From Oscillospiraceae bacterium (GTDB taxonomy: Bacteria > Bacillota > Clostridia > Oscillospirales > Ruminococcaceae): 40,020 nucleotides of DNA. Under the pieces are notes generated by a model. That model was not told where the DNA came from. It was given only the letters and a program-made list of their open reading frames with translations, and did no database searches. A program made the translations under genes and the position numbers. This document shows positions 1-40,020 of the stretch, piece by piece (positions within the stretch are counted from its first letter, which is position 1; every line of letters starts with the position of its first letter). The stretch covers positions 1 to 40,020 of the forward strand of contig JAFTZY010000001.1 in assembly GCA_017460955.1 (NCBI GenBank). Direction: 5' to 3'.

Positions 1-255
1 ACTTTGCAAAGAGCCACATTTTCCGCTCGGGAGCGAAGCGGACGAAGGAAAATCACCGCCCGCGCGGGCTCCGCGCCCCCCTGCTTTCGGGGCTTCAACT
101 TTGCAAAGAGCCACATTTTCCGCTCGGGAGCGAAGCGGACGAAGGAAAATCACCGCCCGCGCGGGCTCCGCGCCCCTGCTTTCGGGGCTTTGCCTCTGCA
201 AAAAGCACATTTTCCGCTCGGGAGCGAAGCGGACGAAGGAAAATCACCGCCCGCG
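1..255. repeat. Three tandem copies of a ~97-bp GC-rich repeat
   Basis: Units begin at about 1, 98 and 194. Each starts with a TTTGCAAAGAGCCACATTTT-like stretch and runs on through GCTCGGGAGCGAAGCGGACG and a CCGCGCGGGC segment. The third copy is cut at about 255, exactly at the copA stop codon. Each unit contains an inverted pair (ATTTTCC ... GGAAAAT), so transcripts could fold. No gene is visible. The array is directly downstream of copA on the minus strand and continues off the window edge. Confidence 0.9.
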
Positions 256-471
256 CTACTTGAGGACCTCATAGCCCTTTTCCGTCACGGCTGCTTCCAT
301 CTCGGACAGGTGCGTCAGGGGTGCCTGCAATGTGAGGACGGCAGTCCCTGCCTCGTGGCTGGCCTTGGCGGATGCCACCTCCGGGAAGGACTCGAGGGTC
401 TTCTGTACTGTCGCTTCACAGTGCGGGCACATCATACCGCCGATCTTCATCGTGTAGGTGTTCTCGTTCAT
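256..471 (-). CDS. Possible separate CopZ-like copper chaperone made from an internal copA start
   Basis: Codon 761 of copA is an ATG (469-471) preceded by AAAGGAGGTGA with 8 nt between GGAGG and the ATG, as good a ribosome site as any in the window. Starting there gives 71 residues beginning [12 protein letters not shown], with the metal motif MMCPHC at residues 14-19. That is the usual size and layout of a CopZ or MerP-like chaperone, which hands Cu(I) to CopA. The likeliest history is fusion of a downstream copZ to copA by loss of the copA stop, with the copZ ribosome site retained. Whether the short product is really made cannot be read from sequence. The alternative is that the GGAGG is only a relic coding for Lys-Glu-Val. 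Confidence 0.45.
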
Positions 472-2751
472 GTCTGTCACCTCCTTTACCGGAGCTTCGG
501 GGGTGCGGTCCGGATGGTCATGCAGCCGCAGGAGATTCAGGCGCAGGGCATTGGTCACCACGCAGAAGCTCGACAGGCTCATGGCCGCCGCACCGAACAT
601 CGGGTCGAGCTCCCAGCCGAACAGCGCGATAAAGCAGCCGGCCGCCAGCGGGATCCCGATCACATTATAAATAAATGCCCAGAACAGGTTCTGCCGGATG
701 CAGCGCAGCACGCTCCGGCTCAGCCGCACGGCTGCCGCCGCATCGCCCAGGGTGCTCCGGGTGAGGACCACATCCGCCGCGTCGATCGCCACATCCGTTC
801 CGGCGCCGATGGCAGCCCCCACGTCCGCCGCCGTCAGGGCCGGCGCATCGTTGATGCCGTCGCCGATCATCATGACCGGTCCCTTTTCACGCAGCGCCTG
901 CACTGCACGGGCCTTGCCGTCCGGCAGTACCCCGGCGATGACCTCGTCCACTCCGGCACGCCGTCCCACGGCCTGTGCCGTGCGCTCGTTGTCCCCGGTG
1001 AGCATGACCACATGCAGGCCCATCGCCTTCATCGCGGCGATCGCTCCGGGCGAATCCTCCCGCAGGGTGTCCGCCGCTGCGATCACCCCGGCAAGGGTGT
1101 TCCCTTTTGCAAAATACAGCGGGGTCGCCCCCTCCTGTGACAGTGCCTCGGCCTGTGTGCGAAGTGCCTGCGGGATGGGGACGAGCGTTCCGATGTAGTC
1201 CGCATTTCCCGCAGCGACGCGCTCGCCGGAGAGCATGGCACGCAGACCGCTGCCGGGCAGTGCCTCAAAGTCCGTCACGCGCTGCGGTGTGATGCCAAGT
1301 GCAGCGGCATGCTCCGTCACGGCACGGGCCAGCGGGTGCTCGCTCCCGGCCTCAAGAGAAGCGGCAAGCTGCAAAAGCACTTCCTCGGACAGCGCCCCCG
1401 GGAGCACCGCCGTCACGGCGGGAGTCCCCTTCGTGATCGTGCCGGTCTTGTCGAGTACGGTGACCTGCACGCGGCCCGTCTGCTCCAGCGCCTCGGCAGT
1501 CTTGAAGAGGATGCCGTTCCTTGTCCCCACGCCGCTGCCGACCATGACGGCCACGGGCGTGGCAAGTCCCAGCGCACACGGGCAGCTGATGACCAGCACG
1601 GAGATGGCGCGGGCGAGTGCATAGCCCGGGGTCTGCCCCACCAGGAGCCAGACGGTGAGCGTCACGAGCGCAATGCCGATGACCGCCGGGACAAAGACCC
1701 CGGCTACCTTGTCGGCCGTCTTGGCGATGGGTGCCTTGGAGGCGGCGGCATCGCTCACCATGCGGATGATGCGGGAGAGCGCCGTATCCTCCCCCACGCC
1801 GGTGGCCTTGCAGCGCAGGACCCCGGAGGTGTTGACGGTCGCAGCCGAGACCCCGTCGCCGGGCCGCTTGTCCACGGGGATGCTCTCGCCCGTGAGCGCG
1901 GATTCATCCACCGCACTGCTCCCCTCAAGGACAGTGCCGTCCACGGGGATGCTCTCGCCGGGCCGGACCAGGAAGATGTCCCCGAGCTGCACCTCCCCGG
2001 CGGGAATGACGTGCTCGGTGCCGTCCCGGAGGACGTGTGCTGTCTGCGGCGTGAGCTCCATCAGGCTCTTCAGGGCATCCGTTGTGCGCCCCTTGGAATA
2101 GGCCTCGAGCGTCTTGCCCACGGTGATGAGCGTGAGGATCATGGCCGCGGATTCAAAATAGAACTGCATCATGTCCTCCATGACGCGCTCGCTGTTCCCG
2201 TCGGTGACGGCACGGGTCATGTCCAAGAGGATGTATACGCTCCATAAAAAGGACACGCCCGCGCCCATGGCGACCAGGGTGTCCATGTTCGGACTGCGGT
2301 GGATGAGGCCCTTCCAGCCGGAGATGAAAAACCGCTGGTTGATGACAAGGATCATTCCGGAGAGCAGCAGCTCGACAAGCCCCATGGCCACATGGTTCCC
2401 GTCAAAAAAGCCTGGCAGCGGCCAGCCCCACATCATATGCCCCATGGACAGATACATCAGGGGCACGAGCAGCACGAGCGAGGCAGTGAGACGCCGCACG
2501 AGCGCAGGGGTCTGTGTGTCGGCAAGGGGCGCTGCATCCGCTGTCTTGGCAGCACCCTTGGGCGCAGCACCGTAGCCCGCCGCCTCCACGGCGGCAATGA
2601 TCTCGGACGAAGAGGCAGTTCCCTCCACACCCATGGAGTTTGTCAGCAGATTGACCTCGCAGCGCTCCACACCCGGCACGGCGGAGACAGCCTTCTCCAC
2701 CCTTGCCGAGCAGGCAGCGCAGCTCATTCCTGTGACGTTGTACTGTTCCAT
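256..2751 (-). CDS. copA: Copper-exporting P1B-type ATPase with N- and C-terminal HMA domains
   Basis: This 831-residue membrane pump uses ATP to export Cu(I). An N-terminal heavy-metal domain carries GMSCAAC (8-14). The membrane metal site CPC is at 390-392, the actuator TGES at about 287-290, the phosphorylated Asp in DKTGT at 434, an SEHP motif near 471, GDGINDAP from 630, and the late-helix YN and MSLSS motifs near 695 and 724. Unusually, a second HMA domain with GGMMCPHC (C775, C778) is fused at the C-terminus after a short linker; its first Met, 761, has its own strong ribosome site. The chosen ATG is preceded by AGGAGGATGCGAC and overlaps the end of tlpA by 28 bp, so the two are probably translationally coupled. 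Copper specificity is inferred from the CPC, YN and MSxSS motifs. Confidence 0.96.
477..487 (-). promoter_or_regulatory. Strong Shine-Dalgarno inside copA
   Basis: On the minus strand this reads AAAGGAGGTGA, nearly the full anti-16S complement, 8 nt from GGAGG to the in-frame ATG at 469-471. It lies in the linker between the ATPase and the C-terminal HMA domain and supports internal initiation. Confidence 0.7.
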
Positions 2752-3329
2752 GTCGCATCCTCCTCCCCGGGGAGCAGCAGTGCGATGTATTCCGATAGCT
2801 CCTCGGCGGTCATGGCACCGATGTGGGAGGCCAGCAGATTCCCTTCGGCATCCACACAGACCGTCTGCGGGATGGAGTAGAGGCCGTAGGCCTGCGAAGC
2901 ACTGCCCTGTGTATCATAATAGACGGGGAAGGTGTAGCCGTTCTCCGTGAGAAAATCCTGAACGATCTCCCGGGTCTCCTGCCTGCCGTCGGTGAGATCG
3001 ACCATCATCACGTCCAGCCGGTCACTGTAGGTCCGGTAGGCCTCCTCAAAATAGGGGAGCTCCGAGCGGCAGGGCGGACACCAGGTCGCCCAGAAATTGA
3101 TGAGTACGGGCCGTCCCCTGAAGTCGGACAGGTGTACGGGGCTTGCATCCGCATCCTGCACGGAAAAATCGGGCGCCGCGCCGGCGTTCTCCGCAGAGGG
3201 CTCCGGAAGAGGTGCGGTCTCGGGTTCGTTTTGTTCCCGCAGCTGACGGTAGGCAAAGGTGCCGACCGTGAGGAGGAAGGCAAGGAGTGCCGCCGGGATG
3301 AGGATGCGGGAGAGTTTGCTTTGTTCCAT
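2724..3329 (-). CDS. TlpA/ResA-like membrane-anchored thioredoxin
   Basis: The protein has 201 residues: an N-terminal membrane anchor (about 8-26), a Pro/Glu-rich spacer, then a thioredoxin fold with the active site WCPPC at 83-87 and a cis-Pro region near SIPQTVCVD. Proteins of the TlpA/ResA family reduce or isomerise disulfides outside the membrane using electrons passed in by CcdA. The gene follows ccdA by 28 nt and overlaps copA by 28 bp, and its ATG has AAAGGAG at good distance. No lipobox Cys is present, so it is probably held by an uncleaved helix. The link with copA suggests it maintains thiols exposed to copper; that is inference. Confidence 0.9.
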
Positions 3330-3357
3330 AATGCTCCTTTCCGTAAAAGGCGGGGGA

Positions 3358-4011
3358 TCACGCCAGACGCAGCATGAGCCCGTCCATCAGGCCGAGTGCC
3401 ATGGCGGCACCGACAAGGATGAGGAAGATGCCGCAGACGGTGTTGAGGACCTTGTAATGCCGCTTGATAACGTCAAAGGCACCGGTGAGCGCATCGAGCA
3501 GCAGCGCCGAGAGCAGGAAGGGGATCCCGAGCCCGAGCGAGTAGCACAGCAGGAGTGCCGCGCCGTGCAGGGCGCTTCCGGCATTCGAGGCAAGCATCAG
3601 CGCCGAGCCGAGGAAGGCCCCCACGCAGGGCGTGAGACTCACCGAATAGACAACGCCGAACAGGAAGGCCGAGAGCATCCCGGTGATCTGCTTCTGTCTG
3701 CCCATCCCCTTGAAGAAGGGCAGGTGCAGGACCTCGAGATAGCCAAGGCCCAGAACGATCACGATGAGCCCCGATACGATCCGGACGGCAAGCCGGTAAC
3801 GGGACAGCAGACTGCCGAGCGTCCCGGCAAAGACGCCGAGCAGCGTGAACACGAGCGTAAAGCCCACCGTGAAGCACAGCGCATGGCGCAGGGTGTGGGT
3901 GCGCTTGTCCGAGCCGCCGGAGAAGTAGCCGATGTACAGCGGCAGCATCGGCAGCATGCACGGGGACAGGAAGGAGATGAGCCCTTCCAGGAAGGTGATG
4001 ATAAACTGCAA
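3358..4011 (-). CDS. ccdA: CcdA-type thiol-disulfide electron transporter, TTG start
   Basis: This 217-residue membrane protein has six predicted helices and the two redox cysteines of the CcdA/DsbD-beta family: C18 in SPCMLP and C129 in SLTPC. It moves electrons from cytoplasmic thioredoxin across the membrane, here presumably to the TlpA-like protein encoded next. An ATG at 4047 lies in frame, but the best start is TTG at 4009-4011, which has GGAAGGAGGG (4018-4027) six bases upstream and gives an N-terminus typical of the family. The gene leads the minus-strand ccdA-tlpA-copA operon. Confidence 0.9.
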   Translation of the reverse strand: MQFIITFLEGLISFLSPCMLPMLPLYIGYFSGGSDKRTHTLRHALCFTVGFTLVFTLLGVFAGTLGSLLSRYRLAVRIVSGLIVIVLGLGYLEVLHLPFFKGMGRQKQITGMLSAFLFGVVYSVSLTPCVGAFLGSALMLASNAGSALHGAALLLCYSLGLGIPFLLSALLLDALTGAFDVIKRHYKVLNTVCGIFLILVGAAMALGLMDGLMLRLA

Positions 4012-4017
4012 GAAAAG

Positions 4018-4027
4018 CCCTCCTTCC
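4018..4027 (-). promoter_or_regulatory. Ribosome site deciding the ccdA TTG start
   Basis: The minus strand reads GGAAGGAGGG, then six bases, then TTG. The in-frame ATG at 4047 has no comparable site before it. Confidence 0.8.
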
Positions 4028-4050
4028 GTCCGGTTTCCTTTTATCATATT

Positions 4051-4079
4051 ATCATAGCATACATATAGGTATTTGTCAA
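4051..4079 (-). promoter_or_regulatory. Sigma-A promoter of ccdA-tlpA-copA
   Basis: On the minus strand a perfect TTGACA (4074-4079), a 17-bp spacer and TATGAT (4051-4056). It lies about 40 bp upstream of the TTG start. Confidence 0.85.
4061..4076. promoter_or_regulatory. Imperfect 16-bp palindrome in the ccdA promoter spacer
   Basis: The plus strand reads ACATATAGGTATTTGT. The half-sites ACAxATA and TATxTGT are inverted about the centre, and the dyad overlaps the -35 box and the spacer. A repressor site for a metal or redox regulator is plausible, but it does not match the CopY/BlaI TACA-N2-TGTA pattern exactly and no candidate regulator gene is adjacent. Confidence 0.4.
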
Positions 4080-4125
4080 ATCCGGTAGAGGGGGTAACGG
4101 CGCCATGGCAGGCCGGGGAATGCAG

Positions 4126-4318
4126 CCCCCTCCCTCGGGAGGGGGTTGGGGGTGGGGCAGCGCCCGGGGCGCCTTCCCTGGAGAAACGATCTGTCAGCGG
4201 CTGTAGGGCATGGCGCCATAGGCGCCGCCCAGGCGTCCGCACAGCGGACGCACCCACCCGCGGCTTCCATCCGCTTGTGGGCTCCCCGCCTGCCGACCTT
4301 TGCGCTGCTTGCAGCGCA
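4126..4318. repeat. Cluster of short-loop GC hairpins between mfd and ccdA
   Basis: Four perfect stems follow one another: CCCCCTCCC/GGGAGGGGG (4126-4145, loop 2), GGCGCC/GGCGCC (4212-4226, loop 3), GCGTCCGC/GCGGACGC (4233-4251, loop 3) and TGCGCTGC/GCAGCGCA (4301-4318, loop 2). None is followed by a clear T-run for the minus-strand mfd, so it is not an ordinary terminator. There is no gene here; it resembles a REP-type intergenic repeat. Confidence 0.7.
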
Positions 4319-4329
4319 TTGGGAGGCGC

Positions 4330-7300
4330 TCACCCGCGGGGGTCCCCCGCCCCCGCCATGGTCGTGATGACCTCCTGCATGAGGGCGTCGGGCTTCTGGC
4401 CGGGGAGGAGCTTGACGCCGATGTAGGGCTTGTCCATGCAGGAGAAGAGGATACGCCGGCCGTAGGCAGCCGAGAGCGCCGAGATCTGCTCGGGCTCCGG
4501 GGACTGGATGTAGAATTGCAGGCTGCTGCCGCGCTCGGTGATCTCCGTGATGCCGAGGGCGGCGGCGCTGTTGCGCAGAAGGGAGACGCGGATGAGACCG
4601 AGGATGGCACGCGGCGGCTCCCCGTAGCGGTCGATGAGCTCGTCAATGAGCTCCGATTCATCCGCCTCGTCCCGAACAGTGGCGATCTTGCGGTACATCT
4701 CGATCCGGGAGGCGTCGCTCTCGATGTAGTCCTCCGGGATGTACGCCTCGATCCGGATGTCCACCGTGCAGGTGCGGGCCTGTACGGGACGCTCGCCCCT
4801 GGCCTCGGCAATGGCCTCCTCGAGCATCTGCATGTACATGTCATATCCCACCGATTCCATGTGGCCGTGCTGACGGCCGCCTAAGATGCTGCCCGCACCG
4901 CGGATCTCCAGGTCCCGCATGGCAATGCGGAAGCCCGAGCCGAACTGCGTGAATTCCCGCATCGCCTCCAGACGGCGGGAGGCCACCTCCGTGAGGACCT
5001 TGTCCCGCTTGAAGAGGAAGTAGGCGTAGGCACGGCGGTTCGAGCGGCCCACGCGCCCCCGGAGCTGGTAGAGCTGGGAGAGCCCGAAGCGGTCCGCATC
5101 CTCGATGATGAGCGTGTTGACATTGGCCACGTCCACGCCCGTCTCGATGATCGTCGTGCAGACTAAGATGTCCGTCTCCCCCTCGATCACCTGCTGCCAG
5201 ATGTCACTGAGCTCCTCCTCGGAGAGCCGCCCGTGTGCGGCGGTGATCCGGGCATCCGGGAAGAGCTGCTGGAGCTTTGCTGCACAGCGCTCGATGGTGT
5301 CGATGCGGTTGTGGATGTAGTAGACCTGTCCGCCGCGCTTGAGCTCCCGGGCAATGGCCTGGGCGATGAGTCCCTCATTGTACTCGGTGACATAGGTCTG
5401 TACCGGGTAGCGGTCCTGCGGGGGATCGGCCAGCACGGACATGTCCCGCAGGCCGGACAGGGCCATGTTGAGCGTGCGGGGGATGGGGGTGGCGGAGAGG
5501 GTGAGTACATCGACGCCTGCGAAGATCTCCTTGAAGCGCTCCTTGTGGCGCACGCCGAAGCGCTGCTCCTCGTCGATGACCGCAAGGCCGAGTGCGTGGA
5601 ATCTCACATCCTTCTGTACGATGCGGTGGGTGCCGATGAGGATGTCGATCTTGCCCTTTTCCAGATCCTCTAAGATTTTTTTCTGCTCCTTGGCCGTGCG
5701 AAAGCGCGTGAGCATCTCCACCCGCACCGGACTGCGCTCAAAGCGCTGCACCGCCGTGCGGTAGTGCTGCATGGCAAGCACGGTGGTGGGCGCTAAGATC
5801 GCGCACTGCCGGTCGGAGAGGACGCATTTCATCGCCGCACGGAAGGCCACCTCCGTCTTGCCGAAGCCTACGTCCCCGCACAGCAGACGGTCCATCGGAC
5901 GCGGACGCTCCATGTCCGCCTTGATCTCGGCGGTGCTGCGCAGCTGGTCATCGGTCTCCGCATAGGGGAAGCGCTCCTCGAAATCTCGCTGCAGACTGTC
6001 ATCCGGGTAGAAGGCATACCCCTGCGTCTTTTCCCGCTTGGCGTAGAGCTTCATGAGCTCGTCAGCCATGTCCTGCACGGCCTTGCGGACATTCGAGCAG
6101 GTTTTCTGCCACTGGGGGGAGGACAGCCGGGAGAGCTTGACGGTGCTCTCGTCCTGCGCCCCGATGTACCGGGAGACCAGATCGAGCTGGGTCACCGGGA
6201 CATAGAGCTTTTCCGTGCCGGCGTACTGGATGGTGATATAGTCCTTGGCAATGCCCTCCATCTCGAGCTTGTGGATGCCCAGGAAGCGCCCCACACCGTG
6301 CATGGCATGGACCACCAGATCCCCCGGATGCAGCTCGGCAAGCGTCTGGATCTCCATCCCCGCCTTGTGGATGCGCCGGCGCTTGCGGGCGGAATGGAGC
6401 TTGGTCTGGACGATGAGGGCGGTCTTGTTGTCGGGATAGGCATAGCCGCCGGAGATGCTCCTTGCCGTGAGCAGCACTGCCCCGGGCGGACACAGGTCGT
6501 CCTCCTGGGCGATGGAGCAGCGTATGCCGCTCTCGCGCAGGTCGGATTCGAGGATGGGCAGGGCCTTTTCGCTCCCGACGGCCAGCACGACCCGGTAGCC
6601 GTGGGAGGTGTATTCCCGCAGGTCCTCGAGCAGCAGGCGGATCTCACCGCCCCAGGCGGCATTCTGCATCGTTTCGATACTGATGATGCGCCGGAAGGGG
6701 ATGCGCTCACTGCCCTGCAAAAACTGGTTCATGTAGACACAGGCGCGGCGCTCGAGCAGCTCCATGAAGGCAGAGAAGGGCAGCACACCGCCGTCGAGCC
6801 CCTTGGCGATCTCGCCCTGCTCGGTGAGCATCTGCAGATCCTCCCGGTGTCTTGCCGAGACGCCCATGCCCTGCTTGTGGATGTCGGCATAGTCGCTGAG
6901 CAGCACAAGTCCGGGGATATGGTCGGTCAGATAGGCGGGCTCCGGGAAGAGGAGGGTGTAGTACTTGTCGAGGTCGGCAAGGGACAGTCCGGCATCGAGC
7001 CGGTCGAGGTCGTGCTGCAAATGGCTGCGCACCTCGTCCGCATGCTTGCCCCGGACACGCCCGGCAAAGGCAGCGATGCGCTCACGCAGAACGGCGGGGT
7101 CGGCCAGGATCTCACACGCGGGCGGGATGCACACCTCGTCCACGGGATCGGTGCGGCGCTGGGAATCGGTCTCGAAGAGGGTGAGCGTGTCGATCTCATC
7201 CCCCCACAGCTCCATACGCACGGGCTCCCCCTGCACGGGGTAGACATCGAGGATGGCACCGCGCACGGCGAACTGCCCCTTGCCCTCGACGGTCTCACAG

Positions 7301-7791
7301 CGCACATAGCCGGCACGCACCAGCTGCTCAGAGAGGCTGCGCAGATCAACGGCATCGCCGGGGTGCAGCGTGAGCAGGGCATTCCGCAGGTCGGCACCCG
7401 GCAGGGTCGGCTGGAGCACGGCTTCGATGCCGGCGGTGACGATGCGCACCTCCCCTGCGGCAAGTGCGGTGAGGACATGCAGGCGCTCGTGCTCGTATTC
7501 GGCGGATTTGCTTTCCGCGCCGGTGAAGAGGAGCTCCCTTGCGGGGAAGTGCAGGGTACACGGGGTGCCGGACATGGCGTTGATGTCGGCGCACAGCTTC
7601 ATGGCCTCCGCCTCACTGCCGGTGAGGAGGAGGAGCGGCTGCGTCTGCGTCTGCGAGAGAGTCAGGGCAAGCTGCGCCCTGTGTACGGCAGAAAGCCCCG
7701 TCACACAGACGGGGAGCTCACCGGTTTCAAGGGATTCACAGAGCCGGCGGTAATCGTCCAGCTCAGCAAAGGTCTGGGTAAAGAAATTCAT
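4330..7791 (-). CDS. mfd: Transcription-repair coupling factor
   Basis: The protein has 1153 residues, full length for Mfd. It is an ATP-driven DNA translocase that removes RNA polymerase stalled at lesions and recruits UvrA. A UvrB-like N-terminal region (about 1-330) is followed by the CarD-like polymerase-interaction domain (about 485-545, HPGDLVVHAMHGVGRFLGI), then the RecG-like motor with Walker A GDVGFGKT (639-646), DEEQ (740-743), SATP (766-769) and QLRGRVGRS (909-917), and the C-terminal TRCF domain. It follows pth by 71 bp on the same strand and probably shares its promoter. Confidence 0.97.
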   Translation of the reverse strand: MNFFTQTFAELDDYRRLCESLETGELPVCVTGLSAVHRAQLALTLSQTQTQPLLLLTGSEAEAMKLCADINAMSGTPCTLHFPARELLFTGAESKSAEYEHERLHVLTALAAGEVRIVTAGIEAVLQPTLPGADLRNALLTLHPGDAVDLRSLSEQLVRAGYVRCETVEGKGQFAVRGAILDVYPVQGEPVRMELWGDEIDTLTLFETDSQRRTDPVDEVCIPPACEILADPAVLRERIAAFAGRVRGKHADEVRSHLQHDLDRLDAGLSLADLDKYYTLLFPEPAYLTDHIPGLVLLSDYADIHKQGMGVSARHREDLQMLTEQGEIAKGLDGGVLPFSAFMELLERRACVYMNQFLQGSERIPFRRIISIETMQNAAWGGEIRLLLEDLREYTSHGYRVVLAVGSEKALPILESDLRESGIRCSIAQEDDLCPPGAVLLTARSISGGYAYPDNKTALIVQTKLHSARKRRRIHKAGMEIQTLAELHPGDLVVHAMHGVGRFLGIHKLEMEGIAKDYITIQYAGTEKLYVPVTQLDLVSRYIGAQDESTVKLSRLSSPQWQKTCSNVRKAVQDMADELMKLYAKREKTQGYAFYPDDSLQRDFEERFPYAETDDQLRSTAEIKADMERPRPMDRLLCGDVGFGKTEVAFRAAMKCVLSDRQCAILAPTTVLAMQHYRTAVQRFERSPVRVEMLTRFRTAKEQKKILEDLEKGKIDILIGTHRIVQKDVRFHALGLAVIDEEQRFGVRHKERFKEIFAGVDVLTLSATPIPRTLNMALSGLRDMSVLADPPQDRYPVQTYVTEYNEGLIAQAIARELKRGGQVYYIHNRIDTIERCAAKLQQLFPDARITAAHGRLSEEELSDIWQQVIEGETDILVCTTIIETGVDVANVNTLIIEDADRFGLSQLYQLRGRVGRSNRRAYAYFLFKRDKVLTEVASRRLEAMREFTQFGSGFRIAMRDLEIRGAGSILGGRQHGHMESVGYDMYMQMLEEAIAEARGERPVQARTCTVDIRIEAYIPEDYIESDASRIEMYRKIATVRDEADESELIDELIDRYGEPPRAILGLIRVSLLRNSAAALGITEITERGSSLQFYIQSPEPEQISALSAAYGRRILFSCMDKPYIGVKLLPGQKPDALMQEVITTMAGAGDPRG

Positions 7792-7832
7792 GATAGATCA
7801 GCTTTCTCAAGCCCTCTGGGGACTTGCGGATT

Positions 7833-7847
7833 TTAGAGGTTAGAGGT
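7833..7847 (+). repeat. Short heptanucleotide tract (TTAGAGG)2
   Basis: The tract between mfd and pth reads TTAGAGGTTAGAGGT. It is the shortest member of a dispersed heptamer family also seen at 20905, 22178, 22308, 25458, 39652 and 39725. Confidence 0.75.
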
Positions 7848-7862
7848 GTGCTGCCCGCACCC

Positions 7863-8483
7863 TCAGTTGTACAGGTTCATCGCTTCCGTGGTCTTGCCTT
7901 CGACCATGAGCTTCAGCGCCGCGCAGGCATTCGAGCAGGCCTCGTCCAGGGCCTTCTGCTCCTCCTCCCGGAACTTGCTGAGCACCCAGTCGGCAAGGTC
8001 CATCTCCTTATGGGGCTTCTTGCCCACCCCGAGCTTGATGCGGGCGAACTCCTCCGTCCCCGTCAGGGCGATGATGCTCTTGATCCCGTTGTGGCCGCCG
8101 TCACTGCCCTTGCGGCGGATGCGAAGCCGTCCCGGGTCAAGGGAAATGTCGTCGAACACCACGATGAGCTGCGCCGGTGTGAGCTTGTAGAACTGCATCG
8201 CGGCCGCCACGGATTCCCCGCTGTTGTTCATGTAGGTCTGCGGCTTGAGCAGCAGGCAGCGCTGTGTGCCGAGCGTGACATCCGTACACAGCCCCCGGAA
8301 TTTCATCCGGTCGATCTTCACATGCTCCTGTGCGGCGAGCGCATCGAGCGCCATGAAGCCCGCATTGTGCCGGGTATGCTCATAGACCATCCCCGGATTG
8401 CCGAGCCCCGCGATCAGCCACCGGGGCTTCCCGGCGGGTGTGCTGTTCTTTTCAAGCTGTGCGAAAATTTCCATGATCCCCAT
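7863..8483 (-). CDS. pth: Peptidyl-tRNA hydrolase
   Basis: The protein has 206 residues and frees tRNA from peptidyl-tRNAs that drop off ribosomes. The family core is clear: GLGNPG, the catalytic His in HNAGF, QTYMNNSGE, the DDISLDPG region and GSDGGHNG. About 20 residues precede the usual start of the fold (WLIAGLGNPG), so the N-terminus is longer than average; a second Met at residue 4 is an alternative start. It is the first gene of pth-mfd, a common Firmicute pairing. Confidence 0.96.
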   Translation of the reverse strand: MGIMEIFAQLEKNSTPAGKPRWLIAGLGNPGMVYEHTRHNAGFMALDALAAQEHVKIDRMKFRGLCTDVTLGTQRCLLLKPQTYMNNSGESVAAAMQFYKLTPAQLIVVFDDISLDPGRLRIRRKGSDGGHNGIKSIIALTGTEEFARIKLGVGKKPHKEMDLADWVLSKFREEEQKALDEACSNACAALKLMVEGKTTEAMNLYN

Positions 8484-8527
8484 ATTGTTTGCCGTCCTCT
8501 CCGTTTTGATCGTAGTGTACTTCCCCC

Positions 8528-8556
8528 ATTATACCACAGGACGGCCGTTTTTGCAA
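8528..8556 (-). promoter_or_regulatory. Sigma-A promoter of pth-mfd
   Basis: On the minus strand: TTGCAA (8551-8556), 17-bp spacer, TATAAT (8528-8533), with a TG one base before the -10 (extended -10). Confidence 0.8.
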
Positions 8557-8663
8557 GCGCAAATCCCCGACAGGATCCGACAGCGCGGGAAGGCAGCGGG
8601 CGCGTTCGTATAAAACGGCAAGAAAACAGATGTTTCACCTGTGGAATTTCGGCGGATTTGGGA

Positions 8664-8692
8664 TTGCATTTTTCCGCAAGGTATGGTATACT
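8664..8692 (+). promoter_or_regulatory. Sigma-A promoter of the first PPC/dockerin gene
   Basis: TTGCAT (8664-8669), 17-bp spacer, TATACT (8687-8692). The ATG lies 45 bp downstream. It diverges from the pth promoter. Confidence 0.75.
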
Positions 8693-8737
8693 GGTACTAT
8701 AGGTAAACTTTTCCGACCTCAGAATAAGGAGTCCGTT

Positions 8738-10312
8738 ATGAAACATTTCCGTCACTGTCTGGCATTGCTGACGGCTGCCGCGCTCTTTGGCGCCGCGCCC
8801 GTACCGGCATTTGCACTCGACGATCCTGCCGCCCTTGCCGATCCGGAGCTTCCGGAGATCCCCGAGGAGCAGGAGGACAACAATCTGCTGGCCAATGCCA
8901 ATGAACTCGTACCCGGCGGCAGCGTGCGCGGTGCGCTCTCGGACAGCGCCGATATGGACAGCTTCCGGCTCGAGATCACCGAGCCCGGCACGCTCGATGC
9001 GGTGTTCCGTCTGAACGTCACCGAGGAGAACGATGACATCCGCCACTGGGCGATCCTGCTCTACGGTGCGGACAAAAAGACGATCGCCTTCGACTATATG
9101 ACCCACGAGAACAACGAGTGGCACTTCACGAACGACGTGATGCCGGGCATCTACTACCTGCGCATCAAGGTCCCCCAGGCCGGGATCCACAGCGACGATC
9201 CCTACACCCTGAGCACCGTGTTCGAGGCGCAGGAAGCGACCCTCGAGCCCCCGCCGGAGCCCGAGACCGATGCCCCCACCGAGCCGCCTACACAGGCACC
9301 GACAGAGGCACCCACGGAGGAGCCCACACAGGCACCCACCGAGCCTCCGGAGAATACCGCGCCGGAGTATGCGACCGCACTGACCGTCGGCAATGCCGAG
9401 GTGGGTGCGTGCAGGAGCGCGGAGGAGATGCGCTACTATACGTTTGAGATCACCGAGCCCGGACTTGTGCGCGTGGCCTTCTCGCCCGTACAGAGCGGGA
9501 CGAGCACGGCCGCTGCCAACTGGACCATCACCCTCACCGATGCGCAGGGCAGGGCCATGACGACCGATGCCTGCCACGATGACGGCGCACAGACGCCCGT
9601 GAATGTGGGACTCAAGGCGGGGACCTACGGCCTGATCGTGGAGCCGTACACCACCGCTGCCTTCACGGACATCCCCTACACCATGACCGTGCAGCTCGAT
9701 GCACAGGCTGCCTGTGAGCATGAATACAACGAGACGCAGGCCGATGCCGATCCCCTCGCGGTCGGGGAGTCGATCGAAGGCGCCCTGCAGCAGGCGCGGG
9801 ATGTGGACTGCTATAAGATCCGGATCCGCCGCAGCGGCAAGCTCGATGTGCATTTCTCGATCGATGCCCCCGATCCCTACAAGACCGGCAGCTACTGGGA
9901 GGTGTGCCTCCTGGGAGCGGACGGGACGCTCCTGACGAGCGTGCCGGGGTATCTGATGTATGACGGGACGGACCTGGAGACCTGGGACTGCGTGCCGGGG
10001 AACTACTACCTGACCGTGCGCACCACTGCACTGAACCGCTATTCCGGACAGGCCTACACCCTCACGACCAGCTATCTTGAGGATCCGTACACGCTCGGCG
10101 ATGTCAACGAGGACGGCAGCATCAATGCCAACGATGCCTCGAAGGTCCTCTTGGCCGCCGCCCGGATCGGCGCGAAGAAGGAGTCGGGTCTGACGGACCT
10201 GCAGACCTATGCCGCCGATGTGGACTGCAACGGTACGGTCAATGCCAACGATGCAAGCCGCATCCTGCTCTATGCCGCGCTCTGGGGCGCGGGGAGAAAT
10301 CCGGTGCTGTAA
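8738..10312 (+). CDS. Secreted protein: three PPC-like beta domains and a type I dockerin
   Basis: A signal peptide ends near VPAFA (25). Three repeats of about 115 residues follow (46-163, 209-320, 327-445). Each has an E.N....A..L start, a D.D.(Y/F).(F/I).I strand and a GxYYLxV/AGTYGLIV strand, like bacterial pre-peptidase C-terminal (PPC) beta-sandwich domains. A Pro/Thr/Glu linker separates the first two. The C-terminal dockerin (453-520) has two intact calcium loops, DVNEDGSINAND and DVDCNGTVNAND. There is no catalytic domain, so a structural or binding role on the surface is likely. The start ATG follows AAGGAG; an upstream in-frame ATG at 8630 would precede the promoter. It probably shares a transcript with the next gene. 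PPC assignment is by pattern only. Confidence 0.85.
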   Translation: MKHFRHCLALLTAAALFGAAPVPAFALDDPAALADPELPEIPEEQEDNNLLANANELVPGGSVRGALSDSADMDSFRLEITEPGTLDAVFRLNVTEENDDIRHWAILLYGADKKTIAFDYMTHENNEWHFTNDVMPGIYYLRIKVPQAGIHSDDPYTLSTVFEAQEATLEPPPEPETDAPTEPPTQAPTEAPTEEPTQAPTEPPENTAPEYATALTVGNAEVGACRSAEEMRYYTFEITEPGLVRVAFSPVQSGTSTAAANWTITLTDAQGRAMTTDACHDDGAQTPVNVGLKAGTYGLIVEPYTTAAFTDIPYTMTVQLDAQAACEHEYNETQADADPLAVGESIEGALQQARDVDCYKIRIRRSGKLDVHFSIDAPDPYKTGSYWEVCLLGADGTLLTSVPGYLMYDGTDLETWDCVPGNYYLTVRTTALNRYSGQAYTLTTSYLEDPYTLGDVNEDGSINANDASKVLLAAARIGAKKESGLTDLQTYAADVDCNGTVNANDASRILLYAALWGAGRNPVL

Positions 10313-10392
10313 TGATCCGCCAACCATGGGTCCCAAACCGCCTGCAAGGGCCGGAAGGGATCCAAATGAAATATGAAGGAGTCGATGTTAAG

Positions 10393-12603
10393 ATGAAGAA
10401 GCATTCCCCCACCTGGCGCAGACTGCTTGCCGCAGCCGCCGCGCTGACCCTCACCGCCATGCAGTGCATGCTGCTCCCGGCAGGTGCCGCCGCACAGAGC
10501 GAATCCGAGGGCAATGACACCCGCACCACGGCCAATGTCCTGGAGCTTGGCACCGATATGACCGGTGTCTCCGACGGCAGTGATCCCGATTATTATCAGC
10601 TTTCGCTCACCGAGGCTGCGACACTCCAGATCGGTCTGTCCATTGCCTCGACCGTCTCCACCAATGATTCCACGTCCTACTGGACCGTACAGCTCATGAA
10701 CAGCACCGGCTCGGTCATGGCCGAGCTGAAGATCACCGGTGAGATCCTCACCTACAGCATGCTCCCCGTGGGTCTGGACGCCGGGACCTATTACATCAAG
10801 GTCGAGGGCGGCTATTACCACAGCGACGTGCAGTACACCCTGCACACGAGCACTTTGTCGGGTGCCTGGGAGAGCGAGCGCAACGATACGGAGAAAACGG
10901 CCGATGCAGTCGCCTTCAATGCGCCCGTCAGCGGCCGCCTGCAGAGCTCGGACGATGTGGACTACTACGTCTTTACGCTCGAGCAGAACGGGCATATCAC
11001 GCTGGATTTCGACATCACCGAGACCCGTGACAGCACCTCCGAATACTGGGATGTCGCACTCATAAGCAGCCTTGACGGCAGCACCCTTCAGTCCTTCCGC
11101 GTGACGGCGGAGGATACGGAGAACACCCTCGGAGAGTTCGGCCTGGATCCCGGGACCTACTATGTGAAGGTCGAGAAGCCCTACTATTATACCGATCAGG
11201 TCTATTCGCTGACCGTCTCCTCCGATGATGAGGTCTGGGAGAGCGAGTACAACGAGGATACCGAGAACGCCGATGTGCTCACGAGCGGCGTTCCCATGCG
11301 CGGCCGCTTCCTGAGCTCGAGCGATATCGATTACTACACCTTCACCCTTGAGGAGGACAGCAAGGTGGACCTCGCCTTCGCAGCGGACATGACCTCGACG
11401 AGCACCTCGGACTACTGGAACATCCGTGTGTATGACGAATCCCAGGGCATTGTTGCCGAATACACCCTCGAGGGCAATGTGAGAAAAACCGACCTCGAGC
11501 CCCTCGGCCTGTCCGCCGGGACCTATTTCATCAGCGTCGGGTCCCCCTATTACTGGTCGAATCTGCCCTACACCCTCACACCGGTCTTTACCCCGGACAG
11601 CAACTGGGAGGCAGAGGACAACGACCAGTTCAGCCGGGCTACGGCACTCAATCTGGGCGGCGAGACCTACGGCCGTCTCCAGGAGCAGTCGGATGAGGAT
11701 TACTACAGCTTTACGCTCGAGGAGGATGCCCCGCTCGATCTGACCTTCTCCTTCAAGAAGAGCCTGAATTCCACCTCCAACTATTTCAAGGTGACCCTGC
11801 TGACAGGACAGCATGAGGAGATCCGCACCTATGAGATCCACGGTGACGAACCGACCAAGGAGCTTGACACCACGGGCCTGAATGCGGGCGATTATCTCCT
11901 GCGCGTGGCCTACGGCGGCTATTACTGGACGGGCCAGAGCTACACGATCGCAAGCGCGACGGACCTGCACACCGACTGGGAGAGCGAGATGAACGATACC
12001 CAGGAGGAGGCCGATGTCATAGACGAGCTGACCGGGCAGATCCACGGCTGCCTGCACGCACAGGCCGATGAGGACTGGTTCCGGTTCACGCTTGGCGGCA
12101 ATTACAAGGTAGCACCCGTTTTCAAGCAGGATACGCCGGCTGCGAACTCGACCTCGAATTACTGGAAGGTCACGCTCTATGACGAGAACGGCGTGCTCGG
12201 TGAGGAGACCGGCATCCAGGGCAAGGATCTGAACACCGCGCTCGGCCAGTACAGCCTGGGTGCGGGGACGTATTACGTCAAGGTGGTTTACGGCGGCTAT
12301 TATTACACCACGCAGCCGTATACGATCGACCTGAATGCAGAGGAGCAGACCTATCAGCTCGGCGATGTGAACGAGGACGGCAGTGTCAATGCCAACGACG
12401 CCGCAAAGGTCCTCATGGCAGCCGCCCGCATCGGTGCCAAGAAGGATTCGGGCCTGACCGCGACACAGACGCTTGCTGCGAATGTGGACCGCAGGAGCGA
12501 TGCCATCAATGCCAACGATGCCTCCTTCATCCTGCGCTATGCCGCCTATAAGGGCGCCAAGGGCACGGACGATATCGAGACATATTTCGGGTACAATAAG
12601 TAA
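10393..12603 (+). CDS. Secreted protein: five PPC-like repeats and a type I dockerin
   Basis: The protein has 736 residues. A signal peptide (about 1-35, MKKHSPTWRR then a hydrophobic run) is followed by five repeats of 115-125 residues. Each opens with a W.SE.NDT-type motif and closes with a GTYY.KV and YTL strand pair. The dockerin (about 655-735) has a canonical first loop (DVNEDGSVNAND). In the second, DRRSDAINAND, one residue is missing and the usual Asn/Gly are lost. The protein ends in IETYFGYNK, shared with the next gene. ATG 10393 follows AAGGAG by 11 bases and opens the signal peptide. An ATG at 10312 overlaps the previous stop (TAATG) and would add 27 residues; it is less likely. 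Confidence 0.85.
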   Translation: MKKHSPTWRRLLAAAAALTLTAMQCMLLPAGAAAQSESEGNDTRTTANVLELGTDMTGVSDGSDPDYYQLSLTEAATLQIGLSIASTVSTNDSTSYWTVQLMNSTGSVMAELKITGEILTYSMLPVGLDAGTYYIKVEGGYYHSDVQYTLHTSTLSGAWESERNDTEKTADAVAFNAPVSGRLQSSDDVDYYVFTLEQNGHITLDFDITETRDSTSEYWDVALISSLDGSTLQSFRVTAEDTENTLGEFGLDPGTYYVKVEKPYYYTDQVYSLTVSSDDEVWESEYNEDTENADVLTSGVPMRGRFLSSSDIDYYTFTLEEDSKVDLAFAADMTSTSTSDYWNIRVYDESQGIVAEYTLEGNVRKTDLEPLGLSAGTYFISVGSPYYWSNLPYTLTPVFTPDSNWEAEDNDQFSRATALNLGGETYGRLQEQSDEDYYSFTLEEDAPLDLTFSFKKSLNSTSNYFKVTLLTGQHEEIRTYEIHGDEPTKELDTTGLNAGDYLLRVAYGGYYWTGQSYTIASATDLHTDWESEMNDTQEEADVIDELTGQIHGCLHAQADEDWFRFTLGGNYKVAPVFKQDTPAANSTSNYWKVTLYDENGVLGEETGIQGKDLNTALGQYSLGAGTYYVKVVYGGYYYTTQPYTIDLNAEEQTYQLGDVNEDGSVNANDAAKVLMAAARIGAKKDSGLTATQTLAANVDRRSDAINANDASFILRYAAYKGAKGTDDIETYFGYNK

Positions 12604-12610
12604 CCACAAC

Positions 12611-12643
12611 CCCCTCCCGCGTGAAGCGGGAGGGGATTTTTTT
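12611..12643 (+). terminator. Rho-independent terminator
   Basis: A perfect 10-bp stem CCCCTCCCGC/GCGGGAGGGG with loop GTGAA, followed by seven T (12637-12643). It ends the two-gene PPC/dockerin transcript. Confidence 0.95.
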
Positions 12644-12775
12644 GCACGCTCGCTTTTGCGCGGCAGCAGGCTTTCCCGGCAAGCTGCGTCCGTGAAGCCG
12701 GTACAGATCTTCTGCATCTTGCTTTTTATCTCCTGCTTTTCGTTGCAAATCACAAAAAACACTTGCATTTTTTTG

Positions 12776-12784
12776 TGCTATAAT
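12776..12784 (+). promoter_or_regulatory. Extended -10 promoter of the large PPC/dockerin gene
   Basis: TGC is followed by a perfect TATAAT (12779-12784) inside an A/T-rich tract. No good -35 is found at 17 bp. The expected start of transcription is about 12791. Confidence 0.65.
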
Positions 12785-12792
12785 CTAAAGGA

Positions 12793-12812
12793 TTTCCACA
12801 GTGCTGTGGAAA
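12793..12812 (+). other. Perfect hairpin at the mRNA 5' end
   Basis: TTTCCACAG/CTGTGGAAA form a 9-bp stem with a 2-nt loop starting within a few bases of the predicted transcription start. No T-run follows, so it is unlikely to terminate; a 5' stabilising stem is more plausible. Confidence 0.6.
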
Positions 12813-12831
12813 ACAGAAAGGAGTTATGTAC

Positions 12832-15800
12832 ATGAGATCCAGACGCATTGCATCGGCGCTTGCCGCGCTGACCATGATCGCATCCCAGGCGGTCGTACTT
12901 CCCGCACTTCCCGCTACAGCAGCGGATACCCTGACGGAAGCCGAGCCGAATGATACCGCCGCATTTGCCAGCCCCATGCTGACAAACGGCATCACCACGG
13001 GCAGTTTAAGCTCCGCCGGCGATATCGACTACTATACCTTCACCCTCGAGGAGAACAGCAAGTTTGACCTGGCGCTCCACATCGCCCCGGAGGATGTGAG
13101 CAGCTACACGAATTACGGCTGGCTCGTCACGCTCACAAGCGGCGATACGACCATCTATTCCTGCGCCGCAGCAGGCAATCTTGCCACCACCTCCTTTGAG
13201 ACTGTCGGCCTCAAGGCCGGCACCTATACCGTCAAGGTCGCCGTGAACGGCAAGCTCATGGACTGTGAGTACCAGCTCATGGCCACTGCCGCCGCCGATC
13301 CCACCTGGGAGGCCGAGACCAACGATACCACTGCCACCGCCACCCTCGTGACCGATCTGTCCGCTACCATGAACGGTACGATGTTCAGTACCGGGAACGG
13401 CGGTGCGACCACGGATCAGGACTTCTACAAGATCGTGCTCGACAATGAGGCAGGGCACCCCTACGATGTGACGATGACCGTTGCCAAGAAGAGCGGCTAT
13501 TCGTCCAATGCCAATGCAAAATATTTCTTCCTCGATGAGATGGGCAATGAGATCTCCCTCTCCTCGACCGAACCCACCGAGCTTGACCCCGGCGTATATT
13601 ATGTCCGCTTCACGCGGTACAGTGACTACAATATCGGCTATACCTTCAGCATCGATGCCAAGGAGGTCACGGAGAACCGTGAGCGTGAGGACAACGGCAG
13701 CAAGAGTACTGCCAACACGCTTGTGCCGGGCGAGTCCATCCGGGGCCGCCTGAGCACCAGCACCGATGAGGATTACTATGCCTTCACCCTCGAGAAGGAT
13801 GCCTATGTCACCGTCGGCCTGACACCGGATTCCGGCAATTCCACCTCCTCCAGATACTGGAACTTCAAGATCGAGGACGAGAGCGGCACGGTCTACAATG
13901 TTGCCGACGTGTACGGCTCGAGCGAGCAGATCTCCCGTATCGCCGGTCTCAAGGCGGGCAAGTACTACATCCATGTTTCCAAGAGCTACAACGGCTCGAC
14001 ACCGACCTGGTACACCGTCAGCCTCACCGCCGATGAGGAAGCCTCCTTTGAGCATGAGCAGAACGGCACCGCAGCCGAAGCCAACACCCTGCCGCTGAAC
14101 GGATCGATCTCCGGCTTCCTCTATCCGTACACTGAGATCGATTACTACACCTTCACGCTCGATGAGCCCAAGACCTTCGCGCTCAATTTCACCCACGGCG
14201 CCTCCCTCACCACCTCCCAGACCTTCTGGAAGGCCACCCTCACCGGTGAGGACGGCACGGCCATCTATACCGAGAACATCCTGGGCGCATCCGTGAACAA
14301 TATCGAGACCATCGGTCTGGACAAGGGCACCTATACCCTGAAGATCGAGGGCGTTAATTCCAGCGCCACGGCAAAGTACACCCTCCAGACCGTTGTCGGG
14401 GACATCGGTACCTATGGCATCGAGAACAACGATACCAAGGAGCATGCCACCGTCATTGCGGACGTCACCAAGTCCGTGACAGGCCGCATCCAGCGCGAGG
14501 ATGACGAGGACTGGTACAAATTCACCCTCTCGAACGAGGATGGGAATGCCTATGATGTGGCACCCACCATCAGCCTTCCCGAGACAGTCAACTACGCATC
14601 CGGCGCCTCCGTGACGGTGACGATCTACGACGAGGCAGGGAATGCCGTCAAGACCGGCAGTCTGCGCGCCGACAATACCTCTGTCACACTCGATGCCACG
14701 GAGCTCGAATGCGGCACCTACTACATGCAGGTCACCAAGGGGTATTATCACACCAAGCAGACCTATACCATTTCCGTCGGTGCCAAGGAGATCATCGAGC
14801 TGCGTGAGAAGGAGATCAACGACACCAACGCGCAGGCCAACGAGCTCCCGCTCGATGCCGCCGTCAAGGGCCGCATCGGCAGCTCCACGGACAAGGATGT
14901 GTACAAGCTCACCATCGATCAAACCTCCCGTGTGGATCTCTCCTTCAACTTAGAGAGCACGACCGGTTCGAGCCGTTACTGGACAGTCACCCTGACCGAT
15001 GCCGAGGGCACACAGGTGGATACCTTCGAGGTGTACAGCAATGCGGCACAGACCGTATCCACACTCGGCCTCAAGCCCGGTGATTACTATGTGACCGTCG
15101 AGAAGGGCGTGAACGGCTACAGCGACATCTGGTACACCCTCACGGCCACTGCCGATCCGGATACCCCCTGGGAGGGCGAGCCGAACAACATCGCCGATAC
15201 CGCAACGCCCCTGCCCTTAAACGGCAGGATCAACGGCCGTACCAAGACCACCACGGACAGCGATTACTACAGCTTCACGCTCGAGGAGGATGCCGCCTTC
15301 GATCTGAGCTTTGACATCGGCGCCTCCCTCGGCAGCAGCAATACCTTCTGGAAGGTCGCCGTCTATGATGCGGACGGACAGATCTTCAGCGATGACATCG
15401 TCGGCACGCAGGCCGTGACCGCACTGCCCACCAAGGGCCTGAAGGCCGGCACCTATTATCTGGCCGTCACCCCGACCCGCGACCAGGATGTGACCTACAT
15501 CCTCACGACCAAGGTCGAGACCGGCAAGAACTGGGAGGGCGAGCGCAACAACCGCCTGACCGATGCCACCGCAGTGGATCCCGCCTCGCCCGTCCACGGC
15601 TACATCCATGCCGAGACCGATGAGGACTGGTACAGCTTTACGCTGAAGGACAAGGAGTCCTCCACCCGGTTCCGCGTGACCCCGCAGTTCCTGCTCGAAT
15701 CTGCCGCACATACCGGCAATTCCTCCGCCTACTGGAATTTCACGCTCTGTGACAAGGACGGTGCGACCATTGCGACAACGGCCGTGGGCGGATATGACAC

Positions 15801-16362
15801 CACCGCATCACTGGGCACGATCGTGCTTGACCAGGGGACCTATTATCTGCATGTCACCGCCGGTGCCTACACCAGCGATGAGCCGTACACGATCGAGCTC
15901 GACCCCAAGGCCGTGACCTACACGCTGGGCGACGTGAACGAGGACGGTGCGATCAATGCAAACGATGCCGCCAAGGTCCTCATGGCCGCCGCACGCATCG
16001 GCGCCAAGAAGGCTTCCGGCCTGACCGAGCTCCAGACGCTTGCCGCCAACGTGGACCGCAGGAGCGATGCGATCAATGCCAACGATGCCTCCTTCATCCT
16101 GCGCTATGCCGCCTACCGCGGTGCCAAGGGTACGGCTGACATCGAGACCTACTTCGGCTACAAGAAGCCCGAGGAGGAGCAGCCCGCCGAGGAGGATCCG
16201 ACCGATGAAAATCCTTCCGATGAGAACCCTTCTGATGAGAATCCTTCTGACGAAAATCCTTCTGATGAGGATCCGTCCGATGAGACTCCCGCTGACGAGA
16301 ATCCTTCCGACGAGACGCCTTCTGACGAGAATCCTTCCGATGAGGATCCTGCTGCTGCATAA
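12832..16362 (+). CDS. Large secreted protein: eight PPC-like repeats, internal dockerin, acidic repeat tail
   Basis: The protein has 1176 residues: a signal peptide to about residue 31 (ending PATAA), then eight PPC-like beta repeats of about 125 residues, each opening with an E.ND/E.NN motif and closing with a GTYY/GDYY strand. The dockerin (about 1033-1112) has DVNEDGAINAND as loop 1 and the shortened DRRSDAINAND as loop 2, then IETYFGYKK. Unlike its neighbours, about 60 residues of (N/D)PSDE repeats follow the dockerin. ATG 12832 is preferred because AAAGGAG is 8 bases upstream; ATG 12826 is only 2 bases from it. No catalytic domain is visible. A long elastic surface spacer or binding protein is my inference. 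Confidence 0.85.
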   Translation: MRSRRIASALAALTMIASQAVVLPALPATAADTLTEAEPNDTAAFASPMLTNGITTGSLSSAGDIDYYTFTLEENSKFDLALHIAPEDVSSYTNYGWLVTLTSGDTTIYSCAAAGNLATTSFETVGLKAGTYTVKVAVNGKLMDCEYQLMATAAADPTWEAETNDTTATATLVTDLSATMNGTMFSTGNGGATTDQDFYKIVLDNEAGHPYDVTMTVAKKSGYSSNANAKYFFLDEMGNEISLSSTEPTELDPGVYYVRFTRYSDYNIGYTFSIDAKEVTENREREDNGSKSTANTLVPGESIRGRLSTSTDEDYYAFTLEKDAYVTVGLTPDSGNSTSSRYWNFKIEDESGTVYNVADVYGSSEQISRIAGLKAGKYYIHVSKSYNGSTPTWYTVSLTADEEASFEHEQNGTAAEANTLPLNGSISGFLYPYTEIDYYTFTLDEPKTFALNFTHGASLTTSQTFWKATLTGEDGTAIYTENILGASVNNIETIGLDKGTYTLKIEGVNSSATAKYTLQTVVGDIGTYGIENNDTKEHATVIADVTKSVTGRIQREDDEDWYKFTLSNEDGNAYDVAPTISLPETVNYASGASVTVTIYDEAGNAVKTGSLRADNTSVTLDATELECGTYYMQVTKGYYHTKQTYTISVGAKEIIELREKEINDTNAQANELPLDAAVKGRIGSSTDKDVYKLTIDQTSRVDLSFNLESTTGSSRYWTVTLTDAEGTQVDTFEVYSNAAQTVSTLGLKPGDYYVTVEKGVNGYSDIWYTLTATADPDTPWEGEPNNIADTATPLPLNGRINGRTKTTTDSDYYSFTLEEDAAFDLSFDIGASLGSSNTFWKVAVYDADGQIFSDDIVGTQAVTALPTKGLKAGTYYLAVTPTRDQDVTYILTTKVETGKNWEGERNNRLTDATAVDPASPVHGYIHAETDEDWYSFTLKDKESSTRFRVTPQFLLESAAHTGNSSAYWNFTLCDKDGATIATTAVGGYDTTASLGTIVLDQGTYYLHVTAGAYTSDEPYTIELDPKAVTYTLGDVNEDGAINANDAAKVLMAAARIGAKKASGLTELQTLAANVDRRSDAINANDASFILRYAAYRGAKGTADIETYFGYKKPEEEQPAEEDPTDENPSDENPSDENPSDENPSDEDPSDETPADENPSDETPSDENPSDEDPAAA

Positions 16363-16385
16363 AGCCGGCAGCATTGGTGCATACT

Positions 16386-16433
16386 AATCACACAGGCGCT
16401 CCTGGAGGCGATCCGGGGGCGCCCGTGATTTTT
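16386..16433 (+). terminator. Rho-independent terminator
   Basis: Outer arms AATCAC/GTGATT and inner GGCGC-rich arms enclose a loop, followed by a T-run at 16429-16433. It lies 24 bp after the PPC/dockerin stop. Confidence 0.7.
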
Positions 16434-16454
16434 CGGAAAGAAGGGACTTGAAGT

Positions 16455-16637
16455 ATGAACCTGAATCAGAAGAACGAGAACATCCAGTGTACCGTATCCG
16501 AATGCCGGTACAACATGGTGACGGAGGACTACTGCTGCCGGGACTGCATCCGCGTGGGGAGCCATGAGGCACATCCGGACAAGCCGGCATGTGTGGATTG
16601 CAATTCCTTTGTGCTCAGGGAGAGTGCGGGAGCGTAA
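16455..16637 (+). CDS. Small Cys-rich DUF1540-type protein
   Basis: The protein has 60 residues. The pattern CTVSECRYN, YCCRDCIRVG and CVDCNSFV matches the DUF1540 family of small Firmicute proteins, whose spaced cysteines suggest metal binding; their function is not established. The start follows GAAGGGACTTGA. The gene stands alone, after a terminator and before a palindromic repeat. Confidence 0.85.
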   Translation: MNLNQKNENIQCTVSECRYNMVTEDYCCRDCIRVGSHEAHPDKPACVDCNSFVLRESAGA

Positions 16638-16741
16638 CTTGGACCTGAGAGGCTTCTTGGTGGGGGCCTTCGGCCCCCTCCCCTCCATCAGGACCTGTCC
16701 GGGGGCCGAAGGCCCCCACTCAGGTCCCATCAAGCTTCAGG
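16638..16741. repeat. Nested palindromic repeat with GGGGGCC/GGCCCCC hairpins
   Basis: Outer arms GGACCTGAG/CTCAGGTCC enclose two self-complementary cores, GGGGGCCTTCGGCCCCC and GGGGGCCGAAGGCCCCC. Read on the minus strand, the right half closely matches 39763-39825 (CTTGATxGxACCT, GTGGGGGCCTTCGGCCCCC, then CGGACAGGTxCTGATGGAGG), so it is a dispersed family. There is no gene and no T-run. Confidence 0.85.
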
Positions 16742-16842
16742 TTCCCCATTTCTTCCGCTCTATCCGTTGTTGAATTTGCACAAAAATCCACTCTTGAAAA
16801 TTTGCAAAACGTAGAAAGCCAAGGGAAATATTCCGCAAACTA

Positions 16843-16871
16843 TTGAGATTATACAGAAAATCGGGTATAAT
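16843..16871 (+). promoter_or_regulatory. Sigma-A promoter of ireB
   Basis: TTGAGA (16843-16848), 17-bp spacer, TATAAT (16866-16871), 37 bp before the ATG. Confidence 0.85.
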
Positions 16872-16908
16872 AAGAGTGACCGAAATTTCCGTTAAGGGGG
16901 TAAGCGCC

Positions 16909-17154
16909 ATGTTCGATAAAACAATGACCTTTTCCATGGGTGATGAGAAGGAGATTGAACTCAAGCGGACTCTGACGATCATTTATGATGCCCTGGTACA
17001 GAAGGGATATAATCCGATCAACCAGATCGTAGGCTACATCCTGTCCGAGGACCCGACATACATAACCACGCATAATAATGCCCGCAACCTCATCCGGCAC
17101 ATCGACCGGGATGAGCTTTTGCAGGTGCTGGTCAAGTCCTATCTGACACACTGA
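16909..17154 (+). CDS. ireB: IreB family regulatory phosphoprotein
   Basis: The protein has 81 residues and matches the whole IreB (UPF0297) family: [10 protein letters not shown], then [24 protein letters not shown] and [13 protein letters not shown]. In enterococci IreB is phosphorylated by the Ser/Thr kinase IreK on Thr residues and affects cephalosporin resistance; the N-terminal Thr residues here could serve. The ATG follows AAGGGGG by 8 bases; an upstream in-frame start at 16843 would lie within the promoter. It is transcribed alone, whereas many Firmicutes have ruvX next to it. Confidence 0.93.
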
Positions 17155-17165
17155 CACGAAACGAT

Positions 17166-17205
17166 GCGCCCCTGCCATCACAAGGCAGGGGCGCTGTTTG
17201 TTTTT
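17166..17205 (+). terminator. Rho-independent terminator of ireB
   Basis: A perfect 11-bp stem GCGCCCCTGCC/GGCAGGGGCGC with a 7-nt loop, then a T-rich tail (TGTTTGTTTTT). Confidence 0.9.
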
Positions 17206-17245
17206 GGCAGGGATGTAAGGGGCGTTTGCTGCGCATACTACTTCC

Positions 17246-17430
17246 GGCGGCATTTGCCGTCATACCAATTCTCCTTCAAACGATTGATCACATCAATCGT
17301 TTGATAGCCGCCGCAGGCGGCGTCGAGAATGGCATGAGACGGATTTTGTGACGCTTTGCGTCACAAAATAGCGGGCGCGTAAGCGCACGCTTCTCATCAA
17401 GCTATTTCAATAGCTTGATGAGAAATTAGT
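17246..17430. repeat. Array of six short-loop hairpins with inverted ends (MITE-like)
   Basis: The stems are: GGCGGC/GCCGTC (17246-17261, one mismatch); CAAACGATTGAT/ATCAATCGTTTG (17277-17303, 12 bp, loop 3); GCCGCC/GGCGGC (17307-17321, loop 3); ATTTTGTGACGC/GCGTCACAAAAT (17343-17369, 12 bp, loop 3); GCGGGCGC/GCGCACGC (17371-17390, one mismatch); and TTCTCATCAAGCTATT/AATAGCTTGATGAGAA (17391-17424, 16 bp, loop 2). CCGTCATACCAATTCTC at 17258 is inverted in GAGAATGGCATGAGACGG at 17325 and partly in GAGAAATTAGTAT at 17420. No ORF fits. It resembles a non-autonomous mobile element or large REP unit. The pdaA ribosome site begins just after it. Confidence 0.8.
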
Positions 17431-17452
17431 ATCAGAGATGGGGGAACAGGCG

Positions 17453-18169
17453 ATGAAACGGATCACAGGGATCCTTCTGGCGCTTGCGATGCTCAGTCCC
17501 CTGCCGGCCGGTGCGGTCGGCTACGGACAGGGCACGCAGGTGGATGCGGACAATGTCCCCATCGGCGCACTCGAGTTCGATGCGCAGTACGGGGCGTATG
17601 ATGCCTATGCCACCTCGCCCGACCGCAGCCGCATCCTCCTGACCTTCGATCAGGGGTATGAGAATGGCTACACGGCACAGATCCTTGACACGCTCGCGGA
17701 GAAGCACGTCACGGCGATCTTCTTCCTGACGGGTGATTATGCCAAGCGGGAGCCGGCGCTGGTGCGGCGGATGATCGATGAGGGGCATGTGCTGGGCAAT
17801 CACGGGATGACCCATGCCAGTCTGCCCACGCTCTCTCAGGAGGCGGCCCGCGAGGAGCTGCAAAGTCTGCATGACTATGTGATACAAACCTACGGGTATA
17901 CGATGCAGTATTTCCGCTGCCCGTGCGGTGAGTATGACGAGGAAACGCTGAAAACGGCGCAGTCCCTCGGTTATCGGACCGTATTCTGGAGCGGGGCGCA
18001 TGTGGACTGGCTCACGGATGACCAGCCGGCACCGCAGGAGGCACTCGACAAGCTCACGGCGTCGGCACACGGCGGCGAGATCCTGCTGCTGCATTCGGTG
18101 TCCTCCACCAATGCACAGATCCTGGGCGAGCTGATCGACCGGTTCCGGGAGATGGGCTATCAGGTATAA
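17453..18169 (+). CDS. PdaA-like polysaccharide deacetylase
   Basis: The protein has 238 residues with a signal peptide (1-21) and a NodB-type deacetylase fold. Motifs resemble Bacillus PdaA, which deacetylates muramic acid on the way to delta-lactams in spore cortex: LTFDQGYENGYT (63-74), metal His residues in NHGMTH (117, 121), and LLLHSVSSTNAQIL (His 214). Two differences stand out: Gln follows the catalytic Asp (PdaA has Asn), and the usual FRPPRG motif reads FRCPCG (154-159), putting two Cys by the active site. GGGGGAA precedes the ATG. The substrate is peptidoglycan by family; a spore role is unproven. Confidence 0.88.
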   Translation: MKRITGILLALAMLSPLPAGAVGYGQGTQVDADNVPIGALEFDAQYGAYDAYATSPDRSRILLTFDQGYENGYTAQILDTLAEKHVTAIFFLTGDYAKREPALVRRMIDEGHVLGNHGMTHASLPTLSQEAAREELQSLHDYVIQTYGYTMQYFRCPCGEYDEETLKTAQSLGYRTVFWSGAHVDWLTDDQPAPQEALDKLTASAHGGEILLLHSVSSTNAQILGELIDRFREMGYQV

Positions 18170-18172
18170 AGC

Positions 18173-18204
18173 AAGGGCTTCCCCCAGCCGGGGGAAGCCC
18201 TTCT
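18173..18204. terminator. Hairpin terminator between converging pdaA-like gene and putP
   Basis: A perfect 13-bp stem AAGGGCTTCCCCC/GGGGGAAGCCCTT with a 4-nt loop. It is symmetrical and sits between converging genes; the T content after it is modest on either strand. Confidence 0.8.
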
Positions 18205-18216
18205 GTCGTTTGGGAA

Positions 18217-19758
18217 TTATTCCCTTACCTGCTTTGCAACGGCATCGAATTCCTTGACGATGCCCTCCTCGGGGGCGGGGGTGACAAGGGAGCCGATGAC
18301 GATGGCGATGCAGGCGACCACGAAGGCCGGGAGCAGCTCATAGATGGCAAATGCACCGCCGAGTCTGGCAATGCCGAACTTCCACAGGAATACCATCACG
18401 CCGCCGGCGACCATGCCGGCAACTGCACCGTATTTGTTCGAGCGCTTCCAGAAGAGCGCTGCGAGCATTACGGGGCCGAAGGTCGCGCCGAAGCCCGCCC
18501 AGGCGAAGGAGACCACGCGGAATACGGAGCTCTCCGGGTTCCAGGCGATCAGGATGCCAAGGATCGCAATGACGATCAGGACGGCTCTGGCGGAGAGCAT
18601 GGACTGCTTCTGCGTGAGCTTGAGACCGAACACGCCGCCCAGGATGTTCTCGGACATGCTCGAGGAGGCTGCCAGGAGCTGGGAGTCGGCCGTGGACATG
18701 GTGCAGGCAAGGATGCCCGAGAAGATCAGGCCTGCGAGGACCGCAAAGAGCACACCGCTTTCACTCATGCGGTGGGACATCTTCACAACGACCGTCTCTG
18801 CCTCGGCATTGCCCGTGAGGATGCCGATGAAGCCGTCCGCGGACAGGGCCTTGCCGATCATGCCGATGAACATGGCCACGGCCATGGAGAGGATGACCCA
18901 GACGGAGGCGATGCGGCGGGAGATCTTCACCTTGTGTTCATCCTCGATGGCCATGAAGCGCAGGAGGATGTGGGGCATGCCGAAATAGCCAAGGCCCCAG
19001 GCAAGGGTGGAGATAATGGACAAAAAGCCGAAGGGCGTGGCAGTCCCCGTACTCTCGTCATAGCCGGAGGTCAGGGAGAAGTAGCCCGGCAGGGACTTGG
19101 CATTCTCGATGACATGATCGACGCCGCCGGCATGATGCACACCGTAGACCACAAGGATGATGAGTGCCAGTGTCATGACGATGCTCTGGATGAGGTCGGT
19201 GGTGCTCGCTGCCAGGAAGCCGCCGATGGAGGTGTAGGCAATGATGACGATCGCACCAATGATCATGGCAGCGTGGTAGTCGATGCCGAAGAGGGAGTTG
19301 AAGAGCTTGCCGCAGGCGGCAAAGCCGGAGCCGGTGTAGGGGATGAAGAAGATGAGGATGATGAGCGCTGCGATCCCCATGAGGACATGGTGCTTGTCAC
19401 GGAAGCGGTCGGAGAAGAAGTCGGGAAGCGTGATGGAGCCCGTGCGCTGGGAGTAGATGCGCAGACGCTTGGCGACAATGAGCCAGTTGAGGTAGGTGCC
19501 GATGAACAGGCCGATGATGGTCCAGCCGACCTCGGAGGCACCGGAGAAGTAGGCAAGTCCGGGCAGGCCCATGATGAGGTAGCTGCTCATGTCGGAGGCC
19601 TCGGCGCTCATGGCCGTCACGATCGGTCCGAGCCGGCGGCCGCCTAAGTAGAAGTCACCGACGCTCTCGTTTTTCCGGGAGCAGATGATGCCGATGACGA
19701 CCATCATAATAAGATAGGCAATGATGGTGCATAGGATGATGATGTCTTTGGTTTCCAT
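18217..19758 (-). CDS. putP: Sodium/proline symporter
   Basis: The protein has 513 residues with about 13 hydrophobic helices, as in the sodium:solute symporter family. The GDFYLGGRRLGPIVTAMSAEASDMS stretch early in the protein (from about 34) and the later STADSQLLAASSS match PutP, which takes up proline with sodium. Proline as substrate is by family resemblance. The start METKDIIIL is chosen because the longer frame upstream overlaps corA. It follows corA by 35 bp, probably in one transcript. Confidence 0.92.
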   Translation of the reverse strand: METKDIIILCTIIAYLIMMVVIGIICSRKNESVGDFYLGGRRLGPIVTAMSAEASDMSSYLIMGLPGLAYFSGASEVGWTIIGLFIGTYLNWLIVAKRLRIYSQRTGSITLPDFFSDRFRDKHHVLMGIAALIILIFFIPYTGSGFAACGKLFNSLFGIDYHAAMIIGAIVIIAYTSIGGFLAASTTDLIQSIVMTLALIILVVYGVHHAGGVDHVIENAKSLPGYFSLTSGYDESTGTATPFGFLSIISTLAWGLGYFGMPHILLRFMAIEDEHKVKISRRIASVWVILSMAVAMFIGMIGKALSADGFIGILTGNAEAETVVVKMSHRMSESGVLFAVLAGLIFSGILACTMSTADSQLLAASSSMSENILGGVFGLKLTQKQSMLSARAVLIVIAILGILIAWNPESSVFRVVSFAWAGFGATFGPVMLAALFWKRSNKYGAVAGMVAGGVMVFLWKFGIARLGGAFAIYELLPAFVVACIAIVIGSLVTPAPEEGIVKEFDAVAKQVRE

Positions 19759-19793
19759 GGGTAGAGGGTCCTTTCTGTGATTTGTAGGATATG

Positions 19794-20744
19794 TTACCGG
19801 CGCTTGTGCTTGCTGTGCTTGTTCTTGTTCTGCTTGAGCATCACCCAGGCGACGACAACAGTGCTGAGGATGGAGACGACCGTGGGGAACCAGGTCTGCG
19901 GGACGGGGAGCCCCGTGGTGTTCATGCCGTAGAAGCTGAAGATCATCGTCGGGATGGACATGATGATGGTCACGACCGTCAGACGCCACATGACGAAGTT
20001 CAGGTTGTTGGAGATGACCGAGCCGAAGGCCTCGACCATGCTCGAGATGATGCCCGAGTAGATGTTGCTCATCTCAATGGCCTGCCGTACCTCGATGAGG
20101 ACATCCTCGAGGAGGTCCTGGTCCTCGTCGTAGAGCTTGATGGTGCGGCCGCGCAGGAGCTTTTCGATGGTCACTTCATTGGCTTTCAGGGAGGTCGAGA
20201 AGTACACGAGGGATTTCTCGAGCTCGAGCATCTGGATGAGCTCCTGGTTCTTCATCGCATCGCCGAGCTTCTGCTCCATCACATACGAGGTCTTGTCGAT
20301 CTGCTTGAGGTCCTGCAGGTAGATCGCCGTGATGCGCAGCAGAAGCTGCATCACAAAGCGCGTTTTCATCCGCGTCTGGATGCCCTTGACAACACCGTCG
20401 GCAATGTCCCGCAGGACCTTGTTGTCCCGCAGGGAGATCGTAAAGACATAGTCGTCCGTGATGATGATGCCCAGCGGCACCGTGAAGAAGAGGATGGTCT
20501 CCTCCGAGAGGATCTCGGACATCGCCGTGTCCACGATGATGAGCGTCTGGTCATCCTCGCGCTCGATACGGGAGGACTCCTCCTCGTCGAGGGAGGAGCG
20601 GACAAAACCGCTGTCGAGTCCGTAGTGCTCGATGAGCTGTTGGATCTCCTGCGCCGTGGGATCCACGACCGAGATCCAGCATCCGGGGACGGGCGCAGCG
20701 ATCTGCCGGACACAGCCATCCTGTGTCTGGAAAAAATGGATCAT
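19794..20744 (-). CDS. corA: CorA family magnesium/cobalt channel
   Basis: The protein has 316 residues: a cytoplasmic N-terminal funnel, a long helical stalk, and two C-terminal membrane helices with the selectivity motif YGMN at 272-275, ending in a Lys/Arg/His-rich tail. CorA pentamers admit magnesium. The ATG is 15 nt after the stop of a 26-codon leader ORF. The ribosome site AAAGG (20755-20759) lies partly within a possible stem (20749-20779), so translation may depend on the leader. Confidence 0.95.
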   Translation of the reverse strand: MIHFFQTQDGCVRQIAAPVPGCWISVVDPTAQEIQQLIEHYGLDSGFVRSSLDEEESSRIEREDDQTLIIVDTAMSEILSEETILFFTVPLGIIITDDYVFTISLRDNKVLRDIADGVVKGIQTRMKTRFVMQLLLRITAIYLQDLKQIDKTSYVMEQKLGDAMKNQELIQMLELEKSLVYFSTSLKANEVTIEKLLRGRTIKLYDEDQDLLEDVLIEVRQAIEMSNIYSGIISSMVEAFGSVISNNLNFVMWRLTVVTIIMSIPTMIFSFYGMNTTGLPVPQTWFPTVVSILSTVVVAWVMLKQNKNKHSKHKRR

Positions 20745-20748
20745 GCAT

Positions 20749-20798
20749 ATACCGCCTTTCTACTGCATGCCGGCGGTATCACGGACACCTCCGGCATG
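20749..20798 (-). promoter_or_regulatory. Two overlapping stems that could switch corA translation
   Basis: Stem A pairs 20766-20773 with 20791-20798 (CATGCCGG/CCGGCATG, 8 bp). Stem B pairs 20749-20756 with 20772-20779 (ATACCGCC/GGCGGTAT, 8 bp). They share 20772-20773, so they compete. Stem B covers the GG of the corA ribosome site; stem A lies within the leader ORF. A ribosome finishing the leader would sit over stem B. Confidence 0.55.
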
Positions 20799-20840
20799 GG
20801 TTCTGTTCTGTCTCGCTCGCCCGTAAGGGTCCGTACTCAT
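20760..20840 (-). CDS. 26-codon leader peptide upstream of corA
   Basis: The ORF starts with ATG at 20838-20840, preceded by AGGAGGTGAT, a near-perfect ribosome site 5-6 bases upstream. The product begins MSTDPYGRARQ and ends RDTAGMQ; it is basic and has no signal peptide. It stops (TAG) 15 nt before corA. I do not recognise a named family. By position it resembles leader ORFs controlling Mg transporters in enterobacteria (mgtL for mgtA, corL for Salmonella corA), but those sequences differ. The promoter is unclear: TTGACA at 20867-20872 with TGATAT at 20844-20849 would start transcription after the ribosome site, so one further upstream is needed. Confidence 0.6.
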   Translation of the reverse strand: MSTDPYGRARQNRTHAGGVRDTAGMQ

Positions 20841-20904
20841 GAAATATCACCTCCTGAAAATGGTTTTGTCAATTATGTTTTTGCGGGGGGCGGGTTCTCC
20901 CCTT

Positions 20905-20938
20905 TTAGAAGTTAGAAGTTAGAGATTAGAGGTTAGAA
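20905..20938 (+). repeat. Heptanucleotide tract, about five units
   Basis: The units read TTAGAAG, TTAGAAG, TTAGAGA, TTAGAGG, TTAGAA in register. It sits between the CPBP protease stop and the corA leader region. Confidence 0.85.
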
Positions 20939-20945
20939 TCTACCC

Positions 20946-22106
20946 CTACAGCTCCCCCTGCGTTGCCTCAACGATATAGACCACCGCAGCGCCGACATGG
21001 ATGATGATGCCAAGGAGCATCAGGGGACTGGTCAGGAGCATCCGCAGGCCCCGCTCCTGCTGGGCGGGGGTGGAACGGGGCATCCGTTCCCGGATGAGCA
21101 TGACGAGGAGCACTACGGCACCGATGAGGACAAGACCGGTGTAGAACCAGTTGAGGAGCTCATAGGCCGTGTCAAAGCTGTAGGTCTCACAGAAGGTGAA
21201 GGCCTCGGCAGCGAAATTGACGCACATGTGGACGATGATGGAGGGCACGAGGGAATTGTGCTTGGCGGCGATGTAGCCAAAGAAGCACCCGCCCACGAAG
21301 GCTAAGATGAACTGGGCGACGTTCTCATGCCAGATGCCGAAGAGGAAGGCCGTGGTCACAATGCCAAAGCGCTGGCTGACGCGGGAAAGATTTTTCTGGA
21401 TGAAGCCGCGCATGAACAGCTCCTCGGTGACGGGGGCGACAATGACGCTGTACACGAAGGAGAGGATGACGGCCTTGACGTCCTGGGTGGTGGAAAAATC
21501 CGCCTCGTAGAGCGTGATGTCCACGCCCTCAAAGAGCGTCTCGAGCCCGTAGGCGGCATAGCCGGTGACGGTCTGGATGCACAGACAGATGCAGACATAG
21601 GCAAAGACCCGTGCCGCCGTGAGGTCCCGCGTCTGGAAAAGGGTGGACAGGGGGATCTTGGTGATCCGGCAGCCAAGCAGCGAAAAGAAGAGGTTGGACC
21701 CGCCGATGACAAGGATGGTCAGGGCAAGGTAGGAGGAGGAATTGGTGAGATAATCGCTGACCAGATCGATGTAATTGTCCGGCAGGGTGCCGTTCATGGC
21801 GGTGTCCACGGCAGTCTGGGCAAAGATGTAGACCTCCATGAGGATGAAGAAGAGGAGGTTCATCAGGAGGAAATGTCCGGCCAGAAAGCCGCCGGTGAGG
21901 TTCATGTAGAAGCGGATGCGCCGGCGTTCCTGCGGCAGCGGCATGAGGGGCAGGGAGAAGCCGGGCAGACGGATCTGCGGGAGGACCTCGCCGTAGTCGC
22001 TGGCATATTCATGGAATTCCGTCTCATTCGAGAACGGGTCATGGGGATCCGGATGGGGGGCATCCGCCGAGGCGACCTGCCAGCCGGAGGGATTGGGTTC
22101 AAACAT
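20946..22106 (-). CDS. CPBP family intramembrane metalloprotease
   Basis: The protein has 386 residues with about eight membrane helices and a hydrophilic, acidic N-terminus of about 65 residues. The CPBP/Abi signature is complete: EE at 228-229 with R233 (VTEELFMRGF), His 260 in FGIWHEN, and His 293 in IIVHMCVN. Members cleave within the membrane; bacterial ones are often linked to CAAX-like processing or peptide self-immunity, but this substrate is unknown. No bacteriocin genes are nearby. Confidence 0.9.
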   Translation of the reverse strand: MFEPNPSGWQVASADAPHPDPHDPFSNETEFHEYASDYGEVLPQIRLPGFSLPLMPLPQERRRIRFYMNLTGGFLAGHFLLMNLLFFILMEVYIFAQTAVDTAMNGTLPDNYIDLVSDYLTNSSSYLALTILVIGGSNLFFSLLGCRITKIPLSTLFQTRDLTAARVFAYVCICLCIQTVTGYAAYGLETLFEGVDITLYEADFSTTQDVKAVILSFVYSVIVAPVTEELFMRGFIQKNLSRVSQRFGIVTTAFLFGIWHENVAQFILAFVGGCFFGYIAAKHNSLVPSIIVHMCVNFAAEAFTFCETYSFDTAYELLNWFYTGLVLIGAVVLLVMLIRERMPRSTPAQQERGLRMLLTSPLMLLGIIIHVGAAVVYIVEATQGEL

Positions 22107-22177
22107 GTGGTACTCCTTTTATATACAGCGCAAAGCACTTGGAACTTGCAGCATCAAAGAGGGAGATGGGGGATGAG

Positions 22178-22434
22178 CTTCTAACCTCTTACCTCTCACC
22201 TCTAACTTCTAAAGGCGGGTGCAGGGGGCGCAAGCCCTCCCTGCTTGGGGTGCGGGGCCGAAGGCTCGCAGGGGTTTCCCAGCAATGCTCAGCCCTCCGG
22301 TTCAAGGCTCTTACCTCTTACCTCTCACCTCCAACTTCTAAAGGCGGGTGCAGGGGGGGCGAAGCCCTCCCTGCTTGGGGCGCGGGGCCGAAGGCCCCGC
22401 AATCCTGCTCCCCCTCCCCCTATGGGGGAGGGGG
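22178..22434. repeat. Duplicated ~90-bp intergenic repeat with heptamer tracts and hairpins
   Basis: Copy 1 (22178-22267) and copy 2 (about 22308-22400) each begin with heptamers CTTCTAA/CCTCTTA/CCTCTCA/CCTCTAA, the reverse complement of the tracts elsewhere. Each continues through AAAGGCGGGTGCAGGGGG and GCCCTCCCTGCTTGGGG to GCGGGGCCGAAGGC. Copy 2 is followed by a perfect 11-bp stem CCCCCTCCCCC/GGGGGAGGGGG (22410-22434). The 500 bp between the protease and the Nudix gene hold no supported gene. Confidence 0.85.
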
Positions 22435-22539
22435 CCGGGGGGTAGGGGATACCTCCGCACACACTATTACTATTGTAACACATTTTAGCGGATTCGTAAA
22501 CAGGTTTTTGAAAAAAATTTTTGGATCGGAAAAAAAGTA

Positions 22540-22568
22540 TGGACAAAATACATAAAATATGCTATAAT
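22540..22568 (+). promoter_or_regulatory. Sigma-A promoter of the Nudix and lipase genes
   Basis: TGGACA (22540-22545), 17-bp spacer ending in TGC, TATAAT (22563-22568). Confidence 0.85.
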
Positions 22569-22614
22569 CATAATAACAAAAGAGACAATCTGTCCAGCGG
22601 ACGCGAAAGGAAGT

Positions 22615-23037
22615 ATGGGGAACATGCGGCATGAGAAGTCGTGCGGTGCCATTGTGTACCGTAAATTTCACGGAAATATTGAGATCCTGCTGATACGTCA
22701 CATCAACAGCGGGCACTGGTCCTTCCCGAAGGGCCATGTGGAGCCGGGGGAGACGGAGGTCGAAACGGCGATCCGCGAGATCAAGGAGGAGACCGCCATC
22801 GATGTCATCATCGATTCCACGTTCCGGGAGACGGTGTCGTACTCCCCGAAGCGGGATACGCAGAAGGTCGTGGTGTATTTCATCGGCAAGGCGAAGAATT
22901 ACGATTTCGTCCCGCAGGAGGAGGAGATCTCGGAGGTAAGGTGGGTGGACATCGGCCACGCCGCCCGGATGCTGACCTATGAGAATGACAAGAACATCGT
23001 CATCAAGGCGAAGGGTGTCATCAAGAACGCAACGTAA
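22615..23037 (+). CDS. Nudix hydrolase, Ap4A-pyrophosphatase type
   Basis: The protein has 140 residues. The Nudix box runs from G40 through E46 and R54-E55 to E58-E59, matching G-x5-E-x7-RE-x2-EE; the usual following Gly is Ala (A61). The HEKSCGAIVYRK start and HWSFPKGHVEPGE resemble diadenosine tetraphosphate hydrolases, which clear stress-made Ap4A; substrate by resemblance only. AGGAAG precedes ATG 22615; a second ATG at 22624 is possible. The lipase gene starts 14 nt after the stop, so they are probably co-transcribed. Confidence 0.9.
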   Translation: MGNMRHEKSCGAIVYRKFHGNIEILLIRHINSGHWSFPKGHVEPGETEVETAIREIKEETAIDVIIDSTFRETVSYSPKRDTQKVVVYFIGKAKNYDFVPQEEEISEVRWVDIGHAARMLTYENDKNIVIKAKGVIKNAT

Positions 23038-23051
23038 AGGAGGAAGCTTCT

Positions 23052-25400
23052 ATGAACGGGAAACGGTTTACGGCCGTGCTGCTCTCGCTGTTGATGATGT
23101 TGAGCCTTGTGGGGCTGCTGCCGGCTTCGGCGGACGATATCGTGGATGTTTCTTATGCCCAAGGCATAGGGACATACCTCTACCGGGAGCATGGGGAGAA
23201 TGAGGTCGAGGTTACAGGTACACTACACAGTTTCTGGCAAGTCGGTGATGACGGTCAAGAAGAATATTTTTACTGTGCCTGCCCGCAGGGGGATTATTAT
23301 ACCAAGCAAGAGGGTCGTTATGAGCCGATCTCCGGTGAATATATACCGGTGGAGTGGGAGACAGAACTTGTTTCCGAGGTGCCGGAGGAGATCGACGGCA
23401 AAACCGTCACGGGCATCGGCGACAGAGCGCTTATCCACCATGAAGCTGAGCCATACAACATCATCGGATTGCCGGCGACGATCGAGAACCTTGGTAAGGA
23501 TGCCCTTGGGTCGGACGGTGAGAGGATCGTTTTTGCGAATGTTACGATCACACCCGGTGAGGACAGGATGATCCCGACACTGAAAGCCCTTGCGGATTAC
23601 TGCGGCGGCTTTACCTGCGAAACGACAAAGGGATACAGGAACCGTTGGAGCTGGACGAATGAATTATATGATGACGAACCAGAGGATCTCAGCTCAAGTT
23701 TTGCTTATAATAACTACGGGATCCTGTCCGCAGCAGCCGATGTAGCATCCGGCGAATACTATATCAAGCTTATGCCTGTATCGGATGCGTGTCCGCTGGG
23801 ACACTGTGCTTTGTATATCACGGTTGAAGATCCCGCCCTCAGCCTGCAATACCCCTACAAAAACGAATCCACCAAAACCATCGGCTACTCACAAACCATG
23901 GACAATGTGATCGACGGCACACTGCCCTCCACCTACAGTCCAAGGCTTGCGAGCATGCTGTGCGTCATGGCGCAGTCGGCCTATGACGAGGACTGCGTCC
24001 GGGAAAATTACAGGGCGCTCGGCTACAGCGGTACCTATGCCGTGTACGACTTTGACACCACCTATACCCAGGCCGACAACTGCGGCTATGTCATCGGCTA
24101 CCGGGATGTGGCAAGTGACAAGCGAGTCTATCTCATCACCATCCGGGGAACTGCCAATAAGCTCCACGAGGTCTGGGGCGAGGAATGGTGGAGCGATTTC
24201 AACTTAGGCTTCAGCCAGATGAACTGGACGGGGATCTATCCGTCCTATCACAGCGGCTTCTACGCGGCGGCGGATAAGATCTGGTCGGATATCCAGAGCT
24301 ACAATGACGGCCTGACAAACAAGAACCAGAAGGTCACCTACATCATCACCGGCCACAGCCGGGGTGCTGCGGTGGGCAATCTCGTGGCAAGCTGGCTTTC
24401 CAACAACACGAGATTTTCCGAGCAGAAGGTCTATGCCTACAATTTCGCCTGCCCGAATGTGGCAGTGGATATGGAGGGCGAATTCTCGGACAGCGACTAC
24501 CTGAGCATCTTCAACCTTGGCTGCTCGCGTGATCTGGTCAGCCAGGCACCGGGCGATAAGCTCACGCTCCTCACGCCCTCGTTCTGGCAGACTGTCACCG
24601 GCAAGGAGACCGCACAGTGGGGCAAGTACGGCCGCACGATGTTCTGGGACTATGACTGGGACACCGCCGGAGAAGCGGGCGTGACAGGCCTTTCCACCTA
24701 CCACCCGTGTGATACGAACTACATCCCCTACTTCCTGGAGGAAAACGGCCAGTCCGCTTTCAAGACCTACTGGGATATGAAGCAGATCCAGAAGTCCAAT
24801 TTCTGGGCGGGGAACGTCCGGGACTATGACAATGTCGAGATCACGGTCTATGCACCCGTTCCGTCCCTCAGCGTGCAGCTGAAGGATTCCCTGGACAATG
24901 TACTCGCTTCCATCAAAAACGGCATTGTCGAGATCGCCGAGGACTACAAGGACAGCATCGACATTGAGATCACGGACGGCTATGCACAGATCCGGACGGA
25001 TGAAGGGCTGTCGTATGAGGTCGAGGTGCAGTCCGAGGAACAGGTCTACATCGGTGTCGCACAGGACAGTGCGGGCAGCACCGGCGTGGGCAGTGCGGCG
25101 GTTTATTCGCCCGCATCCGGGGAGAGCGTCACGGTGACCGTGACACCGCAGACCCCTGCCGCCGAAATGCCCGTCACGAACGGCAGCGGTGAGACCGTCG
25201 AGCCCGTACAGGCGTGGACGCTCGGCGATGTCACCGGGGACGGTGTCCTGAGTGTACTCGATGCCGTGCGGCTGCAAAAGTGGCTCGTGCATACGTCCGG
25301 CACCACCCTGCCTGCCTGGAAGGCAGCGGATTACTGTGCCGATGACCGCATCGACGTGCGCGATCTTGTGCTGATGAAGCAGGCGCTGACAGCAAAGTAA
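23052..25400 (+). CDS. Secreted class 3 lipase with C-terminal type I dockerin
   Basis: The protein has 782 residues: a signal peptide (1-27, ending PASA), an N-terminal region of about 240 residues with a short BspA-like stretch (IDGKTVTGIGDRAL), a class 3 lipase domain (about 290-600) with nucleophile elbow GHSRG (Ser 436), possible Asp near 494 and His near 551, a beta-rich spacer, and a dockerin (about 724-782). The dockerin loops are DVTGDGVLSVLD and a weaker ADDRIDVRD, with helices VRLQKWL and LVLMKQAL, a different class from the NANDA dockerins upstream. It probably hydrolyses acyl esters outside the cell. AAAGGAGG precedes the start. Confidence 0.88.
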   Translation: MNGKRFTAVLLSLLMMLSLVGLLPASADDIVDVSYAQGIGTYLYREHGENEVEVTGTLHSFWQVGDDGQEEYFYCACPQGDYYTKQEGRYEPISGEYIPVEWETELVSEVPEEIDGKTVTGIGDRALIHHEAEPYNIIGLPATIENLGKDALGSDGERIVFANVTITPGEDRMIPTLKALADYCGGFTCETTKGYRNRWSWTNELYDDEPEDLSSSFAYNNYGILSAAADVASGEYYIKLMPVSDACPLGHCALYITVEDPALSLQYPYKNESTKTIGYSQTMDNVIDGTLPSTYSPRLASMLCVMAQSAYDEDCVRENYRALGYSGTYAVYDFDTTYTQADNCGYVIGYRDVASDKRVYLITIRGTANKLHEVWGEEWWSDFNLGFSQMNWTGIYPSYHSGFYAAADKIWSDIQSYNDGLTNKNQKVTYIITGHSRGAAVGNLVASWLSNNTRFSEQKVYAYNFACPNVAVDMEGEFSDSDYLSIFNLGCSRDLVSQAPGDKLTLLTPSFWQTVTGKETAQWGKYGRTMFWDYDWDTAGEAGVTGLSTYHPCDTNYIPYFLEENGQSAFKTYWDMKQIQKSNFWAGNVRDYDNVEITVYAPVPSLSVQLKDSLDNVLASIKNGIVEIAEDYKDSIDIEITDGYAQIRTDEGLSYEVEVQSEEQVYIGVAQDSAGSTGVGSAAVYSPASGESVTVTVTPQTPAAEMPVTNGSGETVEPVQAWTLGDVTGDGVLSVLDAVRLQKWLVHTSGTTLPAWKAADYCADDRIDVRDLVLMKQALTAK

Positions 25401-25412
25401 ATTTTTTCAACG

Positions 25413-25446
25413 GCAGCAAGCCCCTGCACGGGCTTGCTGCTTTTTT
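25413..25446 (+). terminator. Rho-independent terminator
   Basis: A perfect 11-bp stem GCAGCAAGCCC/GGGCTTGCTGC followed by TTTTTT. Confidence 0.95.
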
Positions 25447-25457
25447 GCGGGCTGGCC

Positions 25458-25492
25458 GCTCTGACCTCTTACTTCTCACCTCTGACTTCTAA
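25458..25492 (-). repeat. Heptanucleotide tract, five units
   Basis: The plus strand reads GCTCTGA, CCTCTTA, CTTCTCA, CCTCTGA, CTTCTAA in register, reverse-complementary in type to the TTAGAGG tracts. Confidence 0.85.
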
Positions 25493-25645
25493 AACTCACA
25501 GAATCTGTTCCCCGCTTTAATGTTGTTTTTGCCGGCCTATCATGAAACCATCACATTGGGGAGTATAATTAGAATTACAGTCAAGGAACACAGACAGCAC
25601 CTGTACAAGGGCGCTGCAAGCATAGAAAAGAAAGGAAGATCCATC

Positions 25646-27106
25646 ATGTTTGACCAGAACAACCAGAACAACCAGAACCAGACTCCCCGGTTCCCCCAGA
25701 ACACCCAGCCCCGGCAGCCCTATGCCGGCTACTATGAGCAGCAGCCCCAGCAGGAGCCGAGCAATTATGTGAACTACTATAACGGCCCGGAGCCGCAGAA
25801 GAAGTCCGGTAAGGGCGGAAGAGCCTTCCTCAAGGTCGTGGCAGGCGTTGCCGCGCTGGCCATCGTGTCCGTCTCCTCCGTGGAAATGTATAAGCTCTTC
25901 GGCAGGGGCGACCGCAGCTGGTCGAGTGCCGCCAACAGCGAGATCACCGCTTCCCTCACCGATGAGAGCAGCGTGAAATCTGCCGATGCGGACAGCACCG
26001 CCGATGCGGACAGCAGCAGCGCCGACAGCACCGCCGCCGTCTCCACCGGCAGCAGCGCCGCATGGATCAGCATGGCAGCCCCGGAGGGCGCCTTGACCAT
26101 CCCCGAGATCGTCGAGAAGGCACTGCCCTCCGTCGTGGGCATCAGCTCTACCTTTGAATATACCCAGTCCGGCGGCAGCTATTGGGGCTTCGGATTCTAC
26201 GGCTATGACAACGGCTCCGGCAATACCCAGCAGATCACCGGCACCGGCACCGGCATCGTCATGAGCGAGGACGGCTATATCATCACCAATGCCCACTGCA
26301 TCTATGACGACTCCGAGTACCAGTGCGGCAAGGCCGTTGCCGTCAGCGTCGTGATGGGCGATGAGGACGAGACCGAGTATGAAGCCCAGATCATCGGCTA
26401 TGACCTCGAAACGGATCTGGCCGTGCTCAAGATCAACGCCACGGGCCTGACCCCCGCCGAGTTCGGCGACAGCGATGCACTGAGCGTCGGCGAGCTGGTC
26501 GTTGCCATCGGCAACCCCCTGGGCTTTGAGCTCTTCGGCACCACCACCTGCGGGATCGTGTCCGCGCTCAACCGCAATGTCAACATCAACGAGAAGGAAA
26601 TGACCCTCATCCAGACCGATGCCGCCATCAACCAGGGCAATTCCGGCGGCCCGCTGCTCAATGCCTACGGTCAGGTCATCGGCATCAATTCCGCGAAGAT
26701 GTCCTCGAGCTACGGCTCGGCAAGCGTGGAGGGCCTCGGCTTTGCCATCCCGATCAGCGATGCCAAGGAGATCATCGAGAGCCTCATCAATAACGGCTAT
26801 GTCACCGGCCGCCCGCAGCTCGGGATCACCGGCGTGGACGTCACCGAGAGCGATGCAGAACGCTTCAGCGTGCCCCAGGGTGTGTATGTATATAATGTAA
26901 CCTCCGGCAGCGCTGCCGATGAGGCAGGCCTGCGCCAGGGCGATGTCATCACCGCCATCGAGGGCACCGAGATCACCACCACCGAGCAGCTCAATGAGGT
27001 CAAGAACCAGTACAATGCCGGCGATACCATCGAACTGACCGTCTACCGCGCCGGCGAGACCCTCACGCTCCCCCTGACCCTCCAGGAGGTCAAGCAGGAG
27101 GGCTGA
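25646..27106 (+). CDS. HtrA/DegP-like membrane-anchored serine protease
   Basis: The protein has 486 residues: a Gln/Asn/Pro-rich cytoplasmic start (1-50), one membrane helix (about 58-76), a Ser/Ala/Asp-rich spacer, a trypsin-like domain with triad H217 (TNAHC), D257 (ETDLAVL) and S333 (GNSGGP), and one PDZ domain (about 390-482). HtrA proteases degrade damaged proteins outside the membrane and act as quality control for secretion, fitting a region full of secreted proteins. The ATG follows GAAAGGAAG. TATAAT at 25564-25569 may be the -10, but no convincing -35 is seen. Confidence 0.94.
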   Translation: MFDQNNQNNQNQTPRFPQNTQPRQPYAGYYEQQPQQEPSNYVNYYNGPEPQKKSGKGGRAFLKVVAGVAALAIVSVSSVEMYKLFGRGDRSWSSAANSEITASLTDESSVKSADADSTADADSSSADSTAAVSTGSSAAWISMAAPEGALTIPEIVEKALPSVVGISSTFEYTQSGGSYWGFGFYGYDNGSGNTQQITGTGTGIVMSEDGYIITNAHCIYDDSEYQCGKAVAVSVVMGDEDETEYEAQIIGYDLETDLAVLKINATGLTPAEFGDSDALSVGELVVAIGNPLGFELFGTTTCGIVSALNRNVNINEKEMTLIQTDAAINQGNSGGPLLNAYGQVIGINSAKMSSSYGSASVEGLGFAIPISDAKEIIESLINNGYVTGRPQLGITGVDVTESDAERFSVPQGVYVYNVTSGSAADEAGLRQGDVITAIEGTEITTTEQLNEVKNQYNAGDTIELTVYRAGETLTLPLTLQEVKQEG

Positions 27107-27138
27107 CAAATACGGAAATTACCTACTTCTCCTTACAC

Positions 27139-27179
27139 AAAACACCCCTGCGGATGCATGCTATCCGCGGGGGCGTTTT
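27139..27179 (+). terminator. Rho-independent terminator of htrA
   Basis: A long stem of 17 positions with one mismatch and one wobble (AAAACACCCCTGCGGAT with ATCCGCGGGGGCGTTTT), loop GCATGCT, ending in TTTT. Confidence 0.9.
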
Positions 27180-27310
27180 GGTGTCTCCGGCATGGATACA
27201 AGTCCCGGAAGTTCCCAAATATAGAGGAAATTGGGCCGTAGTTTGTGCAGGATGAATAAAAAAGCCGGGAATGTTCCTGCAATATTTTTTCAGAAAATGG
27301 GGCTGGGGTG

Positions 27311-27339
27311 TTGACAATCACAAAATAATGTGATAAAAT
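27311..27339 (+). promoter_or_regulatory. Strong sigma-A promoter of the dockerin/cohesin-like pair
   Basis: Perfect TTGACA (27311-27316), 17-bp spacer, TAAAAT (27334-27339). Transcription should begin about 27346, leaving a leader of about 170 nt. Confidence 0.85.
27317..27334. promoter_or_regulatory. Perfect inverted repeat filling the promoter spacer
   Basis: ATCACA-N6-TGTGAT lies exactly between the -35 and -10 boxes, the classic place for a repressor. I cannot name the protein. Confidence 0.5.
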
Positions 27340-27345
27340 ATGAAA

Positions 27346-27518
27346 TATAAAACGTTTAGCGTGATAGCTATCTATCTGCGCCCTGACGTTTGTAACGCAA
27401 GGGATTCCATAAGCAGGCAAGGCAGTTTGACTTGCGTGGAGCTTCGGCCCGGCGGGCTGACCCCGAGCGTGGAAATCATTTTTCACATACTATGAAAGAA
27501 GAGAGAGGTAATCGAACG
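27346..27518 (+). other. Long structured 5' leader of the large dockerin gene
   Basis: About 170 nt without an ORF. It holds the palindrome GATAGCTATC, the hairpin CGTT/AACG, an ACGCAAG/CTTGCGT long-range pair (with a competing GGCAAG upstream of the same CTTGC) and a GCCC/GGGC hairpin inside a GCTTCGG/CCGAGC pair. It matches no riboswitch consensus I know. A cis-regulatory or mRNA-stabilising leader is possible. Confidence 0.4.
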
Positions 27519-30269
27519 ATGAAGAAGTCACTTCTGAACAGAGTTGCTGCTGCTGCCATTGCAGTGCCGGTCGCTCTGTCCCAAACAGTGCTGTTCGCAT
27601 CCTTCGCAGATGTAGCCAATACTGCCGCTGCACCTGTTGCGGGCGATACTAACAGCAAGACCCTCAGCATCGAGACGCTCACCAGTGTTCCGACGGACAA
27701 TGACGTTGCTCCCATCGAGCAGGTCTCCGTTGAAGGTGATCTGTACACCTTCCAGCAGAAGTCCAACTGGAACGAGCAGCTCCAGGCTGCACTTGACGTA
27801 ATGGCCAATACCACGACTGAGATCAACGTACAGGACCTTGTCAAGGACGTAGATGCTGTCAACAGCAGATGGTATGCACAGTCCGCTCTGGAAGCAGTTA
27901 CTGACTGCAACGTAAGAGTCCGTGCATCCAGCATTGTCATCACCCTTGGCGCAGACTATGCACTGGGCGATGAGAGCCTGACTAACCGTCTGAAGAAGAG
28001 CATGGTCAACGGCGGTATCCCGGAGGAGGATGCAGCAGAGATCCTCGATGTCAACACCCGCGTTGGCGGTGAGGGCGTCATCACCATCTACACCGACTCC
28101 ATCGACCAGAAGAAGTTCACCGGCACACTTGAGATCACCGACGACGACAGGAATCCGCTCGAGACAGTTGATGAGATCAAGGACTATGCCGAGAAGAGAC
28201 TGGACGATCTCAGAGATGAGATCATCAAGAACACCGAGGCAAAGAAGGCTGCATATCAGGCAGAGCTTGATGCTGCTAAGGCTGCCGGTGCTGACACCAA
28301 GGAAGCACAGGACAAGCTGGACGGTGCAAACGAGCTCATCGACAAAAAGATCGCTGAGGAGTTTGCAAAGCTGCATGACCGCGTGATGAACAACGTCGAG
28401 AAGCTCACGAACAAGCTTGTAAATGCTGACAAGAACGGTACTTACACCGGCACCGGCGAAGAGGTCTGGGAGCAGGCTGCTGCCAAGAATGACCGCATCC
28501 CTGCAACGCTCTCCGAGCTGGGCAGCGATGAGACCATCAACAAGATCTTTGACGCAGTCATCAATCAGCTCTCCGCAGTGGCAACCGACAAGGGCGTTGC
28601 TGTTGACCTGAGCCTGAGCGATGTGGCAACTGCCATTGCTTCCGCTGAGAATGTAGAAGTCAATGTCAACGCAGCTGACGGCGAGTACAGCCTCGAGGTC
28701 GTACAGGCAGAGCTCCCGGACTATGAGGGCGCTGCAAATGTTGATTACTACTACACCTACTTCAACGAGCTGCTCGCTTCCGAGGGCAAGACCGTTGTGC
28801 CGGGTACCATCGCCACGGTTCTGAACGCTGAGGCAGCTGTCAACACCAGCTCCAACGACTTCACCGGTGATGCTGCGTTCGACATCATCAGAACCATCAC
28901 CTTCCGTGTAGAGACCGAGGAAGGGACCACTGAGCCTTCCGAGGAAGAGACCACTGAGCCTGAGACCGACGAGCCCACGCAGGCACCCAGCGATGAGGTT
29001 CCGACCGAGCCTGAGACTGACGAGCCTACAGAGCCTGAGACCGCCGAGCCCACCGAAGAGACTCCGACTGATGAGACTCCTACCGATGAGACTCCGACTG
29101 ACGAGACTCCTACCGATGAGACTCCGACTGACGAGACTCCTACCGATGAGACTCCGACTGACGAGACTCCGACTGACGAGACTCCGACTGACGAGACTCC
29201 GACTGACGAGACTCCTACCGATGAGACTCCGACTGACGAGACTCCGACTGACGAGACTCCTACCGATGAGACTCCGACTGACGAGACTCCTACCGATGAG
29301 ACTCCGACCGACGAGCCCACTGAGCCGACCGCTCCGACTGACGAGCCCACTGAGCCGACCGCTCCGACCGATGAGCCGACCGCTCCGACCGATGAGCCGA
29401 CCGCTCCGACCGATGAGCCGACCGCTCCGACCGATGAGCCGACTGCTCCGACCGATGAGCCGACTGAGCCCACTGAGGCACCGACCACTGTAGAGGTCGA
29501 GATCGAGGTAACACCTCTGAAGAACGACTTCTTCTTCAGCCATGACGTAAGACCGCTGAGCCTTGCAGAGCTGATCTCCGAGGCTAAGGTAACCATCTAC
29601 TATGTAGATGAGAAGGGTGCAGACATCGACTCTGAGGAGGTTGCACTGGATCTGACCAATGAGGAGGATCTGGCAAAGCTTGCAGTAGGCACCAACACCA
29701 GCGGCCCTGCTGATGAGAACACGATCGTTTCCCCGGCTTCGATCTACGAGGCATACAAGGCAACGCTTGACGATCCTGAGAAGGCAACCTACACGACCAC
29801 AAACATCTACATTTACTATGTAGGTGATGAGGTAGATACTCCGGTACTGGCAGTTGACACAGCAACGCTGTTCGTCGGTGTCAAGGGTGATGCAAACCTC
29901 GACGGTAAGTGCAACGCAAACGATGGCGCGAAGGTCCTGAAGTATGCAGCCGACTACGGCGCAATGAAGAACCCGAGCATCTCCAATCTGGAGGATGAGA
30001 CCCTCGAGAACTTTGTATACTTCCTGGCCGATGTCAATGGTGAGAGCAAGGTAAAGCCCACCGTGGATGAGGTTAAGGAGGATGTCTCCAAGGCGCTGAA
30101 TGCAAACGATGCCAACATGATCCTGGTACACTCCGCACAGCGTGGTGCTAAGAAGGATCCGCAGTGGGGCAGAACCGTCCTCCCGACAAGCAACCTGCCG
30201 GCAGTGACCAAGGCCATCATTGCATACCTCGATGCAAACCCGGATGTAAAGCATGTCGAGGAAATGTAA
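27519..30269 (+). CDS. Large secreted protein: coiled coil, TPTDE repeat linker, interrupted dockerin
   Basis: The protein has 916 residues. The signal peptide ends near residue 30. The N-terminal region (about 45-460) matches nothing I know and contains a charged coiled coil (about 213-300). A Thr/Pro/Glu/Asp linker (about 467-657) has 17 exact TPTDE units, then PTEPTAPTDE and PTAPTDE repeats. A beta-like domain follows, then a dockerin (about 789-880). Its first loop, DANLDGKCNAND, is normal; the second has about 18 extra residues between DVNG and LNAND. Codons favour GCA, GCT and GTA where neighbours use GCC and GTG, suggesting high expression or separate origin. ATG 27519 follows GAGAGAGG. 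It may be a structural surface protein. Confidence 0.8.
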   Translation: MKKSLLNRVAAAAIAVPVALSQTVLFASFADVANTAAAPVAGDTNSKTLSIETLTSVPTDNDVAPIEQVSVEGDLYTFQQKSNWNEQLQAALDVMANTTTEINVQDLVKDVDAVNSRWYAQSALEAVTDCNVRVRASSIVITLGADYALGDESLTNRLKKSMVNGGIPEEDAAEILDVNTRVGGEGVITIYTDSIDQKKFTGTLEITDDDRNPLETVDEIKDYAEKRLDDLRDEIIKNTEAKKAAYQAELDAAKAAGADTKEAQDKLDGANELIDKKIAEEFAKLHDRVMNNVEKLTNKLVNADKNGTYTGTGEEVWEQAAAKNDRIPATLSELGSDETINKIFDAVINQLSAVATDKGVAVDLSLSDVATAIASAENVEVNVNAADGEYSLEVVQAELPDYEGAANVDYYYTYFNELLASEGKTVVPGTIATVLNAEAAVNTSSNDFTGDAAFDIIRTITFRVETEEGTTEPSEEETTEPETDEPTQAPSDEVPTEPETDEPTEPETAEPTEETPTDETPTDETPTDETPTDETPTDETPTDETPTDETPTDETPTDETPTDETPTDETPTDETPTDETPTDETPTDETPTDETPTDEPTEPTAPTDEPTEPTAPTDEPTAPTDEPTAPTDEPTAPTDEPTAPTDEPTEPTEAPTTVEVEIEVTPLKNDFFFSHDVRPLSLAELISEAKVTIYYVDEKGADIDSEEVALDLTNEEDLAKLAVGTNTSGPADENTIVSPASIYEAYKATLDDPEKATYTTTNIYIYYVGDEVDTPVLAVDTATLFVGVKGDANLDGKCNANDGAKVLKYAADYGAMKNPSISNLEDETLENFVYFLADVNGESKVKPTVDEVKEDVSKALNANDANMILVHSAQRGAKKDPQWGRTVLPTSNLPAVTKAIIAYLDANPDVKHVEEM
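29061..29470 (+). repeat. Coding minisatellite: 17 x 15 bp, then 30- and 21-bp repeats
   Basis: Positions 29061-29315 are 17 units of 15 bp coding TPTDE. ACTCCGACTGACGAG and ACTCCTACCGATGAG variants often alternate, giving a 30-bp higher-order repeat. Then two PTEPTAPTDE and four PTAPTDE units follow. All units are multiples of 3, so copy changes keep the frame. Confidence 0.95.
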
Positions 30270-30303
30270 GCACAACTCCGAATTTTAGTCGCAACTGAAT
30301 GTC

Positions 30304-30331
30304 ACACACCGCACACTGCTGTGCGGTGTGT
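30304..30331 (+). other. Perfect hairpin between the dockerin and cohesin-like genes
   Basis: A 12-bp stem ACACACCGCACA/TGTGCGGTGTGT with a 4-nt loop. It lacks an immediate T-run (CGATATAAAAAATTTTT follows), so it may be a weak terminator or an RNA-processing or stabilising element allowing different levels of the two proteins. No separate promoter for the next gene is clear. Confidence 0.65.
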
Positions 30332-30369
30332 CGATATAAAAAATTTTTACTGAAAGGAACTAAACGAAA

Positions 30370-31356
30370 ATGAAGAACTTCAAGAAGGCTATCGCAGCCG
30401 TAGCAGCTCTGTCCGTAATGGCATGCATGGCAGCCGTTCCGGCTTCCGCAGAGGGCGAGTCCCTTGTAATCACTGTTGACACTCAGACCGTTGCTGTTTC
30501 CGATGTACCGGAGGACAGAACCTTCTATCTGCCTGTTACCTTCAATACAGACCGTCCTGCACTGACCGCTATTGAGTTCGGTGTATCCGCTAACCTGGAG
30601 GATACCGAGGTTGAGGGTGCAAAGCAGGCTGAGAGCCTCGATGTATACGCTTCCCTCGCAGAAGTTATCGCATCTGGCGTGGACAAGATGGACACCACTG
30701 GCATGATGCAGGCTATGACCCCTGCAACCACCCCCGATGGGACCGGCGCATGGCTGACTTGGTCTGCTGTAACCGCTGATACCATGAGCAGCAAGTGGGC
30801 ATATGCCAAGGTTGTGATCCCGGAGGGTTACGAGGCTGGCGATTTCTATCCGGTTACTTATGTAACAGGCGGCGGCGAGTGGCCGGGCGTTGAGATCTAC
30901 ACCCTGCTCACCGAGAATGAGGATGGTTCTCAGGTTCTGACTGACTACGTTGAAAACGGCGTTGTTTCCCATGTAAACGGCGGTATCCAGATCGTTGAGG
31001 ATCCGACCGAGGCTCCGACTGAGGAAGAGACTGAGGCTCCGACTGAGGAAGAGACCGAGGCTCCGCAGGAGGAGACCGAGGCTCCGCAGGAGGAGACTGA
31101 GGCTCCGCAGGAGGAGACTGAGGCTCCGGCTGCTGCAACTGAGGCTCCGGCCGCTGCAACCGAGGCTCCGGCCGCTGCAACCGAGGCTCCTGTAGCTCCG
31201 ACACAGGCTCCGACCGCAGCTCCGTCCAGCTCCAAGGCTTCTTCCACCAGCGCTTCCCCGAAGACCGGTTCTAACGGTGTTCTGCCGATCGCAGGCGCAG
31301 CAGCAGCAGTTGCTCTCCTGGGCGGCGTAGCAGCAGTGGCTAAGAAGAAGGACTAA
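30370..31356 (+). CDS. Wall-anchored protein with one cohesin-like domain
   Basis: The protein has 328 residues. The signal peptide ends near VPASA (27). A single all-beta domain (about 29-200) has a cohesin-like course: an opening LVITVDTQTV strand, FYLPVTF, an AYAKVVIPEGYEAGDFYPV stretch and a closing HVNGGIQI strand. A Thr/Glu/Pro/Ala linker follows, then SPKTG (296-300), a hydrophobic helix and a KKKD tail, a sortase-type signal with Ser in place of Leu. This is the plan of ScaE of R. flavefaciens, which ties the cellulosome to the wall. The cohesin call is by pattern and tentative. Codon use matches the preceding gene, 100 bp upstream, suggesting co-expression. AAAGGAACTAAACGAAA precedes the ATG. 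Confidence 0.65.
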   Translation: MKNFKKAIAAVAALSVMACMAAVPASAEGESLVITVDTQTVAVSDVPEDRTFYLPVTFNTDRPALTAIEFGVSANLEDTEVEGAKQAESLDVYASLAEVIASGVDKMDTTGMMQAMTPATTPDGTGAWLTWSAVTADTMSSKWAYAKVVIPEGYEAGDFYPVTYVTGGGEWPGVEIYTLLTENEDGSQVLTDYVENGVVSHVNGGIQIVEDPTEAPTEEETEAPTEEETEAPQEETEAPQEETEAPQEETEAPAAATEAPAAATEAPAAATEAPVAPTQAPTAAPSSSKASSTSASPKTGSNGVLPIAGAAAAVALLGGVAAVAKKKD

Positions 31357-31391
31357 TCTCCCCTTCAAGCGATAGCTGAATCAAACGCATG

Positions 31392-31426
31392 AAAGCACCC
31401 CCGCAGTGATGCGGGGGTGCTTTTTT
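31392..31426 (+). terminator. Rho-independent terminator
   Basis: Stem AAAGCACCCCCGCA/TGCGGGGGTGCTTT with loop GTGA, then further T. It ends the dockerin/cohesin-like unit. Confidence 0.95.
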
Positions 31427-31467
31427 GATGGCGGACGGGGTACCTGCATGTCCGCAGAAAGTTCCCA

Positions 31468-31498
31468 AAAAGAGATCCCCCACCGGACGTGGGGGATC
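31468..31498 (-). terminator. Rho-independent terminator of the acn-rex operon
   Basis: A perfect 10-bp stem GATCCCCCAC/GTGGGGGATC (31474-31498) with a 5-nt loop; on the minus strand CTCTTTTT follows. Confidence 0.85.
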
Positions 31499-31502
31499 CT
31501 TG

Positions 31503-32135
31503 TCATTCGCTGTGATGCATACAGTAGGCAAGTGTCATCAGGCTGTCGCCGAGGTGGACGTTTTCTACAATGATGTCCGGATTGTTGATCCTAAGGTCAT
31601 AGTGGCTGAAGTTCCAGAAGGCCCGGATACCCAGGTGGATGAGCTGATCGCAGAGCTTCTGCGCCCCGTCCTTCGGGATGCACAGCACCGCCGCCTGCGG
31701 CTGGTGTGTGCGGCAGAAGCCCACGAGGGTGTGCATCGGCTGTACGGTAAGCCAGGCGGCCTGCGTTCCGGCAAGCTCGGGATTGCTGTCGAAAATGCCG
31801 ATGAGCTCGCAGCCGTGCTTCTCGAAATCGAGATGCGCCGCCAGCGCCCGCCCCAGATTTCCGGCACCGATGAGGATCATCGGTGTGTGCGCATCCACAC
31901 CGAGGATCTCCCCGATGATAGTGCGCAGCTCGCCGACATGGTAGCCGTAGCCCTGCTGGCCAAAGCCGCCGAAGCAGTTGAAGTCCTGACGGATCTGGGA
32001 GGCGGACAGTCCCATGCGCTGGGCAAGCTCCTTGGAGGAGATCCGCTCGATGTGCTCACACTCCAGCTCCCCGAGGAAGCGGTAGTAGCGGGGCAGCCGG
32101 CGGACCACAGGGGTGGAAATGACCTGTTTTCCCAT
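31503..32135 (-). CDS. rex: Redox-sensing repressor Rex
   Basis: The protein has 210 residues. An N-terminal winged helix (about 10-75; SSKELAQRMGLSASQIRQDFNCFG) binds DNA, and a Rossmann domain with GAGNLGRAL (90-98) binds NAD(H). Rex leaves DNA when NADH is high. It is the last gene of acn-PARG-icd-rex, 11 nt after icd, with GAGGTGA as ribosome site. A Rex-like box lies over the operon promoter at 36102-36119, pointing to feedback. Confidence 0.96.
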   Translation of the reverse strand: MGKQVISTPVVRRLPRYYRFLGELECEHIERISSKELAQRMGLSASQIRQDFNCFGGFGQQGYGYHVGELRTIIGEILGVDAHTPMILIGAGNLGRALAAHLDFEKHGCELIGIFDSNPELAGTQAAWLTVQPMHTLVGFCRTHQPQAAVLCIPKDGAQKLCDQLIHLGIRAFWNFSHYDLRINNPDIIVENVHLGDSLMTLAYCMHHSE

Positions 32136-32146
32136 AGCGTCACCTC

Positions 32147-33358
32147 TTACTGCATCAGTGCGGCCAGACGGGTGTTGATCTCCTCAAGGAATTCCCGGGA
32201 ATTGACCTTGCGCTTGTTCGGAAGGCTCGAGAGAAGGTACAGATCGCCCGTCATGACACCGTCCTCAATGGTCTGGATGGTCGCACGCTCGAGCTTGTCC
32301 GCGTATTCCATCAGTGCGGCATTGCCGTCGAGCTCACCGCGCTTGCGCAGCGCACCGCTCCATGCAAAGATCGTCGCCACGGAATTCGTGGAGGTCTCCT
32401 CGCCCTTGAGATGCTTGTAATAATGGCGCTGTACTGTACCGTGTGCAGCCTCATACTCGTACACGCCGTCCGGGGAGACGAGCACCGAGGTCATCATGGC
32501 AAGGGAGCCGTAGGCCGTGGAGACCATGTCGCTCATGACATCACCGTCGTAGTTCTTGCAGGCCCAGATATAGCCGCCGTTTGAGCGGATGACACGGGCC
32601 ACGGCATCATCGATGAGCGTATAGAAATACTCGATCCCGGCCTGCTCGAAGCGCTCCTTGTACTCGGCATCGAAGATCTCCTGGAAGATGTCCTTGAAGC
32701 GGTGGTCGTACTGCTTGGAAATGGTGTCCTTGGTGGCGAACCACAGATCCTGCTTGACATCGAGGGCGTAGTTGAAGCAGGAGCGTGCAAAGCCCTCGAT
32801 GGACTTGTCACGGTTGTGCAGACCCTGGATGATGCCGTTCTCGTCACCAAAATCATAAATGGTCTGTCTGGTCTCATTGCCCTCCTTGTCGGTGTACACG
32901 AGCTCTGCCTTGCCGCCATGCACCTGCATTTCGGTGTTCTTGTACACATCGCCGTAGGCATGACGTGCAATGGTGATGGGCTGGGTCCATGTGGGGATAT
33001 AGGGCGTGATGCCGCTGACCAGGATGGGCGTGCGGAATACGGTGCCGTCAAGGATGGCACGGATGGTGCCGTTCGGGGACTTCCACATCTGCGAGAGGTT
33101 GTACTCCGGCATACGGGCGGCATTCGGTGTGATGGTGGCGCACTTGACAGCCACACCATACTTCTTGGTCGCCTCGGCGGAATCGAAGGTCACCTGGTCC
33201 TTGGTCTTTTCGCGGTTTTCGAGACCCAGGTCATAGTATTCGGTATTCAGTGCCACATAGGGCGTGATGAGAATGTCCTTGATCCACTGCCAGAGGATGC
33301 GGGTCATCTCGTCGCCGTCCATCTCAACGAGGGGCGTTGTCATTTTGATCTGTTCCAT
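32147..33358 (-). CDS. icd: NADP-dependent isocitrate dehydrogenase
   Basis: The protein has 403 residues and converts isocitrate to 2-oxoglutarate, making NADPH. It is of the roughly 400-residue dimeric type shared with eukaryotes: [18 protein letters not shown] at the start, [14 protein letters not shown], and the cofactor region [39 protein letters not shown] precedes the ATG and lies within the 3' end of the PARG gene, which overlaps icd by 35 bp. With aconitase it forms the oxidative arm to glutamate; citrate synthase is not in the window. Confidence 0.95.
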
Positions 33359-34076
33359 AGGGATTACCTCCTTGTAATGATAATGCAGGATCTGCAAAGA
33401 TGACAGTGATGTCATCGGGAAGATACTGAGTGATCGCTTGTTCAAACATCGGGTATACGCGCTCGCGCTTGTTGCCGAATTCCCCGCAGCCGTAGGCCCC
33501 GAGGATGAGCACCTGCGGATGCACGGCAGCGGCAAGCCGGATGATCCCGGTGATGCGGCGCTCCATGACGCGGTCGAGATAACGGCGCGTCATGAGGAAT
33601 TTCGCAAATGTCCGGTTGACCGCCGGTGAGGTGAGAAAATCACACAGCATCGGCTCCGGGAGCCTTGCGCCTGTATTGTCCCGGATGACGGGAACATCAT
33701 GCGTCCAGATCATCCCGTCGGTGTAGTCGGGCAGGACATGCAGCCGGTTGCGCCGGTAGTAGCCGTGTACCGTGCGGATGCTGTAATAGAGCAGCGAGGC
33801 ACGGCACAGCGCCTCCTCCTGTGCATTGCCGCCGAGGATGTAGCCGCCGCCGGGGAAATTGGCATTGGCAAAATTGAGCGCACAGACATGCGCACCCCGG
33901 TGCCGCAGGACCGCCGAGATCGTATCGGAGCGCTCGAGATGCGCCGCCGCCCGGAAGGGGGTGCGCACCTGCACCGGGACCTCCGGCGCGGCGGGATAGT
34001 ACACCGAGCGCATGGAGGGGAAGTGCCCCTCCCGGAAAACGGCGTCGTTTTCGTGCTTGATCCGCAGGTTGTTCAT
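33324..34076 (-). CDS. Microbial-type poly(ADP-ribose) glycohydrolase (TIGR02452-like)
   Basis: The protein has 250 residues. The PARG signature is present: [21 protein letters not shown], with GGG at 76-78 and the catalytic Gln-Glu-Glu at 86-88. A later [12 protein letters not shown] loop fits the macrodomain fold. Such enzymes release ADP-ribose from modified proteins or nucleic acids; the bacterial substrates are mostly unknown. It starts 3 nt after the acn stop without a clear ribosome site, suggesting re-initiation, and runs 35 bp into icd. No ADP-ribosyltransferase gene is seen nearby. Its place between two TCA-cycle genes is unusual. Confidence 0.85.
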
Positions 34077-34079
34077 GTG

Positions 34080-36032
34080 TTATTGCAGGTGCTCTCTTGT
34101 GTAATCGAGCAGGCCGCCGGCGAGGATGATGTCCTTGGTGCGTCCGGTCAGCTCACACAGCACGGGAATGGTCTTGCCCGTGGTCTTGTTGAGGATGTCG
34201 AACTGCGTCTGACCGCTCTCGACCTTGGCGCGGATGTCCTCGAGCACGAGCACATCGCCCTGGGAAATGCCGTCGTAATCGGCCTCATTGACGAAGGTCA
34301 GCGGCAGGATGCCGGCATTGATGAGGTTGGCCCTGTGAATGCGGGCGAAGGACTTGACGAGCACGGCCTTGATGCCCAGGTACAGCGGGGCAAGAGCGGC
34401 ATGCTCACGGGACGAGCCCTGGCCGTAGTTCGAGCCGCCGACGATGACGGACTTGCCCAGTGCCTTGGCGCGTGCCGGGAACGCCTCGTCGCAGACCGTG
34501 AAGCAGTGCTGCGAAATGGCCGGGATGTTCGAGCGCAGCGGCAGGATCTTGGCACCGGCCGGCATGATGTGGTCAGTGGTGATGTTGTCCTCGACCTTGA
34601 GGGAGACGGGTGCCTCGATGGAAGCCTCGAGCGGGGCGGTCTCCGGATAGGGCTTGATGTTCGGACCGCGGAGGATCTCCACGCTCCCGGCCTCCTCCTC
34701 GGTGGCGGGCAGGGCGATCATGTTGTCATGCACCGTAAACTTCTCGGGCAGGACAAATTCCGGCATGTCACCGATGGTGCGCGGATCGGTCAGGTAGCCC
34801 GTGACGGCGGAAATGGCAGCGAGCTCCGGGGAGACCAGATAGATCTGCCCGTCCTTGGTGCCCGAGCGCCCGAGGAAGTTGCGGTTGAAGGTGCGCAGGG
34901 AGATACCGCCGGAATTCGGGGACTGTCCCATGCCGATGCACGGACCGCAGGCAGATTCGAGGATGCGGGCGCCGGCATCGATGAGGATGGACAGCAGGCC
35001 CATATCCGCCATCATGCCCAGGACCTGCTTGGAGCCGGGGGCAATGGCCAGGGACACATCCGGATGCACGGTCTTGCCCTTGAGGATGTGGGCGACCTTC
35101 ATCATATCGAGCAGGGAGGAATTGGTACACGAGCCGATGCAGACCTGATCGACCTTAAGCTTGCCGCCGCGCTCGGATTCGATCTCGGCAACGGACTTGA
35201 CATTGTCCGGAGAATGGGGACAGGCAGCCAGCGGCACGAGCTCGGAGAGATTGATCTGCACGATCTCGTCGTACTCGGCGTCGGGGTCGGCCTTCTGCTC
35301 ACTCCAGACATCGCCGCGGCCCTGTGCCTCGAGGAAGGCCTTGGTGATCTCGTCGGAGGGGAAGATGGAGGTCGTCGCACCGAGCTCTGCGCCCATGTTG
35401 GTGATGGTGGCACGCTCGGGAACGGAGAGCGTCTTGACGCCCTCGCCGACGTACTCAATGACCTTGCCGACACCGCCCTTGACGGAGAGCCTGCGCAGGA
35501 CCTCGAGGATGACGTCCTTGGCAGCCACCCAGGGGGAGAGCTTGCCGGTGAGCTCGACCTTGACGATCTGCGGATAGGTGATATAGTAAGCGCCGCCGCC
35601 CATGGCCACAGCAACGTCCAGACCGCCGGCACCAATGGCGATCATACCGATGCCGCCGCCGGTGGGGGTGTGGGAGTCGGAGCCGATGAGGGTCTTGCCG
35701 GGAATGCCGAAGCGCTCGAGGTGGACCTGATGGCAGATGCCGTTGCCCGGACGGGAGAAGTAGATGCCGTGCTTCTTGGCAACGCTGCCGATGAAGCGGT
35801 GGTCGTCGGCGTTCTCAAAGCCGTTCTGGAGGGTGTTGTGGTCGATGTATGCCACACTGCGCTCCGTGCGGACACGCGGCACGCCCATGGCCTCAAATTC
35901 CAGATATGCCATGGTGCCGGTCGCATCCTGCGTGAGGGTCTGGTCAATGCGGATGCCGATCTCCTGCCCCTTGACAGGCTCGCCGTCCACCAGATGCGCA
36001 CGAAGGATCTTTTCCGTTAATGTGAGTCCCAT
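34080..36032 (-). CDS. acn: Aconitate hydratase
   Basis: The protein has 650 residues, the short aconitase form found in Clostridia. It turns citrate to isocitrate with a [4Fe-4S] cluster bound by C302 (GSCTNS), C362 and C365 (ACGPCIGMG). DSHTPTGGG and, near the C-terminus, GSNYGQGSSREHAALAP are also diagnostic. ATG 36032 has AAAGGA 9 bases upstream; a TTG at 36050 is an unlikely alternative. It is the first gene of acn-PARG-icd-rex. Confidence 0.96.
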   Translation of the reverse strand: MGLTLTEKILRAHLVDGEPVKGQEIGIRIDQTLTQDATGTMAYLEFEAMGVPRVRTERSVAYIDHNTLQNGFENADDHRFIGSVAKKHGIYFSRPGNGICHQVHLERFGIPGKTLIGSDSHTPTGGGIGMIAIGAGGLDVAVAMGGGAYYITYPQIVKVELTGKLSPWVAAKDVILEVLRRLSVKGGVGKVIEYVGEGVKTLSVPERATITNMGAELGATTSIFPSDEITKAFLEAQGRGDVWSEQKADPDAEYDEIVQINLSELVPLAACPHSPDNVKSVAEIESERGGKLKVDQVCIGSCTNSSLLDMMKVAHILKGKTVHPDVSLAIAPGSKQVLGMMADMGLLSILIDAGARILESACGPCIGMGQSPNSGGISLRTFNRNFLGRSGTKDGQIYLVSPELAAISAVTGYLTDPRTIGDMPEFVLPEKFTVHDNMIALPATEEEAGSVEILRGPNIKPYPETAPLEASIEAPVSLKVEDNITTDHIMPAGAKILPLRSNIPAISQHCFTVCDEAFPARAKALGKSVIVGGSNYGQGSSREHAALAPLYLGIKAVLVKSFARIHRANLINAGILPLTFVNEADYDGISQGDVLVLEDIRAKVESGQTQFDILNKTTGKTIPVLCELTGRTKDIILAGGLLDYTREHLQ

Positions 36033-36057
36033 TGTGATCAATCCTTTCAAATAAGTC

Positions 36058-36074
36058 TATAGTTTGCCACTATA
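36058..36074. promoter_or_regulatory. Perfect dyad at the acn transcription start
   Basis: TATAGT-TTGCC-ACTATA lies just downstream of the -10, across the expected +1. A second regulator, for example one sensing citrate, is a reasonable guess, but I cannot assign it. Confidence 0.5.
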
Positions 36075-36079
36075 CATCT

Positions 36080-36108
36080 ATTATACTACAAAAAACAGTA
36101 TTTGTCAA
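36080..36108 (-). promoter_or_regulatory. Consensus sigma-A promoter of acn-PARG-icd-rex
   Basis: On the minus strand: perfect TTGACA (36103-36108), 17-bp spacer, perfect TATAAT (36080-36085). Confidence 0.92.
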
Positions 36109-36119
36109 GGATTTCACAA
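36102..36119. promoter_or_regulatory. Rex operator over the acn -35 box
   Basis: The plus strand reads TTGTCAAGGATTTCACAA, one mismatch from the Rex consensus TTGTGAA-N4-TTCACAA. It overlaps the whole -35 hexamer, so bound Rex would block RNA polymerase. The rex gene is the last in this operon. Confidence 0.75.
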
Positions 36120-36129
36120 GGGGACAGAA

Positions 36130-36168
36130 AAGAACCAAAGCCGCACATCATGCACGGCTTTGGTTCTT
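36130..36168 (-). terminator. Terminator overlapping the 3' end of the XRE gene
   Basis: A perfect 14-bp stem AAGAACCAAAGCCG/CGGCTTTGGTTCTT; the XRE stop codon lies in its loop. On the minus strand TTCTG follows the TTCTT end. It separates the XRE gene from the acn promoter. Confidence 0.8.
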
Positions 36169-36450
36169 ATTGCGAAGTACACGGATGGTATGTTCAAGCA
36201 GCTCGATATCCTCGGCAGGCAGATCGCTTACATCGAGATGCAGACCCTTTTCTTCCAGTCCAAGCAGATAATCCGTTGTTACATGGAAGGCTGCTGCAAG
36301 CTTCACGAGAATTTCGGGAGACGGCGTGTGTTCGGAGAGCTCATAATAGCTGATGGTCGCTTTTGTCACCCAAATTCTGTCTGCAAGCTGCTGCTGGGTA
36401 TACCCGGCTTCTTTACGGAGTTTTTTTAGTCGCTCACTAAAGTTAACCAT
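36148..36450 (-). CDS. XRE family helix-turn-helix regulator
   Basis: The protein has 100 residues: an N-terminal HTH (FSERLKKLRKEAGYTQQQLADRIWVTKATISYYE) and DYLLGLEEKG, then a short helical C-terminus that may dimerise. ATG 36450 is chosen because GGGGG lies 7 bases upstream; ATG 36456 and TTG 36468 also lie in frame. A -10 TATAAT occurs just upstream with a poor -35. It diverges from the membrane/coiled-coil gene at 36581, a possible target. Confidence 0.88.
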   Translation of the reverse strand: MVNFSERLKKLRKEAGYTQQQLADRIWVTKATISYYELSEHTPSPEILVKLAAAFHVTTDYLLGLEEKGLHLDVSDLPAEDIELLEHTIRVLRNKNQSRA

Positions 36451-36523
36451 ATTCATACCCCCATTCAAATATTATTATACTTCAAACAAGTTGTAAATAA
36501 TTTGACAATTTATCATAAAACAC

Positions 36524-36552
36524 TTGACTTTTTGGGCGAGGAATGATATAAT
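36524..36552 (+). promoter_or_regulatory. Sigma-A promoter of the membrane/coiled-coil gene
   Basis: TTGACT (36524-36529), 17-bp spacer, TATAAT (36547-36552), about 29 bp before the ATG. Confidence 0.85.
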
Positions 36553-36580
36553 GTGTATAAATTTTGAAGGGGGCATGATC

Positions 36581-37534
36581 ATGGACAGAAATCAGATATT
36601 GAAGTACCTTGCTGCGGTGCGGGAGCTGGAGGCGGGCGTTTACATGCACGAGAAAGCGATCAGCAGATTGAACCGGAATTATTCGGATGCATCGGCGCGG
36701 TATAAGAACAATCGCTATTCACCGCTGCGCCGTCATGGAGAGATCACCGGCGACATACCGCCGCTGAGTGCCGGAGAGTGTGCCAAGCAAGGCTTTTTGG
36801 TCGGGCTCGGCATGATGATCCCGGTTGAGATCGCTGCTGTGATCGTTGGAATTATCTTTGCGTTACTGACGCATGGACTGCTTGCCAGTACCGAAAGTGT
36901 GGGGGCCTCTGTCAAGGGGACGTTGATCCTTGGGGCGATCATCTGCGTGATCATCGGTATTGCGACAGGATACCATAATTATTATGAAAATCAGTTTGGC
37001 TCTTCCACTTGGCAAAAGATCGAACGGGATAACGAGATCATTATCAGGAATAACAAAGAGCAAATGGAGGCGGATATGAAGGCCATCAAATATCTGCCGG
37101 AGGAGGTGGATATCCTCCAAGGCAATTTGCAGGAGCTCAGGTCGCTGCTTAGTAATTATTATGCGATCCCGGTCCTTCACAGGGACTATCAGAATTTTGT
37201 GGCAGTATGTTCGATCCATCAATACTTTGAGTCAGGCAGATGCTCCACACTTGGCGATGCCTATAACCTCTTCGAAGATGAAAAATTCAAGCGGCTCGTG
37301 CTGTACAAGCTGGATGATATTATCAACCGACTCAGTCAGATCCAGCAGACACAGAGGGAGCTGTATGATGCGATCAGCCGCTGCGAGTCGCAGATCCATT
37401 CGCTGACATATGCTGTGAGTAATATGTCCGACAATCTGGATTCGGTCTCAAAGAGCAATGCGGTCATTGCCTACAATACGACATGCATCCGTCAGCTTGA
37501 GGAGTACCAGATGCAGCTTAGTTGGTTCAGATAA
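36581..37534 (+). CDS. Unknown protein with two membrane helices and coiled coils
   Basis: The protein has 317 residues and I do not recognise it. A charged N-terminal helix region (1-70) is followed by two membrane helices (about 72-97 and 112-130, a hairpin), then a long, mostly helical C-terminal half with heptad-like stretches (NKEQMEADMKAIKYLPEEVDIL; LDDIINRLSQIQQTQRELYDAIS). The charge pattern suggests both ends are cytoplasmic. ATG 36581 lies 8 bases after GAAGGGGG. Lower GC than most neighbours. The BspA-like gene starts 26 bp after it and may share its transcript. Confidence 0.75.
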   Translation: MDRNQILKYLAAVRELEAGVYMHEKAISRLNRNYSDASARYKNNRYSPLRRHGEITGDIPPLSAGECAKQGFLVGLGMMIPVEIAAVIVGIIFALLTHGLLASTESVGASVKGTLILGAIICVIIGIATGYHNYYENQFGSSTWQKIERDNEIIIRNNKEQMEADMKAIKYLPEEVDILQGNLQELRSLLSNYYAIPVLHRDYQNFVAVCSIHQYFESGRCSTLGDAYNLFEDEKFKRLVLYKLDDIINRLSQIQQTQRELYDAISRCESQIHSLTYAVSNMSDNLDSVSKSNAVIAYNTTCIRQLEEYQMQLSWFR

Positions 37535-37560
37535 TAAAATATACATAAGGAGATGTTCAC

Positions 37561-38481
37561 ATGAAATTCCAGAAAACAGCCGCCATTCTCACCGCCGCCC
37601 TCCTGATGACAGGAGCGGTGGGCATCCTGCCGGAGCTGCCGCAGACGGCGATCACTGCCAATGCAGCGACCAGCGGTACCTATGGAAGCATGACCTACAC
37701 GCTGTATGACAGCTATGCTGAGATCACCGGCTTTGACAACAGCGCATCCGCCGTGACGGTGCCGTCCACCATTCAGAATGTACCGGTGACAACGATCAAG
37801 GCTTCCGCTTTTGCGCAGGGCTCGAAGCTCCAGAGCGTGACGGTGCCAAATACAGTGACCACGATCGGTGATAAGGCTTTCTATAACTGCAGCTCCCTTA
37901 CCAGCGTGACGCTGCCAAGCTCCGTGACATCGATCGGAGCAAGCGCTTTTGAACGGTGTATTAGTTTGCAGAAGATCACGCTGCCGGCCAAGCTGGGAAC
38001 CTTGGGAAACAGTGCGTTCAGCGGGTGTGTGTATTTAGAGGAGCTGACCTTCCCGGGTACGCTCTCGCAGATCCCGAGCAATTGCTGTGATGGATGTACA
38101 AATCTGCAGAGTGTTACGATCGAGAATGGCCCCACGGAGATCGGATATAGATCCTTCAAGGACTGTACAGCGCTTGTAACAATGTATATACCGATCAGTA
38201 TTACTAAATTTTACGGTTGGGATTCGTTTTCAGGATGCTCCATAAAAACAGTATACTATGGCGGCTCCTCCCTTCAGTGGAATGCTATTGAAAAATTGTC
38301 GGTGATCGGCTCCCCCACTGTCTACTACGCCAAGTCCAATCCGCCCAAGCGGCTTACACCGGATATCAATGCTGACGGTGCGATCAACGCAGTGGATGCT
38401 GCAGTGATCCTGCGATACGCTGCCTATTATGGCGCTAAGGGCACGGCTACGATCGACGAATATCTTGCGGGCAAGCGCTGA
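37561..38481 (+). CDS. Secreted BspA-like leucine-rich protein with a half dockerin
   Basis: The protein has 306 residues: a signal peptide to about residue 36 (ANAA), then BspA-type LRR_5 repeats (about 50-250) with the recurring pattern IGxxAFxxCxxLxxVTLP, as in surface adhesins. It ends (268-306) in a single dockerin repeat, DINADGAINAVDAAVILRYA then YYGAKGTATIDEYL. This matches the second half of the dockerins at 12603 and 16362; the first EF-hand repeat is absent. TAAGGAGATG precedes the start. Surface adhesion is likely; cohesin binding by one repeat is uncertain. Confidence 0.85.
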   Translation: MKFQKTAAILTAALLMTGAVGILPELPQTAITANAATSGTYGSMTYTLYDSYAEITGFDNSASAVTVPSTIQNVPVTTIKASAFAQGSKLQSVTVPNTVTTIGDKAFYNCSSLTSVTLPSSVTSIGASAFERCISLQKITLPAKLGTLGNSAFSGCVYLEELTFPGTLSQIPSNCCDGCTNLQSVTIENGPTEIGYRSFKDCTALVTMYIPISITKFYGWDSFSGCSIKTVYYGGSSLQWNAIEKLSVIGSPTVYYAKSNPPKRLTPDINADGAINAVDAAVILRYAAYYGAKGTATIDEYLAGKR

Positions 38482-38509
38482 TCCTACCGTGCATCCCGCA
38501 AAAAAACTA

Positions 38510-38546
38510 CGGCTCCCCCGGATACCCGAGGGAGCCGCATGTTTTT
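38510..38546. terminator. Bidirectional terminator between converging genes
   Basis: Stem CGGCTCCC/GGGAGCCG with an inner CGG/CCG pair. An A-run lies upstream (38499-38506) and TTTTT downstream (38542-38546), so it can act on both strands. It touches the stop of the minus-strand gene. Confidence 0.8.
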
Positions 38547-39474
38547 ACTTTATGAGAAGCTGCTTTAAGAGCGCAAGATCGATGACATTGACAGCCCCGT
38601 CACTGCTTATATCGCAAGGCCCTATGTTCAGGAGCCCGCCCTTCCGGACAAGGTACTTTTGCAGTGCCACAGCGTCGGTCACATCAACGACGCCGTCGGC
38701 GTTCGCATCGCCGGGGATGCTCGTGAGGATGCGCACATAGGTGGTCGTGCCTTCGTTTGTAAGCTCGGCATACCCGGTGTTCCCGCTGATGCGGGTCTGC
38801 GGGTCGGCGCTCCGGGCCCAGCCGGGGCGGTTGGGCAGCTGCATGTCCGCATCGATCTGTGCGAACTGCGCCCCGAGTACCAGGGTGCGCAGAGCGGCGC
38901 AGCGGCGGAACATCTTGGTCGTATTGTCTGCCTGTGAGGTGTCAAAGCCGGAGAGGTCAAGGCGCGTGAGGGCGCTGCAATCCTCGAACATGTAGCCCAT
39001 ATCCGTCACCTGTGAGGTGTCAAAGCCCGAGAGATCCAGTGCGGTGAGTGCTTCGCAATGGGAGAACATTTCCTGCATGGCCGTCACCTGCGAGGTGTCA
39101 AAGTCCGAAACATCGAGTGAGGTGAGCGAGGAGCACCCATTGAACATGGCATTCATGGAGGTCGTCTGCGAGGTATCGGCCCCGCGCAGGTCAATGGTCA
39201 GGACATTGGAAAATCCGGAAAAGAGAGAATGGCATCTCTCCGGCAAAACCGTCCCCGGCTCGGCGGTGATGCTGGTGGTGCTCTCCCTGTCAAGCGCACC
39301 GAAGGCATCCTCCGTGACCGTGCCGTGCAGGGTCAGCGTGCCGTCCTCACACAGCGTGTAGCATTCTCCCTCCGCCCGGGCGGTGAGAGCCGTCCGGATC
39401 GCCGGATATTCGCCCATCACGGGCAGTCCTGTCATACACAGGGCAAGGACGGCTGCGCAAAGTTTTCGTCTCAT
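38545..39474 (-). CDS. Secreted DUF285 (BspA-like) surface protein with type I dockerin
   Basis: The protein has 309 residues: a signal peptide (about 1-30), then a DUF285 region with repeats of the form LDLSGFDTSQVTDMGYMFEDCSAL (about 90-200), typical of bacterial surface proteins. The C-terminal dockerin (about 253-309) has intact loops DANADGVVDVTD and DISSDGAVNVID with AVALQKYL and LALLKQLL helices, the same class as the lipase dockerin at 25400. AAAGGAGGGAC precedes the ATG at 39474. An in-frame start at 39573 would put 33 non-signal residues first and is rejected. Confidence 0.87.
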   Translation of the reverse strand: MRRKLCAAVLALCMTGLPVMGEYPAIRTALTARAEGECYTLCEDGTLTLHGTVTEDAFGALDRESTTSITAEPGTVLPERCHSLFSGFSNVLTIDLRGADTSQTTSMNAMFNGCSSLTSLDVSDFDTSQVTAMQEMFSHCEALTALDLSGFDTSQVTDMGYMFEDCSALTRLDLSGFDTSQADNTTKMFRRCAALRTLVLGAQFAQIDADMQLPNRPGWARSADPQTRISGNTGYAELTNEGTTTYVRILTSIPGDANADGVVDVTDAVALQKYLVRKGGLLNIGPCDISSDGAVNVIDLALLKQLLIK

Positions 39475-39616
39475 GATTGTCCCTCCTTTATGATGTTGAG
39501 GGATACTGCGTATGCCTTCATTATACCATGCTGCCGCCGTGCTTGTCAAGACGGAACGCAGTGTTTTCCACAAAAATATGGTCGGATGTGGAAAGCAGAT
39601 GGCGAGAACGGGGATT

Positions 39617-39830
39617 AGACTTGATAGGTCTGTGGTGGGGGCCTTCGGCTTTTAGAGGTTAGCGGTGAGAGGTAAGAAGTTAGATACTTAGACTTGATAG
39701 GTCTCTTGTGGGGGCCTTCGGCTTTTAGAGGTTAGAGGTGAGAGGTAAGAAGTTAGATACTTAGACTTGATAGACCTCCCGTGGGGGCCTTCGGCCCCCG
39801 GACAGGTTCTGATGGAGGGGAGGACCCCTG
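39617..39830 (+). repeat. Tandem 73-bp repeats with heptamers and a palindromic core
   Basis: Units begin AGACTTGATAG at 39617, 39690 and 39763, exactly 73 bp apart. The first two hold GTGGGGGCCTTCGGC and then heptamers TTAGAGG, TTAGxGG, TGAGAGG, TAAGAAG, TTAGATA. The third switches after the core to the palindrome GGGGGCCTTCGGCCCCC and GGACAGGTTCTGATGGAGG, shared with 16638-16741. No gene is seen. Confidence 0.9.
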
Positions 39831-39839
39831 CACCCCCGA

Positions 39840-39936
39840 CCAGAGGGGCGGCCTTGCCCTGGGTTTAAATCCAATCCCAGGACTGCTCAGTCTCGACAGG
39901 ATCCTGACTCGACTTCGGTCACCGCCGCCCCTCTGG
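39840..39936. repeat. Long inverted repeat with internal hairpin
   Basis: Perfect 13-bp arms CCAGAGGGGCGGC (39840-39852) and GCCGCCCCTCTGG (39924-39936) enclose about 70 nt with a CCTGGG/CCCAGG hairpin (39858-39881). It is not a tRNA: there is no anticodon arm or T-loop in register. It may be a structured RNA or a repeat unit. From 39937 to 40020 I see nothing further. Confidence 0.7.
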
Positions 39937-40020
39937 ACTCCCCGGGCAGCAGGGCTCCGCCCTGCACCGGCAGATGGTGCGGGGCGATGGCGCTTTCTTC
40001 GATGTGGGGTACGCTTTCCG

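Follow-up and report, generated by a model that had tools for sequence, protein, structure and literature searches.

To our knowledge, the sensing of Mg2+ by leader peptides by way of ribosome stability has been described only from enterobacteria. In the account of PMC11282234, the EPDP motif of MgtL leads to ribosome drop-off at low Mg2+, exchange of Glu2/Asp4 for Gln/Asn leaves expression of an mgtA fusion undetectable, and control of mgtA by MgtL operates through Rho-dependent termination. The mgtQ ORF of Salmonella, as outlined in PMC8092293, is one on which ribosomes abort and which, aided by its acidic codons and through alternative stems, frees the ribosome-binding site of mgtB. For corL of E. 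coli and Salmonella, translation of the leader ORF is inversely related to corA expression, and its authors ascribe to it fewer acidic and proline residues than MgtL (PMC11552253). Two further arrangements come from elsewhere: a mycobacterial M-box followed by a conserved small ORF, the peptide of which is said there to be specific to mycobacteria (PMC12810186), and a gammaproteobacterial corA motif, which its source describes as reported only in Gammaproteobacteria and metagenomic DNA (PMC6429828).

Here we analyze a leader ORF upstream of corA in a 40,020-nucleotide stretch of DNA (the window, meaning the whole stretch analyzed) from an Oscillospiraceae bacterium. As with MgtL, which begins MEPDP in the E. 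coli MG1655 genome, a short ORF with a strong ribosome-binding site stands upstream of a Mg2+ transporter gene, and the two peptides have Asp4-Pro5 in a common register. The original prediction had called this peptide unrelated to known leaders, a view that the shared dipeptide does not bear out. Pro7 is shared as well in an MxxDPxP subset of corA leaders, and an acidic residue 2 recurs in distant leaders of the form M-[DE]-x-D-P (27 of 125 distinct leaders; 26 Asp, 1 Glu); the window leader has Ser2 together with Asp4-Pro5. Unlike the Rho-dependent termination reported for mgtA (PMC11282234), the layout of the corA leaders looks translational. The leaders described here also differ in preceding corA, mgtE or, behind an M-box, an ABC permease gene, and they occur in Ruminococcus relatives and in the wider class and phylum, whereas MgtL is found in E. 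coli and Salmonella.

In mechanism, the closest known system appears to be mgtQ, and the resemblance would extend to the acidic codons of the leader, to the alternative stems and to the freeing of a Mg2+ transporter gene's ribosome site; mgtQ, however, has 8 codons with Asp2 and Glu5, lies within an operon and uses four strands (PMC8092293), compared with three here. The corL ORF likewise precedes corA but is described as Rho-dependent, with a UUG start in E. coli (PMC11552253). The mycobacterial order of M-box and then conserved small ORF (PMC12810186) has a partial counterpart, in that 5 of the 16 leader loci searched have an M-box nearby. The gammaproteobacterial motif is also a conserved RNA region before corA (PMC6429828), whereas the window leader has no Rfam match. 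Within the open-licence literature, we found enterobacterial and mycobacterial work only and no leader peptide for corA or mgtE of Clostridia, Firmicutes or Ruminococcus, in agreement with the earlier statement that none was known for a corA of this group.

The leader ORF and corA in the window

All features of the locus lie on the minus strand. The corA gene (19794..20744) encodes a CorA-like Mg2+ transporter of 316 aa, assigned by Pfam (PF01544, E 2e-48); its score on the NCBIfam equivalog, 102 bits, is under the cut-off of 200.75. The host genome, which is 91% complete, has this single CorA match, no match to MgtE and nothing over the family cut-off for MgtA. Upstream of corA, a leader ORF of 26 codons plus TAG (20760..20840; MSTDPYGRARQ..., MSTDPYGRARQNRTHAGGVRDTAGMQ) is preceded by a strong ribosome-binding site, AGGAGGTGAT (20846..20855). 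Codons 4 and 5, GAC CCT (20826..20831), specify the Asp-Pro that forms the conserved core of the peptide in relatives. Between the leader stop and the corA ATG (20744) there is a gap of 15 nt (20759-20745), and the corA ribosome-binding site, AAAGGCGG (20752..20759), falls within it; the GAAAGG of this site is kept in the 17 + 17 loci aligned below.

In many relatives, a promoter can be made out by eye 5' of the leader, reading TTGC.A and then TATAAT. It is not evident in the window, where transcription of corA may therefore come from the upstream CAAX-protease-like gene. Intergenic repeats of the form TTAGAAGTTAGA or CTAACCTCT occur at about 20906-20942 and 22170-22200.

Conservation of the leader across relatives

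Of 38 genomes of the same genus, 32 carry this corA, the window's own genome counted. We fetched 30 of these 32 loci; one of the two left out corresponds by coordinates to locus L055, which was found through another search and brings the genus set to 31. A leader of the form ATG-x-x-GAY-CC precedes corA in all 31, and under a strict ribosome-site rule 30 have Asp-Pro at residues 4-5, L022 being the exception. Examples include MSTDPFGRAEYFN, MSTDPYGRAN, MNIDPDGRAEIF and MTADPCGQC. The start codon, codons 4-5 and the presence of a ribosome site are constant; across relatives, the site is mainly GGAGGTG, also GGTGGTG, GGCGGTG or GGAGGTA. Codons 2, 3 and 6 vary, little is conserved beyond codon 9, and the stop ranges from codon 12 to within corA. 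The part that is conserved is start-x-x-Asp-Pro and not the whole peptide. A functional small protein was considered and is unlikely, since residues after about codon 9 and the position of the stop vary widely.

The same leader was present in all 80 corA loci taken from named records, among them R. flavefaciens FD-1 and ATCC 19208. As 29 of these duplicate earlier sequences, 51 remain, consisting of L055 and 50 others (L060-L110, a group of 51 loci in which L067 duplicates genus locus L018). Asp4-Pro5 is found in the leaders of all 50, in sequences such as MSSDPYGN, MNADPYGN and MNADPYPA; most of these loci are labelled Ruminococcus, and some only Oscillospiraceae, Clostridia or Clostridiales. 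The comparison of relatives that the original prediction called for thus came out in its favor: the ORF frame, a ribosome site and codons 4-5 recur throughout the genus loci and in each of the 50 others.

We then consider more distant corA genes, in survey genomes that, judging from named relatives, are presumably Clostridia at the class level and Bacillota at the phylum level. For the class, 89 loci were read of 97 further places (8 of 98 places were not fetched). Asp-Pro occupies residues 4-5 of a ribosome-site-led ORF in 27 of the 89; these loci hold 54 ribosome-site-led upstream ORFs altogether, and every other dipeptide at residues 4-5 occurs in at most 3 loci. It is this dipeptide count that gives the unselected frequency of Asp4-Pro5, because our table of 125 leaders was selected by start-x-x-GAYCC plus a ribosome site and therefore shows Asp4-Pro5 at 100% by construction. 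The strict rule finds no leader in the remaining 62 loci, two of which nonetheless show one by eye (L144, one residue shorter; L155, with a weaker ribosome site). Many of the distant class leaders read M-D-x-D-P (MDADP, MDCDP, MDSDP) or KPDP with a GTG start. Outside the class, where 27 of 57 places were not fetched, 5 of 28 corA loci read have a leader candidate, of which L249, 468 nt upstream, is doubtful.

A predicted three-strand switch over the corA ribosome site

Three strands in the window could form two competing stems. Strand A, CATGCCGG (20791..20798), lies inside the leader ORF; strand B, ATACCGCCGGCATG (20766..20779), may pair with either of the others; and strand C, GGCGGTAT (20749..20756), is a partner of B. 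Stem A:B joins CATGCCGG (20798-20791) to CCGGCATG (20773-20766) in a perfect 8-bp helix with both sides inside the leader ORF, and stem B:C joins ATACCGCC (20779-20772) to GGCGGTAT (20756-20749), again over a perfect 8 bp. B:C covers most of the corA ribosome site AAAGGCGG (20759-20752), and the bases at 20772-20773 are common to both stems, which makes them, by prediction, mutually exclusive with one hiding the target ribosome site. Every coordinate of the original prediction held, namely the 26-codon leader, its ribosome site, the 15-nt gap and two 8-bp stems sharing two bases, and its placement of one stem within the leader ORF and the other over the corA ribosome site was correct.

A helix scan gave stacking energies of -17.6 kcal/mol for A:B and -16.5 kcal/mol for B:C, and the overlapping pair exceeded all 200 dinucleotide shuffles (p = 0.005, the floor of the test). 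Against the pair speaks the minimum-energy fold of the window leader region, which includes B:C and not A:B and is only mildly unusual (z -1.50), with 17 of 200 shuffles folding equally well; we set this fold aside as evidence. Conservation in relatives is a stronger argument for the leader and its putative switch than such chance statistics. Joint A:B and B:C pairing was better than in shuffles (p<0.05) in 80 of 119 testable leaders, the window included, although these tests are not independent, the loci being kin. By group, the positives are 22 of 31 in the genus, 40 of 50 in L060-L110, 4 of 9 in the rest of the family and 14 of 29 among distant loci. The switch is not significant in 39 of the 119, including genus loci L013, L016-L018, L022, L029 and L055; six of the 125 leaders were omitted from the test, four lying >200 nt from the gene and two having no recognised downstream ribosome site. 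Stem sequences differ from clade to clade, as illustrated by CTGACGGCAT:ATGCCGTCAG with GGCGGCATA in the genus (L026), TCCGGCGGA:TTCGCCGGA with CTGGCGAA in an R. flavefaciens relative (L076) and GGGGAAA:TTTCCCC with GGGGAAAG in L230.

Covariation was assessed in loci picked for clear strands (17 of 50 from L060-L110 and 17 of 31 from the genus), each alignment taking its structure from one member, and both choices favor structure in the figures that follow. For L060-L110, A:B has 96.3% paired cells and double-sided changes in 4 pairs and 18 cells, values reached by 1 and 0 of 500 shuffles, respectively; B:C has 94.7% paired cells and such changes in 3 pairs and 8 cells (20 and 0 of 500). In the genus, 89.3% of A:B cells are paired and 13 are double-changed, more than in any of 500 shuffles, whereas the 3 changed pairs do not exceed shuffles (350/500). 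No measure for genus B:C is clearly above shuffles, because strand C there is a nearly invariant ribosome site. The expectation of covariation in both stems was therefore borne out for A:B in two clades and for B:C in one, and failed for B:C in the window's own genus. Taken with the kept ORF frame, ribosome site and codons 4-5, the covarying stems support the translational-attenuator layout that had been proposed.

A four-strand model as in mgtQ, with codons 2-10 pairing with the region from A to B, was tried and set aside: although the window offers a candidate pairing of ACGGAC with GTCCGT, only 2 of the 80 loci reached p<0.05. Two local variants were also seen. In the MNADPYPA subgroup (L062, L066, L068, L078, L091 and L093), corA starts with GTG, A:B extends to 13 bp in all six loci, and B:C extends to 15-16 bp in five (not L062). 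In L070, L071, L076, L098 and other R. flavefaciens-type loci, some 30-45 nt separate, by eye, the corA ribosome site from the start codon, and a hairpin may form in this interval, as if shortening the distance.

A proposed ribosome-based sensing of Mg2+ and its alternatives

We read the window leader as a ribosome-based Mg2+ sensor and translational attenuator of corA, with a probability of roughly 60%; Mg2+ dependence, ribosome abortion and the direction of control are proposed as follows. At low cytosolic Mg2+, ribosomes with a fresh Asp-Pro N-terminus would pause or drop off near codon 5. A halted or aborted ribosome would leave strand A free, allowing A:B to form, the corA ribosome site to open and corA to be translated, and the additional CorA would restore Mg2+. 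With ample Mg2+, the leader would be completed, ribosomes would sit on A or cross A, B and sometimes C, and either B:C or the ribosome traffic itself would hold the corA site closed.

The spacing of the strands fits this proposal. A ribosome halted at codons 4-5 has its leading edge near nt 28, given an assumed footprint. In a scan that started at nt 28 and could not detect earlier strands, the 80 switch-positive loci have the beginning of strand A 35-83 nt past the A of the start codon (median 42); a ribosome at codons 4-5 should therefore leave A free. With the assumed footprint, a ribosome at the leader stop would be on A in 34 of these loci and beyond A in 45, L156 being the exception. From this geometry, early abortion and completion should be opposite in effect whatever the position of the stop. 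A T tract follows B:C in only 9 of the 80 loci, so the main effect should be on translation.

In B. subtilis cells lacking EF-P, a (DP)5-type reporter stalls ribosomes, and EF-P or YfmR relieves the stall (PMC11381351), which also speaks for the Mg2+-sensor reading. Some features count against it. Of the first five residues in most Ruminococcus-type leaders, one is acidic (Asp4), whereas MgtL has more, and since the B. subtilis stall was observed with repeated DP, a single DP may be too weak alone. The model also has no need of the rare codons GGG7 and CGA8, which are retained in spite of codon usage. Further points against it are the 39 leaders without a significant switch, the 62 distant class loci in which the strict rule finds no leader, and the motif ORFs of L362, L365 and L354, which precede no recognised Mg2+ transporter gene.

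Were the leader instead a device for translational coupling, a ribosome translating all of it would melt B:C and re-initiate at corA, and CorA would rise with leader translation. The window, with its stop 15 nt before corA and the corA site in between, has a typical re-initiation layout; the stop falls in the B-C loop in 7 of the 22 switch-positive genus loci, and wherever it follows B, the window being such a case, B:C could be opened by a passing ribosome. We nevertheless consider coupling unlikely, given that 25 of the 80 switch-positive loci have their stop ahead of or inside A, so that leader ribosomes there never translate B, that several genus leaders continue out of frame beyond the corA start, and that the position of the stop is variable while codons 4-5 are constant.

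The rare codons bear on another alternative, in which slow decoding at GGG7 and CGA8, or at proline, would report amino-acid or codon supply instead of Mg2+. Both codons are far commoner in the leaders than corA usage would suggest: Gly7 is GGG in 25 of the 30 genus leaders having Gly7, against 10% usage in corA genes, and in all 44 such leaders of L060-L110, against 7%, while CGA, with a usage of 4.5%, stands at codon 8 of 28 of the 31 genus leaders. They are, however, clade-specific, and Asp4-Pro5 is more widely shared; a single Gly or Arg codon would make a weak sensor, and the downstream genes are mostly Mg2+ transporter genes, not amino-acid genes. The leader itself has neither the run of same-residue codons nor the downstream amino-acid gene of an amino-acid attenuator, and we regard supply sensing as quite improbable. 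Under the Mg2+-sensor reading, slow codons or a small RNA structure may instead strengthen the pause. A mini-hairpin over codons 4-7, CCC-TTAC-GGG (20820..20829), with the rare GGG of Gly7 as its 3' side, is possible in the window, and 30 of the 31 genus leaders could form CCC-N4-GGG, UCC-N4-GGG or GACC-N5-GGTC.

There is a slim chance that the element is an RNA to which Mg2+ or a protein binds, the ORF being incidental. Constraint on the nucleotides of codons 4-8 and the covarying stems would suit such an element, but the ribosome site, the start and the spacing of two codons before Asp-Pro are retained even as codons 2, 3 and 6 change in nucleotide sequence, stem sequences vary between clades, and the window leader matches nothing in Rfam even at E 1. 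Intrinsic transcription attenuation with B:C as the terminator is very improbable: although 6 of the 22 switch-positive loci of the genus and 3 of the 14 distant ones have a T-rich tract after B:C, none of the 40 from L060-L110 or the 4 others of the family does, and the window holds no terminator-like site at 20700-21000.

Association with Mg2+ transporter genes and the M-box

Searches blind to the downstream gene tie the motif to Mg2+ transport. A first pattern retrieved 22 matches from 297 family genomes and none with the pattern reversed. Fifteen precede corA, six read MIGDPSG, which we take to be the start of tyrosyl-tRNA synthetase (tyrS), and one (L111) is a 62-codon frame with no corA near. 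A narrower pattern, applied to 398 phylum genomes, returned the window and one family member only, and the exact Ruminococcus form is therefore local. With a pattern for M-[D/E]-x-D-P that included a ribosome site, 274 class genomes gave 20 matches against 5 reversed controls. All 15 stand-alone short ORFs among them precede Mg2+ transporter genes, 13 corA and 2 mgtE, the 13 being already in the corA survey and so attesting to specificity without adding new cases; the remaining 5 fall at the start of long ORFs or within them. The same motif in 219 phylum genomes gave 20 matches against 4 reversed controls, with 3 before corA, 3 before mgtE, 2 before an ABC permease gene (PF00528 in L358; the start in L360 is similar by eye) and 12 others. 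The last are mostly interiors or starts of longer ORFs, and stand-alone motif ORFs with no recognised Mg2+ transporter gene after them occur in L362 (71 codons), L365 (54) and L354 (114).

Before mgtE, the leader is an exception, being found in at least 3 of the 64 class loci read (L251, L263 and L334), with 7 of 71 not fetched. None of 20 loci of P-type Mg2+ ATPases has a leader, a weak negative given that only 6 of 99 genomes had a match over the cut-off.

Leaders are present and conserved before Mg2+ transporter genes, and we infer that they sense Mg2+. On balance, we favor the view that Clostridia and other Bacillota have widespread nascent-chain Mg2+ sensors of the form start-x-x-Asp-Pro, often M-[D/E]-x-D-P, that probably control unrelated transporter genes (corA, mgtE and an ABC permease behind an M-box), some of them stacked behind an M-box, in a register that is independent of MgtL or predates it and that may constitute a general Mg2+ code. 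If this is true, ribosome-based sensing of Mg2+ would be a general bacterial strategy, applied to two unrelated transporter genes and at times combined with an M-box, and Asp-Pro close to the start would be a general code by which ribosomes report Mg2+. The peptide code needed would shrink to a testable minimum, Asp4-Pro5, and more than 100 natural variants would be at hand for learning what makes a short nascent chain Mg2+-sensitive. The mechanism could also explain control of Mg2+ uptake in a host whose genome shows a single corA and neither MgtE nor, over the cut-off, MgtA.

The window has no match to the M-box (RF00380). Among the 16 leader loci searched, an M-box ends 57-69 nt before the leader in L263, L358, L359, L360 and L361, each of which continues with an M-D-x-D-P leader and then mgtE or an ABC permease gene; in L308, the M-box lies about 420 nt before the leader. 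In some cases, M-box and leader would thus represent two putative Mg2+ sensors in a row. Near two of these M-box loci, c-di-GMP-II riboswitches are found on the opposite strand (L358, 1999-2082; L361, 1719-1801).
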